In this document: piece by piece, positions 1-64,000 of the stretch | How positions within the stretch are numbered: position 1 is the stretch's first letter | Layout of the letters: each line of letters opens with the position of its first letter | NCBI GenBank assembly: GCA_947497475.1 | Contig: CANMGS010000001.1 | Coordinates: 1,385,747 to 1,449,746, forward strand | Direction: 5' to 3' | Origin: an uncultured Amylibacter sp. | GTDB lineage: Bacteria > Pseudomonadota > Alphaproteobacteria > Rhodobacterales > Rhodobacteraceae | Length of the DNA stretch: 64,000 nucleotides | Program-made: the position numbers and the translations under genes | Notes under the pieces: model-generated | Database searches by the model: none | Told to the model about the DNA's origin: nothing | What the model saw: the letters and a program-made list of their open reading frames with translations, nothing else

Positions 1-703
1 CTCACGCGATGTAGACCTTAAGTTTGAATTCGTAGGTGTGAACTACTATGACGGCCAAGGCTTCATGGTTCCAAAAGCATTAGGTGTTACATCTGCTAAA
101 GACCTAGACGGTGCTACAGTATGTATCCAAACTGGTACAACAACAGAGTTGAACTTGGCGGACTTCTTCCGTTCAAACAACATCTCTTACGAGCCAGTTC
201 CAGTGGAAACAAATGCTGAAACACAAGCACAGTACCTAGCTGGTGCATGTGACGTTTACACAACTGACGCATCTGGCCTAGCGGCTACTCGTGCGACATT
301 TGAGAACCCAGACGATCACACAGTACTACCAGAAATCATTTCTAAAGAGCCTTTGGGCCCACTAGTACGTCACGGCGACAACCAATGGGGCGACATTGTT
401 CGTTGGACATTGAACGCTTTGATCACAGCAGAAGAGCTAGGTGTAACATCTGCAAACGTTGCACAAATGTCTGGCGCTGCTGGTGGCAACCCAGAAGTTA
501 ACCGTCTGTTGGGTACAGAAGGTGACTTGGGTGCAATGCTTGGTCTAGACAAAGCATGGGCATCTCGCGCAATTGCGAATGCTGGTAACTACGGCGAAAT
601 CTTCGCAACAAACATTGGTGAAGCATCTCCAATCGGTATCGCACGTGGCTTGAATGCTCCGTGGACAGATGGCGGTTTGATCTACTCACCACCTTTCCGT
701 TAA
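1..703 (+). CDS. aapJ: AapJ, general L-amino acid ABC transporter substrate-binding protein (5' truncated)
   Basis: Periplasmic binding protein that delivers L-amino acids to the AapQMP permease. The window edge removes the N-terminus, including the signal peptide; the frame is open from base 2. The visible part holds the back of a type-2 periplasmic binding fold, with the DLDGATVCIQTGTTTE and CDVYTTDASGLA segments typical of AapJ/BztA proteins. It is followed by aapQ, aapM and aapP in the usual order, which fixes the assignment. The hairpin after the stop codon probably lets the binding protein be made in excess over the permease. Confidence 0.95.
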   Translation, partial: SRDVDLKFEFVGVNYYDGQGFMVPKALGVTSAKDLDGATVCIQTGTTTELNLADFFRSNNISYEPVPVETNAETQAQYLAGACDVYTTDASGLAATRATFENPDDHTVLPEIISKEPLGPLVRHGDNQWGDIVRWTLNALITAEELGVTSANVAQMSGAAGGNPEVNRLLGTEGDLGAMLGLDKAWASRAIANAGNYGEIFATNIGEASPIGIARGLNAPWTDGGLIYSPPFR

Positions 704-717
704 TCGGTTAGAGTTAA

Positions 718-745
718 GGGCGCAGCAAAGACTGCGCCCTTTTCT
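718..745 (+). terminator. Hairpin with T-tract between aapJ and aapQ
   Basis: Arms GGGCGCAG and CTGCGCCC enclose a 6-nt loop and are followed by TTTTCTT. This has the form of an intrinsic terminator. Because aapQMP follow in the same direction after about 100 bases, partial read-through, giving more aapJ than permease mRNA, is the likely role. Confidence 0.75.
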
Positions 746-849
746 TATATAAAAGACTTACAAAAAAACTTCGGGGGGAAAGGTTCGGTGTGAGCACGCA
801 CATCAAACCAATTATTGTACCTCGTACAAACTAAAGGGAGTGTAGACAC

Positions 850-2067
850 ATGTCTGCAATAACCGATCCAGATAAGGGCGGTTTCCGACCAAGCATGCTG
901 TTGTACGATACGCGTTATCGTTCAATGACAATCCAGATTATCGCCCTTGTTGGCTTCTTAATCGCGATTGGCTGGCTGGTCAGTAACACGGCACAAAACC
1001 TTGCTGATCTTGGTAAACCACTAGGATTTAGCTTTTTATGGGAACCAGCAGGTTATGATATTAACCAGCGGTTGATCGAATATAATTCACAAATGACACA
1101 CGCACGCGCGTCACTGGTGGGTGTTCTGAACACCATGCTGGTTGCATTGCTTGGGTGTATCACAGCGACAGTCATCGGTGTTTTAGTCGGCGTTATGCGC
1201 CTTTCAAAAAACTGGCTGGTCTCGCGTTTAATGACAATTTACATCGAAGGTTTCCGGAACGTTCCTGTGTTGCTTTGGATTTTGATCACGATGGCTATTT
1301 TCATCGAAGTCTTTCCACAGCCAAGAGATTTCCGTGGCGAAGATGCTGTCGCATCTATGTCATTGTTTGACAGTGTCGCATTAACAAACCGCGGTATTTA
1401 TATTCCAGCACCAACATGGTTTGCTGGGTCAGGCGCTGTAATTGCAGTATTCTTGGCATCTATCGTTGGTATGGTCTTCTTTGGTAAATGGGCACGCAAA
1501 CGCCAAGAACAAACGGGTCAAATCCTGCCAACATTCTGGATCAAGCTTGCGATTTTCTTTGTTCCAGCCATTTTAGCCTATTACATTTTGGGCAAGCCAA
1601 TTGGTTTGGAATACCCAGAATTGAAAGGCTTTAACTTTAAAGGTGGCTTCTACATGCGGAACTCGTTGATCGCATTGTGGTTTGCTTTGTCTCTTTATAC
1701 AGCTGCGTTTATCGCGGAAACAGTTCGCTCTGGTATTCAAGCTGTAGCTAAAGGACAATCAGAAGCAGCTGCTGCTTTGGGTCTTCGCCAAGGGCGCATC
1801 ACAAGTCTGGTTGTTCTACCGCAAGCATTGCGCGTGATTATCCCACCGATGATTTCACAATATCTGAACCTGACCAAAAACTCGTCATTGGCGATTGCGG
1901 TTGGTTATATGGATATTACGGGCACATTGGGCGGTATTACGTTGAACCAAACGGGCCGTGAAATGGAATGTCTGATGATCCTTATGGCGATCTATCTGGC
2001 AATCTCGCTAACAATCTCGACGGTTATGAATTGGTATAATGACCGCGTTAAGTTGCAGGAGCGTTGA
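850..2067 (+). CDS. aapQ: AapQ, amino acid ABC transporter permease
   Basis: Inner-membrane permease of the general L-amino acid importer, 405 aa. It has several hydrophobic helices and, near the C-terminus, the ATPase-contact (EAA-type) loop seen as AAAALGLRQGRITSL followed by LPQALRVIIPP. An AGGGAG ribosome site lies just before the ATG. It is longer than simple His/Glu-type permeases because of the large insertion between the early helices that is characteristic of AapQ/BztB. It is followed almost at once by aapM. Confidence 0.95.
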   Translation: MSAITDPDKGGFRPSMLLYDTRYRSMTIQIIALVGFLIAIGWLVSNTAQNLADLGKPLGFSFLWEPAGYDINQRLIEYNSQMTHARASLVGVLNTMLVALLGCITATVIGVLVGVMRLSKNWLVSRLMTIYIEGFRNVPVLLWILITMAIFIEVFPQPRDFRGEDAVASMSLFDSVALTNRGIYIPAPTWFAGSGAVIAVFLASIVGMVFFGKWARKRQEQTGQILPTFWIKLAIFFVPAILAYYILGKPIGLEYPELKGFNFKGGFYMRNSLIALWFALSLYTAAFIAETVRSGIQAVAKGQSEAAAALGLRQGRITSLVVLPQALRVIIPPMISQYLNLTKNSSLAIAVGYMDITGTLGGITLNQTGREMECLMILMAIYLAISLTISTVMNWYNDRVKLQER

Positions 2068-2068
2068 T

Positions 2069-3367
2069 ATGACAGATTTTTCATATGTACGTACGGAAAT
2101 GCTGGAAGAACGCCCAGCACCTACATCGCAAACGGGTATCGTTAAGTGGTTACGTGAGAACTTGTTCTCATCTGTACCAAACGCGATCCTATCTATCGCG
2201 GCACTTTGGGCGATTTATTTTACTCTAAGCCACTTGTTGCCGTGGGTTTTCCAATCATCATGGACAGCTACCTCACTGAAAGAATGTCGCGCGAGCATTG
2301 CGGCAGCTCATGGTGAAGGTACAACTGGTGCATGTTGGGCGGTTATCCGTGAACGTTATTTGCAGTTGATCTATGGTTTCTATCCAGCTGACAGCTACTG
2401 GCGTCCGAACTTGGCCTTCATCATGATGTTGGTTGCTTTGGCTCCTGTGTTGTTCAACAGCATTCCAAAGAAATTCATGTTGTTCACGGCACTTTACCCA
2501 TTCATTGCCTTTTGGCTTTTATGGGGTGGCTCAATCTGGTTGCCGATTTCTATCGTTGCTGGTTTCGTATTGGGTTACGTGGCGATGAACATTATTAGCA
2601 AACAAATGAGCGAATTGGCTGGTATGATTGCCTGTGCGATTGTTCCAATCCTGTGGTTCTTGTTCTTTGCTGGTTCTGCAGCTGATGTCATGCAAAACAT
2701 CATTCCAATTTCACTGGAAAGTGTTGAATCAGCTAAATTTGGTGGCTTTATGCTGTCAATTTTGATCGGTATCACGGGTATCGCATTTTCACTGCCAATT
2801 GGCATCGTTTTGGCGTTGGGTCGTCAGTCTGATCTGATGATTGTGAAAGTGATCTGTGTTGGCTTTATCGAATTTATCCGCGGCGTGCCGTTGATCACAT
2901 TGTTGTTCGTTGCATCAACGCTGTTGAACTACTTTATGCCTCCGGGAACAAACTTCGATATCATCTTGCGTGTTATCATTATGGTGACCTTGTTCGCTTC
3001 TGCTTATATGGCCGAAGTGATCCGAGGTGGCTTAGCAGCCTTACCAAAAGGGCAATATGAAGGCGCAGACAGCCTTGGTCTTGATTTCTGGCAAGCAACA
3101 CGCCTGATTATCATGCCGCAAGCGTTAAAAATCTCGATCCCGAATATCGTGTCGAGTTTCATCGGTCTTTTCAAAGACACTACGCTTGTTTCGATCATCG
3201 GTCTTTTGGATCCGATCGGGCTTTCAACCAATATTCGTGCGGACCAATACTGGAACGGAATTATCTGGGAACTTTACGGCTTCATCGCGGTAATCTTCTT
3301 TATCTTCTGTTTCGCAATGTCTCGTTACTCAATGTATCTGGAGCGTAAGCTTCAGACAGGCCACTAA
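2069..3367 (+). CDS. aapM: AapM, amino acid ABC transporter permease
   Basis: Second permease subunit, 432 aa from the chosen start. I use the ATG at 2069, two bases after the aapQ stop, because GGAG sits at the right distance and the family starts near MTDFSYV; an upstream in-frame start at 2039 would overlap aapQ. The EAA-type loop is GADSLGLDFWQATRL followed by MPQALKISIPN. The long N-terminal part with extra hydrophobic segments is typical of AapM/BztC. It forms a heterodimer with AapQ. Confidence 0.95.
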   Translation: MTDFSYVRTEMLEERPAPTSQTGIVKWLRENLFSSVPNAILSIAALWAIYFTLSHLLPWVFQSSWTATSLKECRASIAAAHGEGTTGACWAVIRERYLQLIYGFYPADSYWRPNLAFIMMLVALAPVLFNSIPKKFMLFTALYPFIAFWLLWGGSIWLPISIVAGFVLGYVAMNIISKQMSELAGMIACAIVPILWFLFFAGSAADVMQNIIPISLESVESAKFGGFMLSILIGITGIAFSLPIGIVLALGRQSDLMIVKVICVGFIEFIRGVPLITLLFVASTLLNYFMPPGTNFDIILRVIIMVTLFASAYMAEVIRGGLAALPKGQYEGADSLGLDFWQATRLIIMPQALKISIPNIVSSFIGLFKDTTLVSIIGLLDPIGLSTNIRADQYWNGIIWELYGFIAVIFFIFCFAMSRYSMYLERKLQTGH

Positions 3368-3379
3368 GGAGTTATTCTC

Positions 3380-4147
3380 ATGGCTACAGCAAAAAAGTTA
3401 GAAGTATCTGACAAAGTCGCAATTCAAATCGATGCGATGAACAAATGGTATGGTTCATTTCACGTGCTTAAAGACATCGACCTAACGGTCTATGAAGGTG
3501 AGCGTATCGTGATTTGTGGACCATCTGGTTCTGGTAAATCAACGCTGATCCGTTGCATCAACGCATTGGAAGAGCATCAACAAGGTAAGATCACTGTGGA
3601 TGGTACTCATCTGTCATCTGATCTGAAAAACATCGATACGATCCGATCAGAGGTTGGCATGTGTTTCCAACACTTCAACCTGTTCCCGCATCTGTCGATC
3701 CTTGAAAACTGTACTTTGGCACCGATGTGGGTTCGCAAGATCCCAAAGAAGGAAGCCGAAGAAACAGCGATGCACTTTCTTGAAAAGGTAAAAATCCCTG
3801 ATCAAGCATTGAAGTATCCAGGTCAGTTGTCTGGTGGTCAGCAACAACGTGTGGCTATTGCCCGTTCGTTGTGCATGAAGCCACGCATCATGTTGTTCGA
3901 TGAACCGACGTCTGCGCTTGACCCAGAGATGATCAAAGAGGTGTTGGACACCATGATCGAACTGGCGGAAGAGGGCATGACAATGCTTTGTGTAACGCAC
4001 GAGATGGGCTTTGCCCGTCAGGTGGCGAACCGCGTGATCTTTATGGACGCGGGGCAAATTGTGGAGCAGAACGAACCAGAAGAGTTCTTTAACAACCCAC
4101 AATCAGAACGCACACAGTTGTTCTTGAGCCAAATTTTGGGCCACTAA
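3380..4147 (+). CDS. aapP: AapP, amino acid ABC transporter ATPase
   Basis: ATP-binding subunit that powers the Aap importer, 255 aa. Visible motifs are Walker [10 protein letters not shown], the ABC signature [15 protein letters not shown], Walker [15 protein letters not shown] and the switch histidine in VTHEMGFA. An AGGAG site precedes the ATG, 12 bases after aapM. It is the last gene of the operon and is followed by a strong terminator. Confidence 0.96.
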
Positions 4148-4170
4148 AATACAGCTTATAAAATCAAGAA

Positions 4171-4197
4171 AGCCCCGCAATTTTGTGGGGCTTTTTG
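4171..4197 (+). terminator. Terminator of the aap operon
   Basis: AGCCCC and GGGGCT pair around an AT-rich loop and are followed by TTTTT. It lies 24 bases after the aapP stop codon. Confidence 0.85.
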
Positions 4198-4325
4198 CTT
4201 GCTATCCAAAAATGTTAAAATAGCAAGCTGGATGAAGTTTTCCAATACAGTTTCGTTAAAACATAGAGCAGGACTAAAAAAGTTCGCTGAGAAAACAATT
4301 TAACAAAACACACAGGAATCGCTTT

Positions 4326-4859
4326 ATGACATTACGCAAAATCCGTCCGACATCATTCAAAAAGAAAAGAATATGCAAATTATTAGGACTTGCCGCATTC
4401 CTATCGCTTGGCACACTTTCGGCCCATGCAGATGTGACGCTAGAGGATGGTGTGATACCCCATAAAGGTATTGATGCATTATATGAAAAATTAGCGGATG
4501 CGACGGCCTCTTTAGACACGAATGGTTTTTCTGAGATATATGCAGAAGATGTATTTTATCTCATCCCAACCGCACCTCTTATCCAAGGTATTGATGGTAT
4601 CAAGCCAGATTGGGATGATTGGTTTGTTTGGATGAAAGAGGGTAATGGAACTCTTGAAATGGATTTTAGGATTGTCGCGCGAGAGGTGTATGACGATGCT
4701 ATGGGGTATGACATAGGATACGCGAAAACGTTGCAAAAACGCCCTAATGAAGCTGATGTAATCTATGAAACTAAATTTGTTGTCGTGACTAAAAAACAGT
4801 CAAATGGTGAATGGCGGTATCAAGTTGATGCTTATAGTAAGCTTAAAAAAGACGAATAA
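4326..4859 (+). CDS. Secreted NTF2/SnoaL-like protein of unknown function
   Basis: A 177-aa protein with a basic N-terminus and a hydrophobic signal segment ending near AHA (about residue 37), so it is probably exported. The mature part (IDALYEKLADATASLDTNGFSEIYAEDVFYLIP ... region) looks like a small NTF2/DUF4440-type alpha+beta cone, often a ligand-binding or isomerase-like fold. No catalytic residue can be assigned. An AGGA site precedes the ATG. It stands alone between the aap terminator and the convergent sulfurtransferase gene. Confidence 0.6.
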   Translation: MTLRKIRPTSFKKKRICKLLGLAAFLSLGTLSAHADVTLEDGVIPHKGIDALYEKLADATASLDTNGFSEIYAEDVFYLIPTAPLIQGIDGIKPDWDDWFVWMKEGNGTLEMDFRIVAREVYDDAMGYDIGYAKTLQKRPNEADVIYETKFVVVTKKQSNGEWRYQVDAYSKLKKDE

Positions 4860-4966
4860 AAATAAACCAAAGCATAAAAAGGCTAAAGACTTCCTAATAT
4901 CTACAAATGGAATTCGCATAGATTTTTAAAACCATTGCCGCACAGCTATTTGGCGGGGTTTTAATT

Positions 4967-5803
4967 TTAACCCTGTTCAATAGGTCGTGTTGGATCTTGT
5001 TTCCAAACCGCAAAAGAGTCGTCGAACAAAGGAGCACTTATTCCAATTTCTTGTAATGCAATTAACACGATAGTCGCTGCATAACCTGATCCGCATGATG
5101 CGATAAGTGGTTTGTTTTTGAAGTTTGGCAATTTGGTTGCAAAGGTTTTTTCTAAGTCTGCATGGCTTTTGAAAAGAATGGAATCTTCATCTAAGACCTC
5201 GCGGAACGAAAGATTAATAGCACCTGGGATATGACCTGTTAGGGGATCTTTTGGGTCGCCTAAATATCCTATCGGCCCTCTTGCATCGATAACGTTCGCA
5301 GCATCTTTCGTATCGATGAAATCTGACAAACTTGTTCTAAGTTTACTTTGTTCTTCAGCAACAAATGAACCTAGGGTAGGCACTGGTGTTTTTGTTGAGC
5401 TTGCGAATGATTTGCTTTTCCAATGTGCCCAACCGCCATTTAATATTCTGACGTTTGGAAAACCCCAATATTGCATAGCCCACCAAACACGGCCTGCCAT
5501 CATGTGATGATAATCGTCATATAGAATGACGGTGTCATCTGCGGATATACCTAATTCATGGAATGCAGCTGTTGCATTTTCCTGAGATGCTACAGGGGCA
5601 ATATTCGTTGCCATTCCTTGCTCTAAAAAATGCTTAGTCCAATCTAAAAATACAGCATCAGGAATGTGACCGTTATTGTATTGTTCTAAGGCTTCATCAG
5701 CGCCTTTGCCCCATGCGCCACGTACATCGAAGATTTTGATATTTTTTTGACCAAGAAGGTCGTTCAATTCATCAGCAGAAATTAAAGGTGACTTTTCTGT
5801 CAT
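4967..5803 (-). CDS. sseA: Sulfurtransferase, SseA-type (two rhodanese domains)
   Basis: A 278-aa protein with tandem rhodanese domains, the first inactive and the second carrying the active-site loop SCGSGYAA with the sulfur-accepting Cys at about residue 237. That loop resembles the CGSGV/TA loop of 3-mercaptopyruvate sulfurtransferases. The expected reaction moves sulfur from mercaptopyruvate or thiosulfate to an acceptor such as thiol or cyanide. AGGAACGG upstream serves as ribosome site. The next gene upstream on this strand is the SixA-type phosphatase. Confidence 0.88.
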   Translation of the reverse strand: MTEKSPLISADELNDLLGQKNIKIFDVRGAWGKGADEALEQYNNGHIPDAVFLDWTKHFLEQGMATNIAPVASQENATAAFHELGISADDTVILYDDYHHMMAGRVWWAMQYWGFPNVRILNGGWAHWKSKSFASSTKTPVPTLGSFVAEEQSKLRTSLSDFIDTKDAANVIDARGPIGYLGDPKDPLTGHIPGAINLSFREVLDEDSILFKSHADLEKTFATKLPNFKNKPLIASCGSGYAATIVLIALQEIGISAPLFDDSFAVWKQDPTRPIEQG

Positions 5804-5822
5804 GTCCGTTCCTATTTTCCAT

Positions 5823-6323
5823 TCATCCCAAGCGTCGCGGGATTATAAAGGCTTCTAATTTGCCAGACCGTAATGCGAGCTCTGACCAATTTTCGATATC
5901 GAAATCAATTACAGTAGTCGCCGCTGTTGGGTACCTATATAAATCACGGTCTTTTGGGCGGCTTTCTAGCAGTTCTTCTGCGAATGCAGATGTGCCAGGA
6001 TTATGCCCTAAGTATAGAACAGTATCGGTTGTAGCGGCAGACAATTTTTGCAACATCATACTAACATGTGCGTGATATAGACTGCGATCAAACTCTGGTT
6101 CTATGTCCAAGCTCATAGTCTCTTTTAACCCAGCCCATGTTTCCATACAGCGTACAGCCGTCGAGCAGAACACTTGCTCAGGGATATAGTTGTTTGTTTT
6201 CAACCATTCGCCAATCAACCCAGCGGACTTGTGGCCACGGGCGTTCAGTTTGCGATCATGATCTGATACATCCAGATCATCCCAGCTAGATTTTGCATGG
6301 CGCATTAGAATGACACGTTTCAA
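5823..6323 (-). CDS. Histidine phosphatase family protein, SixA-like
   Basis: Small phosphoglycerate-mutase-fold phosphatase with the catalytic RHA motif in VILMRHAKSSW and the second histidine in YLGHNPGTS. SixA proteins remove phosphate from phosphohistidine. I choose a TTG start at 6323 (166 aa, MKRVILMRHAKSS), because a GAGGAAG ribosome site lies 8 bases upstream and it begins just after the preceding gene's stop; an ATG at 6386 would overlap that gene and add residues not typical of the family. Confidence 0.8.
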   Translation of the reverse strand: MKRVILMRHAKSSWDDLDVSDHDRKLNARGHKSAGLIGEWLKTNNYIPEQVFCSTAVRCMETWAGLKETMSLDIEPEFDRSLYHAHVSMMLQKLSAATTDTVLYLGHNPGTSAFAEELLESRPKDRDLYRYPTAATTVIDFDIENWSELALRSGKLEAFIIPRRLG

Positions 6324-6327
6324 ACTG

Positions 6328-6975
6328 TTATCTTCCTCGAAAGGCCCGCATATGTAGGGCTGATTGTGCGTCTTGTCGGTTGGCACCTACGCTGATGGGG
6401 CAGGACCTACGAGCGATACAGCCCATGGTCATACATTCCGCACCTGCATCTGTGTCCAGAAAGGTGTGACAAGCCTGAACATTATAGCCATTTGGACCAA
6501 GCGCGTCTACGGGACAAGCGACAACACAAGGTTGGGTTTCACAAGTGTCGCAGGGTTTTTTCGGAGGTGTTGTTGGAAGGTCTAGGACTTCATCAAACGC
6601 CAGTGCCCCACGGTAAGACACCATTAATCCTGTTGTATCATGGATTAGCATACCAAGGGGGGATGCCCATGCGCGGCCAGATTTTTTGGCCCATGCGATG
6701 AAAGGGGCATAAGGTGGGCCCCCAAAAGGGAATATAGCGCGGGCTGATAAGGTGCAGGCAAGGTCAGTTAAGACACGCGTAGACCAACGATCAATGGGGT
6801 CGCGTGTTTTGTCTGCGTGTTCGGGGGATTTGGTGAATATGTCCCAGAAATCTGCAGAGGGACCGAGCATGACAAGCGTTTTTGCTTCGCTCATATCGTC
6901 CGCATCAGGATGAAAAGCACCATATATATCCAGACCTGCTGGTGCGATGGTCGTCTGGATGTCTGTTAGCTTCAT
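6328..6975 (-). CDS. 4Fe-4S ferredoxin-type protein of unknown function
   Basis: A 215-aa protein whose C-terminal third has a cluster-binding pattern CDTCETQPCVVACPVDAL, and further on Cys residues in ACHTF, ECMTMGC and RRSCPI, enough for one or two 4Fe-4S clusters. The rest has no motif I recognise; it is reminiscent of the cluster domain of QueG-like proteins but lacks the rest of that enzyme. The start at 6975 overlaps the stop of the upstream sterol-desaturase gene as ATGA, indicating translational coupling. Function unknown; an electron-transfer partner of that oxygenase is only a guess. Confidence 0.72.
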   Translation of the reverse strand: MKLTDIQTTIAPAGLDIYGAFHPDADDMSEAKTLVMLGPSADFWDIFTKSPEHADKTRDPIDRWSTRVLTDLACTLSARAIFPFGGPPYAPFIAWAKKSGRAWASPLGMLIHDTTGLMVSYRGALAFDEVLDLPTTPPKKPCDTCETQPCVVACPVDALGPNGYNVQACHTFLDTDAGAECMTMGCIARRSCPISVGANRQDAQSALHMRAFRGR

Positions 6976-7766
6976 TTTGCGCGAAATGGTAGCCATAGGC
7001 TCCAGCCCAGTTTAGAGGGGCGATCATCTTGCCATTGCAGGCCGATGGCCATGTCGTCGTGGCTCTTTTCTGGTTGGGCAATGTATGTGCCGAACATACG
7101 GTCCCAGATCGAAAGTGAGAACCCATAGTTGCTGTCATGTTCATGACGGTGGACGGAATGGTGCACGCGGTGCATATCGGGTGTCACAAGGATAAGGCGC
7201 AAGTACTTATCAACCTTTAAGGGTAGTTTCAGGTTGGCATGATTGAACATAGCCGAACCATTCAACACGATTTCAAACAGGATTACTGCGAATGCAGTTG
7301 GACCCAATGCATAAACGACACCGATTTTAAGAAGCATAGAAAGGGCGATTTCAATTGGATGAAATCTGATGGCGGTTGTTACATCTATATCAACGTCTGC
7401 GTGGTGCACACGGTGCAGGCGCCACAAAAGAGGTACTTTATGTGTGATTAGGTGTTGCGCCCAGATCGCGAAGTCTAGCACCAGCATGGCGATGATAACT
7501 TCCAACCAATTTGGCCAATCTACAGTGGCAAGGATGCCCCAGCCCTTTGTTGTGGCGTCTGCAGCGGCTGCAACGGCTAACACGGGTAAAAGGATCGCCA
7601 TCAGGCGCACTGTAAGCGTGTCGATGATTGTGATGCTGATGTTGGTAAACCAGCGCGCCTGACGTGTTTGGCTGCGCACACGGCGTGGTAATAGGCTTTC
7701 TGCACAAGCTAAAAGCGCAAAGAGGCCGATAAAGACCATCAGACGTATTGCAACTTCGTTTTCCAT
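6972..7766 (-). CDS. Sterol desaturase / fatty acid hydroxylase family protein
   Basis: Membrane di-iron oxygenase family, 264 aa, with several hydrophobic segments and the three histidine boxes: HLITH followed by HRVHH, and later HRVHHSVHRHEHDSNYG. Members hydroxylate or desaturate lipids using O2. The substrate cannot be read from the sequence. An AAAGGTG site precedes the ATG. It lies 16 bases downstream of argB on the same strand and is coupled by an ATGA overlap to the 4Fe-4S gene. Confidence 0.85.
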   Translation of the reverse strand: MENEVAIRLMVFIGLFALLACAESLLPRRVRSQTRQARWFTNISITIIDTLTVRLMAILLPVLAVAAAADATTKGWGILATVDWPNWLEVIIAMLVLDFAIWAQHLITHKVPLLWRLHRVHHADVDIDVTTAIRFHPIEIALSMLLKIGVVYALGPTAFAVILFEIVLNGSAMFNHANLKLPLKVDKYLRLILVTPDMHRVHHSVHRHEHDSNYGFSLSIWDRMFGTYIAQPEKSHDDMAIGLQWQDDRPSKLGWSLWLPFRAK

Positions 7767-7782
7767 AACAGCACCTTTTATT

Positions 7783-8655
7783 TTAGGCGCGGATCATGCT
7801 TCCTGCGCCGTAATCTGTAAACAACTCTAGCAAACATGCATGAGGTGCACGCCCATCCATAATCACAACTGCGCGAACGCCACCATTTATCGCATCTAAT
7901 GCCGTTTGCGTTTTAGGGATCATACCGCCGGCAATCACACCTGATTTAGTAAGTGACGCAACTTGATCAGAGGTCAAGTTTGTCAGTACATCGCCTTCGG
8001 CATCTTTCACGCCTTCAACATCAGTTAAAAGCAGCAAACGATCGGCATCTAGTCCAGATGCGACTGCACCTGCTGCAGTGTCGCCGTTGATATTGAATGT
8101 TTCACCTTCATCGCCTGTTCCAATAGGGGCAATTACAGGGATAAATCCGCCATCTGTCAGTGACTTTATCACGTCTGCGTCCACTTTTACGGGATCACCG
8201 ACCATGCCCAGATCACCAGGGGCTTTGACGCATTGGATAAAGTTGCCGTCTTTACCAGACAGACCAACAGCTTTGCCGCCTTGATTGTTGATGGCTTGCA
8301 CGATGTTTTTGTTCACCTTGCCTGATAGAACCATTTCCACGACTTCAACCGTTTCTGGTGTACTGACACGTTTGCCGTTTACGAATTCGGTCGGAATATC
8401 CAACTTATCCAACATGGAATTGATCATAGGACCGCCGCCATGCACGATCACAGGATTCACACCGCATTGACGTAGCAAAACAACATCGCGGGCAAAATTA
8501 TCCATAGCTTCAGCACTGCTCATCGCGTGACCACCCAGTTTGATCACGACCACAGCACCATCATAGCGCTGCATCAAAGGAAGTGCTTCGCTCAAAAGTC
8601 TGGCAGTTGCCATTGAATCGCGTTCCATCGCTTTGGACTTCTCCATGTCATTCAT
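7783..8655 (-). CDS. argB: Acetylglutamate kinase
   Basis: ArgB phosphorylates N-acetyl-L-glutamate in arginine biosynthesis. At 290 aa it has the usual length. Motifs: VIKLGGHAM (phosphate-binding loop), [20 protein letters not shown] and the C-terminal [12 protein letters not shown]. The chosen ATG at 8655 has GGATGA just upstream; a second ATG nine bases inside is also possible. In many Rhodobacterales argB lies near engB and yidC; here a nitrile hydratase cluster sits between them. Confidence 0.96.
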
Positions 8656-8777
8656 CCGTATTGTCTATCTGTAGCTTCCATAACCTTTTGTGATGGATGC
8701 GCCAAGGGTATTGCAACTTGTTTGAAATTCTTGACTAATGGCTGCAACACTTCTGACACATATTTGGATCATGGATC

Positions 8778-9521
8778 ATGTCACAGGATACGGCACAAAA
8801 AACATTGCTGCTTACAGGGGCCAGTCGCGGGATTGGGCATGCAACAGTGATGAAGTTTGCCGAAGAAGGTTGGCGTGTGATCAGTTGTTCGCGGCAACCG
8901 TTTTCGGATAAATGCCCGTGGCCGGGTGGTGAGGATAATCATATCCAAGTGGATTTGGGCGATCCAAACCAAACGATGGATGCCATTGAGCGTATACAGA
9001 AGCGGCTGAAAAACGGACGTTTGGATGCATTGGTGAACAATGCTGGCATCTCCCCCAAAGATGAAAATGGCGGGCGTTTAAACACACTGGATACGGATTT
9101 GCGGACATGGGGGCATGTGTTTCATGTGAACTTTTTTGCCTCTGTGGTTCTGGCGCGTGGTTTGCGTAACGAATTGGCTGCTGCGAATGGGTCTGTTGTG
9201 AATGTTACTTCGATTGCAGGTGCACGCGTGCATCCGTTTGCTGGGGCTGCTTATGCCACGTCTAAGGCGGCTTTGGCGGCGTTAACCCGTGAAATGGCAC
9301 ATGATTTTGGCCCATTGGGTGTGCGGGTGAATGCAATTGCACCAGGTGAAGTGGAAACCAGTATCCTAAGCGAAGGTACAGATAAAATAGTTGCAAAGCT
9401 GCCGATGCAGCGGTTGGGGCAACCCAGCGAAGTTGCTAATGCGATTTATTTCTTATGTTCAGATCAGAGCAGTTATGTGTCTGGCGCTGAAATAGAGGTG
9501 AATGGGGCGCAGCATGTATAA
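8778..9521 (+). CDS. Short-chain dehydrogenase/reductase
   Basis: Classical SDR of 247 aa: NAD(P)-binding TGASRGIG near residues 13-20, NNAG at 87-90, and the catalytic triad Ser145, Tyr159, Lys163 (SIAG; YATSK). The Arg in SRQ after the second strand suggests NADP preference. The substrate is unknown. It is transcribed toward the nitrile hydratase genes with a gap of only 17 bases, so it may belong to their operon, for example acting on an aldehyde or alcohol linked to the nitrile. Confidence 0.85.
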   Translation: MSQDTAQKTLLLTGASRGIGHATVMKFAEEGWRVISCSRQPFSDKCPWPGGEDNHIQVDLGDPNQTMDAIERIQKRLKNGRLDALVNNAGISPKDENGGRLNTLDTDLRTWGHVFHVNFFASVVLARGLRNELAAANGSVVNVTSIAGARVHPFAGAAYATSKAALAALTREMAHDFGPLGVRVNAIAPGEVETSILSEGTDKIVAKLPMQRLGQPSEVANAIYFLCSDQSSYVSGAEIEVNGAQHV

Positions 9522-9538
9522 TCAAGAAAGCATATGAA

Positions 9539-10177
9539 ATGGCCAGTTTTGACCAGAAGAAAATCACAGAAATTCATCAGCATTTGCACAGTCATTTGCC
9601 CTCGGATTCTGCGTTGCGCGTGAAAGCACTGGAAACGATTTTGGTGGAAAAGGGCATGGTCAAAAGCGAAAGCATTGATCGGTGGGTTGAGGTCTATGCG
9701 GATGATATTGGCCCCAAACGTGGTGCGCATGTTGTGGCACGGGCTTGGACAGATCCTGCGTTTAAAGAACGCTTGTTGGCAGATGCTGCAAGTGCCGTGG
9801 ATGAAATGGGATATAAAGGCCCTGCATCTGGACATTTGAAAGCGGTTGAGAATACGGATGACACACACAACGTTGTCGTGTGTACGCTGTGTTCGTGCTA
9901 CCCATTCGCGATTTTGGGCATGGCACCGAATTGGTATAAAACGGCTGCTTATCGTGCTCGCGTTGTACGCGAACCACGCGCTGTTTTGGAAGAGTTTGGT
10001 GTGAAACTGGCGGAGGATGTTGGCGTTCATGTTTGGGACAGTACTGCAGAGCTGCGCTATATCGTGATCCCGCAACGCCCCCAAGGCACGGAAAATATGT
10101 CTGTTGAGGAATTGGCTGCATTGGTGACGCGCAATTCTATGATCGGGACAGATCGCGATTTGAAAGTGGGTGCATAA
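9539..10177 (+). CDS. nthA: Nitrile hydratase alpha subunit, cobalt type
   Basis: Hydrates nitriles to amides, as an alpha-beta complex with a low-spin Co(III) centre. The metal claw is VCTLCSCYP, with Cys115, Cys118 and Cys120; the Thr in CTLC is the known mark of cobalt-type enzymes (iron types have CSLC). Length 212 aa is normal. An ATG at 9534 is in another frame. The stop overlaps the beta-subunit start as TAATG, the usual alpha-then-beta order of cobalt NHases being variable. Thiocyanate hydrolase gamma subunits are similar, but only two large subunits are present here. Confidence 0.93.
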   Translation: MASFDQKKITEIHQHLHSHLPSDSALRVKALETILVEKGMVKSESIDRWVEVYADDIGPKRGAHVVARAWTDPAFKERLLADAASAVDEMGYKGPASGHLKAVENTDDTHNVVVCTLCSCYPFAILGMAPNWYKTAAYRARVVREPRAVLEEFGVKLAEDVGVHVWDSTAELRYIVIPQRPQGTENMSVEELAALVTRNSMIGTDRDLKVGA

Positions 10178-10833
10178 TGGATGGTATTCACGATTTAGGT
10201 GGCAAATTGGGCTATGGCCCTGTGGATGTGAACGAACCAGAAGAGCCGTTTCACTATGATTACGAAGGCCGCATGTGGGCGATGTCGCGGATTGCGAAGG
10301 CACCCGATATCAATATCGACTGGTGGCGGCATGTGCGCGAGTTGATCCAAGAAGATGATTATTTGAACCGTCCATATTTCGACAGTTGGGCACAAACCAC
10401 GATTGCAACAATGATCGATTCCGAAGTGTTTACGACGGATGAATTGGCCAGTGGTGTATCAGCCACACCGCCCTTGGCAGATGTTCAAGAAGTGGACTAC
10501 GAAGGTGTATTGCAACAGAATGCCGAGATCGCTTTTGATTTTTCGCGGCCAGTGGATACAGAGCCACAGTTTGCAGTTGGTGATATTGTAGTGACGAATG
10601 CCGAAGGGCATACGGGGCATACACGATTGCCTGAATATGCACGCGGCAAAACAGGTGTGATCCACAGCTATCACAGCGCACATTGTTTCCCAGACGATTA
10701 TGCAAAGGGCAACCCAAGCGCACAGCATCTTTACACGGTGGCTTTTGCTGCGACCGAATTATGGGGTGACGACGCCAATCCGAACGACCGTGTGACACTG
10801 GAATTGTGGGAGAGTTATCTTGCACCAAAATAA
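10177..10833 (+). CDS. nthB: Nitrile hydratase beta subunit
   Basis: Partner of NthA, 218 aa, starting with the family signature MDGIHDLGGKLGYGPV and ending with an SH3-like barrel (TGHTRLPEYARGKTG, HSAHCFPD). It wraps around the alpha subunit and completes the active-site channel. Start and nthA stop share one base (TAATG), so the two are translationally coupled. The downstream activator gene overlaps its last bases. Confidence 0.94.
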   Translation: MDGIHDLGGKLGYGPVDVNEPEEPFHYDYEGRMWAMSRIAKAPDINIDWWRHVRELIQEDDYLNRPYFDSWAQTTIATMIDSEVFTTDELASGVSATPPLADVQEVDYEGVLQQNAEIAFDFSRPVDTEPQFAVGDIVVTNAEGHTGHTRLPEYARGKTGVIHSYHSAHCFPDDYAKGNPSAQHLYTVAFAATELWGDDANPNDRVTLELWESYLAPK

Positions 10834-11164
10834 CGACACACTAATCCCATTGCAGCGACTGGATGATCAGCCATCGTTTGATGAAGCATGGCAAGCGCAA
10901 GTATTGGCGATTGCCCAGAACCTTGTGGATGAGGGTGCTATTAAAGCTTCTGATTGGTCAAATGCGCTGGGTGTAGCTTTACGTAAACATCAAGTGGATG
11001 CAGACACTGACACACCAGAAGTATATTACAAAGCTGCGTTAGAGGCGCTAGAAACGGTTTTGCAGGACAAATGCGATGTCCCTCAAGGTTTGATGGATGA
11101 ACGCAAAGCGGATTGGACGTATGCCTATGAAACCACGCCGCACGGAGAGCCTGTAGAGCTTTAG
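10820..11164 (+). CDS. Nitrile hydratase accessory (activator) protein
   Basis: A 114-aa protein resembling the N-terminal helical part of NHase beta subunits (PSFDEAWQAQVLAIAQNLVDEG, PEVYYKAALEALE). Such proteins act as chaperones that insert cobalt by exchanging the alpha subunit. It starts with TTG at 10820 inside the end of nthB, with GGGAGAG six bases upstream. Its 3' end overlaps that of engB by four bases on the opposite strand. Confidence 0.85.
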   Translation: MHQNNDTLIPLQRLDDQPSFDEAWQAQVLAIAQNLVDEGAIKASDWSNALGVALRKHQVDADTDTPEVYYKAALEALETVLQDKCDVPQGLMDERKADWTYAYETTPHGEPVEL

Positions 11165-11811
11165 ATCAGTGTTGCTATCACAGAGCGAAGCGTATCAATC
11201 CCATCACCTTTTTCTGATGATGTCAGAATGATTTCTGGGAAAGCCGCTGGATGTTTTTGCAATACATCTTTGGTGCTTTGCAGTGACTTTTCAAGCTCTT
11301 TTCCGCGCGGTTTATCGCATTTGGTCATGATCACTTGGAACGTTACGGCAGAGCGGCCAAGCAATGTCATGATCTCTTCGTCCACTGGTTTTGCACCATG
11401 GCGACTGTCGATCAAAAGGAATACGCGACGCAGCGATTGGCGACCTGAAAGATAGGCTTTCAACAGGCGTTGCCACTTTTCGACGATTGCAACAGGAGCG
11501 TTGGCAAATCCGTATCCTGGGACGTCTACAAGGTAATGTTCTTCACCTAATGTGAAAAAGTTGATCTCTTGTGTGCGGCCTGGTGTATTTGATGTACGTG
11601 CCAATGCTTTGCGACCTGTTAAGGCGTTGATCAGGCTTGATTTACCGACATTTGAACGGCCTGCAAAGCAAACTTCTAAACGATCTGCTGGTGGCATGCC
11701 GTCCATTGCAACAACGCCTTTAAGGAATTCTGCACCGCCTGCAAACATTTTGCGGCCGATTTCGCGCTCTGAGTATTCAGGGCGTTCTGCAATTTTGAAT
11801 TCTAAGTCCAT
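11161..11811 (-). CDS. engB: Ribosome biogenesis GTPase EngB (YsxC/YihA)
   Basis: Essential GTPase for assembly of the large ribosomal subunit, 216 aa. G motifs visible: G1 GRSNVGKSSLIN, G2 region NTPGRTQ, G3 DVPGYG, G4 TKCD and G5 TSSEKG. Start overlaps the MOSC gene's stop by one base. It belongs with yidC and the MOSC gene in a conserved alphaproteobacterial cluster. Confidence 0.96.
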   Translation of the reverse strand: MDLEFKIAERPEYSEREIGRKMFAGGAEFLKGVVAMDGMPPADRLEVCFAGRSNVGKSSLINALTGRKALARTSNTPGRTQEINFFTLGEEHYLVDVPGYGFANAPVAIVEKWQRLLKAYLSGRQSLRRVFLLIDSRHGAKPVDEEIMTLLGRSAVTFQVIMTKCDKPRGKELEKSLQSTKDVLQKHPAAFPEIILTSSEKGDGIDTLRSVIATLI

Positions 11812-12566
11812 TAGAGAACCTCTACCTTGTCATTTACAGAGATTGTGCCAGATTTTGTAACAACACCAAAAACACCAAAATCGCGGTGATCCCAGTTGTC
11901 TTTCAATGTGTTCAAGGTTTGCAGATCAGAAACGCCAGTGTCTGGGTTTACAGTTGTTGCCATGCAGCGTTCAATACGTTCGATAATTTCAAACTCAACC
12001 TGACCGATGCGGAGATGTTTTCCAACCCAGTCAAACTCTTCCCATGGTTCACTTGTTCCATCTAACCAGATGTTGCCACGGAATCTGCGTTGATCCAGAG
12101 CAGAACCAATGGTCTCAGAGAATTTACCCAGTGATGCTTTGGTTAAGATGGACAGCGTTTGTGCGCTACTGTCTGTCATGCCGCGACCAGCTTTGAACAC
12201 ATGGGACGGCAATGATCGTTTGGGATCGCTGATTTTTGTAACCCATTCGATCAGATCGCGTGCATCTGATGCATCTTCTGGATTTACACTGATGTCATCC
12301 AGATCAGGGTGTTTTAGATGAATAACGCCTGTGTTTTCATCGAATTGAGATGTTACGGCCATTAATTTATACCCACGGGCACCGCGGGCAAAATTCAAAC
12401 AGCGTGCCCATTCAGGGTTAGCATAATCCACTTTGGCATCGGCATGTGCCAAAGCCCAATGGCGATCCCAAGGCATGGTTTTACCAGTTTCCAAGGCAAC
12501 CGATCCAAGTTGTTCACAACCGACACCCTTAATCGGGTGCCGCCACAGATCGGTTACTGTGATCAT
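11811..12566 (-). CDS. MOSC domain-containing protein
   Basis: A 251-aa protein with an N-terminal beta-barrel segment (VTDLWRHPIKG) and a C-terminal MOSC domain whose conserved Cys is in IERCMATTVNPDTG. MOSC proteins bind or hand over molybdenum cofactor sulfur and include YcbX/YiiM-type reductase partners. Its substrate is not known. It is tightly coupled: four-base overlap with yidC upstream and one-base overlap with engB downstream. Confidence 0.88.
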   Translation of the reverse strand: MITVTDLWRHPIKGVGCEQLGSVALETGKTMPWDRHWALAHADAKVDYANPEWARCLNFARGARGYKLMAVTSQFDENTGVIHLKHPDLDDISVNPEDASDARDLIEWVTKISDPKRSLPSHVFKAGRGMTDSSAQTLSILTKASLGKFSETIGSALDQRRFRGNIWLDGTSEPWEEFDWVGKHLRIGQVEFEIIERIERCMATTVNPDTGVSDLQTLNTLKDNWDHRDFGVFGVVTKSGTISVNDKVEVL

Positions 12567-14419
12567 TTGCTTTCCGCTTCTTCTTTTTTGAAGCGTTTAA
12601 AGATGTTGCCTAAGATATCAGGTTTCACACCTTGGCTGCGCATGATTGTATACTGTTGGATAAATGTGATTGTGTTGTTTGCCACCCAGTACAGGACAAG
12701 ACCCGCTGCGAATTGACCCAACATGAACATGAATACCCATGGCATCCACGCAAAGATTTGCGCTTGGGTTTTATCTGTTGGAGCTGGGTTCAGCTTTTGC
12801 TGCAGCCACATTGTGATACCCATAAGCAGTGGGTAAACACCGATAGAGAAGAAGGCAAAGATTGTGCCCGCTTCTGGAACACCCCATGGCAACAATCCAA
12901 ACATGTTTAAGAACGAAGAGGGATCAGGTGCTGATAGATCGTGAATCCAACCAACAAATGGTGCATGATACATCTCGATTGTTACAAAGATAACTTTGTA
13001 GAGTGAGAAGAAAATCGGAATTTGTAGCAAGATAGGAATACAACCCGCTGCTGGGTTCACCTTTTTTTCTTTGTACAATTTCATAACATCTTGCTGCATG
13101 GCTTGGCGGTCGTCGCCGTGCTTTTCTTTTAGTGCAGCCATTTCTGGTTGCAGATCCTTCATGCGCGCCATCGATACATATGATTTGTATGCTAATGGGA
13201 ACAACAACGCTTTGATCAATAATGTCAGGCCTATAATCGCCCAGCCCATGTTTCCGATCCAAGCATTCAGAATGTGTAGAACTTGGAAGATTGGCTTTGT
13301 TAAGAAGAAGAACCAACCCCAGTCGATAGAGTCGATGAAGCTGTCTACATTTGCTTCACGTTCATATCCTTTAATGATTTCGTATTCTTTGGCTCCAGCA
13401 AACAATGATGTTGTGATGCCTTGCGTGCTACCTGCCGCGATTACCATGCTTGGAAGGCGGGCATCTGTTTGGTAAGTGTCACTGTTTGCTGAGTATTTAG
13501 AAACAGAGTTAAATCCCTGACCTGCATTCGGGATTAATGTTGTCATCCAGTATTTATCTGTGAAACCAATCCATCCGTTCTGTTCTACTTGGATAGCGCT
13601 AATTGATGCGTTTTCACGTGGGTCGATTGCTTCATCTGGCATGTCATCATAATCGATTTCTTCTATCTCACCATCACTGGCGCGTACTACGCCTTCGTGA
13701 AGGATATAAAAACCGATTGTTTCAGGCTCACCTTGACGTGCAATAATACCGTATGGTGCAAGACGAATATCTGCTCCTGTTGTATTTTCGACAGACTGCG
13801 TAATGTTAAACAAATAGTCAGCATCAACTGAGATTGTACGGCGGAAAATTAAGCCTCTTCCATTTTCCCATTTTAAAGTAACTGGAGACGTTTCTGTGAT
13901 TACATCACCACTTTCAACAGACCATTCGGTGTTTGCGTGTGGAACATCATCATATGTTAAGCTGTCATAAGGTGTCCAGCCATGCAGGGCGTAATATGCT
14001 TTTGGCCCACCTGTTGGAGATAGCAAAGTGATCTTTTCGGAAGGGTCGTTTAGACGGACGTTATAGTCTGTCAGATGCAAATCATCGATGCGAGCACCTT
14101 TCAGAGAAATTGAACCATCAAGACGTGGAGTTTTGATTGCTACTCGGTTGGTTTTTGTCAAAGCCGCTGCGCGCGTACCGATAGCCTCTGCAGCATCCAC
14201 TGGTGCGTTGGTGGATTCTGATGCTGGTGCTGTTGCTACGATACTGGCATCTGGTTGTGTGCCAAGTGATTGATTTGCGCCGCCACGTCCATCTGCAACA
14301 ACTTTTTCTGGTGGAATAACCTCAGGTTGCTCTGGTGGGAAAATAAGGAACCAACCTATGATAACAAGGGCGCTTAGGGCCATGGCTAGCATTAGGTTTT
14401 TGTTTTCGTCGTCTTGCAT
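12563..14419 (-). CDS. yidC: Membrane protein insertase YidC
   Basis: Inserts and folds inner-membrane proteins, alone or with SecYEG. The 618-aa protein has an N-terminal membrane anchor (about residues 8-25), a large periplasmic beta domain, and the C-terminal insertase core with GWAIIGLTLLIKALLFP, PAAGCIPILLQIPIFFSLY and later helices. A lysine-rich cytoplasmic tail ends the protein. It forms an operon with the MOSC and engB genes. Confidence 0.97.
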   Translation of the reverse strand: MQDDENKNLMLAMALSALVIIGWFLIFPPEQPEVIPPEKVVADGRGGANQSLGTQPDASIVATAPASESTNAPVDAAEAIGTRAAALTKTNRVAIKTPRLDGSISLKGARIDDLHLTDYNVRLNDPSEKITLLSPTGGPKAYYALHGWTPYDSLTYDDVPHANTEWSVESGDVITETSPVTLKWENGRGLIFRRTISVDADYLFNITQSVENTTGADIRLAPYGIIARQGEPETIGFYILHEGVVRASDGEIEEIDYDDMPDEAIDPRENASISAIQVEQNGWIGFTDKYWMTTLIPNAGQGFNSVSKYSANSDTYQTDARLPSMVIAAGSTQGITTSLFAGAKEYEIIKGYEREANVDSFIDSIDWGWFFFLTKPIFQVLHILNAWIGNMGWAIIGLTLLIKALLFPLAYKSYVSMARMKDLQPEMAALKEKHGDDRQAMQQDVMKLYKEKKVNPAAGCIPILLQIPIFFSLYKVIFVTIEMYHAPFVGWIHDLSAPDPSSFLNMFGLLPWGVPEAGTIFAFFSIGVYPLLMGITMWLQQKLNPAPTDKTQAQIFAWMPWVFMFMLGQFAAGLVLYWVANNTITFIQQYTIMRSQGVKPDILGNIFKRFKKEEAESK

Positions 14420-14481
14420 CTCTGGGTCCTGAAAAGGTTGTAAAAGCGTCTGCTAGGTTCAATAGAAAACCCGCCGAAAGG

Positions 14482-15330
14482 TCAAGGTTTTTCGGTGTCA
14501 TTCGGGTTCGGGCGGACCAATCCTGCGAAGTCGAATAGACCTTGGTCCAAAAGGTGTGTCGGGCGGGCGTTCATTAGGCTTTTGAACATCACCTGACGGC
14601 GGCCTGGGCTGTTGGCTTCCCACTGGTCTAAAATCGCCTTCACCTGTTGGCGTTGCAAGCCGTCTTGAGAGCCACATAGATCACATGGAATGATCGGATA
14701 GTTCATGTCACGTGCGAACTTTTCACAGTCTTTTTCCGCCACAAATGCCAACGGGCGATAGACGAATAAATCGCCTTCGTCATTCACTAATTTGGGTGGC
14801 ATTGTTGCCAAACGACCACCGTGGAAAAGGTTCATGAAAAACGTTTCCAACATGTCGTCGCGGTGGTGCCCCAGCACCACAGCTGAACAGCCTTCTTCAC
14901 GGGCAATTCTGTAAAGGTTTCCGCGTCTTAGACGGGAACACATCGCGCAATATGTGCGACCCATCGGCACTTTTTCTTTGACGATTGAATATGTATCTTC
15001 GTATTCAATACGGTGCTCGACACCCATCTTTTCCAGAAATTTTGGCAACACCGTTGCAGGGAAATTTGGCTGACCCTGATCAAGGTTACAGGCCAATAAT
15101 TCCACAGGCAAAAGCCCGCGCCATTTCAGTTCATGCAGCACCGCCAAAAGCGTATAGCTGTCTTTGCCACCTGACAGGCACACAAGCCATTTGGCGCCGC
15201 GTTCGATCATGCCATATTGCTCGATCGCTTCGCGGGTTTGGCGCACAATACGCTTCCTAAGTTTCTTAAACTCAGTTGTGCTGGGCGCGCCTTCGAAAAG
15301 GGCGTGAATATCTGATGCGTTATCTAACAT
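14482..15330 (-). CDS. ttcA: tRNA 2-thiocytidine biosynthesis protein TtcA
   Basis: Adds sulfur to cytidine 32 of some tRNAs using ATP and an iron-sulfur cluster. Motifs: PP-loop [10 protein letters not shown], the two Cys pairs CAMC and CDLC that hold the cluster, and [20 protein letters not shown] use the ATG at 15330 (282 aa, [14 protein letters not shown]), with GGGGCG upstream; the open frame extends further to 15513 but that part runs through the repeat at 15418-15461 and is not family-like. Confidence 0.93.
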
Positions 15331-15707
15331 AGCGCCCCTATACCGCGTGATTCCCTGATTTACCAGTGAACGCTTTGTTACAGGGGCGCGCGCTGGGGTA
15401 AGGCCGCCCGAAAAGGGCTGTATGGAATGCGTATGGCAGACGTATGGAAAGCGTATGGCACGCGCAGCATTAACGAAATAGCAATTGTATGCGGTTTCTG
15501 ATGCGGATTTCATTCACATTTGGTTGTCTGACGAAGGCCACTATGATCGGGATCAGCGGATCATCGGGGGTGATGTGATTGTCATCGATCAACATCCTAA
15601 TCACATGGGGTTTGGTTTTTTCGGTTATGTAAATGGTGTGCAGACCAGTGCTGTGTGGAAATATCATCATGGGTTAATACGCCGCTCCCTTAAATCAAAT
15701 GTACAAA
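15331..15707. other. Intergenic region upstream of ttcA, no convincing gene
   Basis: This stretch holds the 11-bp iterated repeat at 15418-15461 and otherwise nothing I can assign. Open frames exist on both strands (about 15485-15775 forward, 15470-15670 reverse). Neither has a good ribosome site or a family resemblance, and the forward one runs through the hairpin at 15714-15739. The promoter of ttcA should lie here. Confidence 0.5.
15418..15461. repeat. Four tandem 11-bp repeats around GTATGG
   Basis: Four units of 11 bases, consensus NCGTATGGNAN: CTGTATGGAAT, GCGTATGGCAG, ACGTATGGAAA, GCGTATGGCAC. Read as two units it is a 22-bp near-perfect direct repeat. On the reverse strand this is CCATAC spaced at about one helical turn, located 90-130 bases upstream of the ttcA start. 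Such phasing suits a protein-binding array, but no protein can be named. Confidence 0.7.
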
Positions 15708-15901
15708 TGAAAACGGCCGTCGGTGTGATCCGACAGCCGGGGAGTTCGTTAGCCGCGCGTACACGACTGCTATGACCTTTAGGCCGAAACCCTGGACATA
15801 CGTCATAACCTCCCCGACCTATAAATCGAGGAGTATCATTTCGGTTGATACCAACCGGTACGCGTGGGGCAACGACACCCCGAGATGAGCTGTGGCTCAT
15901 C
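15708..15901 (-). ncRNA. Candidate structured small RNA with its own terminator
   Basis: A GC-rich, strongly self-complementary block in AT-rich surroundings. On the reverse strand, CGGGG (15878-15882 region) can pair with CCCCG (about 15735-15739), then come two unpaired sides of about 13 bases, then CGCGTAC/GTACGCG (15756-15762 with 15858-15864) and internal hairpins. This closing stem, bubble and apical arm recalls 6S RNA, but I could not match a 6S consensus. A perfect 10-bp hairpin at 15714-15739 followed by TTTTC looks like its terminator. Alternatives: a reverse-transcriptase-associated RNA read from the other strand, or a 77-codon reverse frame (15667-15900), which lacks a family. Confidence 0.45.
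15709..15739 (-). terminator. Hairpin terminator of the candidate small RNA
   Basis: Arms 15714-15723 and 15730-15739 pair over 10 bp (one G-T) around a 6-base loop. On the reverse strand the stem is followed by TTTTCATTTG; on the forward strand there is no T-tract, so it should end leftward transcription. Confidence 0.65.
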
Positions 15902-16009
15902 CTGCGGTTAGGATAGGGGATGTGTTCGGGCTAGGGAAGGGGGAATGTGGGGGTGTTTTTTTCAAAACATTGCTAAAGTAGTAAATATATAGATTTCAAA
16001 AGAGTATTT

Positions 16010-17644
16010 ATGAAAAAGCGTGATATAATTTTCCAGAGACTTTTAGACTATGGGTTTTATCCTAAAGAACTGCCGCCTACTTTTAATACAAAAAATTTTG
16101 GAGCTACATTAATTGCAACACCAAAGATATTAAAACCACAGAAAGGTTTTTCTGGTGAGGTGATATTTTTAGATGGGGCAACTTTTCAAGGAAATCACAG
16201 AACTTTTGGAGTAATCAATCCAATAAACTATTCAAGTCTTTCTCATTATATTTCTAAGAAGTGGACTAAGATTAATAAAGTTATGTTGTTAAGTAAGTTT
16301 TCTGCATCTCAAATATCATTTCCAAATAATGTTACAGAGCATGGGCGTTCATTTTCTAAAGTAACGTTTACTGCGAAACGTAAGAAACAAGCATATCTAT
16401 CTAGTGCGTATCCTGCTGTCGTATACTTAGATATCAATAGGTTTTATGGATCAATTTATACGCACTCATTAGCTTGGGCTGCTTTGGGCAAGACTGAAGG
16501 CTTAAAGCAACACAGTGATGGTACACTAAGCAATCATTGGAGTGCAAAACTAGATCAATTAGTGAGAGCATGTAATCGCAATCAGACAATTGGTGTGCCG
16601 ATTGGGCCTGATACATCTCGTATCGTATCTGAGCTAGTGCTTTCGAGAATTGATATTGAGTTATCAAAAGGCAAATCAAGACTAAATAAAAAACAAGTAT
16701 ATCATAGTATTGATGATTATGAAATTGGAGCTAAAGACCAAGTAGAAGCAGAAAGTATAATAGCTAAGTTTGAAAAAGAAATTAGAAATTTTGAACTGCG
16801 AAGCCATGAGGGTAAGACCAAAGTTCTTTTTGGGGCAATGCCAGATAATTTAAATTGGGAGTATAAGTTTGATAGTTTGTTAAAGCTTAAAGACAAAGCT
16901 TTTCTAAATGGGTTGTTTGGGCTTATTGAGACAGAAAGACTACGTTCACCAAATGCAAATATAGTAGGATATGCCTTAAGCCGATTTGCGAAAAAAATTG
17001 CTGGTTGCGCTGACAAATCTCTTTCTTTGCTTCATTTGCAAAGATTACTTTTTGCAGCACCAAGATTCGTAAGTTGGATTGCCCCTCTCTTTGTTGGATT
17101 GAAGGGGGGCGATAAATTAGATGAAGGACAGAAACGTGTTTTGCGCTGGGGAATAGAGGAATGTGCTAGGAGGCATGATACGGTTTCACTGCTTTGGTTC
17201 TTATACTTACATCTTTATTTTGATCTGAAAATTTCCAGTAGATTGGTCAGATTGTGCTACGAGGTTGATTCAGTGCTAGTAGACCTGACACTGGCTCACG
17301 CATTTCAGAACGCGTTACTTAAAGGAACATTTGAGGATATTAAAGGTCGATATGAAACATCTACGCTTTCTGAAAGCGCATGGCTTTTTTTATACGAAGT
17401 AGAGAAGCGAGGTTGGACGTTCGCATATTCTAAGTCGCAAATTGGTACGGCAACTGATCCAAATAAGTTTTACAAATATATTAACAAAAATGACGTTCAT
17501 TTTTATTGTGTTAAGAATTTTGGTATCTCTGCTTTCAACTGGAACCTAAACGAAAGTGATTTCGATCCATATACTTTCGATGGAGTTTATGATGAAATGG
17601 AAAGTTATCACGACGATGATATAAATGCGTCTGAAATGTATTGA
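16010..17644 (+). CDS. Reverse transcriptase, Abi/DRT-like 'unknown group' type
   Basis: A 544-aa protein with an N-terminal RT domain and an all-helical C-terminal half. RT motif A is LDINRFYGSIYTHSLAWA with the metal-binding Asp at 141; motif B is GVPIGPDTSR at 195-204; motif C is YHSIDDYEIG with Asp235-Asp236. The THSLAWA extension after motif A and the W-LYE--GW signature (456-469) resemble DRT and Abi reverse transcriptases that protect bacteria from phages; I cannot assign the subgroup. Motif C reads SIDD instead of the usual YxDD. There is no maturase, endonuclease or integrase domain, so a group II intron enzyme is unlikely. The gene is much richer in A+T than its neighbours, which suggests transfer. 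Confidence 0.85.
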   Translation: MKKRDIIFQRLLDYGFYPKELPPTFNTKNFGATLIATPKILKPQKGFSGEVIFLDGATFQGNHRTFGVINPINYSSLSHYISKKWTKINKVMLLSKFSASQISFPNNVTEHGRSFSKVTFTAKRKKQAYLSSAYPAVVYLDINRFYGSIYTHSLAWAALGKTEGLKQHSDGTLSNHWSAKLDQLVRACNRNQTIGVPIGPDTSRIVSELVLSRIDIELSKGKSRLNKKQVYHSIDDYEIGAKDQVEAESIIAKFEKEIRNFELRSHEGKTKVLFGAMPDNLNWEYKFDSLLKLKDKAFLNGLFGLIETERLRSPNANIVGYALSRFAKKIAGCADKSLSLLHLQRLLFAAPRFVSWIAPLFVGLKGGDKLDEGQKRVLRWGIEECARRHDTVSLLWFLYLHLYFDLKISSRLVRLCYEVDSVLVDLTLAHAFQNALLKGTFEDIKGRYETSTLSESAWLFLYEVEKRGWTFAYSKSQIGTATDPNKFYKYINKNDVHFYCVKNFGISAFNWNLNESDFDPYTFDGVYDEMESYHDDDINASEMY

Positions 17645-17782
17645 TCGGCGCCCGATCCGAGGGGGGGTGAAGCACCCGCCCGTGGGGGCGGATCGGGTGC
17701 TGTCCGTGCAACGCACGGACAGGGTGCGGCAAGCGCGGTGGTTTGAATGATCTTTTGGAACGCGTGGGCTGAAGCCCACCCT
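17645..17782. repeat. Cluster of GC-rich hairpins after the reverse transcriptase gene
   Basis: Three inverted repeats in a row. First, 17648-17659 with 17689-17700 (12 bp, one G-T), enclosing a smaller GGGTG/CACCC hairpin. Second, 17700-17709 with 17713-17722, a perfect 10-bp stem with a 3-base loop. Third, 17764-17770 with 17773-17779, GTGGGCT/AGCCCAC, followed by CCTACG, which resembles REP-type intergenic palindromes. No T-tract follows, so a simple terminator is not certain. The last one reaches the stop codon of the small reverse-strand gene. Confidence 0.75.
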
Positions 17783-17981
17783 ACGATAGTCTGGCTTTGT
17801 GTTGCTCGTTCAGGCGTTTTACGGCGCGATCTAGGGCTTTCATACTGTCGCCATACAGCAGCGCCTCGGGGATTGTATCGCGGGCTGTGACCTCGAATTT
17901 CGCATAGGTTTCCATCAGCTCCATGTTGTGGATCAGGCGCTGAGACATATCTTTGATCTTGGTTTGAAAATGTGGGGGCAT
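17781..17981 (-). CDS. Small hypothetical protein (66 aa)
   Basis: A short, charged, probably helical protein (MSQRLIHNMELMETYAKFEV ... MKALDRAVKRLNEQHKARLS). I do not recognise a family. It lies 120 bases downstream of yidD on the same strand, with base composition like the core genes rather than the reverse transcriptase gene. Start could also be the ATG at 17948, giving 55 aa. It reads like a real small gene (no stop for its length, balanced composition) but support is modest. Confidence 0.5.
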   Translation of the reverse strand: MPPHFQTKIKDMSQRLIHNMELMETYAKFEVTARDTIPEALLYGDSMKALDRAVKRLNEQHKARLS

Positions 17982-18104
17982 GTAAAATCCGTGCTCGTTA
18001 TGGACTTATGAAATGAGCGGTGCTTGCTGATTTGACAAGCTAAACTTAGGTGGAATTTTATATCGGTGGATGTTTGCTGATGTGATGAATTTGGAACTAT
18101 GTGA

Positions 18105-18326
18105 TCAATCGGGCACATTGTCGATGCCGCTGCCGCCCCATGGATGGCATTTTGAAATGCGGCGCATGGCGAGCCAGCCGCCTTTGATGGCACCGTGTTT
18201 TTCCAAGGCTTCTAGGGCGTAGGATGAACAGGTGGGTTGGAAACGGCAATTGGCGCCAATGAGGGGGCTGATTACTGTGCGGTAGAATTTCACAGGCAGC
18301 GAAAATATGTAGGCGAGTGGTGTCAT
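18105..18326 (-). CDS. yidD: Membrane protein insertion efficiency factor YidD
   Basis: A 73-aa protein of the YidD family: [24 protein letters not shown], then [19 protein letters not shown]. It assists YidC-dependent membrane insertion at the inner membrane face. Its start overlaps the rnpA stop as ATGA, and it follows rpmH and rnpA as in most bacteria. Here yidC itself is about 3.7 kb away rather than adjacent. Confidence 0.95.
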
Positions 18327-18721
18327 TCATGTACCTTTTTCAAGGCGTACTTCAGATCGGCCTGTAATTCTTTGAAATCGCGCATAGCGGTGACTTCGCG
18401 TTTGCCGATTAAAACATAATCCCAGCCTGCGCGGCCTTTTGTGGGGATCATCAAACGGGCGATTTCGCGTAAGCGGCGTTTGGCGCGATTGCGAGCCACA
18501 GCATTGCCGACTTTTTTGGAACAGGTGTAGCCAATGCGGATGGTTGGATCGTCGTCTTGGCGATTGCGGGCTTGTAGTATGAAACCGCGTACAGAGCGGT
18601 AGGGGCCGCGGTTGCAGGCCAAGAAGTCTTTGCGGTCTTTAAGCGTTACGCAAAGAGAAACCGCCGGAGGCGTTTCACCGGCGTCCCTATGGGTGCCTTG
18701 TGTCGCCTTCGACGGTTTCAT
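18323..18721 (-). CDS. rnpA: Ribonuclease P protein component
   Basis: Protein subunit of RNase P, which trims the 5' end of tRNA precursors. The 132-aa protein carries the family's RNR signature [12 protein letters not shown] and the upstream KKVGNAV segment. It follows rpmH and is coupled to yidD by a four-base overlap. The N-terminal ~20 residues before the usual start of the fold may be partly untranslated if an internal start is used. Confidence 0.93.
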
Positions 18722-18748
18722 AATCTTATAGACCTTAAGGCCAGCGTC

Positions 18749-18883
18749 TTATGCAGATAGCTTTTTACGGCCTTGGTTGCGACGGCGGTTCAAGATGATG
18801 CGACCATTTTTAGTCGCCATACGTGAACGGAAACCGTGACGGCGTTTGCGAACGAGGTTGCTCGGCTGGTATGTACGTTTCAT
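18749..18883 (-). CDS. rpmH: Ribosomal protein L34
   Basis: Forty-four residues starting [20 protein letters not shown] and ending GRKKLSA, an unmistakable bL34. GGAG precedes the ATG by seven bases. First gene of the rpmH-rnpA-yidD operon. Confidence 0.98.
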
Positions 18884-18954
18884 GTCGATCTCCTGATCGG
18901 GTATTTACGGCTTGAATCATGAATAGATTCGAAACCTATCTATTTGGAAGCTGC

Positions 18955-18983
18955 TGTTTAGGCGCGAAAGAGAAGTAAGTCAA
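18955..18983 (-). promoter_or_regulatory. Likely sigma-70 promoter of rpmH
   Basis: On the reverse strand TTGACT (18978-18983) and TAAACA (18955-18960) are separated by exactly 17 bases, about 70 bases upstream of the rpmH start. Confidence 0.55.
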
Positions 18984-19179
18984 TTCGCCTAAACGGCTTT
19001 TATTGCAAGAATTATAGGTTTTCCATGGTTTATTTTGTCTGATTGTTACAAGAACCCCAGTTTTTGTAATGAAACGAGGGGAAATGGTCACCGCTGATCA
19101 CTGAGGCGTGAGGTGCCTATCTTTGCGTGCTGGAATGTCGCAATAAAGGGTCAACGTAACCAAATATGTTGGTAGAGAT

Positions 19180-19920
19180 ATGAAAAATTCTGGTTCTATT
19201 GAGACCCAAACAGAGACAAAAGGCTTTTCGCTTAAGCGGATGCTGCCGTTTGCTGTTATCATCCTTATGGCCGTTTTAGGCTTTGTTTTCCTTAAAGATT
19301 ATCTGAGCTTTGAAAAGCTCGCTGAGAATCAAGAAGCACTGAAAGCGTGGCGCGATGGGAACTTTATCCTTGCGTCATTGGCTTTCGTAGCTGTTTACGT
19401 TGTGATTGTGGCCTTCTCCCTCCCTGGGGCTGCAATCGCTTCGTTAACAGGTGGTTTCTTGTTCGGCGTGGTCACAGGTTCTGTTTATAACATCGCTGCG
19501 GCGACTATGGGTGCGACTGCCATCTTTATGGCCGCGCGCATGGGCTTTGGTGAGACATTGTCGACCAAAATGGACAGCTCTAAAGGCGCTGTGAAAGCAT
19601 TGAAAGATGGCTTGAAAGAGAACGAGGTCAGCTATCTGTTGATTATGCGCCTTGTTCCCGCTGTGCCGTTCTTTGTGGCCAATTTGGTGCCTGCATTGGT
19701 AGGTGTGAACCTGAAACGGTTTATTTGGACAACATTTGTGGGTATTATTCCTGGTGGTGTTGTTTACACATGGGTTGGCGCTGGTTTGTCAGACGTTTTT
19801 GCGCGCGGTGAGACACCGAATTTGGGTATCATTTTTGAAATCCAAGTGTTGGGTCCATTGTTGGGCTTGGCTGTATTGGCGATGTTGCCGATTGCGATCA
19901 AGAAAATTAAGGGGAAATAA
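19180..19920 (+). CDS. TVP38/TMEM64 family membrane protein
   Basis: A 246-aa inner-membrane protein of the DedA/VTT superfamily: GAAIASLTGGFLFG, then FMAARMGFGE and LRLVPAVPFFVANLVPALVG-type segments (here LLIMRLVPAVPFF). About five to six hydrophobic helices. DedA-like proteins move lipids or support membrane potential; the role of this branch is unclear. Two bases separate it from the flavoprotein gene, a pairing seen in many bacteria, which suggests joint work in a redox or membrane process. Confidence 0.85.
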   Translation: MKNSGSIETQTETKGFSLKRMLPFAVIILMAVLGFVFLKDYLSFEKLAENQEALKAWRDGNFILASLAFVAVYVVIVAFSLPGAAIASLTGGFLFGVVTGSVYNIAAATMGATAIFMAARMGFGETLSTKMDSSKGAVKALKDGLKENEVSYLLIMRLVPAVPFFVANLVPALVGVNLKRFIWTTFVGIIPGGVVYTWVGAGLSDVFARGETPNLGIIFEIQVLGPLLGLAVLAMLPIAIKKIKGK

Positions 19921-19922
19921 TC

Positions 19923-21338
19923 ATGGTAGAACGTATTAAAACCGATCTTTGTGTGATCGGTGGTGGTTCTGGTGGGCTGTCTGTTGCGGCGGGTGCCGTG
20001 CAAATGGGCGCTAACGTTGTTCTTGTCGAAGGTGGCAAGATGGGTGGCGATTGCCTGAACTATGGTTGTGTCCCTTCAAAAGCTTTGATTGCTGCAGGCA
20101 AACATGCGCATGCAATGACAACGGGTGCCCCGTTTGGTGTTACGCCTGTGAAGCCTAAGGTGGATTATGCTGCAGCCAAAGATCACGTTCGTAATGTGAT
20201 TGCTGGTATTGAGCCGCATGACAGTGTGGAACGCTTCGAAGGCCTAGGTGTGAAGGTGATTACCGAATACGGTACATTTATTTCACCGACGGAACTGCAA
20301 GCGGGCGATACGATTATAACAGCACGCCGATTTGTGATTTCAACGGGTTCTTCACCGTTTGTGCCACCTATTCCGGGTTTGGATAAGGTGAAGCATTACA
20401 CCAATGAGGATATTTTTGAGTTGCGTGAGCAACCAAAACATCTGCTGGTGATTGGCGGTGGCCCGATCGGTATGGAATTGGCGCAAGCGCATGTGCGACT
20501 TGGGTCTAAGGTGACTGTGATCGAGGGCTTTAAGGCGCTGGGTAAAGATGATCCTGAAATGGCGGCGATTGCCTTGGAACGGTTGCGTGCAGAAGGCATT
20601 GTGATCGAAGAGGACGCTTTAGCCGAAGAGATTAGCCAAAAAGGTGAAGTGATTACAGTGAAGACTAAGGATGGTCGTAGCTTTAAGGGGTCACATTTGT
20701 TGATGGCGGTTGGACGTAAGCCGAATACAGATAAATTGAACCTAGAAGCGGCTGGTATTGAGCCAACGCGTGGTGGGATCAAAGTGGATGCATCGCTGAA
20801 AACCACAAACAAACGTGTTTATGCGATTGGTGATGTGGCGGGTGGCCTGCAGTTTACACACATGGCTGGATATCATGCAGGTGTGATTATCAAATCTGCA
20901 TTGTTTGGCATGCCGTCTAAAGCAAGCTCTGCGCATATTCCTTGGGCGACTTATATTGACCCAGAGATGGCGCAGGTTGGTTTGACTGAAGCACAAGCAC
21001 GCGAAGAACATGGCGATAAGTTGGAAGTTGTTCGTTTTGAATATGCGGAAAATGACCGTGCGCGTTCTGAGCTGGCAACAACTGGCCTGATCAAAGTGAT
21101 GATCGTCAAAGGCCGTCCTGTTGGCGCAAGCATTGTGGGTGCACAAGCAGGCGAGCTGATCCAAACTTGGGCGCTTGTGATTGCGAATAAGTTGAAAATT
21201 GGTGCAGTCGCAGCAATGGTCTCACCTTATCCAACATTAGGAGAGATCAATAAACGGGCGGCGGGTGCGTATTATACGCCGCGTTTGTTTGAGAGCGACT
21301 TTGTGAAAAAAGTCGTTCGCTTCGTGCAGCGCTTTTAG
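19923..21338 (+). CDS. Pyridine nucleotide-disulfide oxidoreductase (mercuric-reductase-like)
   Basis: A 471-aa flavoprotein: FAD-binding GGGSGGLSVAAGA, redox disulfide GGDCLNYGCVPSKA, NAD(P)-binding GGGPIGMELAQ, and VYAIGDVAGG. In place of the usual C-terminal HxxPTxxE of Lpd and MerA it has SPYPTLGEINKRAAG, as expected for the branch linked to TVP38 proteins. No N-terminal heavy-metal domain and no C-terminal Cys pair, so mercury reduction is unlikely. The substrate is unknown. Confidence 0.85.
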   Translation: MVERIKTDLCVIGGGSGGLSVAAGAVQMGANVVLVEGGKMGGDCLNYGCVPSKALIAAGKHAHAMTTGAPFGVTPVKPKVDYAAAKDHVRNVIAGIEPHDSVERFEGLGVKVITEYGTFISPTELQAGDTIITARRFVISTGSSPFVPPIPGLDKVKHYTNEDIFELREQPKHLLVIGGGPIGMELAQAHVRLGSKVTVIEGFKALGKDDPEMAAIALERLRAEGIVIEEDALAEEISQKGEVITVKTKDGRSFKGSHLLMAVGRKPNTDKLNLEAAGIEPTRGGIKVDASLKTTNKRVYAIGDVAGGLQFTHMAGYHAGVIIKSALFGMPSKASSAHIPWATYIDPEMAQVGLTEAQAREEHGDKLEVVRFEYAENDRARSELATTGLIKVMIVKGRPVGASIVGAQAGELIQTWALVIANKLKIGAVAAMVSPYPTLGEINKRAAGAYYTPRLFESDFVKKVVRFVQRF

Positions 21339-21427
21339 TCGCAAGCGAAATATAACTGTTGTCTAAGCCGTCGGTTTTCGTTTTGATGGCTTAGATTAAA
21401 ATTTGTATATTGTGTTATAGGGGAAAC

Positions 21428-22813
21428 ATGTTTCTTAAGTCGCTTTCAGGACGCTTTTTGATGCTGACGATCATTTTTGTGATGATCGCAGAAGTTTTGA
21501 TCTTTGTGCCTTCTATTGCGCGTTTCCGTGAAGATTATTTGCAAGCACGTTTAGAACGTTCACAGATTGCATCTTTGGCCTTATTAGCTGCTCCAACCGA
21601 TATGGTTGATGAGGAGCTAGAAGCAGAATTATTGCGCAATGCGGATGTTTTGAATGTTGTATTGCGCCGCGATGCCGTTCGTCAGTTGGTTTTGGCGTCA
21701 CCTATGAGGGCAACCATTGAGCAATCGTATGATTTACGTAACTCTGGTGCGATGATGCTGATGGGCGATGCAATGATGATTTTGGTGAACGATCAGGACC
21801 GTGTCATTCGTGTGATTGGTGAGCCTGTGAAAGAAGCGGGTCAAATGATCGAAGTTACGATGTATGAAAAGCCTTTGCGCGATGCAATGATCGAATATGG
21901 GCTGAATATCTTGAAGCTATCAGCCTTTATTTCTGCGATTACGGCGGCATTGTTGTTTGTTTCTGTGAGGATATTATTAGTACGCCCGATTGACCGTTTG
22001 GTATCACAGATGCGCAGTTATGCGGCGAACCCAGAGGATGTACGTAAAATTATCCAACCCCAAGCAGGTGCTGTTGAACTGCGTGAAGCGGAAACAGCTT
22101 TGCAATCGTTGCAAACGGATTTGAGCCAATCACTGAAACAAAAGGGCCGTTTGGCGGATTTAGGTGGTGCTGTCGCGCGGATTAGTCATGATTTGCGGAA
22201 TATTCTAACGACCACACAATTGCTGGCTGATCGTGTAGAAATGAGCGATGACCCGCAGGTGAAAAAGACGGCGCCTAAGTTGATTAACTCACTGTCTCGT
22301 GCGGTGAAACTGTGTGAGAGCACATTGAGCTTTGGTAAAGCTGAAGAAACACCGCCGCAATTGACGCAATTCGCGATGATGCCTTTGTTGGCAGAGGTTG
22401 TCGAAGGTGAAAGACTGGCTGTTGGTGATACAGACGTTCGTATTCGTTTGAATGACGTACGTGGCATAAGGATGTCCGCAGACCGCGAACAACTTTACCG
22501 AATTGTCAGTAATATTGTGCGAAACGCGCGCCAAGTATTGGCGCTGCGCGATACACCTGGTGAAATTCGTGTGACTGGTGGCGAAACAGCGGATCTGTGG
22601 ACAATTGAGATTGCCGATAATGGCCCTGGATTGCCAAAACGCGCGGTTGATAATCTGTTTACACCGTTTGAAGGTGGAGCACGTAAAGGTGGCTCTGGCC
22701 TAGGGTTGGCGATATCTGCAGATTTGGTCAAAGGTCATGGTGGTGCATTGGAATTGGTATCTACTGGCGAAAATGGCACGGTCTTTATGATTAATCTGCC
22801 AAAATCAGTTTGA
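21428..22813 (+). CDS. Sensor histidine kinase (orphan)
   Basis: A membrane kinase of about 461 aa from the ATG at 21428 (GGGGAA just upstream; an in-frame ATG at 21410 is less likely). It has an N-terminal helix, a periplasmic part, a second helix near residues 160-185, a HAMP-like linker starting RPIDRLVSQM, the phospho-accepting His in ISHDLRNILT, the N box NIVRNARQVL, and G boxes DNGPGLP and GGSGLGLAI. No response regulator gene is adjacent, so its partner is unknown. Confidence 0.9.
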   Translation: MFLKSLSGRFLMLTIIFVMIAEVLIFVPSIARFREDYLQARLERSQIASLALLAAPTDMVDEELEAELLRNADVLNVVLRRDAVRQLVLASPMRATIEQSYDLRNSGAMMLMGDAMMILVNDQDRVIRVIGEPVKEAGQMIEVTMYEKPLRDAMIEYGLNILKLSAFISAITAALLFVSVRILLVRPIDRLVSQMRSYAANPEDVRKIIQPQAGAVELREAETALQSLQTDLSQSLKQKGRLADLGGAVARISHDLRNILTTTQLLADRVEMSDDPQVKKTAPKLINSLSRAVKLCESTLSFGKAEETPPQLTQFAMMPLLAEVVEGERLAVGDTDVRIRLNDVRGIRMSADREQLYRIVSNIVRNARQVLALRDTPGEIRVTGGETADLWTIEIADNGPGLPKRAVDNLFTPFEGGARKGGSGLGLAISADLVKGHGGALELVSTGENGTVFMINLPKSV

Positions 22814-22911
22814 TCTCTGAGTACACTGGTAAAATCAGGCAATTCATCCTAATTTTGACAAAATCCTATGCTTAATCGCGGGCAAAAAATAAGAGTAGTA
22901 GGGGCATTTCT

Positions 22912-24213
22912 ATGCAATTAACGATGATCGGAACTGGGTATGTTGGACTGGTTTCAGGTGTGTGTTTTTCGGATTTTGGGCATGATGTGGTTTGCGTTGA
23001 TAAGTTACCAGAGAAAATAGATGCATTAGAGCGTGGCGAAGTGCCGATTTATGAGCCTGGTTTGGATGACCTGATGGCTAAAAACGTTTCTGCTGGAAGA
23101 CTTAAGTTTACCTTGGAATTGGATGCAGCAGTTGGGGCTGCGGATGCTGTTTTTATTGCTGTAGGCACGCCAACACGCCGTGGGGATGGCCATGCGGATT
23201 TGACCTATGTTTATGATGCTGCACGTGAAATTGCGCGGTCTTTAAAGGGGTATACAGTTATTGTCACGAAATCGACTGTGCCTGTGGGGACAAACCGCGA
23301 AGTGGAGCGGGTAATTCGTGCAGAGAACCCTGATGCGGATTTTGACGTGTCATCAAACCCCGAGTTCTTGCGTGAAGGTGCCGCGATTGAAGACTTCATG
23401 CACCCTGATCGTGTCGTTGTTGGCGTGGAAAGTGATCGTGCCAAAGAGGTGATGGCCAAGATTTACCGCCCGCTTGCCCTGCGTGAAGCACCGATTGTTT
23501 ATACTGATTTGGAAAGTGCCGAGATGATCAAATATGCAGCAAATGCGTTTTTGGCGACAAAGATTACTTTTATCAATGAGATTGCGAACCTGTGTGAAAA
23601 GGTTGGTGCAGATATTAAATCTGTGTCCAAAGGCATGGGGATGGATAACCGTATTGGTGGGAAGTTCTTGCATGCAGGCCCTGGATATGGGGGGTCATGT
23701 TTCCCGAAAGATACGAAAGCCTTGGCACGGATTGGCCAAGACCATGCCAGCCCGATTAAGATCGTAGAACAGGTGATCGCAATCAATGACGAACGCAAAC
23801 GTCAGATGACGGATAAGATTATGTACCTGTGCGATGATAAGGTGAAAGGTAAGAAGATTGCGGTTTATGGCGTGACTTTTAAACCGAACACTGATGATAT
23901 GCGTGATAGCCCATCGTTGACGATTGTACCTGCTTTGGTGGGCGCTGGTGCTGATGTACATGTGGTTGATCCACAAGGGCGCAAAGAGGGTGAAGAGATG
24001 CTGCCATCTGTGACTTGGCAAGAGGACCCTTATACTGCGGCTCAAGATGCTGATGCTGTTGTGATTTTGACGGAATGGAACGAGTTCCGTGCATTGGATT
24101 TAAGTCGCTTAGCGGGCTTGATGAAGTCAGCGAAGATGGCTGATCTTCGTAATATTTATGATCCAGAAGAAGCGCATTCTGCGGGCTTTGAGTATGTAGG
24201 TGTAGGGCGGTAA
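22912..24213 (+). CDS. UDP-glucose 6-dehydrogenase
   Basis: Oxidises UDP-glucose to UDP-glucuronate with two NAD+, supplying surface polysaccharides. The 433-aa protein has the N-terminal Rossmann motif GTGYVGLVSG, EFLREG(A), and the active-site Cys in GPGYGGSCFPKD, followed by the C-terminal UDP-binding domain (YGVTFKPNTDDMRDSPS). Monocistronic; gene ends near the convergent hydrolase gene. Confidence 0.95.
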   Translation: MQLTMIGTGYVGLVSGVCFSDFGHDVVCVDKLPEKIDALERGEVPIYEPGLDDLMAKNVSAGRLKFTLELDAAVGAADAVFIAVGTPTRRGDGHADLTYVYDAAREIARSLKGYTVIVTKSTVPVGTNREVERVIRAENPDADFDVSSNPEFLREGAAIEDFMHPDRVVVGVESDRAKEVMAKIYRPLALREAPIVYTDLESAEMIKYAANAFLATKITFINEIANLCEKVGADIKSVSKGMGMDNRIGGKFLHAGPGYGGSCFPKDTKALARIGQDHASPIKIVEQVIAINDERKRQMTDKIMYLCDDKVKGKKIAVYGVTFKPNTDDMRDSPSLTIVPALVGAGADVHVVDPQGRKEGEEMLPSVTWQEDPYTAAQDADAVVILTEWNEFRALDLSRLAGLMKSAKMADLRNIYDPEEAHSAGFEYVGVGR

Positions 24214-24218
24214 GATTA

Positions 24219-25130
24219 TCAAGCTTGTTTTAAGAAGTTACTTACTGCTGCGTAAGTTGCATCAGGAGCTTCTTCTGGAATGAAATGCCCACTTGGCATG
24301 GCTGCGAATTGCGGTTGTGTACACCAGTTGTTCCAGATTTTTGTGACATCAAAGTAGCGACCTATGACACCATATTCACCCCACATTACGAGTGTGGGGC
24401 ATATGATTTTGCGGCCACTATCCTGATCCGCTTTGTCGTGAAGTTGGTCAATATGGTATCCTGCGCGAAAACAATCGCACATAGCTGTGATTGCTTCAGG
24501 TGTTGTTGTGGCCTCTAAATATGCTTCTAGGGCAAGTGGGTCATATTTCACGACGTTTTTAGAAAGGCCAAATAATATTTGTTTCATAAATTCTTCGACA
24601 TCCCCTGCGATTAATCGATCAGGGGCAGGGTAATCTTGTGTTAAAAAAGAGAAATGAAAGTAATCATGAGCAATCTGTGCATTTGTGTTTTCATAAAAGT
24701 CTAGTTCTGGAACGATATCCATGACAACGAGCTGAGTAACAATTTCTGGGAAATCAAGTGCAATGCGGCGCGCTACTCTTGCGCCTCTATCATGGCTGAT
24801 TATAGAGAATTTTTTGTGTCCAAGCGCTTGCATGACCGAGACTTGTTCTGCGGCCATTTCTCGTTTTGTATAAGCATTTTTTGCAGGATCATGCGCTGGT
24901 TTATGTGTTTCACCGCGTCCCCTAAGGTCTGTTAAGACGACAGTAAAGTTATCTGTGAGCTTTGGAGCTAAATGATGCCAACAAAGATGTGTTTGCGGAT
25001 CACCATGTAACATTAAAAGAGCTGGCCCGTTTCCACATGTTAGGGCACGTATATTATTGCCATTAACGTTTATAAAGTGGCGTTCGAAGTTCGGTAATAA
25101 TTTTTTGTCAGCTTTTTCAAAGATGTTCAT
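24219..25130 (-). CDS. Alpha/beta hydrolase, haloacetate-dehalogenase-like
   Basis: A 303-aa hydrolase close to fluoroacetate/haloacetate dehalogenases. It has LHGDPQTHLCW, DLRGRGETHKP and the nucleophile loop SHDRGARVARR, where Asp114, Arg115 and Arg118 match the Asp and two carboxylate-binding Arg of that family. The catalytic His is in SGHFIPEEAPD. The halide-binding His is kept in YFHFSFL, but the following Trp is Phe. It should split C-halogen bonds of small acids, though defluorination may be weak. The start at 25130 overlaps the ArsR gene by 14 bases; an upstream ATG at 25166 is less likely. Confidence 0.82.
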   Translation of the reverse strand: MNIFEKADKKLLPNFERHFINVNGNNIRALTCGNGPALLMLHGDPQTHLCWHHLAPKLTDNFTVVLTDLRGRGETHKPAHDPAKNAYTKREMAAEQVSVMQALGHKKFSIISHDRGARVARRIALDFPEIVTQLVVMDIVPELDFYENTNAQIAHDYFHFSFLTQDYPAPDRLIAGDVEEFMKQILFGLSKNVVKYDPLALEAYLEATTTPEAITAMCDCFRAGYHIDQLHDKADQDSGRKIICPTLVMWGEYGVIGRYFDVTKIWNNWCTQPQFAAMPSGHFIPEEAPDATYAAVSNFLKQA

Positions 25131-25422
25131 TAATCCATGCCTTATATTCGGAAATTGCCGCTTCATTACGCTGAAAGAACGACCACCGACCTATTTTCGT
25201 AGCTGTTACAAAGTTGGCGTGGCGTAAGAGTTCTAAATGCCTACTTACTGTTGGTTGAGCCATCTCTAGCCTTTCTGCGATGAGAGATACACAAACGCCA
25301 ATCTCAGCTGGGTTACCTGAGGTTTGATGTGAGAAATATGCTTCGGGATCAGCCAACCAGTTTAATATGGAGAGCCGCGCTTCGCATGCAAGGGATTTTG
25401 ATTGTTCAAGTCTATCTACCAT
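25117..25422 (-). CDS. ArsR-family transcriptional regulator
   Basis: A 101-aa winged-helix regulator: RLSILNWLADPEAYF, recognition helix region MAQPTVSRHLELLRHANFV, and the wing TKIGRWSFFQRNE. It lacks the Cys pair of metal-sensing ArsR proteins, so a small organic effector is likelier. It is co-transcribed with the dehalogenase-like gene and probably controls it. The AT-rich upstream region (25423-25455) with AAATATTT and ATAGCTAT palindromes may hold its operator. Confidence 0.85.
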   Translation of the reverse strand: MVDRLEQSKSLACEARLSILNWLADPEAYFSHQTSGNPAEIGVCVSLIAERLEMAQPTVSRHLELLRHANFVTATKIGRWSFFQRNEAAISEYKAWINEHL

Positions 25423-25502
25423 AAATATTTATATATAGCTATTTAACTATGAGTCAATGTGCTATTTTGAGTACCATTATTGATTTACGAATGAATGCAT
25501 AA

Positions 25503-25551
25503 ATAGAAAATGCGACCACCCACGAGATCGGATCGGGGACTGGGTGGCCGC
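25503..25551 (-). terminator. Terminator of phoX
   Basis: GCGGCCACCCA and TGGGTGGTCGC (25541-25551 with 25512-25522) form an 11-bp stem with one G-T pair; on the reverse strand ATTTTCTATTT follows. It lies just downstream of the phoX stop codon. Confidence 0.75.
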
Positions 25552-25565
25552 TTTAGTGCGCGGGA

Positions 25566-27464
25566 TTAACCGATTGGTTGGTTGTCCACACGGGATACGG
25601 CAACGATACCAGAACGGGGAACACTGGTGCCGCCATTAGGGAAATGGCTGTTGCCTTTTTCGCCAGGGTGCTGGACGCCGACGAATGCGGTTTTTCTGTC
25701 TGCTGACCATGCGATGCCAGTGATTTCAGCCTCTTTTGGTCCAACAAGGAAGCGGCGAATTTCGCCAGTCGCAGGATCACCCACCAACATTTGGTTGTTA
25801 CCCATGCCCGCGAAGTCACCTTCGTTGCTGTATTTGCCATCTGTTTGAATCCACAACAGACCTTTGCTATCAAAACTGATGCCATCTGGTGAGTTGAACA
25901 TGTTGCCAGCGTTGATGTTTGAAGAGCCAGCATTCAGACCTTCGTGAACATCTGGATTGCCAGCCAATGCGAATATATCCCAGCTGAACGTATCGCTTGC
26001 ATGGTCTTGCATATCAGGCACCCAACGCAGGATTTGGCCGTATTTGTTTTCGGCACGTGGATTCGGGCCATCAACTGGCGTTGCATCGCCACCTTTGTTT
26101 GGTTTCACGCCGCGGTTTTTGTTGTTTGTCAAAGCAACATACGCCTCAACCTGTGTTGGGTTATGTGTGACCCATTCAGGGCGATCCATTGTTGTTGCGC
26201 CAACGATAGACGCTGCTTGACGTGTGTGAATGCAAATCTCAGCCTGTGAAAGCCCCGTTGTTTCGGGTGTCAGCGCCAACCATTCACCACGTTGATCGTC
26301 AGTGAATTTCGCAGCATATAGAACGCCGTCTGTTAACAGGTTTTCTGTATCGCCACCTTCGGCATAGTAACCGTTTGAAACATAGCGGTATAGAAATTCG
26401 CCGCGTTCATCATCACCCATATAGACAACGATTTTGCCGTTTGGTGCCACGACAACATCAGCGTTTTCGTGTTTGAAACGACCCAAAGCTGTGCGTTTTT
26501 TCGGTGTTGATGTTGGGTCTGTTGGATCAATTTCAACGACGTAGCCTGCGCGGTTGGGCTCATTCGGGTGTTTAGATACATCGAAACGCTCATCAGTCAT
26601 TGCCCAGTTGTAGCCCCAGTCATCGTGACCGATGCCGTAGCGTTTGAAGCGTTGTGGCAATTCCATCTCTTTGTCTGAGGATGAGAAATACCCATTGAAA
26701 TTTTCTTCGCACGCTAGATATGTGCCCCAAGGTGTTTCGCCGTTACCGCAGTTGTTCCATGTGCCAAGCGATTGCGTGCCTGATGGATCGGCAGATGTTT
26801 TCAACAAGTCATGACCTGCTGCTGGGCCTGTTAATTCCATTGGTGTGTCGGCTGTGATGCGACGGTTTAATGGGCTGTCTTTGATCACTTCCCAGTTTTC
26901 GCCAACTTTGTGGACTTCTGCCACTGTTACACCGTGTGCGGCTTTACCCTTTGCCACATCATCTGCTGTTTCTGGCAGCTTTGTGTCGCGGTTGCCGTAG
27001 ATGATAGAGCGGTTTGTGTATTCGTTGTTGGCAACCAAAACGTGACGGTTACCAGTTGCGAACATGGACATGCCGTCGTTGTTGTCACCAAAGGCGCGTA
27101 ATTGGCTGGCGGCTGTGCCACGTGTGTCTTCGTCAAACTCTGGTGCGTCGGACCACAATGGATCGCCCCATTTTACCAGCATGTCCCATTTATAGCCTTC
27201 TGGCACAGAGATTGTATCATCTGTGCTGGCAGCAACTTGTTTGAAACCAAAGCGGTCAGTTGCGGCTTCTGCAACATTCACAAGGCTTGATGTACCCATC
27301 ACAAATGTGCCTGCGCCAAATGTCAAAACGCCTGATAGGAAGCCGCGCCGTGAAATTGCAGCGTCAACTACGGCGTCAAATTGTGGGTCTTCGGTGCGTG
27401 GGCTGTTTATTTCGTCGAATTCGTCGAATGACAATTCTTCGTGGGGGATGTTCGTATCTTTCAT
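25566..27464 (-). CDS. phoX: PhoX-family alkaline phosphatase, Tat-exported
   Basis: A 632-aa protein (DUF839/PhoX) with a twin-arginine signal SRRGFLSG at residues 38-45 in a long N-terminal lead, so it is folded with metal before export. The body has the PhoX-typical segments NNCGNGETPWGTYLACEENFNG and FKHENADVVVAPNGK. PhoX uses a Ca/Fe centre to release phosphate from organic esters and is common in marine bacteria. I saw no convincing Pho box in the short upstream region, so phosphate control is assumed, not shown. Confidence 0.9.
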   Translation of the reverse strand: MKDTNIPHEELSFDEFDEINSPRTEDPQFDAVVDAAISRRGFLSGVLTFGAGTFVMGTSSLVNVAEAATDRFGFKQVAASTDDTISVPEGYKWDMLVKWGDPLWSDAPEFDEDTRGTAASQLRAFGDNNDGMSMFATGNRHVLVANNEYTNRSIIYGNRDTKLPETADDVAKGKAAHGVTVAEVHKVGENWEVIKDSPLNRRITADTPMELTGPAAGHDLLKTSADPSGTQSLGTWNNCGNGETPWGTYLACEENFNGYFSSSDKEMELPQRFKRYGIGHDDWGYNWAMTDERFDVSKHPNEPNRAGYVVEIDPTDPTSTPKKRTALGRFKHENADVVVAPNGKIVVYMGDDERGEFLYRYVSNGYYAEGGDTENLLTDGVLYAAKFTDDQRGEWLALTPETTGLSQAEICIHTRQAASIVGATTMDRPEWVTHNPTQVEAYVALTNNKNRGVKPNKGGDATPVDGPNPRAENKYGQILRWVPDMQDHASDTFSWDIFALAGNPDVHEGLNAGSSNINAGNMFNSPDGISFDSKGLLWIQTDGKYSNEGDFAGMGNNQMLVGDPATGEIRRFLVGPKEAEITGIAWSADRKTAFVGVQHPGEKGNSHFPNGGTSVPRSGIVAVSRVDNQPIG

Positions 27465-27540
27465 TTTGCATAATCCTTAATCTGTTTCGGTAAATCCCCA
27501 AGGGAATCGCCTTAACAAAAGATTAAGGATGATATGTAAC

Positions 27541-27571
27541 AACGTGGGTTCATTCATGATGCACCCACGTT
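27541..27571 (-). terminator. Inverted repeat between trpS and phoX, possible terminator
   Basis: AACGTGGGT (27541-27549) and ACCCACGTT (27563-27571) form a perfect 9-bp stem with a 13-base loop, just downstream of the trpS stop. The following T-run on the reverse strand is weak (TTGTTAC), so termination is probable but not certain. Confidence 0.5.
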
Positions 27572-27596
27572 ACAGAATTATGAAAGATTTGTAACC

Positions 27597-28619
27597 TTAG
27601 CGGCTGCGGATCATTCCAACGATATCATAGGCATCTGCCAAAATTGGTTCAGCTATTTCAGCGGCACGATTTGCACCATCGCCCAAGATACGGTCGATTT
27701 CGGCAGGGTCAGCCATAAGTCGGCTCATCTCATCAGCGATTGGGGCAAGATGAGCAACGGCTAGGTCTGCCAATAATGGTTTGAATTGGCCGAACTGCTG
27801 GCCTGCAACCTCTGCCAGAACTTCAGCAGGTGTTTGGCCTGAAATGCCAGCATAGATGTTGATCAAGTTACGTGCCTCTGGGCGGTCAGCCAGACCTTCC
27901 ATCGTTTCTGGCAATGGTTCTGGATCGGTCTTGGCTTTGCGAATTTTCTTGGCAATTGCATCGGCATCATCTGTCATATTGATACGACTCATATCGGATG
28001 GATCAGACTTTGACATTTTCTTGGACCCATCGCGCAGAGACATCACGCGTGTGCCAGCGCCATCAATGATCGGTTCTGGTTCTGGGAAGAAATTCGTTTT
28101 GAAATCGTGGTTGAATTTATTTGCAATGTCGCGCGTTAGTTCAACGTGTTGTTTCTGATCTTCACCAACAGGGACATGCGTGGCTTTATAGGCCAAGATG
28201 TCAGCAGCCATCAGGGATGGGTAGGCGTATAGGCCCAGCGACATTTTTTCGGCGTTTTTACCAGCTTTATCCTTGAACTGTGTCATGCGGTTCATCCAGC
28301 CAAGGCGGGTGACACAGTTGAACAACCAGCCGAGTTCTGCGTGTGCAGATACTTGGCTTTGGTTGAACAAAATGGATTTTTTCGGATCAAGGCCACAGGC
28401 CAAATAGGCGGCAGTTAATTCGCGTGTTTGGCGGCGCAAAGCTTCTGGGTCTTGCCAGACGGTGATGGCGTGCATGTCGACCACGCAATAGATGGTTTCG
28501 ATGCCGCTGTTTTGCATTTCCACAAAGCGCTTAACGGCGCCTAGGTAGTTGCCAAGTGTCAGGTTCCCAGATGGTTGGATGCCTGAGAAAACACGTGGTG
28601 TGAAGGCCGCTTCGGTCAT
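27597..28619 (-). CDS. trpS: Tryptophanyl-tRNA synthetase
   Basis: Class I synthetase that charges tRNA-Trp, 340 aa. HIGH-type motif [16 protein letters not shown] and KMSKS in [10 protein letters not shown]; also [13 protein letters not shown]. The start at 28619 ([13 protein letters not shown]) has GGCGGAG upstream and matches the family; the open frame continues upstream to 28685 but is not family-like. Confidence 0.96.
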
Positions 28620-28701
28620 AGTAATCTTGCTCCGCCTAGAGTAATAAGGTTTTAGGCTTATCGCGCCACAAATGCGCGGCGTCAACTAAAAGGGCACTTG
28701 A

Positions 28702-29400
28702 ATGTACGAACCTGACTTGAATGCACCTCCCATTAACCCTTTACCGCCTGTTGTGATCGTATTGGTGTGCTTGTTGGGTGGTGTGGAATTGGTGTTTCAA
28801 GCAGCTGAAGCTGGTTTCGCTGGTGGTGCAGCTGGTATTGGATGGCGGATTGAAGCGGTGCAGCAATATGCGTTTAGTGATCGTGTGTTTGATTGGATGC
28901 GTGAGACAGGACAGTATTCGTGGGAGAATTTATTGCGGTTCGTGACCTACCCATTCTTACACCAGACGTTTACGCATGCTTTGTTTGCGATTGTGTTTGT
29001 GTTGGCGATTGGGAAGTTCGTGTCAGAGGTTATGAACCCGTTTGCTGTTCTTCTGATATTTTTTGCTAGCTCTGCGATTGGAGCGGCATTGTATTCTGTG
29101 ATGCTAGATCAACAATTTGCATTGATCGGAGCCTATCCCGCAGTTTACGGGCTGATTGGCGCGTTCACTTGGTTGCAGTTTAGCAGCCTGAAAAGGTCGG
29201 GTGAGAATGGGCTTAAAGCATTTACTCTGATCTTGTTTTTTTTGGGGATCGCTTTGCTTTATAAGTTCATATTTGGCGGAATCAACGAATGGTTGGCCGA
29301 AATGATTGGATTCTGCGTTGGGTTTGCACTGTCCATTGTGCTGGGGCCAGATGGCAAAGAACGGTTGCAAAAGGTGTTGTCGATGGCGCGGCAACGTTAA
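28702..29400 (+). CDS. Rhomboid family protein lacking catalytic residues
   Basis: A 232-aa membrane protein with the rhomboid layout: the helix-2 HxxxxH in FLHQTFTHALF (His87, His92) and the helix-4 loop. The loop that should read GxSG is GAYPAVYG (143-150), with Tyr145 where the nucleophile Ser should be. In helix 6, Glu200 (AEMIGFCVG) stands where the catalytic His should be. The helix-2 Asn is Ala. It therefore looks like a pseudo-protease. It is divergent from trpS and its end overlaps that of murJ by four bases on the other strand. Confidence 0.8.
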   Translation: MYEPDLNAPPINPLPPVVIVLVCLLGGVELVFQAAEAGFAGGAAGIGWRIEAVQQYAFSDRVFDWMRETGQYSWENLLRFVTYPFLHQTFTHALFAIVFVLAIGKFVSEVMNPFAVLLIFFASSAIGAALYSVMLDQQFALIGAYPAVYGLIGAFTWLQFSSLKRSGENGLKAFTLILFFLGIALLYKFIFGGINEWLAEMIGFCVGFALSIVLGPDGKERLQKVLSMARQR

Positions 29401-30941
29401 CCGCGTTTCACAAACCCTTTGATGTCTGTGATTGAATAGGCCCCTGTTCCGATGAGTGCTACAGCGTAGGTTGCCATGCCTGATACGACCAAGACTGCCA
29501 ATGCGATGTAGCGTTGGCCATGTGTGTGCAACGCCTCTGTGAGTGTTGATTGGATGCCATAGACAACAAAACCCATTACAGCGACGGCGATTAAGATTTT
29601 TGGCAGTGTTTTGATAAAGCGTTCATCGAAACGTGCAGCATCCCCCATATTTTTGGTGCCAAGCCAAAGCAGGATGATCATGCCCCATGCGGATAATGTG
29701 GTGCCGAATGCTGCAGCGATGTATCCGAATTGATAAGATAGGCCAACGGCGACAACAAGATTGATGATCATTGAGACCAGCGCGAAATAGAACGGTGTTT
29801 TGGTATCTTCGCGGGCGAAATAAAGTGGTTGGATAACTTTCTGGAATACGAATGCAGGAAGACCACAAGCATAGACTGCTAATGCTGTGGCAGTGGCAAT
29901 TGAATCTGCGGATGTGAACCTGCCACGTTCAAAAAGGACGGAGATAAGGGGTTCTGCGGCAATGCATAGGGCGGCTGCTGAAGGGAGTGTTAACGCTAAT
30001 GAAAACTCTGCTGCACGATTGAATGCGTGACGACCGCCGTCTGTGTCATTGGCGCGAATTTTGCGTGATAAATCAGGTAAGAGGACGACGCCGATTGCGA
30101 TGCCCACAACACCTAAAGGAAGCTGGTAGAGGCGGTCTGCAACAGAGAGCCATTGAATGGCACCGTCGAAATAACTGGCGACTTGGCGACCAACCAGCAA
30201 GTTCACTTGTACCACACCACCAGCTAGGGCTGCGGGAGCTGCGATGATTGCGAGTTTTTTAAGGTCTGGCGTCATTTTTGGCAGGCGTGGGATCAGGCGT
30301 AAACCTGCACGATCCGCTGCGTACCAAACGAGGGCCATTTGGGCGATACCTGCAACAGGGACAGCCCAGACAAGAGCACGGGATGTGTCCCAATCGAGTA
30401 GATACGCACCGCCCATTGCTGAGACGATTATGATGTTTAAAAATACAGGCGCAGCAGCCGCAGCGGCAAAGCGGCCGCTGGCGTTTAGGACACCGCTTAG
30501 TAGAGCGGCTAGCGATATAAACAAGATATACGGAAAACAAATGCGAGCGAAATCGACGGCAGTATCGAACCGTGTATCACCGACAAAACCACTGGCCATT
30601 GCCCAAACGAACCAAGGCATGAAAATTTGCGCGATGAGTGTGAGGACAATGAGGACTGCTGCTAATCCTGCAAAAGCGTCTTGGGCGAACTCTTTGGCGT
30701 CTTCATCTGCTTCTAGTTTTTTTGAAAACATGGGAATGAACGCCATGTTGAATGCGCCTTCGGCAAAGAAACGGCGAAACATATTTGGTAAGGAAAATGC
30801 GACCTGAAATGCTTCAGCGATAGGGCCCGAGCCAAAGAAGGCGGCGATCATCATGTCACGGACAAATCCTGCGATACGGCTGAGAAGTGTCCAAAGGCCA
30901 ACAGTGAAAAAAGACGCAACCAGACGTATTGGTTTTGTCAT
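29397..30941 (-). CDS. murJ: Lipid II flippase MurJ
   Basis: Moves lipid II across the inner membrane for peptidoglycan synthesis. The 514-aa protein has about 14 hydrophobic helices and the family segments FFGSGPIAEAFQVAFSLPN, FRRFFAEGAFNMAFIP and PLGVVGIAIGVVLLPDLSRK. It overlaps glnD upstream by four bases (coupled), the usual order in Rhodobacterales. Confidence 0.96.
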   Translation of the reverse strand: MTKPIRLVASFFTVGLWTLLSRIAGFVRDMMIAAFFGSGPIAEAFQVAFSLPNMFRRFFAEGAFNMAFIPMFSKKLEADEDAKEFAQDAFAGLAAVLIVLTLIAQIFMPWFVWAMASGFVGDTRFDTAVDFARICFPYILFISLAALLSGVLNASGRFAAAAAAPVFLNIIIVSAMGGAYLLDWDTSRALVWAVPVAGIAQMALVWYAADRAGLRLIPRLPKMTPDLKKLAIIAAPAALAGGVVQVNLLVGRQVASYFDGAIQWLSVADRLYQLPLGVVGIAIGVVLLPDLSRKIRANDTDGGRHAFNRAAEFSLALTLPSAAALCIAAEPLISVLFERGRFTSADSIATATALAVYACGLPAFVFQKVIQPLYFAREDTKTPFYFALVSMIINLVVAVGLSYQFGYIAAAFGTTLSAWGMIILLWLGTKNMGDAARFDERFIKTLPKILIAVAVMGFVVYGIQSTLTEALHTHGQRYIALAVLVVSGMATYAVALIGTGAYSITDIKGFVKRG

Positions 30942-33745
30942 GACATCGCCCCCTTGGCCCCTTTGGTTATCGCATCACGCAGTTTTTTCTCAATTGCGTC
31001 GCGTTTGCTTTTGGAATGCAATTTAAGACCAAACATATCCTTAACATAAAACACATCTACGGCTTGAACGCCATATGTAGCGATTACGGCGGATGCGATG
31101 TAGATATTTGCATTGCGTAAGGTTAGGGTCAGATCGTGCAGAAGGCCTGGGCGATCACGTGTATCCACTTCGATAATCGTATAGATTTCAGAACCTTCGT
31201 TATCGAATGTGATTTCAGTTGGGACAACAAAATCGCGTTCGCGTTTTTTAAGTTTGTCGCGAGATTTAAGCGCGTCACGGGCGATAACTTCGCCTTTGAG
31301 CGTTTTCTTGATCATGGATTTTAGGCGGTCAATGCGTGCCATTTCATATGGTTTTTCATCCGCATCTTGTATCCAAAATACGGCAGTCGCATATCCGTCT
31401 GCCGTTGTATAAGTACGGGCATCGACAACGTTTGCACCAACCAAGGCAAGCGCACCAGCAAGACGTGAGAAAATGCCTGGGTGGTCTTGCATGACGAAAC
31501 AGGCACGTGTGGCGTCGCGATCGATATCTGGGACGATATCAATGGCCATTTCGTCACGATCAATCTTGGCAAATAGATGTGCAAAGATGATGTGCGCTGC
31601 GGTGTCCAAACCCTGCCAATATGGATCATAGTGGCGTTCAGCCTCTAGAGCATAAAGGTTTTTGCTTTCTGCGCCTAACGCGGTTTCTAAAGCGGCTTTT
31701 GCTTCGTCCAAACGGTGCGCATTGGTGATCTTATCCATGCCTTCTTGGAAGACTTGAGAGCTGGCTTTGTATAGAGTGCGGATCAGCTGTGCTTTCCAAT
31801 TGTTCCATGTTTCAGGGCCAACGCCGCGAATATCGCAAACTGTCAAAATAGTGAGCAAATTCAAACGTGATATGCTCTTCACAACACGGATAAAGTCACG
31901 CACTGTACGTGGATCAGATAGGTCGCGTTTTTGTGCAACATCGGACATAAGCAGGTGATTGCGGATCAGCCAGATAACTGTTTCTGTTTCCGATGCATCC
32001 AGTCCAAGGCGCGGTGCGATTGTTCCTGCCATGCGGGCGCCTGCGATAGAATGATCCTCTGGTAAGCCTTTTCCGATATCGTGCAGCAGTAAGGCCACAT
32101 AAATCACACGGCGATTGACGCCTTTGTTCAATAGGCCAGAAACGATTGGCAGGTCCTCTTGTAATTCACCACGCTCTATTTGTGCGAGATTGGAAATACA
32201 TTGGATCGTGTGTTCATCAACGGTGTAGTGGTGGTAGACGTTGAACTGCATCATCGCGATGATGCGTTGGAATTCTGGCACAAATGCCCCGAGAACACCC
32301 AGTTCGTTCATACGGCGCAAAGCGCGTTCTGGGTTGCCCTGTTCAATCAATGTATCAAGGAAAATGGCGATTGCTTCTGGGTTGGTGCGGAATTTGTCGT
32401 CGATTAAACCGAGGTTTGCAGAGATAAGGCGCATAGCATCGGGATGGATCAATATCTCTGATCTTAGGGCTTCTTGGAAGATGCGCAGAATGTTCAAGGG
32501 ATCATCGAATACGGCATTTTCATCGGCAAATGTTATGCGCCCGTGCTGAATGGCATACCCTTTGGCAACTTTATCACGTCCCCAACCTACAGCTTTCATT
32601 AAACGCTTTCCGAAGTGAGGTTGCTTTTTCACATGCTGAGCTTCAAGAGCTGTTAAGAAGATACGTGTTAGATCGCCAACTTTGGTTGCATGGCGGAAAT
32701 AATCTTGCATGAACTGCTCAACGCCACGTTGACCATCTTGGTCTTCATAGCCAAGGGCCTCGGCTACTTCGATCTGGGTATCAAACGTTAACTGTTCTGT
32801 TGCGCGTTTGGTAATCAGGTGAAGGTGGCAACGCACAGTCCAAAGGAATTCTTGAGCCTCAAAGAATTGTTCATGTTCTTCTGCCGTGAAATACCCTTGT
32901 TGAATCATTTCTTCGGGATTTTCAGCGTGACTTAGGTATTTTGTGATCCAGAATAGGGTCTGCAAATCACGTAAACCACCTTTACCCTCTTTCACATTGG
33001 GTTCTAACATGAAACGCTGGCCGCCCTGTTTGGTGTGGCGATCTTCGCGTTCGATAAGTTTTTGTTCGACGAACTCTGGACCCGTTTTGCTGAACAGTTC
33101 TTTCCATAGGCGGCGATCAAGTTGGTTAGACAGGATTTTCTTGCCGCTAAGGTAACGAGATTCCAAAAGTGCTGTGCGGATCGTTAAATCGGTTTTGCCA
33201 AGCTTGACGCATTCATCAATGTTGCGTGTGGCATGGCCGACTTTTAACTTTACATCCCAAAGCATGTAGAGAATGGATTCAACAACAGTTTCTGTCCATT
33301 CTGTTAATCGGGCTGGTGTTAGAAATAAGAGATCAACATCTGAATGCGGTGCCATTTCAGCACGGCCATATCCACCAACAGCGATCATGCAGATACGATT
33401 GTGCTTATCATCTTCTGGATTTGGATGCAGCATTGTAGCTGCAACTTTGAAGGCTTCACAAACGACTTGATCGGTTAGATATGTATAAGAGGTTGTGACG
33501 CGGTGTGTCTCATATGGGGCATTCTGATAGGCTTTGCGAATAGCTGCGCGACCCTGAGTATATGCATCACGTAACACGGCTGCGATTGCAGCACGCCTAC
33601 CTGTTTTCATGTTTGCGTCGAAAACCTTGCGAATATCCGCAGAAATTAGTTTCTTGTTAAAGAGAACGTCGGGCGGGCATATCAGCTCGTCCGACGAAGG
33701 CGCGGATTGAAATTTTCGCGATAAATTAAAGGCCTGCTCCACCAA
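30938..33745 (-). CDS. glnD: [Protein-PII] uridylyltransferase GlnD
   Basis: Bifunctional enzyme that adds and removes UMP on PII proteins in answer to glutamine, setting nitrogen control. The 935 aa show the nucleotidyltransferase motif GGYGRAEMAPHSDVDLLFL (about residue 125-145), the HD domain LLHDIGKGLPEDHS, and two C-terminal ACT domains (HPGIFSRLAGALALVGANVVDA; RPGLLHDLTLTLRNANIYIASA region). It begins with GTG at 33745, GAGGGG five bases upstream, overlapping the LppC gene's end by 20 bases. Confidence 0.97.
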   Translation of the reverse strand: MVEQAFNLSRKFQSAPSSDELICPPDVLFNKKLISADIRKVFDANMKTGRRAAIAAVLRDAYTQGRAAIRKAYQNAPYETHRVTTSYTYLTDQVVCEAFKVAATMLHPNPEDDKHNRICMIAVGGYGRAEMAPHSDVDLLFLTPARLTEWTETVVESILYMLWDVKLKVGHATRNIDECVKLGKTDLTIRTALLESRYLSGKKILSNQLDRRLWKELFSKTGPEFVEQKLIEREDRHTKQGGQRFMLEPNVKEGKGGLRDLQTLFWITKYLSHAENPEEMIQQGYFTAEEHEQFFEAQEFLWTVRCHLHLITKRATEQLTFDTQIEVAEALGYEDQDGQRGVEQFMQDYFRHATKVGDLTRIFLTALEAQHVKKQPHFGKRLMKAVGWGRDKVAKGYAIQHGRITFADENAVFDDPLNILRIFQEALRSEILIHPDAMRLISANLGLIDDKFRTNPEAIAIFLDTLIEQGNPERALRRMNELGVLGAFVPEFQRIIAMMQFNVYHHYTVDEHTIQCISNLAQIERGELQEDLPIVSGLLNKGVNRRVIYVALLLHDIGKGLPEDHSIAGARMAGTIAPRLGLDASETETVIWLIRNHLLMSDVAQKRDLSDPRTVRDFIRVVKSISRLNLLTILTVCDIRGVGPETWNNWKAQLIRTLYKASSQVFQEGMDKITNAHRLDEAKAALETALGAESKNLYALEAERHYDPYWQGLDTAAHIIFAHLFAKIDRDEMAIDIVPDIDRDATRACFVMQDHPGIFSRLAGALALVGANVVDARTYTTADGYATAVFWIQDADEKPYEMARIDRLKSMIKKTLKGEVIARDALKSRDKLKKRERDFVVPTEITFDNEGSEIYTIIEVDTRDRPGLLHDLTLTLRNANIYIASAVIATYGVQAVDVFYVKDMFGLKLHSKSKRDAIEKKLRDAITKGAKGAMS

Positions 33746-34898
33746 ATCCCCTCGGTGCTGGATCTATTACAACTGCTTTGCCTTCGCGGACTTCTGCAAT
33801 GGCTAAGCCACGTTGATTTGTTCCGTCAGGCATTAACCTGAATACACCATTTACGCCAGCAAAACCACCCGACCGCGTCAGTTTGGATCGTGTTAAAGCA
33901 TCAGATGACCCTGTGGCCAAAAGTGCGCCGACCGCTGCAATGCCGTCATATGCGAAACCTGCTAATGGATGTGGTTTTGTGCCGTAGTTTGATGTGTAAC
34001 GTGAATTAAAGGCTGAAATTGAACCTGTGTCAGGCAATGTAAACCACCCACCTTGGAGGCCTGGTATGGCCAATGTGCTGGCTGGGATGTCCCAACGGGT
34101 TAAGCCCATGAATTGAACATTGCTAGATGTTACGCCGTTTTCGGGTAGGAGTTGTGCCAAGATTGGTAGTGCACCAGCTGAATCGGATGAGAATACTAAA
34201 CCGTTTGTTCCTGTGCTTTGAACTTGTGATTTGATCGCTGGAATAGCAGCGACTACGCCATCAGATGAGAAATCATATGCTGTTGAACCAGTATAATTTG
34301 CGCCTGCACCGGCTGCAGCTTTACGAACAGCCTCTAATGCAACTTCGCCTGCTGCGTTTTTTGCAGCAATACCCGCCACATTGCGTTTACCTTTACTGAC
34401 GGCATAGCGCACCAAACGGTTTGCTTTGTTTTCGAATGTGCTACCAAGAACGAAAACGTTTCCGCCAGCGATTTGAGTGTTATTTGATAGGCTCAAAACA
34501 TTCACGTTTTGACCAGATACAGCAACGCCAGCTGCATTCGCCGCTTGCGCGAACAGTGGCCCAACGATAATCTTTGCACCATCTGAAACAGCTTGTTTTG
34601 CTACAACGCTTGCTTGCGACGCAGAACCACCCGTTGCATAGACCTTGAGGTCAATTTCAGCGCCTTTGATATCACTTGCAGCAAGTTTGGCTGCATTCGT
34701 AAGGCTTGTTGCTAAAGCTTCTTGTTGCGCATTGCCTGTCCCTGATGGAACCAATAGGGCGACTTTTACTTTTTTGTTTGGGTTTACACTCTGGCCAACA
34801 TTTCCTGTTTCGATACAGGCTGTCAGAAAAGTTGCTGCACAGGCCAATAGCCCAAATCGTATTGTTTTAGAAATATTGGTTGTTTTTGATGCACTCAT
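33726..34898 (-). CDS. Penicillin-binding protein activator, LppC family lipoprotein
   Basis: A 390-aa lipoprotein: signal segment FGLLACAATFLTAC with lipobox LTAC, then a periplasmic-binding-protein fold (VKVALLVPSGTGNAQQEALA, IIVGPLFAQAANAAGVAV). Its E. coli relative LpoA activates PBP1A from the outer membrane; only the C-terminal LpoA-like domain is present here. I use the ATG at 34898 with GGGGAC upstream; 34910 is also in frame. It is divergent from rsmI, the common arrangement. Confidence 0.88.
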   Translation of the reverse strand: MSASKTTNISKTIRFGLLACAATFLTACIETGNVGQSVNPNKKVKVALLVPSGTGNAQQEALATSLTNAAKLAASDIKGAEIDLKVYATGGSASQASVVAKQAVSDGAKIIVGPLFAQAANAAGVAVSGQNVNVLSLSNNTQIAGGNVFVLGSTFENKANRLVRYAVSKGKRNVAGIAAKNAAGEVALEAVRKAAAGAGANYTGSTAYDFSSDGVVAAIPAIKSQVQSTGTNGLVFSSDSAGALPILAQLLPENGVTSSNVQFMGLTRWDIPASTLAIPGLQGGWFTLPDTGSISAFNSRYTSNYGTKPHPLAGFAYDGIAAVGALLATGSSDALTRSKLTRSGGFAGVNGVFRLMPDGTNQRGLAIAEVREGKAVVIDPAPRGFGGAGL

Positions 34899-35001
34899 GA
34901 CTGTCCCCATTAAGTTGTATAAACGACTCGTTTGCGTTGGAACCTAGGTACTGTCATAAGCGAAATCAACGCTTTGGCTTAAATAGATTGGAAATAAGCA
35001 A

Positions 35002-35859
35002 GTGACTGCTGCAAAACTGTCGCCCGGTTTATACATTGTTTCGACCCCGATTGGGGCTGCGCGTGACATAACATTGAGGGCTTTGGACGTATTAAGTGTG
35101 GCTGATATAATTGCTGCGGAAGATACGCGCAATACGCGTAAATTGATGGATATCCATGGCATTGCTTTGGGTGACCGCAAACTGATTTCATATCATGATC
35201 ATAATGGCGAAGAGAAACGTCCTTTTTTGTTAAAGGCACTAGAAGAAGGGCGTTCTGTGGCCTTGGTATCTGATGCTGGTACGCCTTTGTTGGCCGATCC
35301 AGGCTATCATTTGGCGCAACATGTGCGCGATGAAGGACATAATGTGCGTACGGCGCCTGGAGCGTCTGCACTATTGGCAGCGCTTTGTGTGGCAGGGCAA
35401 CCGACGGATAAGTTTTTCTTTGCAGGGTTTGCGCCAAATAAGACGAAAGCACGTACGGATTATTTTCGCAGTTTGGCGGATATTCCATCAACGCTTGTAT
35501 TTTACGAATCCCCAAAACGATTATCCAAATGTTTGGCAGATATGATCGCGGCTTTTGGTAAAGAGCGATCTGCCACGATCTGTCGTGAATTGACCAAGAA
35601 ATTCGAAGAGGCACGACGTGGAACTTTGCAAGATTTGGTGGACCATTATGCGGATGCACCAACACCAAAGGGCGAAATTGTGATTGTTGTTGGTATTCCT
35701 GTAAAAGCGGAAATCACCCAAGACGATATTGATGCGGCTTTGTTAACTGCATTGAAAGATATGAAGGTCAAAGATGCAGCGAATAAGGTATCCCAAGATA
35801 TGGGGATATCACGCAAGGAAGCGTATAATCGTGCATTGGACATAAAGGATAATGGCTAA
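35002..35859 (+). CDS. rsmI: 16S rRNA (cytidine-1402-2'-O)-methyltransferase RsmI
   Basis: Methylates C1402 of 16S rRNA with SAM, tuning decoding at the P site. The 285-aa protein has GLYIVSTPIGAARDITLRAL, EDTRNTRKLM and the SAM loop SDAGTPLLADPGY, plus the C-terminal helical domain. It starts with GTG; the ribosome site is weak. It overlaps yraN by eight bases. Confidence 0.95.
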   Translation: MTAAKLSPGLYIVSTPIGAARDITLRALDVLSVADIIAAEDTRNTRKLMDIHGIALGDRKLISYHDHNGEEKRPFLLKALEEGRSVALVSDAGTPLLADPGYHLAQHVRDEGHNVRTAPGASALLAALCVAGQPTDKFFFAGFAPNKTKARTDYFRSLADIPSTLVFYESPKRLSKCLADMIAAFGKERSATICRELTKKFEEARRGTLQDLVDHYADAPTPKGEIVIVVGIPVKAEITQDDIDAALLTALKDMKVKDAANKVSQDMGISRKEAYNRALDIKDNG

Positions 35860-36196
35860 CCAAACCTCTTACTATAAAGGGATTGCAGCAGAAGATATCG
35901 TTACATCTCACTATAAACAGCTTGGATATCTGTTGAAAGAAACACGATACAAATCAGCATATGGTGAGATTGATTTGATTCTTATGGGACAAAATGAATG
36001 GGTGTTTGTTGAGGTGAAATGCAGCAAAACCTTTACGGCTGCGGCTGAACGTATTTTACCAAGACAGGTTCAACGCATATATGCGGCTGCACAAGATTAC
36101 CTTTCGGACATGGCAGGGGATGTGGATTGCCGGTTTGATGCGGCATTAGTGGATGGTAGCGGTCGCGTAGAGGTGATCGAAAACGCATTTCTCTAA
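35852..36196 (+). CDS. yraN: YraN / UPF0102 family protein
   Basis: A 114-aa protein with the nuclease-like fold of UPF0102: A-D--LGY-ll--------GEIDLI pattern (YGEIDLILMGQ) and FVEVKCSKT. The E-D-ExK-type residues suggest a restriction-endonuclease-like fold; no activity is established for it. It follows rsmI with an overlap, as in many bacteria. Confidence 0.9.
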   Translation: MANQTSYYKGIAAEDIVTSHYKQLGYLLKETRYKSAYGEIDLILMGQNEWVFVEVKCSKTFTAAAERILPRQVQRIYAAAQDYLSDMAGDVDCRFDAALVDGSGRVEVIENAFL

Positions 36197-36252
36197 TTGC
36201 AACTCTGGTCGCGCTGGGCCATGAATGGGTAAATTAGAAATTAGGTGAACAT

Positions 36253-37191
36253 ATGTCTCTTAAAGTAGCCATCCAAATGGACCCGATTGAACCGATTGAT
36301 ATCAATGCGGACAGCACGTTTCACATTATGGTGGAAGCACAAAAACGCGGCCATGAACTCTTTTATTATACGCCAGATAGATTGTCTTATCAGCAAGGCA
36401 AAGTCACGGCCAAAGGTTGGTCTGTTGAAGTACGCCGCGAAGAGGGTAATCATTTTACATTGGGTGAATTTCAGGAAATTGATCTGAGCACACAAGATGT
36501 GGTTTGGCTGCGCCAAGATCCACCGTTTGATATGGGGTACATCACGACCACGCATATCTTGGATATGATCCACCCTGATACATTGGTGGTAAACGATCCG
36601 ACTTGGGTGCGGAATTACCCTGAGAAGCTGTTGGTTTTGGATTTTCCTGATCTCACGCCACCCACGACGATTTCGCGTGATCTGGATACTTTGAAAGCTT
36701 TTAAAGAAGAGCATGGCGATATTATTTTGAAACCGCTTTATGGCAACGGTGGTGCGGGGGTGTTCCGTTTGGGGCCAGATGATAAGAACCTAAATTCGCT
36801 GCATGAGCTTTTTGCGGGGATCAACCGCGAGCCATTAATTGCACAGAAATTTCTGCCTGATGTGAGTAAGGGCGATAAGCGCGTGATTTTGGTGGATGGA
36901 TATCCCGTTGGGGCTATCAATCGTGTGCCTGCTAAAGGCGAGACGCGATCCAATATGCATGTGGGCGGACGCCCTGAAAAGGTGGCGTTGGATGAACGTG
37001 ATTTGGAGATTTGTGAACGTATCGGGCCATTGCTGCGCGAAAAAGGTCAGATTTTTGTAGGTATCGATGTCATTGGCGGCAATTTAACCGAGATCAATGT
37101 GACATCACCAACAGGTATTCAAGAATTGGAACGCTTTGATGGCGTGAATGTTGCTGAGAAAATCTGGGAAGCGATTGAAGCAAAGCGTTAA
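36253..37191 (+). CDS. gshB: Glutathione synthetase
   Basis: Joins gamma-glutamylcysteine and glycine using ATP, 312 aa. ATP-grasp segments are present: [42 protein letters not shown] and [25 protein letters not shown] precedes the ATG. Its end overlaps that of comM on the other strand by four bases. Confidence 0.97.
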
Positions 37192-38699
37192 ATATTTGCG
37201 CTGACCAATCTGTAACTGACTGCCTCTGCGATGTGGGGGCGGCGGACATCTGCATCTCCTTCTAAATCTGCGATTGTGCGTGAGACCCGTAAGACGCGGT
37301 GATAGCCACGTGCAGTCATGCGGTATTTGTCTGCGACTTTTGATAGGAGGTCTGCACCCTCTGTATCGGGTGTAGCGACGGCTTCTAGCACTTCTCCTTC
37401 GGCGTCCGTGTTTAAGGAAACATCAGGAATGTCTTTGTAACGTTCTGTTTGAATATCGCGGGCAGTTGCGACGCGTTTAGCGATATCTGCGCTGCCCTCT
37501 TTGGGTTGTTCTAGGGATAGGTCTTGTAATGTGACGGGTGGAACCTCTACGCGTAAATCGAAACGGTCCATGAGGGGGCCAGAGACACGCCCCAAATAAT
37601 CTTGACCGCATTGGGGAACGCGGGCGCAGGCACGTGCTGGATCTGCGAGATAGCCGCAACGGCAGGGATTGGCGGCGCTGATGAGCATGAATTTGCAGGG
37701 GTATTTTACGTGGGCGTTGGCGCGGGCGACCATGACGTTTCCGTTTTCTACGGGTTGGCGGAGGGTTTCCAAGACTTGACGGGAGAATTCGGGGAGTTCG
37801 TCTAAGAATAATACACCGTTATGGGCCAATGAGATTTCACCAGGTTTGGCGCCACGCCCACCGCCTACAATAGCAGCCATAGATGCTGTGTGGTGTGGAT
37901 CGCGAAAGGGGCGGGTTTTGGATATGCCACCTTCTGATAAAAGTCCCGCTAATGAATGGATCATTGAGGTTTCCAATGCTTCTTGGGCATTGAGTGCAGG
38001 CAGTATGCTGGGTATGCGTGAGGCCATCATAGATTTGCCAGAACCAGGAGAACCGACCATAAACAGATGGTGCCGCCCTGCGGCGGCTATTTCTAGCGCG
38101 CGTTTGGCACGCTCTTGGCCTTTGACGTCTTTTAGGTCGCGTTCTTCTGCATCTTTGGTGACTTCACCTGGTTCTGCGCTTTTCAAGATTTGTTTGCCAT
38201 TGAAGTGGTTCATGACTTGTAAAAGAGTTGCAGGCGCAATGACATTAACGGAACCAACCCAAGCGGCCTCTGCACCGCAGTCTTTGGGGCAGATCAAATC
38301 GCAAGAGGCCTCCGCAGCGGCGAGAGCTGCGGGGAGGGCGCCGATCACGGGGATGAGTTTGCCATCAAGCGAGAGTTCGCCCAACGCGACTTGTCTGGAG
38401 ACCTCATCGTTTGGGATGACTTCCATCGCTGCCAAAAGAGATAGAGCGATAGGAAGGTCAAAATGAGAACCTTCTTTGGGTAGGTCTGCAGGGGATAGAT
38501 TTACGGTTATGCGTTTTGAAGGCAGAGCGAGTGCCATTGATGTTAGGGCGGCGCGCACACGTTCTTTGGCTTCTGAAACAGCTTTATCTGGTAGCCCGAC
38601 GATATTAAATGCAGGGAGGCCCGAGGAAAGGGAGCATTGCACCTCTATGAGCCGCGCTTCAACACCTATGAATGCAACTGTATAAGCACGTGTGACCAT
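37188..38699 (-). CDS. comM: ComM/YifB family Mg-chelatase-like ATPase
   Basis: AAA+ helicase of 503 aa that drives branch migration during integration of transformed DNA. N-terminal ChlI-type domain ([24 protein letters not shown] region), Walker A GSPGSGKS, Walker [10 protein letters not shown], a Cys cluster [19 protein letters not shown], and the C-terminal helical domain [19 protein letters not shown]. Presence of comM suggests, but does not prove, natural competence. Confidence 0.95.
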
Positions 38700-38745
38700 A
38701 GTTTTCCCCTGCTATAAGTTGGTTAACAGCTAGCAGAGGAATGGT

Positions 38746-39615
38746 TTATTTTTGGTAAATTTCCATAAAAGCAGGAAAAGCTTCCGCATCTGCTACAGTT
38801 TTATCGCGGCAGAATGTATTGCAGAAGCCGAAGGTGCGCCCATCCAATTCTAAGAAATCGGTGACTGCTTTACCTGAGTAGGGGCATTCCGCGTTTTCTG
38901 ATGGGCCTGCATTAACGGGGGTTGCTGGTAAGCGTTCGGGGCCTGTCCATTCGCCTTCGGGTAAATCTTTATCGTATCCTGGCTGGGTGTAATTTTGAGC
39001 ATACCCCATCGCGCGCCAGCGGCGAAAAGCTGGGTCGGCAAGATGTGCGTTTATATAGGCGTCGGATACTTCATTGCGTGGCAGGTTGAAAGTCGCAAAA
39101 CGTGTTGCCACAGGAGCATAGAAAGCATCTGCGATTGTATAATTGCCGAACAGCCATGGGCCGTTAGCACCATATGCTTCGCGAGCGACAGACCATAGAT
39201 CTTCGATCCTTGTTGTATCTTTTAGAACTGCATCCGATGGGGAAAATGTTGGGTAGTGTCGGCGCAGGTTCATTGTGCAATCAGTACGTAGATTGACGAA
39301 TGATGAATGCATTTCGGCAACGAAATTACGTGCCATTGCGCGCGCTGCAGGGTCGGCTGGCCACATACCAGCTTCTGGATGGCGTTCCGCCAAAGTTTCT
39401 GCCATTGCGAGCGTGTCTTGTACGACGATGCCGTCAAATTTCATCGCAGGCACAAGGCGTGATGGTTTGAAACCCTCCAACATTTTATAGAATTCATCTG
39501 ATTTCATACGCGCCCAATGTGTTTTCACAGGCAGGTTGAATTTTTCGAATAACAGCCAACCGCGTAGCGACCAGCTGGAATATATATAGTCCCCAAGGGC
39601 GAGTTCATAAGTCAT
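38746..39615 (-). CDS. Glutathione S-transferase with Cys-rich YHS-like C-terminal extension
   Basis: Residues 1-210 are a GST: thioredoxin-like part with SSWSLRGW near residue 13, then the all-helical domain with WLFGNYTIADAFYAP. The usual cis-Pro segment is RLVPAM. After a linker rich in Pro and Gly, residues 240-289 form a small domain with Cys244 in CPYSGK, and Cys265 and Cys269 in FCNTFCRD, resembling metal-binding YHS/TRASH domains. The fused tail may bind a metal or mediate contact. Substrate unknown. Confidence 0.82.
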   Translation of the reverse strand: MTYELALGDYIYSSWSLRGWLLFEKFNLPVKTHWARMKSDEFYKMLEGFKPSRLVPAMKFDGIVVQDTLAMAETLAERHPEAGMWPADPAARAMARNFVAEMHSSFVNLRTDCTMNLRRHYPTFSPSDAVLKDTTRIEDLWSVAREAYGANGPWLFGNYTIADAFYAPVATRFATFNLPRNEVSDAYINAHLADPAFRRWRAMGYAQNYTQPGYDKDLPEGEWTGPERLPATPVNAGPSENAECPYSGKAVTDFLELDGRTFGFCNTFCRDKTVADAEAFPAFMEIYQK

Positions 39616-39672
39616 GCAAGGAGTATGCTTAGGTTTAAAGGAAATGCAAAACGCGATTTGTGAAGGGGGGTA

Positions 39673-40254
39673 TCACGGTTTGTGATTAACGCCTGCGATG
39701 CGCCATGTGTCATCGCCTAAATGGTCAAGCTTTGTGACTGAAAGATTGTCGATCTGAAAACTTGTGGCGGCTTGCGCAGTCATTCCGCCCGCAATTTGGA
39801 TTTGCGTAAGGATGACACCGTAATGAGCCACGACGATAACATCACGACCTTTGTGTGTTTGGACAAGATTGGCAACTTCTTTGCTTACGCGGTTTGACAA
39901 TTGGTTCCAACTCTCACCATTTGGAGTGCTGTGATCCCCAGGGTTTTCCCAGAATGTGCGCAAGTATTTTTGTTGATCAGGTGGGATATCGTTGAAGTGC
40001 ATATCTTCCCAATCACCGAAATGTAGTTCACGGATGCCAGCATTATGAGACAGACGTTCGCGCCCAATACTTAAGGCGTCGGCGGTGTTGATGCAGCGAA
40101 TAAGATCTGAAGAGATAACTAGGGCATCTTTTGGCAGATGATCATTGAGGCGTGCAATTTGATCTGTGTTGGAAAGGTCTGCGGAGACATCTGTCCAACC
40201 TATCATGGTCTTTTTGTGTGTTGGGCCGTGGCGAACCCACCAGAATTGAGTCAT
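39673..40254 (-). CDS. Histidine phosphatase, probable alpha-ribazole phosphatase (CobC)
   Basis: A 193-aa phosphatase with the catalytic WVRHGPTHK near the N-terminus, ELHFGDWEDM and the second His in VVAHYGVIL. The stop of cobU upstream overlaps its start by four bases, and in that setting the likely substrate is alpha-ribazole 5'-phosphate in cobalamin synthesis. On sequence alone it could be another broad phosphatase, so the symbol is left empty. Confidence 0.78.
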   Translation of the reverse strand: MTQFWWVRHGPTHKKTMIGWTDVSADLSNTDQIARLNDHLPKDALVISSDLIRCINTADALSIGRERLSHNAGIRELHFGDWEDMHFNDIPPDQQKYLRTFWENPGDHSTPNGESWNQLSNRVSKEVANLVQTHKGRDVIVVAHYGVILTQIQIAGGMTAQAATSFQIDNLSVTKLDHLGDDTWRIAGVNHKP

Positions 40255-40793
40255 GTTTTTACCTGTGGGAGTTGACCTTTTAGGGCCAATGGAAGCCCTG
40301 CTGTGACGAGAACTACAAGATCACATATGCTTGCGAGTTCTTGGTTCAATTCACCCTGTGCTTGGCGAAATTGGCGGGCGAGCTTGTTATCTGGAACCAC
40401 ACCCTGACCGACTTCGTTTGTGACTATAACAACGGGGCCTTTTGCGGTTTTTAGACCGTTTAACAGTTGCACTTTCTCTGTGTTTAAATCAGCTTCATTT
40501 AGCAGCATGTTGGAGAGCCATAATGTGGCACAATCCAATAAGGTTACGTGGTTAGCATCAATTTTTTTCAGAGCGCCCCATGGCTTGAAGGGGGCTTCGT
40601 ATGTATCCCAATCGGCACCGCGCTGGGCTTTGTGTTTCACCACCTTATCACGCATTTCATCGTCGAACGCTTGGGCTGTCGCAATATAACTGCGCGGCTG
40701 CCCAGATGCTATGATTAGTTTTTCTGCGTAAACAGATTTACCAGAAGCGGCACCGCCGATCACCATGGTTAATTTTGGAAGTTTTAAAGTCAT
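40251..40793 (-). CDS. cobU: Adenosylcobinamide kinase / guanylyltransferase
   Basis: CobU/CobP (180 aa) phosphorylates adenosylcobinamide and adds GMP. Motifs: Walker A VIGGAASGKSVYAE, SYIATAQAFDDEM, the His of HKAQRGADW that carries GMP, LLDCATLWLSNML and VTNEVGQGVVPDN. I start at 40793 (MTLKLPKLTMVIGG); an ATG at 40826 is also possible. Divergent from rpoH. Confidence 0.93.
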   Translation of the reverse strand: MTLKLPKLTMVIGGAASGKSVYAEKLIIASGQPRSYIATAQAFDDEMRDKVVKHKAQRGADWDTYEAPFKPWGALKKIDANHVTLLDCATLWLSNMLLNEADLNTEKVQLLNGLKTAKGPVVIVTNEVGQGVVPDNKLARQFRQAQGELNQELASICDLVVLVTAGLPLALKGQLPQVKT

Positions 40794-40878
40794 TTCAGCC
40801 CGAAGTGATCCAAATGTGAGTCTCATCCGTATTAAGTCACATATAAGCAAAAAACCAGTTGTTTGGTGAGAGGATATT

Positions 40879-41763
40879 ATGTCGACTGATGCGCCACATG
40901 GAATAACCATTACAAAACGTGCGATGAAAGCAGAGCTTTTAGATGCTGAAACGGAATATGCTTTGGCTATTGCATGGCGCGATGATCGTGATGAAAAATC
41001 TTTGCATCGTTTGATCAATGCTTACATGCGTTTGGCTGTATCAATGGCGATGAAATTTAAGCGCTATTCCGTATCACAACAAGATTTGATCCAAGAAGCT
41101 GGGATTGGTTTGATGAAAGCCGCAGAAAAGTTCGATCCTGACCGTGGGTTCCGTTTTTCGACATATGCGCAATGGTGGATCAAAGCGTCTATCCAAGATT
41201 TTGTGATGCGGAATTGGTCTATGGTTCGCACAGGCTCAACGACTTCGCAAAAATCGCTGTTTTTCAATCTAAAGCGGGTACAGGCAAAGATTGAGCGTGA
41301 AGCGCAACAAAGTGGTGTGCAATTAGATCGCGCAGAGTTGGATGAGTTAATTGCCCAAGAGATTGGTGTGCCGTTGCGTGATGTGGAAATGATGCAGGGG
41401 CGTATGTCTGGGTCTGACTTTTCGTTGAATGCACCACAAGCAACAGATGAAGACGCACGTGAATGGATGGATACGCTTGAGGATCCAAACCCGCAGTCCG
41501 CAGAAGTTGTGGAGCGTGAGCATGATTTGAATAAGATGCGCGACTGGATCACGGATGCGATGAGCGCTTTGAATGATCGCGAGAAATATATCATTGCGCA
41601 GCGCAAGTTGATGGATGAACCACGCACACTTGAAGGCATCGGTCTGGAGCTGAAGTTATCCAAAGAACGTATTCGCCAAATTGAGGCCGTTGCGTTGGAA
41701 AAACTGCGTAAGCGGTTGGAAAATAATGCGGGCAAGGCTGCACGTGCTTTGGTGATGGCATAA
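40879..41763 (+). CDS. rpoH: RNA polymerase sigma-32 factor RpoH
   Basis: Heat-shock and stress sigma factor of 294 aa. Region 2 is seen in DLIQEAGIGLMKAAEKFDP and FSTYAQWWIKASIQDFVMRNWS, followed by the RpoH box QKSLFFNLKR, and region 4 in TLEGIGLELKLSKERIRQIE. Alphaproteobacteria often carry several RpoH copies; this one may be the RpoHII type linked to oxidative stress, but the sequence alone does not settle this. Confidence 0.93.
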   Translation: MSTDAPHGITITKRAMKAELLDAETEYALAIAWRDDRDEKSLHRLINAYMRLAVSMAMKFKRYSVSQQDLIQEAGIGLMKAAEKFDPDRGFRFSTYAQWWIKASIQDFVMRNWSMVRTGSTTSQKSLFFNLKRVQAKIEREAQQSGVQLDRAELDELIAQEIGVPLRDVEMMQGRMSGSDFSLNAPQATDEDAREWMDTLEDPNPQSAEVVEREHDLNKMRDWITDAMSALNDREKYIIAQRKLMDEPRTLEGIGLELKLSKERIRQIEAVALEKLRKRLENNAGKAARALVMA

Positions 41764-41826
41764 TTTAGCGACCTTGCACCTTTTAGATAGCGTCTCTACA
41801 TATGTTCCAAGTGAAATTGGAATGGA

Positions 41827-43032
41827 ATGTTGCCCATGTTGGCAGGTCGTAAAATCCTATTGATTATCGGGGGTGGTATTGCCGCCTATAAAAGTCTTGA
41901 TCTGATCCGTCGGTTTAAAGAGCGCGGCGCAACGGTTGTGCCCGTTTTGACCAAAGGTGGTGCAGAATTTGTAACGCCTTTGTCCGTTACCGCCTTGGCT
42001 GGCGAAAAGCTGTATAGTGATTTGTTTGATTTGGGTGATGAAGCTGAAATGGGTCACATCCAATTGTCCCGTGCTGCTGATTTGGCTGTGGTTGCGCCTG
42101 CGACGGCTGATTTGATGGGAAAGATGGCCAGTGGTCAGGCTAATGATTTGGCAACGACTTTATTAATGGCGACTGACAAACGTGTGTTGATTGCACCTGC
42201 TATGAATGTTCGGATGTGGGATCATGCCTCTACTCAGGCGAATGCGGAACAGTTGAAAAAAGATGGCGTTCTGTTTGTTGGGCCGAATGATGGTAATATG
42301 GCTTGTGGTGAATTTGGGCCGGGGCGGATGGCTGAACCTATGGAAATTGTGGAAGCTGTTGAAGATATATTGCTGAATGGACCTTTGAAGGGGCGTCATA
42401 TTGTTGTGACGTCTGGGCCAACACATGAACCAATCGATCCAGTGCGCTATATTGCGAACCGTTCATCTGGGGCGCAAGGGACTGCGATTGCAAATGCTTT
42501 GGCAGGACTTGGAGCGACTGTGACTTTTGTAACGGGCCCTGCGCGCCACCCTTGGCCAAGTGGATGTAAGATTGTGCCTGTGGAAACAGCCGATGAAATG
42601 ATGGCGGCTGTAGATGCGGCTTTACCAGTAGATGCAGCAGTGTTTGCAGCGGCTGTTGCGGATTGGAAAGTGGCATGTGCATCAGATAAGAAAATCAAAA
42701 AGACCAAAGATGGATTGCCAGAACTGAGTTTTGTTGAAAATCCAGATATTTTGCGGACTGTTTCGCAATTGAAAAAGAACCGTCCTGAATTGGTTGTGGG
42801 CTTTGCCGCAGAAACCAATGATGTACTGGGCAATGCCACAGCAAAGCGGAAACGCAAAGGCTGTGATTGGATCGTTGCCAATGATGTTTCCCCTGAAACT
42901 GGAATTATGGGTGGCGACGAGAATGACGTGACGCTGATTTCAGATGATGGTGCAGACAACTGGCCGCGTATGAGCAAAGAAGAAGTGGCGCATCAATTGG
43001 CCGATAAGATTGCCGAGACTTTAAAAGGATAA
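41827..43032 (+). CDS. coaBC: Phosphopantothenoylcysteine decarboxylase / synthetase
   Basis: Bifunctional coenzyme A enzyme of 401 aa. The flavin-dependent CoaC part has [26 protein letters not shown] and the active Cys in [12 protein letters not shown]-like [10 protein letters not shown]. The CoaB part has [21 protein letters not shown] and the CTP-binding [10 protein letters not shown] second ATG nine bases inside is an alternative start. It is followed two bases later by dut, a frequent pairing. Confidence 0.96.
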
Positions 43033-43033
43033 G

Positions 43034-43507
43034 ATGGTGTCTGATATCAACGTGAATGTGATGCGTGTGGCAGGTTCTGATCCTGCGATTGAAATGCCTG
43101 AATATGAAACAGCAGGGGCTGCTGGTATGGATTTGCGCGCAAACTTTAAGGATGATTTGCGTGGTTCTGGTGTCGTTTTAAACACGGGCGAACGAGCATT
43201 GATCCCAACAGGTTTGGCTTTTGCTTTGCCATTTGGATATGAAGCGCAAGTGCGTCCACGCTCTGGGTTGGCATTGAAAAAAGGTGTTGCTTTAGTCAAC
43301 AGCCCTGGCACGATTGACTGTGATTACCGTGGTGAGGTTGGAGTGATTATCATCAATCATGGTGCTGAAGCGTTTGAAATAAACCATGGTGATCGCATTG
43401 CCCAAGTTTTATTTGCGCCTGTCACACGCGGCAGATTTACGGTTGTAGGTGATTTGGATGAAACCGACCGTGGCGCGGGTGGTTTTGGGTCTACGGGCCA
43501 AGGATAA
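43034..43507 (+). CDS. dut: dUTP diphosphatase
   Basis: Hydrolyses dUTP to dUMP, keeping uracil out of DNA. The 157-aa trimeric-type enzyme shows the five motifs: [35 protein letters not shown] and the C-terminal [10 protein letters not shown]. Directly followed by the moeB-like gene with no gap. Confidence 0.97.
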
Positions 43508-44404
43508 ATGGAGATATTCGGCGTAACATTTAGCCCAGAACGACTGCAGTTCATTGTGATGATGGTACTGTTGTTAGCAGTTCTACTTTATGTACGTATG
43601 TTGAAAAAAATCCGACAAAAGCCAAAAGATCAAACTATTACTAAATCCCCTGATGGGGAGATGTCTGATACTGAATTGGACCGATATGCGCGCCATATCG
43701 TGCTGCGCGAATTGGGTGGCGCTGGACAGCAAAGATTACGCAAAGCGAAGGTTTTGGTGGTAGGGGCTGGTGGGCTTGGATCCCCTGTTTTGCAATACCT
43801 TGCCGCGGCAGGCGTTGGAACGATTGGGGTGATTGATGATGATCATGTCAGCCTATCTAATTTACAACGCCAAGTACTGTTCGATGAAGAACAGTTGGAT
43901 ATGCCGAAGGTTTTTGCCGCTCAAATCAAGTTGATAGCTTTGAACCCACATATCGAAATATACCCGTATAACCGCCGTCTTGATGCTGATAATGCAGAAG
44001 CATTGGTTGCAGATTACGATTTGGTTTTGGATGGAACAGATAGTTTTAAAACACGTAGCTTGGTGAACCAAGCGTGTGTTGCTCAATCCACGCCGTTGAT
44101 ATCTGGTGCGATTACGCAATGGGAAGGACAGGTGACATTGTTTGATCCTGCGAATGGGACACCCTGTTATGCGTGTTTATTTCCAGAGGAGCCAGCGGAT
44201 GGTTTGGCGCCTAGTTGCGCAGAAGCGGGTGTTGTTGGTGCATTACCTGGAATTATTGGATCAATTATGGCAGCAGAAGCGATCAAACATATCACAGGTG
44301 CAGGACAAACATTGTCTAGTGAGATGCTGATATTCGATGCGCTTTATGGCGAAACGCGTAAAATCAATCTTCAGAAAACCGAAAATTGTAAAATCTGTTC
44401 TTAA
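43508..44404 (+). CDS. moeB: MoeB/ThiF-type adenylyltransferase with N-terminal membrane anchor
   Basis: E1-like enzyme that adenylates the C-terminal glycine of a sulfur carrier such as MoaD or ThiS. The catalytic domain starts near residue 50 (RYARHIVLRELGGAGQQ), with ATP-binding GAGGLGSPVLQYLA, the catalytic DDDHVSLSNLQRQ and Zn-binding CYAC and CKIC at the end. Residues 14-30 form a hydrophobic helix, so the enzyme seems anchored to the membrane. No rhodanese domain follows. It shares an operon with coaBC and dut. Confidence 0.88.
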   Translation: MEIFGVTFSPERLQFIVMMVLLLAVLLYVRMLKKIRQKPKDQTITKSPDGEMSDTELDRYARHIVLRELGGAGQQRLRKAKVLVVGAGGLGSPVLQYLAAAGVGTIGVIDDDHVSLSNLQRQVLFDEEQLDMPKVFAAQIKLIALNPHIEIYPYNRRLDADNAEALVADYDLVLDGTDSFKTRSLVNQACVAQSTPLISGAITQWEGQVTLFDPANGTPCYACLFPEEPADGLAPSCAEAGVVGALPGIIGSIMAAEAIKHITGAGQTLSSEMLIFDALYGETRKINLQKTENCKICS

Positions 44405-45384
44405 CGTTGTGGGATAATTTGATCAGGTGGGCGATGACCCAGTTCAAACGTTTTGATATTTAATATCACTTTTTCACCCATATCTATGCGGGCTTCATTT
44501 GTGGCTGATGCCATATGTGGTAACATCATTACATTGTCTCGGTCACAGAGCTTTGGATTAACTTCAGATCCTTTTTCAAAAACATCTAACCCTGCACCCG
44601 CCAATTGGTCATTTTCTAACTGTTTAATTAAAGCCGCTTCATCAATCACTTGGCCACGGGCTGTGTTGATTAGGAACGCAGAGGGTTTCAGCAAAGCTAA
44701 ACGATCTGCATTTATCAAGTGATGTGTTTCAGGTGTATTGGGGCAATGAATTGAAAGAACGTCTGCCATTGGCAACATATCATCTAGGCTTTCGATATAG
44801 CTAGCATTTAAATTACGTTCGATTTCAGGATGTACAGGAGTGCGGTTATGATAAACGATATTCATGCCAAAGGCATTCGCACGACGTGCCACAGCCATAC
44901 CAACGCGACCCATGCCAATGATGGCTAGGGTTTTGTCGCCGACAGATGTTCCCAAGAAAGCCGATGGAGACCAACCTAACCATTTGCCAGATTGTAATGC
45001 CGCGGAGCCTTCTTTGAAGCGGCGCATCACCGTTAAGATAAGGGCTAATGTCATATCCGCAGAATCTTCTGATAATAACCCTGGCGAATTCGTGACCATG
45101 ATGCCACGTGCATCCGCAGCTTCAATGTCTATGTGGTCGTATCCAGATCCGTAATTCGCAATTAATTTCAACTGTTTACCTGCTTTGGAAAGCATGTCTG
45201 CATCAAGAGCATCATTTAATGTTGGGACTAGGACGTCAGCGCGTGAGAGTGCATCAGATAGTTGATCAGGCGTAAATGGGGTGTCATTTTTATTCAATTC
45301 TACATCGAATAATTCTGATAATCTGTTCTCGACGGCTTTTGGTAACCGTCGCGTCACGACAACACTTAGTTTTGAACTGGGCAT
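44401..45384 (-). CDS. D-2-hydroxyacid dehydrogenase, glyoxylate-reductase-like
   Basis: A 327-aa NAD(P)-dependent enzyme: GSGYDHIDIEAADARGI, cofactor loop IGMGRVGMAVARRA, catalytic Arg in NTARGQVID, Glu in VFEKGSEVNP and His in MLPHMASAT. The family reduces glyoxylate or hydroxypyruvate, among others. The NNRT-type residues after the cofactor loop (YHNR) favour NADPH. It converges with the moeB-like gene, overlapping by four bases. Confidence 0.88.
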   Translation of the reverse strand: MPSSKLSVVVTRRLPKAVENRLSELFDVELNKNDTPFTPDQLSDALSRADVLVPTLNDALDADMLSKAGKQLKLIANYGSGYDHIDIEAADARGIMVTNSPGLLSEDSADMTLALILTVMRRFKEGSAALQSGKWLGWSPSAFLGTSVGDKTLAIIGMGRVGMAVARRANAFGMNIVYHNRTPVHPEIERNLNASYIESLDDMLPMADVLSIHCPNTPETHHLINADRLALLKPSAFLINTARGQVIDEAALIKQLENDQLAGAGLDVFEKGSEVNPKLCDRDNVMMLPHMASATNEARIDMGEKVILNIKTFELGHRPPDQIIPQR

Positions 45385-45500
45385 GGTGCACCTATAGGGC
45401 TGGATTTTTCTATTTCATTCTGCCAAATTTTACCGCAAAGGGGCAAGGCGTAAACAACAGCCTTGTGAAAAAAACACAATAGCCCGAGCAGGCAATAAAA

Positions 45501-46013
45501 ATGGTGCGTAAAATAGTATTAAGAACCTTTTCAAGTATTTTAGCTGTTTGGCTAAGCTTTAGCACGGCTATTGTTTATGCCGAAGAACGTGGACCTGTTA
45601 CGAATTTACCTTTGCCTAGATTCGTTTCAATGAAAGCAAAAGAAGGTAATGTTCGGCGTGGCCCAAGTTTAACACACCGCATCGATTGGGTTTTTAAGCA
45701 TAATAACATGCCTCTTTTAATCACCGCAGAGTTTGGACATTGGCGCAGGGTACAAGACATGGAGGGCCAAGGTGGTTGGATGCACTATGCACTTTTGTCT
45801 GGTGTGCGTACTGTAATTGTTAAAACGGATCAGTTGGCGTTGCGATTGAAGCCAAATATAGCGTCAGCAACAGCTGTTTATGCAGAAGAGCGTGCCATCG
45901 CCAAATTAGAAGAATGTACGCTAGATTGGTGCGAAATATCATCAAATGGGCATAGCGGATGGGCTCCAAAAGCTGATATTTGGGGCGTATGGGACCATGA
46001 AATTCGCGAATAA
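45501..46013 (+). CDS. Exported SH3-domain protein
   Basis: A 170-aa protein with a signal segment (LAVWLSFSTAIVYA) and two bacterial SH3-like repeats, the first with GNVRRGPSLTHRIDWVF and GGWMHYALLSG, the second around SGWAPKADIWG. Such proteins bind peptidoglycan or periplasmic partners; none is known for this one. AGCAGG precedes the ATG. Confidence 0.78.
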   Translation: MVRKIVLRTFSSILAVWLSFSTAIVYAEERGPVTNLPLPRFVSMKAKEGNVRRGPSLTHRIDWVFKHNNMPLLITAEFGHWRRVQDMEGQGGWMHYALLSGVRTVIVKTDQLALRLKPNIASATAVYAEERAIAKLEECTLDWCEISSNGHSGWAPKADIWGVWDHEIRE

Positions 46014-46183
46014 TACGTTTTCGAGATATTGCTAGTTACAAAATTTCACAGAAACACACGCGAGGGTGAATAGACGTGTTTTTACATCCGAATAAGCAGT
46101 GATTATATCTTCATTAAAGACGCAGCCAATAAGGTATTATCTCCCCTGATCTAGCTTGTTGGTTGTGCACTATCCTTAATATC

Positions 46184-46228
46184 CCAATGGTCGCCGCTCC
46201 TTTTCCCCTGAGGAGCGGTTGCTATTGG
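46184..46228. repeat. Imperfect inverted repeat after the M3 peptidase gene
   Basis: CCAATGGTCGCCGCTCC and GGAGCGGTTGCTATTGG can pair with a few mismatches; the core CCGCTCC/GGAGCGG is perfect. No T-tract lies on either strand, so it may stabilise an mRNA end rather than act as a strong terminator. Confidence 0.5.
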
Positions 46229-46233
46229 ATTGT

Positions 46234-48264
46234 TTACAAGACGTCTAATCCGCGGCCTTTTAAAAGGGCATCAACTTTTGGCAATGTACCACGAAATGCG
46301 ATGTATAACTCTTCCGCATCTTTAGAACCGCCTGTGGAATAAATATTGTCATGCAATTTTTCAGCCATCTCAGGGTCAAAAGCATTGCCTGTTTCTTTAA
46401 AGGCCTCAAAAGCATCGGCATCCATCACTTCGGACCACATATAGCTGTAATAACCGCTGGAATATCCATCGCCAGAAAACACATGGGCGAAATGCGGTGT
46501 TGCGTGTCGCATAGTGATTGCTGACGGCATGCCAATACGATCCAAGATTTCGGCCTGTTTTTGCATAGGATCCGTTGATACGGGTTCTGTGTGGAACGCC
46601 AAGTCTACCAATGCGCTGGCTGTATATTCTACAGTTGCAAACCCTTGATCGAAATTATCCGCAGCTAATAAACGTTCAAGTAATTCTGATGGAATAACTT
46701 CGCCTGTATCTGCGTGGCGCGCGAATTCTTCCAGAACTTCAGGAACTGAGAGCCAGTGTTCGTAAAGCTGGCTTGGCAGTTCAACAAAGTCACGTGCAAC
46801 AGACGTGCCAGAGATAAAGCCATATGTGACATCAGAGAGCATAGAATGTAGCGCGTGGCCAAATTCATGGAATAAAGTGCGCGCATCGTCAAAAGTCAGC
46901 AAGCATGGTTCGCCTTCTGGGGCTTTGGCAAAATTACAGACGTTTACAGTGATTGGACGTATCTCTTTGCCAAGGTTGGATTGCGAACGGAAACGAGAGC
47001 ACCATGCGCCTGAACGTTTTGAGGAACGTGCAAAATAGTCACCGATGAAAACAGCAATATGGCGGTCGTCTTTTTTCACTTCCCACGCACGTGCGTCAGG
47101 ATGATATAGAGGAACATCAAGCGGTTCGAATGTGAGGCCAAAAAGTTTGGTGGCACAGGCGAATGAAGCTTCGATCATTTGATCCAATTGGAAATATGGT
47201 TTTAACTCCGCTTCATCTAAATCATGCTCTGCTTTGCGTAGTTTTTCTGCGTAATAACGCCAATCCCATGGCGCAAGGTCATCTTGAATGCCGTCATCAT
47301 ACATGAGTGCGGTTAGTTTCACGGCATCTTTTTCAGCCGCTGCTTTGGCAGGTTTCCAAACCGCCATCAGTAGATTGCGCACAGCTTGGGGCGTTTTGGC
47401 CATTTCAGGCGCCAGTTTGAAGTCTGAAAACGTATCAAAACCTAACAAGTTAGCACGCACCTGCCGCAGGTTTAACGTTTCTGCTACGATACCACGATTG
47501 TCTGTTTCACCGCCATTTTCACCGCGTGCAACCCATGCTTTGAACGCTTTTTCGCGTAAATCGCGGCGTGGAGAAAATTGCAGGAATGGCACGATCAGTG
47601 AGCGGGATAGGGTTATGACATAACCGTTTTTATTGCGTTCTTTTGCGGCTTCTTGTGCTGAGGCGATGAGGAAATCTGGACACCCGTCCAAATCATCAAA
47701 ACTTAATTCCATTGACCAAGATCGCTCATCTGCAAGCAGGTTTTGTGTGAAGGCTGTACCAAGTTCTGCCAAACGTTGGGAGATTTTCGCCAAGCGATCG
47801 CGGTTATCGCCAACCAGTTTAGCACCCGCACGGACAAACATTTGATGATAAAGCTCTAAAACTCGTTTTTGTTCGTCTGTAATATCCAATTCTTCACGCG
47901 CTTCATAAAGTGTATCCACACGGGCAAAAAGCTCTGCGTTCATCATTGTCTCAGAATGAAAGGCTGCATATTGTGGGGAAATTTCACGTTGTAATGCTTC
48001 TAATGTTGGGTTTGAATTTGAGCCTGAAAGATTGGCGAAAACCGATCCAACCCTATCCAAAATCTCTGAATCCAATTCCATTGCATCAATTGTGTTTTCA
48101 AACGTTGGCGCATCTGGGTTGCTGGCCACTTTAGCAACATCTGCGCGAGCTTGTTTAAATGCCTCTTCAAATGCAGGTGCGAAATGTTCATCTTTGATCT
48201 GATCAAAGGGCGGCATTTCAAAAGGGGTGTTCCAGTCAGAAAAGAAAGGGTTAGGGGTTGTCAT
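46234..48264 (-). CDS. M3 family metallopeptidase (oligopeptidase A / Dcp type)
   Basis: Cytosolic zinc peptidase of 676 aa that cuts short peptides. The zinc motif is HEFGHALH with the more distal Glu following; the C-terminal region has GDGYSSGYYSYMWSEVMDADAF, typical of the family. The N-terminal half is helical, as usual. No signal peptide. Transcribed alone, divergent from the flavoprotein gene downstream on the plus strand. Confidence 0.93.
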   Translation of the reverse strand: MTTPNPFFSDWNTPFEMPPFDQIKDEHFAPAFEEAFKQARADVAKVASNPDAPTFENTIDAMELDSEILDRVGSVFANLSGSNSNPTLEALQREISPQYAAFHSETMMNAELFARVDTLYEAREELDITDEQKRVLELYHQMFVRAGAKLVGDNRDRLAKISQRLAELGTAFTQNLLADERSWSMELSFDDLDGCPDFLIASAQEAAKERNKNGYVITLSRSLIVPFLQFSPRRDLREKAFKAWVARGENGGETDNRGIVAETLNLRQVRANLLGFDTFSDFKLAPEMAKTPQAVRNLLMAVWKPAKAAAEKDAVKLTALMYDDGIQDDLAPWDWRYYAEKLRKAEHDLDEAELKPYFQLDQMIEASFACATKLFGLTFEPLDVPLYHPDARAWEVKKDDRHIAVFIGDYFARSSKRSGAWCSRFRSQSNLGKEIRPITVNVCNFAKAPEGEPCLLTFDDARTLFHEFGHALHSMLSDVTYGFISGTSVARDFVELPSQLYEHWLSVPEVLEEFARHADTGEVIPSELLERLLAADNFDQGFATVEYTASALVDLAFHTEPVSTDPMQKQAEILDRIGMPSAITMRHATPHFAHVFSGDGYSSGYYSYMWSEVMDADAFEAFKETGNAFDPEMAEKLHDNIYSTGGSKDAEELYIAFRGTLPKVDALLKGRGLDVL

Positions 48265-48455
48265 TCAACTCTCCAATATTGGTTTGAATAAACCATAATC
48301 CGCAGATTACGGCGATGCCAGAGCCAAATCAGTTTTCGAAAACACCTTTTAGCGACGTGGATGTCGTTTTTTCCTCAAATCAGTCGGCGAGCCCTAGCAC
48401 TGGTGATTTAAATTTTGCAATCTATCCTTAGAATTTAAGCTCAAGGAATCGGATC

Positions 48456-50957
48456 ATGAAAACGCATGTAAAAGCTTTGGTCGTTGGCGGCGGTGCTGTT
48501 GGCGCGGGGATTGCATATCATTTAGCGAAATATGGCTGGAAAGATGTGATGCTTTTGGAGCGCGATGAATTGACCTCTGGCTCCACATGGCATGCTGCTG
48601 GTCTATTGCCATTATTCAACATGGGTTATGCCACAACGCACCTACATGATTATTCCGTGAATTTTTATAAGACACTGGAAGAAGAAACAGGTTTGAATGC
48701 TGGTTTCTCTATCGTTGGTAACTTGCGTATGGCGCAAACCAAAGACCGTATGGATGAATATATGCTATACGGATCAACTGCGGAAACTGTGGGGATTGAA
48801 TATCACCATATGACACCTGCGCAGATCAAAGAGCGCTGGCCATTGATCAATACATCAGATTTGGAAGGTGCTATTTATCATCCAGGTGACGGTTATATTA
48901 ACCCTGCGGATGTGACCATGGCGATGGCAAAAGGTGCGCGTCAACGTGGTGTAATCATTGAACGTAAATGGCAGGTTGATGGCTATGAATGGACAGGGTC
49001 TGAATGGAAAGTCATCTGTACGAAGATGGTAGAAAAAGGTGGTAACCTTGTTCCTTCTGATGAACAGACTGTTATCACGGCTGAGCATGTTGTGACGGCT
49101 ACGGGTAATCACGCGCAACGAACAGCGCAGATGCTTGGCATCAAGATTCCTGCAATCCCAGTTGAACACCAGTTTATCGTAACAGATACAGACCCAGCAT
49201 TGGTGAAATGGCGTGCTGATGGGAATCCAGAACACCCAGTGATCCGTGATGCTGATGCTCAATCTTATGTACGTGAAGAACGCGGTGGTTGGATTCTAGG
49301 TGTTTATGAGAAAAACGCGCCAGCCCGTTTTGAATATGGTGTTCCTGATAGTTTCCGTGCCGATTTGTTCCCATTGGATTTGGAACGTATCGAAGAGCAA
49401 TATATGGCCATGATCCACCGTATGCCGTCTTGTGAAGAGAGCGGTCTTAAGGATGATTTCAACGGCCCGATTTGTTACACGCCTGATGGTAATCCACTTG
49501 TGGGACCTGCGCCTGGTTTACGTAACATGTGGCTGGCAGAAGGCTTTAGTTTCGGCATTACAGCTGCTGGTGGTGTTGGTAATTATTTGGCGCAAATGAT
49601 GGTAGAAGGTGAAGCCGAGATTGATATGGCTTCTCTTGATCCTAAGCGTTACGGCAGTTGGATGACGACGGAGTATGGCGCGCGTAAGAACGAAGAATGC
49701 TATGATCACGTCTATATTCTGCACCACCCTGACGAAGAACGCCCTGCATGTTCTGGTTTACGCACATCACCAGCGTATGATCGTCAAAAAGCAGCGGGCG
49801 CGCAGTTTGGCCGTGTAAATGGTTGGGATCGTCCGAATTATTTTGGCCCAAAAGATGCGGATGAGAATTTTGACCATGATGGCCGTTCATTCCGCCGTGG
49901 TACATGGTGGCCCTATGCAGTGGAAGAAGCAAAAGCGATCCGTGAAGGTGTTGGATTGGTGGATGCGACTGCATTTACAAAGCATGTTGTTAAGGGGCCA
50001 GGGGCGACACAGTTCCTTGATTGGTTTACATGTAACAAACTGCCAAAAATTGGGCGCATTAATCTGACTTATGCACTGACTGAGGCTGGTACGACACGCA
50101 CTGAATATACAATCGTTCGAAATGGTGAGGATAATTATTACCTCGTATCTGCGGGTGCCTGGACAGCTTATGATGCGGATTATCTGTGCAAAGCAGCTGA
50201 AGATAAGATGGATGAATTCGGTTATATCGAAATCCAAGATGTGACAACGCAGTGGGGTGTATTTGCCATCGCAGGGCCGAAATCACGTGAAGTGTTGGGT
50301 AAGATCATCAAAGATGTTGATCCTGAAACAGCTTTGTCTAACAAACGCTTCCCTTGGTTGTCTGCAAAGCAGATCGAACTGGGTATGTGCCCTGTGAATG
50401 CGATCCGTGTGGCCTATACGGGTGAATTGGGTTGGGAACTGCACCATCCGATTGAAATGCAGAACTATCTGTATGATTTGTTGATGGAAGCGGGTGCTGA
50501 TGTTGGTATGAAACTGGTAGGTGCACGTGCTCAAAACTGGTTGCGTCAGGAAAAGTCATACCGAGCTTTCGGTACAGAGCTAGGGCGTGATGCAACGCCA
50601 CAAGAGGCCGACCTGCCGCGTTTCATTGATTTGGAGAAAGATTTCCATGGTAAAGAGGCGATGTTGAAAACAGGTGTCCGTTCGAAATGTGTGACACTAT
50701 TGATTGATGGCCCAGATGATGCGGACCCGTGGGGTCGTGAGGCGTTATATGATGGTGATACAAAAGTAGGTCGTTTGACGTCTGGTGGGTATTCCGTGGC
50801 ATTCGGTAAATCCATTGGCATGGGATATGTGACACCTGAGTTGGCGAATGTTGGACAAAAGCTGAAGGTGAAGATGTTTGCACAGCTTTGGGACGCAGAG
50901 ATTGTTGAAGACAGCCCCTATGATCCAACGAATGCCACTATTCGTGTAAACGGATAA
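48456..50957 (+). CDS. Dimethylglycine/sarcosine dehydrogenase-type flavoprotein with GcvT domain
   Basis: An 833-aa oxidative demethylase. N-terminal FAD motif VVGGGAVGAGIAYHL, then TSGSTWHAAGL where His46 is in the position that binds FAD covalently in mammalian-type dimethylglycine and sarcosine dehydrogenases. From about residue 430 a folate-binding aminomethyltransferase (GcvT) domain follows (GVGLVDATAFTKHVVKGP; YTGELGWELH). It should demethylate a small N-methyl amine and pass the carbon to tetrahydrofolate. The exact substrate is open; it may serve the methylamine/betaine genes at 55.6-59.2 kb. Confidence 0.87.
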   Translation: MKTHVKALVVGGGAVGAGIAYHLAKYGWKDVMLLERDELTSGSTWHAAGLLPLFNMGYATTHLHDYSVNFYKTLEEETGLNAGFSIVGNLRMAQTKDRMDEYMLYGSTAETVGIEYHHMTPAQIKERWPLINTSDLEGAIYHPGDGYINPADVTMAMAKGARQRGVIIERKWQVDGYEWTGSEWKVICTKMVEKGGNLVPSDEQTVITAEHVVTATGNHAQRTAQMLGIKIPAIPVEHQFIVTDTDPALVKWRADGNPEHPVIRDADAQSYVREERGGWILGVYEKNAPARFEYGVPDSFRADLFPLDLERIEEQYMAMIHRMPSCEESGLKDDFNGPICYTPDGNPLVGPAPGLRNMWLAEGFSFGITAAGGVGNYLAQMMVEGEAEIDMASLDPKRYGSWMTTEYGARKNEECYDHVYILHHPDEERPACSGLRTSPAYDRQKAAGAQFGRVNGWDRPNYFGPKDADENFDHDGRSFRRGTWWPYAVEEAKAIREGVGLVDATAFTKHVVKGPGATQFLDWFTCNKLPKIGRINLTYALTEAGTTRTEYTIVRNGEDNYYLVSAGAWTAYDADYLCKAAEDKMDEFGYIEIQDVTTQWGVFAIAGPKSREVLGKIIKDVDPETALSNKRFPWLSAKQIELGMCPVNAIRVAYTGELGWELHHPIEMQNYLYDLLMEAGADVGMKLVGARAQNWLRQEKSYRAFGTELGRDATPQEADLPRFIDLEKDFHGKEAMLKTGVRSKCVTLLIDGPDDADPWGREALYDGDTKVGRLTSGGYSVAFGKSIGMGYVTPELANVGQKLKVKMFAQLWDAEIVEDSPYDPTNATIRVNG

Positions 50958-50984
50958 CCCCCGTATCAATACCCATTGACGATT

Positions 50985-51020
50985 GAGCCGCGCCCGATAG
51001 GGTGGCGGCTCTTATTCTTT
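50985..51020 (+). terminator. Terminator after the demethylating flavoprotein gene
   Basis: GAGCCGC (50985-50991) pairs with GCGGCTC (51005-51011) and TTATTCTTT follows. Its position argues against the GTG at 51002 being the start of the next gene. Confidence 0.7.
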
Positions 51021-51031
51021 GGATATTTCCC

Positions 51032-51886
51032 ATGACGCAAACGATCCGTTTTCAAGCCGTATTCATAATGGTGCTCGCCATGACGTTAATTGTTGTTGGT
51101 GATACGGCTGGAAAGCTTTTGACAGCTGCAGGGTTTAGCCCGTTTTTTATTGGCTGGTCGCGGTTTTTATTAGGGGCGTTATTACTTGCGCCATTTATGG
51201 GATTAACGTGCGCGGATATTCCGAGCTTTTTTAGCTGGCGTGTTATTTTACGTGCCTGTTTTGTAACAGGCGCGATTTCATGCATCCTGACAGCTTTGTC
51301 GACAGAGCCGATTGCAAATGTCTTTGGTGCATTTTTCATTGGCCCGCTGATTTCGTATTTCTTATCTGCGATTATTTTAAAAGAGCAAATCACATGGCGG
51401 CGTACAGCCCTGATCCTTATTGGGTTTTGCGGGGTTGTGCTTGTTGTGAAACCTGGGTTTGGCATGACCACGGGTATGGGGTTTGCTGTATTGGCTGGGT
51501 GTTTTTATGGTTGTTTTTTGGTGGCAACGCGGTGGTTGTCAGGCAGCTATCGCCCTCGTTTTTTGCTGATTTCACAATTGATCACAGGCTCTATTCTTTT
51601 AACGCCACTTGCTATTGGACCTATCCCAGAGCTGGATTTGCAACTTATTGGTTTGATTGCCCTAAGTGCTTTGGCGTCTGGGTTGGGCAATCTGTTGTTT
51701 GTTATTGTCAGCCGTACAACACCTGCCAGTGTTGCGGCACCTTTGGTTTACAGCCAGTTGTTGGCTGCTACGGTGCTGGGGCTGCTGGTTTTTGGTGATT
51801 GGCCTGATATTCTTAGCTTAACAGGGTTGATCGTTATCTTGGCCAGCGGCTTGGCGTCGTTCTGGTTGGCGGGTCGTGGAAAGTAG
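51032..51886 (+). CDS. EamA/DMT-family transporter
   Basis: A membrane protein of about 284 aa with ten hydrophobic helices in two homologous halves, each an EamA repeat (GDTAGKLLTAAGFSPFFIGWSRF; PLISYFLSAIILKEQITWRRT). Drug/metabolite transporters of this kind export amino acids or metabolites; the substrate is unknown. I choose the ATG at 51032 because an upstream GTG at 51002 lies within a terminator hairpin. Confidence 0.85.
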   Translation: MTQTIRFQAVFIMVLAMTLIVVGDTAGKLLTAAGFSPFFIGWSRFLLGALLLAPFMGLTCADIPSFFSWRVILRACFVTGAISCILTALSTEPIANVFGAFFIGPLISYFLSAIILKEQITWRRTALILIGFCGVVLVVKPGFGMTTGMGFAVLAGCFYGCFLVATRWLSGSYRPRFLLISQLITGSILLTPLAIGPIPELDLQLIGLIALSALASGLGNLLFVIVSRTTPASVAAPLVYSQLLAATVLGLLVFGDWPDILSLTGLIVILASGLASFWLAGRGK

Positions 51887-51899
51887 TACGCGATCTGTA

Positions 51900-51951
51900 T
51901 GACTTGTAAATTTACATTCTTTACAAATTTACAAGTCAAAATTTACAAAAC
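51900..51951. promoter_or_regulatory. Long palindrome with an extra half-site upstream of isocitrate lyase
   Basis: TGACTTGTAAATTT (51900-51913) and AAATTTACAAGTCA (51925-51938) are perfect 14-bp inverted repeats separated by 11 bases, followed by a further AAATTTACAAAA. The TTTACAAA core resembles the TTTGCAAA sites of RamB/ScfR/PccR-type regulators of acyl-CoA and glyoxylate genes. It lies 130-180 bases before the isocitrate lyase start, so an operator is likely. Confidence 0.65.
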
Positions 51952-52078
51952 CCACACAAAATCACACGAAAAAACGCCGCATGGGCGTAGAGGGGGGAGA
52001 CTCTTTTAAGTGACAGGCGTAAATCAGCCTCAGAAACTCCCGAGTCGTTATTGGCTCAACAACCAAAGGAACAGTAAT

Positions 52079-53671
52079 ATGCCTTATGATTCTGATAATG
52101 CTGAACTACAAAGCCTGATCGGCGAGCATGGTAATGCTTGGGCTGCGATCAACCCAGAGTACGTTTCTCGTATGCGCGCTCAAAACAAATTCAAAACTGG
52201 TTTGGATATTGCAAAATACACAGCTGACATCATGCGTGCTGACATGGCTGCATATGACGCTGACTCATCTCAGTACACACAATCACTTGGTTGCTGGCAT
52301 GGTTTCATCGGTCAACAAAAACTGATCTCTATCAAAAAGCACTTCGGTACAACAAAGCGTAAATACCTTTACCTTTCAGGTTGGATGATTGCTGCGTTGC
52401 GTTCAGAGTTCGGCCCATTACCTGACCAATCAATGCACGAGAAAACATCTGTTCCAGCTTTGATCGAAGAATTGTACACATTCTTGCGTCAAGCTGATGC
52501 ACGCGAATTGGGCGGCTTGTTCCGTGACCTAGACGCTGCACGCGCTGCTGGTGATGATGCCAAAGCTGCTGAAGTACAAAATGCAATCGACAACCACGAA
52601 ACACACGTTGTGCCAATCATCGCAGACATCGACGCAGGCTTCGGTAACCCAGAAGCAACATACCTACTTGCTAAGAAAATGATCGAAGCTGGTGCATGTG
52701 CATTGCAAATCGAAAACCAAGTATCTGATGAAAAACAGTGTGGCCACCAAGATGGTAAAGTTACTGTTCCTCACGAAGATTTCTTGCAAAAAATCCGCGC
52801 ATGTCGTTATGCATTCCTAGAAATGGGTGTTGAAAACGGTATCGTTGTTGCACGTACAGACAGCTTGGGTGCTGGTCTTACAAAACAAATCGCTGTGACT
52901 AATGAGCCAGGCGATTTGGGCGACCAATACAACAGCTTCCTAGATTGTGACGAAGTTACTTTGGACACAATGGGTAACGGCGACGTTGTTATCAAACAAG
53001 ACGGCAAACTAATGCGTCCAAAACGCTTACCTTCAAACTTGTTCCAGTTCCGTAAAGACACAGGCGTTGCACGTTGTGTTCTAGACTCAATCACATCATT
53101 GCAAAATGGTGCAGACATGATCTGGATCGAAACTGAAAAACCACACATCGGTCAAATCGGTGAGATGATCAACGAAGTTCGTAAAACAGTTCCAAATGCG
53201 AAATTGGTGTACAACAACTCACCATCTTTCAACTGGACATTGAACTTCCGTCAGCAAGTATTTGATGCATGGACAGAAGAAGGCAAAGACGTATCTGCAT
53301 ACGACCGTGCTAACTTGATGTCAGCTGAATACGACGAGTCGGAGTTGTCAGCAGCTGCAGACGACAAAATCCGTACATTCCAAGCGGACGCTGCTCGTGA
53401 AGCTGGTATCTTCCACCACTTGATCACATTGCCAACATACCACACAGCTGCGTTGTCTACAGACAACTTGGCAAAAGAGTACTTCGGTGACGAAGGCATG
53501 TTGGGTTACGTAGCTGGCGTACAGCGTAAAGAGATCCGTCAAGGTATCGCATGTGTGAAACACCAAAACATGTCTGGTTCAGACATGGGTGATGATCACA
53601 AAGAATACTTTGCTGGTGAAGCAGCACTTAAAGCTGCTGGTGAAGACAACACAATGAACCAGTTTGGCTAA
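52079..53671 (+). CDS. aceA: Isocitrate lyase
   Basis: Splits isocitrate into glyoxylate and succinate, the entry to the glyoxylate shunt. The 530-aa protein belongs to the subfamily known from Pseudomonas aeruginosa (about 531 aa), with the catalytic Cys221 in KQCGHQDGKV and the substrate-binding YNNSPSFNW. I use the ATG at 52079 with AAGGA upstream; the frame extends to 52010. Codon choice here is strongly biased (as in the aap genes), suggesting high expression. No malate synthase is in the window. Confidence 0.96.
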   Translation: MPYDSDNAELQSLIGEHGNAWAAINPEYVSRMRAQNKFKTGLDIAKYTADIMRADMAAYDADSSQYTQSLGCWHGFIGQQKLISIKKHFGTTKRKYLYLSGWMIAALRSEFGPLPDQSMHEKTSVPALIEELYTFLRQADARELGGLFRDLDAARAAGDDAKAAEVQNAIDNHETHVVPIIADIDAGFGNPEATYLLAKKMIEAGACALQIENQVSDEKQCGHQDGKVTVPHEDFLQKIRACRYAFLEMGVENGIVVARTDSLGAGLTKQIAVTNEPGDLGDQYNSFLDCDEVTLDTMGNGDVVIKQDGKLMRPKRLPSNLFQFRKDTGVARCVLDSITSLQNGADMIWIETEKPHIGQIGEMINEVRKTVPNAKLVYNNSPSFNWTLNFRQQVFDAWTEEGKDVSAYDRANLMSAEYDESELSAAADDKIRTFQADAAREAGIFHHLITLPTYHTAALSTDNLAKEYFGDEGMLGYVAGVQRKEIRQGIACVKHQNMSGSDMGDDHKEYFAGEAALKAAGEDNTMNQFG

Positions 53672-53697
53672 GCCGCTCTGAGTTTGAAATTTAGAAA

Positions 53698-53727
53698 GGC
53701 CCGTAGAGAAATCTACGGGCCTTTTTC
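53698..53727 (+). terminator. Terminator of isocitrate lyase
   Basis: Perfect 10-bp stem GGCCCGTAGA/TCTACGGGCC with a GAAA loop, followed by TTTTT. One of the clearest terminators in the window. Confidence 0.92.
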
Positions 53728-53728
53728 T

Positions 53729-54157
53729 TTATGCCATTGCAGCTTCTTTGCGCAAAAGTATTGGCGTAATAAAAATTGCTAAGAAGCCCGTGTTCATTAC
53801 GGCATTGAACCATGCGCCAACTAAAATTGAAGCGGTGCTATCTACAATAAACCATGTCAAAACGGCTGTTAATATGATCTTGCCACCAAGTTTGGGGTCG
53901 TTGGCGTAAACAGTATTGGTGAGCATGTAGATCATGACGCCCCAACCGATGGATATACCGCTCATTATAGCAATCAGAATTTTGCTTTCTGGAGTGTTGA
54001 ATGTTTGTAGTCCATCAAGTGGAAAGAAAACCAGATCAGCAAAGAATTCTGCAAGAACTGAAACAGGTGTGAAAAGGGCGAAAAAGAACAAGGCGCCAAA
54101 CCCGATTAAAATTTCTGACGCGAGCTTTAGATAAAATATGCTGGATGAATGTGACAT
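53729..54157 (-). CDS. Hypothetical membrane protein, four helices
   Basis: A 142-aa protein with four predicted membrane helices (LASEILIGFGALFFFALFTP; ILIAIMSGISIGWGVMIYML; IILTAVLTWFIVDST; FNAVMNTGFLAIFI). I do not recognise the family. It is divergent from an XRE-type regulator gene, sharing a 130-base intergenic region, so that regulator may control it. Confidence 0.65.
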   Translation of the reverse strand: MSHSSSIFYLKLASEILIGFGALFFFALFTPVSVLAEFFADLVFFPLDGLQTFNTPESKILIAIMSGISIGWGVMIYMLTNTVYANDPKLGGKIILTAVLTWFIVDSTASILVGAWFNAVMNTGFLAIFITPILLRKEAAMA

Positions 54158-54287
54158 GCTGTCTCCGTAAGTTGTGAACAGCTTTGTTTTGTCATGATCA
54201 GAAACATCAAAACAATTACCTCATAGGTAAGTGCAGCGCGTTATTTTTTACGCTATTCTTTCAAGGAGAGACATAAAGGTGGACGGT

Positions 54288-55064
54288 ATGGATAATCTGT
54301 TTGGTGAAACTCTGAAAGATTGGCGTAATCAACGACGGATGAGCCAGCTTGATCTTGGGTTAAGTGCAAATGTATCTGCGCGTCATATCTCTTTTTTAGA
54401 AACGGGACGTTCAAAACCAAGCCGTATGATGGTGCTAAGATTGTGTGAAGAATTGGATGTCCCGCGCCCCGCACGTAATCAATTGCTGAATTTTGCAGGT
54501 ATGGCGCCTGCATATATGAAACGTGATTTATCAGAACAAGATATGGAGCCTGTACGGGCTGCTGTGGATTGGATGTTGGAGCGCCATACCCCGTACCCAG
54601 CGATAGCGATGGATAAGTCATGGACGATCTTAAACATGAATAAACCAGCGATGTTTTTACTGTCGGGTATGAACATCGGTATTGGGGATAGTGTAATTGG
54701 TGCATTGGCAGAAAATGAATTGGTGCGTGATGCGATCGAAAACATTGATGAAGTTGTGGTGCATACGGTTGCACGTTTGCGAACTGAGAGCGGACATCTA
54801 GGCGGGGATCAAGTTTTGGACGCAGCAATTGAAAGATTGATGAATCAACTTGGTGATTATACACATCACGAAACGGGAGTGCTGCCTGCATTCATTCCTG
54901 CGCGTTACCGTGCCAACGGTATGGTGTTTTCGTTTTTCTCTACCTTTAGTCAGTTTGGAACGGCAGAAGACATTGCATTATCAGAACTGAAAATAGAAAT
55001 GATGTTCCCTGCGGATGATCTGACGCGAGATTTGCTTGTAAACATGATGTCTCAGACGCAGTAA
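54288..55064 (+). CDS. XRE-family regulator with MmyB-like ligand-binding domain
   Basis: A 258-aa regulator. Residues 5-60 form the helix-turn-helix (LKDWRNQRRMSQLDLGLSAN, ARHISFLETGRSKPSRMMV). The rest matches the MmyB-type ligand-binding domain (PAIAMDKSWTILNMNKPAMFLL). The start is either the ATG at 54288, with AAAGGTGG upstream, or the GTG at 54279, with AAGGAGAG upstream. It is divergent from the membrane protein gene. Confidence 0.85.
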   Translation: MDNLFGETLKDWRNQRRMSQLDLGLSANVSARHISFLETGRSKPSRMMVLRLCEELDVPRPARNQLLNFAGMAPAYMKRDLSEQDMEPVRAAVDWMLERHTPYPAIAMDKSWTILNMNKPAMFLLSGMNIGIGDSVIGALAENELVRDAIENIDEVVVHTVARLRTESGHLGGDQVLDAAIERLMNQLGDYTHHETGVLPAFIPARYRANGMVFSFFSTFSQFGTAEDIALSELKIEMMFPADDLTRDLLVNMMSQTQ

Positions 55065-55165
55065 ATTGCGACTATGCGCAGGTTTTTGCGAAGATTTTAG
55101 ATAATTGATGACATGCTTGCCTATTCAATTGCGGCCTATACGGTTTGGTTGAATAGGAGATAGTC

Positions 55166-55645
55166 ATGCAAGAAATTTCGCGCCGTATCGTTTTAATATC
55201 TATTCTAAGTGTCGCTGCTGGGTGCGGTAAGGCCGAAGAGCCGAAACCTGTATTGCGATCAGATGATATTCCGCTTCATGCACAAGAAACACCTGAATTG
55301 CGTGTGCTGATCAACAAATATGCTGACTTATACGAAGTTCCTCGCGGTTTGGTTCACCGCGTTGTTCATCGTGAAAGCCGGCACAATCCAAAAGCGCTGA
55401 GCAGGCCCTATTATGGGTTGATGCAAATCTTGCCTGCCACTGCAAAGTCTATGGGCTTTCAAGGCAAACCGATGGATCTATTGGATGCTGAAACCAATTT
55501 GAAATACGCGGTAAAATATTTGCGCGGTGCATGGCTATTGTCAGATGGCAGTTATGATACGGCGGTAAAATGGTATTCACGTGGTTATTATTACGAAGCG
55601 AAACGACGTGGTATGTTGGTGGAAACAGGACTGCGTAAAAAATGA
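55166..55645 (+). CDS. Lytic transglycosylase lipoprotein
   Basis: A small (159-aa) peptidoglycan-cleaving enzyme. The N-terminal signal ends with a lipobox-like VAAGC, so it is probably a lipoprotein. The SLT domain has the catalytic Glu in VVHRESRHNP and YYGLMQILPATA, then DAETNLKYAVKYLRG and WYSRGYY. Only the catalytic domain is present, no LysM or other binding domain. Confidence 0.88.
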   Translation: MQEISRRIVLISILSVAAGCGKAEEPKPVLRSDDIPLHAQETPELRVLINKYADLYEVPRGLVHRVVHRESRHNPKALSRPYYGLMQILPATAKSMGFQGKPMDLLDAETNLKYAVKYLRGAWLLSDGSYDTAVKWYSRGYYYEAKRRGMLVETGLRKK

Positions 55646-55651
55646 CAGAAG

Positions 55652-56233
55652 TTATGAATGATCCAATAAGAGCTCTAAAAATTTAACAGCGTCTGCTTGA
55701 ACTGTATCAGCATCAGCCCGTACTCCACTTTGTGCTGCATGAACCCATACGCCATCCATATAGGATTGGATGGCGATACGTGCCGTCTCTACGGATTCTT
55801 TTGGTAGTAGTCGTTTTAGCTCTGCGCGAAGGTTACTGCGAATGCGGTTTTTGTTCATCAATTGTAGGCGTGCTAGGCTTGGTGAGTATGGTGCGTAAGC
55901 CCAGAATTGAACCCAAACACTTGTACTTTGGTTGGTGAAAAACAAAGCATCAAAGTTGCCTGTAACGACTGCAATAAGCCTTTGTTTCGGGTCGGTTTGT
56001 CCTTGCATGCGTACGAAAATTGCATCTTTTAAGATAGACAAAAGATGCCGCATTGTTGCTTCTAATAATGCGTCTTTGCCGCCGAAATAATAATGGATGC
56101 TTCCCGTAGAGGTCTCGGCTTCTTTTGCAATTTGGCTAACAGTTAAATCTGCAAAACCATGCCTATGAATTGCGATCATTACAGCATCAATAAGCTCTGC
56201 TCTACGGATTGATTTAATGTCTTGTCGGCCCAT
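55652..56233 (-). CDS. TetR-family regulator, BetI-like
   Basis: A 193-aa repressor with an N-terminal helix-turn-helix VSQIAKEAETSTGSIHYYFGGKDALLEATMRHLL, very close to the pattern of BetI, the choline-responsive repressor. The C-terminal part binds the effector. The start at 56233 has AGAGAG upstream; 56254 is also in frame. Divergent from the BCCT transporter gene, with a palindrome between them. Confidence 0.85.
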   Translation of the reverse strand: MGRQDIKSIRRAELIDAVMIAIHRHGFADLTVSQIAKEAETSTGSIHYYFGGKDALLEATMRHLLSILKDAIFVRMQGQTDPKQRLIAVVTGNFDALFFTNQSTSVWVQFWAYAPYSPSLARLQLMNKNRIRSNLRAELKRLLPKESVETARIAIQSYMDGVWVHAAQSGVRADADTVQADAVKFLELLLDHS

Positions 56234-56297
56234 GGCTCTCTCTAAAATTTGCAATATTTGTACAACTAATTAAATTTTGACACAAGTGACTAAAAAA

Positions 56298-56313
56298 TTG
56301 CACACTTGTGCAA
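56298..56313. promoter_or_regulatory. Palindromic operator candidate between the BetI-like gene and the BCCT gene
   Basis: TTGCACACTTGTGCAA has perfect 7-bp arms around CT. It lies midway in the divergent region, 65 bases from the regulator start and 100 from the transporter start, as expected for the site of the TetR-family protein. Related half-sites (ATTTGCAA, ACACAAGTG) occur within 50 bases. Confidence 0.6.
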
Positions 56314-56412
56314 ATATTAAGTTAGAATCACTATCTAATTAATAAGAACTCATTGGGAGATGAGATAAACGCAGCACACAGAGGCTGCACAACAAAGGGG
56401 AGGGAAGCTGTT

Positions 56413-57627
56413 ATGGCTGCCATACTTTCAATAATCATATCTTTCGGGATTTTACTTGCGCTGACGCTGGTTGTATTTTGTGTGATCAAGTGGTGGGGTG
56501 TGCGGGTCGTTGGTGTTACACCAGTGCCGCTGTTCACCTTTATGGCAATTCTATTTACATCAGGGCTCGATGTGGGGCTTATCATGTTCCCACTTGGGGA
56601 ATTCCCAGTTTACGCAGATCCTGCAAACGCAGAATATGGGTTTACCAATCCACTGGCGATTGAATTTGGGTTTTGGGGCTTCTTAATCTGGGGCTTTTAT
56701 TTCTTAACCAGCTTCTATTTCTGTATCGTAGAACCTCGTGTTCAATTCTTTAAGATACCAATTGTAAAATGGTTAAATAACCTTGTGATCATCGGAACAT
56801 GTGCTTTCACTGCCAGTTTATTTTTGGTTTACCTTCCGTTTTACATTCCAGAGATTGGCGATGGTGAAACGGTTGTGGCAACGTTCTATGTAATTGTATT
56901 CTGTGTGATTTTAGCCGCTGCATATTCCAGTACGGATATTAAGTTTGTCCGTATCTTAAGTGTCAGCTCAACATTCTTATTCATCGCATTGATCCTATTA
57001 ATGTGGGTGAATGCTGGTATCGGGTTGGGCGAAATGGGATCAACAATCGGCTTGATCAGTGGGTATTTTGGTAACCTTCATAAGTTTATCCTGCCTATCA
57101 ATGATTATCACGAATTCTACCTGTTCTGGTGGTTTGCTTGGTCCATCATGATTGGTCAGTTTACATCACGCTTTGTGGGCGGCATGAAAACGCAACATCT
57201 ATTGGCGGCACTTCTTGTGATCCCATCCATTCCATTGGCGATATGGTTCTCGATTTTGTATTACTACTATGCAAACGGTATCGATACGACTGGCCTGTTG
57301 AATGGCGCTATGATCATTGTGGGTATTACATTCGTGATTAACTCACTTGATAGTTTGATCCGTCTGTATTCAGACAACTTGGCCATCACAACAGAACGTT
57401 TTGGTAAGGCGAAATACATCGTTGGGAACGTGGCTGTTCTGTTCGGCCTGACGTTGTTGTTCAAAAGTCAATGGTTGCAAATCCAATGGATTGGCGCCGT
57501 GGTTGTTGGCATCTACCTTGCTTGTGTGGTGTTTATTTTCCTCACGAAGCGCAAAGAGGTTCTGTCAATCGAAGCATCACCAGAGCAAAATGAGTTGGAC
57601 TTTAACAAGATCAATCAGGTGCATTAA
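56413..57627 (+). CDS. BCCT-family transporter (betaine/choline/carnitine type), divergent
   Basis: A 404-aa membrane protein with about ten to twelve helices. The BCCT signature segment appears as FYLFWWFAWSIMIGQFTSRFVGG, and an early GLDVGLIMFPLGEFP fits the glycine-rich helix of the family. It is shorter than typical members (500-650 aa), lacking the extended termini. I use the ATG at 56413 with GGGGAGGGA upstream. Controlled, presumably, by the divergent BetI-like repressor. The substrate is probably a quaternary or methylated amine, matching the adjacent MttB-family gene. Confidence 0.82.
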   Translation: MAAILSIIISFGILLALTLVVFCVIKWWGVRVVGVTPVPLFTFMAILFTSGLDVGLIMFPLGEFPVYADPANAEYGFTNPLAIEFGFWGFLIWGFYFLTSFYFCIVEPRVQFFKIPIVKWLNNLVIIGTCAFTASLFLVYLPFYIPEIGDGETVVATFYVIVFCVILAAAYSSTDIKFVRILSVSSTFLFIALILLMWVNAGIGLGEMGSTIGLISGYFGNLHKFILPINDYHEFYLFWWFAWSIMIGQFTSRFVGGMKTQHLLAALLVIPSIPLAIWFSILYYYYANGIDTTGLLNGAMIIVGITFVINSLDSLIRLYSDNLAITTERFGKAKYIVGNVAVLFGLTLLFKSQWLQIQWIGAVVVGIYLACVVFIFLTKRKEVLSIEASPEQNELDFNKINQVH

Positions 57628-57648
57628 TCCAGTCTATATTAATCACAA

Positions 57649-57679
57649 AGGCCTGCAAGGAAACTTGCGGGCCTTTTTT
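57649..57679. terminator. Shared terminator between the BCCT and MttB-family genes
   Basis: AGGCCTGCAAG and CTTGCGGGCCT pair over 11 bp with a GAAA loop, followed by TTTTTT on the forward strand. It ends right at the stop codon of the convergent methyltransferase gene and may act in both directions. Confidence 0.85.
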
Positions 57680-59246
57680 ATAGAAGGATATTAAAGTTAT
57701 CTCGTATTTTGCGCTCTATATCTGTGTCTAAATATTCTGGATGATATTCTGCTAATACGCGTTTGGCCTCTTTACGTGCACGGGCCCATGCATCAGGTCG
57801 CCCCTGTTCGCGCCATGTAATAGGTGGATCACGATCGGCAAACTCTGGATAGTAATAATCACGTTCCATGGCTGCTAATGTATCTGCACCGCCCAAAAAG
57901 TGACCTTCACCCAAAACAGCATCTTCGATGGCTTCATAGTTTAAGGTTTCATCGTTCACTTCTATACCACGTAATGTGCGATAGATCGCGGAATGCATAT
58001 CATTGTCTAATAAGAAAGCTTCAAATGATGCACCCAATAGAGATGCTGTCATGCCTGAGCTTTCATAAATAAGATTACCACCTGCCAAGCCTGCTGCCAG
58101 TGATGTAAGGGCTTTTTCAGCCCCATATTGCGCATCAATGGCTTTGGCATCTGTCATTGAGGATGCAACACCCGAAGGTAATCCCAACCAATTTGAAAGC
58201 TGTGCCGAGGCCGCATTCATCACCGCACATTCACCGCCACCACCAGCAAAAGCACCAGTGCGTAAGTCAATCACCAAGGGCCAGTTTGAAAACACCATTG
58301 GATAGCCTGGCTTGATGACATGAACCATCAATAAAGCTGCTAAAGTTTCAGCTAAAGATTGAGCAAGGAAACCAGCTAAAGTTGCAGGAGCCGTTGCGCC
58401 AGATTGAGCAGCGGTAATGTTTGAGATTGGGATGTTATGCTTCATACATTCGAAAACCACATCAACAGCATCTTCGCCAAATCGCATGGGTGAAATCAAC
58501 GGGCTGATGTGTGCTTTGATATAAGGGCGTTTTGAAAACGAACCTGTGCCGCCCTCAATCATATCCAACATATCTATAATTGGCTGCATATTTTCAGCAA
58601 CGGTGAAAGAGGTTGCTACTGGCTTTGTAGTACCTTTCAACAGCGCAAAAACTGTGTTCACATCCAAGTCTAATGTTGTTTCCATATCCGTGGCGACACA
58701 GCACCTTGTGAACCAACTGACGTTATCCAGTTGGTCTTGCAGCCGTGTGAAATCATAGAGGTCTTGCAATGTTGAGTGGCGATAGTCTTGTGTCTCCAAG
58801 TCTAAGGTTTGAACGGCTGCACCGCCCGTTCCAAAATGAACACGATCCCCGCCCACTTCGATCGTGCGGTTTGGGTCGCGCCCATGTAAGGGGAAAGTCT
58901 TGGCTGCTTTGTCGATAGCTTCTTCCACAAGGCCTTTGGGAAAGTAAACACGATCCCCTTTTGCTGTAGCACCTGCTTTAACGAACAGATCAATTAACCG
59001 TTGTGGTGTTTGCCCAATCCCAAGGTCTGAAAGCAGCTTTAAGGCCATATCATAGATGGCTTGTAATTCTGTTGTACTGAGCGGTTTGTAAAACCCGCCA
59101 ACCTGTCCTGGGGGACAGGGATTTGTTGTTGGCGGCGCTGCACGCATTGCCAACCTGTCTTTTCGTCCTCCAGTTCGTCTTACCACATGCGTATCCTTAA
59201 CAAGCTTTGCGTCATCAGAAATGACAAAGCGAAACTGATCAAGCAT
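57678..59246 (-). CDS. MttB-family trimethylamine/betaine methyltransferase homologue (non-pyrrolysine)
   Basis: A 522-aa TIM-barrel methyltransferase of the MttB superfamily: FYKPLSTTELQAIYD, HFGTGGAAVQTLDLETQDYR, and GGGGECAVMNAASAQLSNWLGLPSG. There is no in-frame amber codon for pyrrolysine, so it belongs to the large group that acts on other methylated amines such as glycine betaine or carnitine. A corrinoid protein and its partner methylase are not encoded nearby. It converges with the BCCT gene. Confidence 0.85.
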   Translation of the reverse strand: MLDQFRFVISDDAKLVKDTHVVRRTGGRKDRLAMRAAPPTTNPCPPGQVGGFYKPLSTTELQAIYDMALKLLSDLGIGQTPQRLIDLFVKAGATAKGDRVYFPKGLVEEAIDKAAKTFPLHGRDPNRTIEVGGDRVHFGTGGAAVQTLDLETQDYRHSTLQDLYDFTRLQDQLDNVSWFTRCCVATDMETTLDLDVNTVFALLKGTTKPVATSFTVAENMQPIIDMLDMIEGGTGSFSKRPYIKAHISPLISPMRFGEDAVDVVFECMKHNIPISNITAAQSGATAPATLAGFLAQSLAETLAALLMVHVIKPGYPMVFSNWPLVIDLRTGAFAGGGGECAVMNAASAQLSNWLGLPSGVASSMTDAKAIDAQYGAEKALTSLAAGLAGGNLIYESSGMTASLLGASFEAFLLDNDMHSAIYRTLRGIEVNDETLNYEAIEDAVLGEGHFLGGADTLAAMERDYYYPEFADRDPPITWREQGRPDAWARARKEAKRVLAEYHPEYLDTDIERKIRDNFNILL

Positions 59247-59299
59247 ACGATCAGAGTTTCATTAAAAATAATGACCAAGATAATAGAAGCTGAAAGGGT

Positions 59300-60103
59300 T
59301 TACCCCAAAAGAGCCTTTACCATTTCAGAATTCATATCCTTTAAACTGTCTACCACTGTGAAATGGTGCATACTTGGTTCGATCACCAGTTGTGCATCTA
59401 CACCCATCTCTGACCACTTCTCATGTAGTATCTTTGTTTGGCTTATAAACTCTGGCCGCTCATCAGCGCCAACCCAGCAGGTTAGCGGGATACCTGAAAG
59501 CGGGGTTTGCAAATAGGGGCTTTCTGACACGGCTTCTTCTGCAGATAAGCGTAAAACTTCGTTCAATTCAGTATGGTAGAGATTACGCAGATCATGAACA
59601 CCGCTGATCGAAACAATGTTTTCAATACGATTTATGATGGATGCATCTAATGCTGTATCTTTGCACATCATACGTGTTGCCAAATGTCCGCCTGCAGAAT
59701 GCCCAATAATGCGAATGGGGCCATTCACTTGTTGAGCAAAGGTTGTAGTTGCCTGCGCTATTTCGGCTGTCATTTCATGAATATGGGCATCAGGGGCAAG
59801 CGTATAAGATGGTATTGATACAGCCCATCCATGCGCCAAAGGCCCAGCTGCAAGATCTGAAAAGTAACTGCGATCTAGGCGTTTCCAATAACCACCATGT
59901 ATTAAGACGATCAAACCTATTGGGATTTCCTCTGGCCAAAAGATATCCATTCTTTGGCGCGTGCCAGTACCATAAGGCTGATCTAAGTCGGCTTTTAGAT
60001 GCATTTTGCGAAATTCTGCAGCACGTTCCGCCCATGTATCAAAATAACCTAACGCATTGGGCACATGCCCCACGTTGTCAAATTCGTCATCCCAATCCTT
60101 CAT
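59300..60103 (-). CDS. Alpha/beta hydrolase, kynurenine-formamidase/esterase-like
   Basis: A 267-aa serine hydrolase with the oxyanion motif IHGGYWK, the nucleophile elbow GHSAGGHLA and the catalytic His in MHHFTVV. The HGGYW pattern is shared with arylformamidases of the KynB/BNA7 type and related esterases. It lies three bases after the EEP-family gene on the same strand, in the operon that begins with the haloacid dehalogenase. Substrate unknown. Confidence 0.8.
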   Translation of the reverse strand: MKDWDDEFDNVGHVPNALGYFDTWAERAAEFRKMHLKADLDQPYGTGTRQRMDIFWPEEIPIGLIVLIHGGYWKRLDRSYFSDLAAGPLAHGWAVSIPSYTLAPDAHIHEMTAEIAQATTTFAQQVNGPIRIIGHSAGGHLATRMMCKDTALDASIINRIENIVSISGVHDLRNLYHTELNEVLRLSAEEAVSESPYLQTPLSGIPLTCWVGADERPEFISQTKILHEKWSEMGVDAQLVIEPSMHHFTVVDSLKDMNSEMVKALLG

Positions 60104-60106
60104 GGC

Positions 60107-61303
60107 TTAATCTTCATCAAACAAACGCATGTGCGCGATGATTTGTCCGTGATCAGATGCAAGTTTGTTATAGGGCGCTTCTGGATGTGACCCATCAGTT
60201 AGGTGGTCATTTAGAACCGAGAAATACTCCATAATCCCAACCGCATTTTCATTTTCAGGATGAAAATGACGGGACATTAGGATTTGATCGATGCTTTCGT
60301 AAACACCACCAAAGGCTGATGTGTAAACCATATCTCGCAGGGATTTGCGTACAAAGAGTTTCTCAGCGCTCACCAATTGCATGGCTTCGATGTCGCCGCG
60401 GATTTGTTCATTTTCCTCGCGTGTGTACCGATCGTTTTTCTTTTTCGCATCATGGCGGCGCATCCATGAATAATTCTTGAATGGTTTTTCACCCATCACA
60501 ATTTCAGAAGACACTGCGTGTTCGCTATCATTGAAATCACCTAATGACATGACAGGATGCCCTGCCTTTAATTCATCTACAATCAAACGGCGCAAAACCA
60601 ATGCTTCTGCTGTTCGACGTAATGATGCACGCAAGCTACCTAATGCACGCCCTGTTGGATCGTAATTCGTTAGATCTGCTTCTGGAGAGAAGGGCGCACC
60701 TTTCGGCGTTAGATATTCGCCAAGCTTGGATTTGAAATGGGTGTTGAAAACAGTTATCACTTCACCACCGACACGAATGCGGGCTTTGATGATTGGACGC
60801 GAAAGTTTTGTAAGTGTGAAGTTACCTGCATGACCGCCTCCCAATTCTGGAAATTCAATAATCAGAGGTTCCGACAGTTTTTGAATGACTTCTGGTGTGC
60901 TTTCGAACCCATGACGAGATAGAATAGCCAGACCAGGTCTACGATGCCCTGGTTCACCGTCATTTACGTTTGGCGCAAAGAATAGAGAACCATCTTCATA
61001 TGGTGTGTAGCTCAGTTTGCGAAAGATTGCCTTGCGGTGGTAGCGTTTTGAACGATCGGGAATAACCTCTGCGTTCAACTCTTCTCCACTTTCATTAGCG
61101 GCTTTGATGACAGCATATAAAGAGGGTTGGTCAAAGATTTCTTGAAAGCAGACTATGTCAGTATCCATGGTGACAAGCTGATCTGCCAACCAGCTTTCTT
61201 TCCATGCATGTTCTTCGTCAGTGTATTCCTCAAAGCGATAATATTCGCTGTTGGCGCCTATTAAGTTTTTGACGTTAAAGCTGGCAATCGTAAATTCTGT
61301 CAT
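60107..61303 (-). CDS. Endonuclease/exonuclease/phosphatase family protein
   Basis: A 398-aa EEP-fold enzyme. Motifs: ASFNVKNL, metal-binding Glu in VCFQEIFDQ, NTHFKSK, SLGDFNDSEHA and the catalytic SDH of LASDHGQII. This fold covers nucleases, sphingomyelinases and inositol phosphatases; which applies here cannot be told. It overlaps the PLP enzyme gene upstream by four bases. Confidence 0.83.
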   Translation of the reverse strand: MTEFTIASFNVKNLIGANSEYYRFEEYTDEEHAWKESWLADQLVTMDTDIVCFQEIFDQPSLYAVIKAANESGEELNAEVIPDRSKRYHRKAIFRKLSYTPYEDGSLFFAPNVNDGEPGHRRPGLAILSRHGFESTPEVIQKLSEPLIIEFPELGGGHAGNFTLTKLSRPIIKARIRVGGEVITVFNTHFKSKLGEYLTPKGAPFSPEADLTNYDPTGRALGSLRASLRRTAEALVLRRLIVDELKAGHPVMSLGDFNDSEHAVSSEIVMGEKPFKNYSWMRRHDAKKKNDRYTREENEQIRGDIEAMQLVSAEKLFVRKSLRDMVYTSAFGGVYESIDQILMSRHFHPENENAVGIMEYFSVLNDHLTDGSHPEAPYNKLASDHGQIIAHMRLFDED

Positions 61304-62283
61304 GCTTTGCTCACATATTTATCTAAGGCCATTTTAAAAATAGCAGCATCTACATTACCGCCTGTTGCAACTGCAATTAAAGCATCATTCTCACTATCTT
61401 TGCTGTGGAATAATGCTGCCGCTAGTCCTGCGGCGCCACCTGGCTCAATCACGATTTTCAGGCGTTCAAAAGCCAACGCCATAGCATGTAAACATTCATC
61501 ATCTGTAACGACATGACCTGCACCGCAAAGGCGTTTGATTATTGGGAAAGTCACATTTCCAGGTTGTGGGGTGACAATTGCATCACAGATCGATCCAGAC
61601 ATTTTTTCATTACTTACGTAATCCCCTTTTAAAAGGGAGCGTGCAACATCATCAAAATCTGTCGGTTCGCATGTGCGCACAGTCATTTTTGGGGCGTCTT
61701 TCTCTAACGCAAGTGCAATGCCAGAGGTAAGCCCGCCACCGCCACAGCAAACCAATACATCAGCGGTACTGATACCTGCTTCGTTTGCTTGCTGCGCTAT
61801 TTCTAATCCTACGGTACCTTGGCCAGCTATAACATACTCATCATCGTAGGGCTGGATAAGGGTTAAATTTCTTTCATCATTGATGGCCTTTGCAATTTCG
61901 AAGCGATCTTCGGTATCACGATCATAGAGTACTATCTCCGCGCCTAATGCCTTTGTATTTTCAATTTTTATTTTTGGAGCATTAGACGGCATTACTATCA
62001 CTGCGGGGATGCCATGCGCTTGTGCTGCAAAGGCTACACCTTGGGCGTGATTTCCAGATGAGAATGCGATTACGCCATGTTGGCGATCTATTTTAGGGAT
62101 TGCAGATACAGCTGACCAACCGCCGCGAAATTTGAATGATCCCGTATGCTGCAGACATTCGGCTTTTACATAGACTTTGCGCCCAGCAACCTCATCCAAA
62201 AAAGGCGAAGATAGGAGGGGGGTTCTAACTGTTTTGCCATCTATTTTACGGGCCGCAGCTTGGATCATTTCATAGGTACTCAT
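61300..62283 (-). CDS. Threonine/serine dehydratase-family PLP enzyme
   Basis: A 327-aa fold-type II PLP enzyme. The cofactor lysine is in GSFKFRGGW, with SSGNHAQGVAFAA and the phosphate loop CCGGGGLTSG. There is no C-terminal regulatory ACT domain, so it is like catabolic threonine dehydratases, serine racemases or hydroxyaspartate dehydratases rather than IlvA. It is four bases downstream of the haloacid dehalogenase gene. Confidence 0.88.
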   Translation of the reverse strand: MSTYEMIQAAARKIDGKTVRTPLLSSPFLDEVAGRKVYVKAECLQHTGSFKFRGGWSAVSAIPKIDRQHGVIAFSSGNHAQGVAFAAQAHGIPAVIVMPSNAPKIKIENTKALGAEIVLYDRDTEDRFEIAKAINDERNLTLIQPYDDEYVIAGQGTVGLEIAQQANEAGISTADVLVCCGGGGLTSGIALALEKDAPKMTVRTCEPTDFDDVARSLLKGDYVSNEKMSGSICDAIVTPQPGNVTFPIIKRLCGAGHVVTDDECLHAMALAFERLKIVIEPGGAAGLAAALFHSKDSENDALIAVATGGNVDAAIFKMALDKYVSKA

Positions 62284-62287
62284 TTGA

Positions 62288-62977
62288 TCAAAATACTTTT
62301 GCTAAATCAGGAATCTTGTGAAGTGTTGATAGAACTTCGCGTGGTGTCCAAGGTAATTTATCTTGCGGTTCTCCGGCGCGATTTACCCATGCAGTCTGGA
62401 ACCCGAATTTTGAAGCTGCCGCTGCATCCCAGCCATTAGAGGAAACAAACAGTACTTGATCTGGTGTGCACTTAAAACGATCACAAACCATCTGATAAAC
62501 GCTAGGGGCGGGTTTGAAAATGCCGACATCCTCGACACTTAAAACATCATCAAGGACATTGCCAACACCTGCTGATTGTACTGCGCCTTCCAACATTTTT
62601 GGTGAACCATTTGAAAGGATAGCCGTGTTGAAGTCGCTTGTTTTCAGCGCCGCAAGCATTTCTGGCACTTCTTCGTAGGCCTCTAACTCCCAATAAAGAG
62701 CCAATAACCGTTCACGCAGCTCTGCATCATCAGATAACCCGCTAGCTTCTAATGCGTAATCTAGGCCGTTTTGTGTAACATCCCAAAAATCAGCATGGGC
62801 ATCCATAACAGCGCGTAGCCATGTGTATTGAAGTTGTTTTAAGCGCCAATCATTGGCGACTTTGGTCCAAACTTTGGCAAACGCTTCGCGGTTTGGCTCA
62901 GCAGCTGCTTGGCGTGCTGCAGCGGCAACATCAAACAATGTGCCGTATGCATCGAAAATACAGGTGGTGATTGGCAT
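62288..62977 (-). CDS. Haloacid dehalogenase type II
   Basis: A 229-aa HAD-superfamily enzyme: nucleophile Asp9 in IFDAYGTLFDV, LSNGSPKML, the Lys in FKPAPSVY, and SSNGWDAAAASKFGFQTAWVNR with the family's late Asn/Asp pair. These features match L-2-haloacid dehalogenases, which replace halogen with hydroxyl. First gene of a tight four-gene unit (dehalogenase, PLP enzyme, EEP protein, esterase). Confidence 0.9.
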   Translation of the reverse strand: MPITTCIFDAYGTLFDVAAAARQAAAEPNREAFAKVWTKVANDWRLKQLQYTWLRAVMDAHADFWDVTQNGLDYALEASGLSDDAELRERLLALYWELEAYEEVPEMLAALKTSDFNTAILSNGSPKMLEGAVQSAGVGNVLDDVLSVEDVGIFKPAPSVYQMVCDRFKCTPDQVLFVSSNGWDAAAASKFGFQTAWVNRAGEPQDKLPWTPREVLSTLHKIPDLAKVF

Positions 62978-63036
62978 GTGTAATTCTCCTTGTGCGGAGC
63001 TTTACACATGCGCTTTTAGAATGGAATGGGAAAACC

Positions 63037-63825
63037 TTACAGATTTTCAGGTTGTGCCATGCCAAGTACGTGATAACCGCCATCTACACAGATGACTTCG
63101 CCAGTTGTGCATTCGCCGTAATCAGACGCCAGATATACGGCAGTACCTCCAACGGCCTCTAATGTTGCGTTTGCACGTAAAGGTGAATTTGCTTGCGTGG
63201 CCTTGAAAGTCTTACGGGCACCGCCAATAGCAGCGCCTGCCAATGTCCGCATTGGGCCTGGGCTGATGGCATTTACACGAATACCATCTGGGCCAAGGTC
63301 GTTTGCCAAATACCTCACGGCGCTTTCTAAAGCAGCTTTTGCTATACCCATGACGTTGTAATAAGGTGTTACACGATTAGAACCTTGATATGTCAAAGTT
63401 AGAATAGTGCCACCGTCTGTCATCAATGGTTTCGCCCGGCGAGCAACTTCGATCAAAGAATAGCAAGAGATATCCAGCGAGTTTTTAAAGTTTGCACGGG
63501 ATGTATCCACGATACGTCCTGTTAGCTCGTTCTTGTCTGAATATGCAATTGCATGGATCAAGAAATCAAATTTGCCCCATTCTTTTTCCAAAGATGCAAA
63601 TAATGTATCAAGCGATGCATCATCTTGGACATCAGCTTCTAAAACGATATTTGAGCCAAGGCTTTCCGCTAGTGGGCGCACACGTTTTTCAAAGGCTTCT
63701 CCTTGGAATGTGAACGCCAATTCAGCACCTTCTGCAGCCATTGCAGATGCAATTCCCCAAGCGATAGATTTGTCATTGGCCACGCCCATAACAAGGCCGC
63801 GTTTGCCTTTCATAAGATCAGCCAT
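63037..63825 (-). CDS. fabI: Enoyl-[acyl-carrier-protein] reductase (NADH)
   Basis: Final reductase of each fatty-acid elongation cycle, the triclosan target. The 262-aa protein has the FabI-type cofactor motif GVANDKSIAWGIA and the catalytic Tyr and Lys in YYNVMGIAKAAL (Tyr-x6-Lys). It overlaps the end of the fabB gene by eight bases, the typical fabA-fabB-fabI order. Confidence 0.96.
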   Translation of the reverse strand: MADLMKGKRGLVMGVANDKSIAWGIASAMAAEGAELAFTFQGEAFEKRVRPLAESLGSNIVLEADVQDDASLDTLFASLEKEWGKFDFLIHAIAYSDKNELTGRIVDTSRANFKNSLDISCYSLIEVARRAKPLMTDGGTILTLTYQGSNRVTPYYNVMGIAKAALESAVRYLANDLGPDGIRVNAISPGPMRTLAGAAIGGARKTFKATQANSPLRANATLEAVGGTAVYLASDYGECTTGEVICVDGGYHVLGMAQPENL

Positions 63826-64000
63826 GATATTTACTCATTGCAATTGTTCCGTTTGTTCCGCCAAAGCCAAAGCTGTTGGACATTACTGTATCAAGGCCTG
63901 CATTTTCCACAAACTCAGTGGCAATTTCGCCCTCGTTGATTTCGGGGTCTAAATTTTCGACATTCGCAGAAGGGGCGATAAAGTCATTTTCTAACATCAA
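63818..64000 (-). CDS. fabB: 3-oxoacyl-[acyl-carrier-protein] synthase FabB, C-terminal fragment
   Basis: Only the last 60 codons are in the window; the start lies beyond the right edge. The segment MSNSFGFGGTNGTIAMSKYHG is the conserved C-terminal end of beta-ketoacyl-ACP synthases I/II. Placement just before fabI favours FabB. Confidence 0.88.
   Translation of the reverse strand: MMLENDFIAPSANVENLDPEINEGEIATEFVENAGLDTVMSNSFGFGGTNGTIAMSKYHG

Follow-up and report, generated by a model that had tools for sequence, protein, structure and literature searches.

The window, the whole stretch of 64,000 nucleotides from an uncultured Amylibacter sp. that was analysed, bears a reverse transcriptase (RT) gene between a ttcA-like gene on its left and a yidD-like gene on its right, the latter followed by an rnpA-like gene (Table 1). 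A structured RNA gene and a small ORF lie between the ttcA-like gene and the RT, and a GC-rich palindromic repeat follows the RT. Gene names used here (ttcA, yidD, rnpA, rplW, rplB, cmk, rpsA, ettA, fabH etc.) were assigned by eye.

Table 1. Features around the reverse transcriptase gene, in window coordinates.
Feature	Coordinates	Strand	Basis
ttcA-like left neighbour	14482..15330	-	start MLDN near 15330, where the alignment with kin begins; ORF as listed extends to 15513
Small ORF, 66 aa, just downstream of the RNA	15470..15670	-	conserved across copies, substitution pattern
Structured RNA gene, one of 5 copies in the genome	15709..15946	-	fold by strand, covariation, copies; ends predicted (5' ~15946, 3' ~15709)
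Terminator-like hairpin at the RNA 3' end	15714..15739	-	helix 8 of the family structure
Segment replaced relative to G018 (RT here, TIR-domain gene there)	15947..17671		DNA homology stops
DRT6-family reverse transcriptase, 544 aa	16010..17644	+	profiles, alignment, predicted fold
GC-rich palindromic repeat after the RT, found after cargo elsewhere too	17645..17785		comparison of copies
yidD-like right neighbour, then rnpA-like gene	18105..18326	-	ORF list, names by eye

Identity of the reverse transcriptase

The GC content is 34% at positions 16001-17000 and 40-51% in the remaining 1-kb bins of the window, which bears out the AT-richness relative to its neighbours described in a first-pass annotation of the sequence. 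The RT motifs quoted there, DINRFYGSIYTHSLAWA, GVPIGPDTSR and SIDDYEIG, are present in the 544-aa ORF. Asp141, Asp235 and Asp236, the catalytic aspartates of an active RT, are invariant in all ten sequences of a protein alignment, and within the W-LYE--GW segment, which had also been pointed out, Trp458 is invariant and Glu463 nearly so. Nine of 12 inspected DRT6-like loci went into this alignment; L004 (over-extended start), L020 (internal stop codon) and L010 (weak) were set aside, and the partial matches L011-L014 lay outside these 12. The SIDD motif, previously called unusual, is ordinary, since the first residue of YxDD varies among the DRT6 kin (S, N, N, N, A, L, Y, H, H and H across the ten sequences). 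Where codons differ by a single change between the RT and either of two kin, the change is mostly silent (ratio 0.09 and 0.07), in keeping with a functional gene. The only Pfam match of the protein is RVT_1 (27.6 bits against a cut-off of 29.6), in agreement with the reported absence of a maturase or integrase domain, and this is also the one RVT_1 match in the genome.

A profile search, as the first-pass annotation had proposed for what it took to be an Abi/DRT-like RT, gave Drt6 as the best PADLOC model (7.5e-113), aligned over residues 7-505 of the protein and positions 3-483 of the 511 in the profile. Drt4 came next (1e-78), then UG30, UG14, UG31, AbiK, Drt3b and Abi-P2; UG12 we take to be a label for DRT6. 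The top sequence match in the PDB was the DRT6 structure 9wy8 (phmmer, 2.5e-34). An AlphaFold2 model built from the ten sequences (pLDDT 80.3, pTM 0.83), with the active-site loop 146-149 and the final 23 residues poorly modelled, retrieved the same hexameric DRT6 first in Foldseek (E 1.1e-20, TM 0.78/0.86), followed by DRT4/UG15, AbiK and Abi-P2, and next by AbiA. The RT fold is thus recovered in the predicted model, which matches that of 9wy8. Group II intron, retron and DGR enzymes all score far below DRT6 in the profile and structure searches, those of group II introns, DRT9, DGRs and retrons appearing in Foldseek at E 8.5e-6 or weaker. Among NCBIfam models, which include no Drt6 match, the group II intron RT (28.1 bits, cut-off 300), retron St85 (17 bits, cut-off 235) and the Drt4 equivalog (183.2 bits, cut-off 450) were rejected. 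Judged by its profile matches and predicted fold, the gene is an intact DRT6-family reverse transcriptase. DRT6 tails are acidic (here window positions 17600-17641), and the final residue is Y or F in eight of the ten aligned sequences; a tail of this kind recalls the acidic tip of SSB proteins, or a terminal priming tyrosine.

The structured RNA and the small ORF

A structured element had been placed at 15708-15901 by the first-pass annotation. The element itself is real, but it is longer (15709-15946) and belongs to the minus strand. When folded alone, the plus strand of 15700-16009 is not special (z -1.06), and across 21 copies an RNA on the plus strand was rejected by its alifold energy (-57.5 kcal/mol, against -91.1 kcal/mol on the minus strand). 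Similarly, the ratio of G-U to A-C cells in these copies is 202:8 on the minus strand and 56:26 on the plus strand. The minus-strand family, whose structure was derived from the same 21-copy alignment that was shuffled, has 99.0% of its cells paired, two-sided changes in 27 of 62 pairs and a covariation score of 0.412, each matched by 0 of 500 shuffles; its count of further pair types was matched by 30 of 500.

A 261-nt query (15690-15950) found five strong copies in this genome, itself counted. With a covariance model of the RNA (R1), 21 places were detected in 4 of the 33 genomes of the genus, and matches in 19 of the 374 family genomes sampled (eight candidates scored per genome, own genome counted), of which two reach no better than E 6.6e-5 and 6.4e-4. 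Moreover, 20 stretches picked from IMG/VR by the core motif contained 20 R1 matches, in 19 of the 20, although two of these barely exceed the motif. The small ORF is complete in 19 of the 21 genus copies and cut by contig ends in the other two; its nonsynonymous to synonymous ratio of 0.16 (eight copies, with pairs that are not independent) makes it look coding and under purifying selection. Pfam gave no match for the window copy of the small ORF, Rfam gave chance-level matches only for the window element, and a sigma-70 promoter scan gave two sites, below the shuffle mean of 6.1.

The RNA resembles sRNA-Xcc1 (RF02221) in its core layout, by eye, and in preceding a small ORF: as with sRNA-Xcc1, the RNA directly precedes a small gene in the same orientation in 19 of the 21 genus copies. 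A mobile-element setting is a further likeness, as far as excerpts of a Xanthomonas survey go, in which sRNA-Xcc1 lies upstream of symE, a gene named for an E. coli toxin gene, and forms with it the most widespread integron cassette (PMC12444791). However, RF02221 did not match the window RNA at E up to 10, and same-strand matches at the RNA, found in 5 of 28 other loci, scored 25.6-33.3 bits, below the gathering score of 53. Of 249 phylum genomes, 49 carry RF02221 (32 above the cut-off), this genome not being among them, and R1 detects a single one of 20 true sRNA-Xcc1 loci (E 0.0014). The window's RNA type and sRNA-Xcc1 are therefore probably distant relatives, not one family.

Complementarity between the RNA and the start region of the next gene was higher for own than for swapped partners in sRNA-Xcc1 (7.69 vs. 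5.95, n = 13, 0/2000 permutations) and in the copies on phage contigs (7.13 vs. 6.09, n = 15, 0/2000 permutations). It was weak in the family set (43/2000 permutations, n = 18) and not significant for the window's RNA type (169/2000, n = 21). A test for repeats of the start region inside the RNA gave 0/5000 for sRNA-Xcc1, 18/5000 for the viral copies and no significance in the genus (1724/5000) or the family (2047/5000), and many of the strings shared between RNA and start region fall outside any ribosome-binding site. These tests covered 13 of 20 sRNA-Xcc1 loci (the other seven are shorter and the fixed offset failed), 15 of 20 viral RNA matches (the five lowest-scoring were dropped), 18 of 19 family loci (L161, which ends just past the RNA, was dropped) and all 21 genus copies.

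Stretches of 7-10 nt with complementarity to the ribosome-binding region of the following gene were seen in some phage-contig copies (L211, L199, L209, L206, L196, L192 and L193) and likewise in some true sRNA-Xcc1 loci (L214, L215, L226, L228 and L230), not in every copy of either. The ribosome-binding region is repeated on the other side of the RNA in L226, L228, L230, L192, L193 and L206, and such a pair of repeated and complementary sides suggests a strand-exchange leader.

We consider it unlikely that the RNA and the small ORF together act as a control or addiction unit, in which the RNA would repress a small, possibly toxic protein and would also regulate or stabilise cargo such as the RT. 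The above-chance complementarity in phage-contig and sRNA-Xcc1 copies, the toxin-gene name of symE and the purifying selection on the small ORF would fit such a unit, but the window's own RNA type shows no significant complementarity, no family was matched by the small ORF and nothing but position links the unit to the RT.

Replacement of DNA at the edge of the RNA

The five RNA copies of this genome (G000) correspond to all five of its nearest relative by ttcA (G018, 92%) at the same sites, and the DNA adjoining the RNA is replaced between the two genomes at each of the five. At four of the five sites the homology breaks within 8 nt of the RNA 5' end. At the ttcA site it begins ahead of ttcA, spans the small ORF and the RNA and ends at element column 257, which is window position 15946; beyond the break there is a 31-nt match at 17672, and longer homology from 17792. 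The cmk-like and ettA-like sites break at columns 255 and 265, respectively. The sequence shared at the rplW-rplB-like site is confined to columns -38 to 258, and both sides have diverged, small ORF included. At the fifth site the homology continues past the RNA, and the break is at the far end of the small ORF (-196). Because homology stops at the RNA 5' end, a promoter of the RNA would lie in replaced DNA (15947-16009).

Different genes were found beyond the break in the two genomes. The cargo at the ttcA site is the DRT6 gene in G000 and a TIR-domain gene in G018. The other three of these four sites hold, in G000 and G018, respectively, RusA-like and AHJR-like nuclease genes and a protein of membrane-bound appearance (by eye); a coiled-coil-like protein and RmrT with RmrA; and a DUF2806 protein and a UG20-type RT, which stands beside another copy of the RNA module (L093:6253-7815; PADLOC 1e-205). 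Among the eight cargo loci of these four sites, three thus have convincing PADLOC matches (DRT6, RmrTA and UG20) and a fourth bears a TIR domain, while of the remaining four, three have no PADLOC match and the coiled-coil protein has a weak one (2.6e-4). A sharp homology edge alone could come from a constrained RNA; the different genes past the edge, however, argue for replacement rather than mere drift. These results indicate RNA-bounded exchange sites in one genome pair (G000 and G018); how the exchange proceeds is inferred.

A tentative reading, which we hold to be possible but not the likelier case, is that the RNA and the small ORF serve as a dedicated landing pad. Its edges, the RNA 5' end and the 3' end of the small ORF, would take the insertion or replacement of defence genes, possibly via a mobile relative of the module, and its copies would label slots in housekeeping regions. 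The genome would then keep several such slots and swap single defence systems in them. The two neighbours at the ttcA site of G026 are 74 nt apart, the site being uninserted there. Against a strict rule of this kind, the cargo at the cmk-like site of G026 is sulfotransferase-like, and some RNA copies of G025 adjoin ordinary-looking genes only. Furthermore, the rplW-rplB site is variable even without the module, since the interval between the two genes within the ribosomal protein operon, where it lacks the RNA, ranges from 96 nt to more than 1.2 kb in nine genomes of the genus (L168-L191; 27 loci examined, of which 16 did not show both genes in the fetched stretch). The GC-rich repeat stands after the cargo in L051, L091, L092 and L088 and beside the RNA in L090 and L094, and is weak in L103. 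No right end shared by all cargo emerged, the repeat following the cargo at five of the eight right-cargo copies in G000 and G018, and its 28-nt core occurs once in the window at up to 3 mismatches. No recombinase gene beside the RNA module was noticed by eye in the ORF lists.

Distribution, expected action and known relatives

The RT gene is present in this genome alone among the 33 of the genus, save for a partial match in G032 (E 8.2e-4). The Drt6 model detected relatives in 6 of 394 family genomes and 4 of 398 phylum genomes at 1e-60, and in 11 of 385 class genomes at E 1e-20, five of these matches being weaker and partial; this genome is counted each time. The DRT6 family is rare and patchily distributed. 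A search of genome contigs and viral contigs with the RT as a query, in which records of near-identical genomes were possibly excluded, confirmed no relatives. Horizontal acquisition of the RT among housekeeping genes, as proposed earlier, is probable, given the low GC content and the absence of the gene from relatives, which mark the RT as foreign and indicate nothing beyond that.

Two kin of 63% identity follow known defence pairs: in G775 the RT lies 61 nt behind a GajA/GajB pair (L053), and in G667 it lies 40 nt behind a type III restriction-modification pair (L054). In G1020 it lies 65 nt behind an ORF that appears by eye to be a tyrosine recombinase and has no PADLOC match (L056), and in G288, where it adjoins an rpsA-like gene, the nearest upstream ORF in the list is about 260 nt away (L055). 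Together with the absence of the window's RNA type from all eight other DRT6 regions searched, these settings support, without proving, a single-gene defence enzyme that may travel among defence loci.

We find it very unlikely that the RT is a selfish or domesticated enzyme with no defence role: low GC content and absence from relatives would suit this as signs of foreign origin only, but the protein has no mobility domain in Pfam, its nearest kin by sequence and fold are defence enzymes, and two kin adjoin known defence pairs. It is even less credible that the upstream RNA serves the RT as a template or scaffold, as in DRT2, DRT3 and DRT9. Covariation backs the RNA, and 63 nt separate its 5' end from the start of the RT, but the two are encoded on opposite strands, most of the 21 RNA copies adjoin other genes, and a place as the ncRNA of the RT is opposed by the absence of the RNA from the eight DRT6 regions, its presence beside other cargo and the short upstream gaps in three of the four kin. 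A review moreover classes DRT4 and DRT6 as single-gene systems (PMC13213688). The earlier suggestion that the RT acts alone or with the upstream element therefore holds, as probable, in its first half, and the partnership is not supported.

Taken together, we regard it as quite probable that the RT is a DRT6-type single-gene defence system and that the RNA and the small ORF are an independent repeated module, which bounds the replaced segment and is no part of the enzyme. The analysis itself established the family, the fold as predicted, the catalytic residues, the purifying selection, a patchy distribution and a location where G018 bears a different gene; the action of the enzyme can be sketched by homology. 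In reviews of work on DRT4 and DRT6 (PMC13213688, PMC13314766), a hexamer, template-free DNA synthesis and activation by phage ORF55 are reported for DRT4 and partly for DRT6. There the DRT4 product is described as random single-stranded DNA, template-free and tyrosine-primed, and ORF55 as activating DRT6 as well as DRT4, the product chemistry of DRT6 being less resolved than that of DRT4. By analogy, the RT would assemble as a hexamer, prime DNA synthesis on a tyrosine and make DNA without an RNA template; upon infection, a phage DNA-binding protein would stabilise this DNA, which would turn toxic and stop the infected cell. Because identity to the solved DRT6 is only 25% in the fold alignment, trigger and product may differ.

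DRT6 is already known, and the enzyme described here is a new, divergent member, with which it can be tested whether template-free DNA synthesis and a phage trigger are common across the family. The surprising part is the RNA-bounded exchange sites, not the RT. Where genes have been replaced in housekeeping DNA, the edge is marked by a repeated RNA gene, and defence systems make up several of the genes exchanged there; the RNA copies can thus serve as a search handle for unknown defence genes beside them, and the movement of single defence genes without an obvious transposase becomes testable. Open-access searches found no literature on this RNA type or on RNA-bounded exchange of defence genes.

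Compared with known systems, the RT is like DRT6 (9wy8) in its near whole-length model match, its Foldseek fold, its catalytic aspartates and, probably, its being a single gene, but differs in its low identity and in sitting at an RNA-bounded exchange site. DRT4 (UG15) ranks second in both PADLOC and Foldseek, with a weaker model score and far under the NCBIfam Drt4 cut-off. AbiK and Abi-P2 align over the RT domain and the C-terminal half (Foldseek E 2.1e-15 to 5.8e-11), whereas identity is 15-19% and they belong to other PADLOC families. In defence hotspots and sedentary integrons, defence genes are exchanged at fixed chromosomal sites. The sites described here are similar in this respect; unlike them, the boundary here is a repeated module of an RNA and a small ORF.
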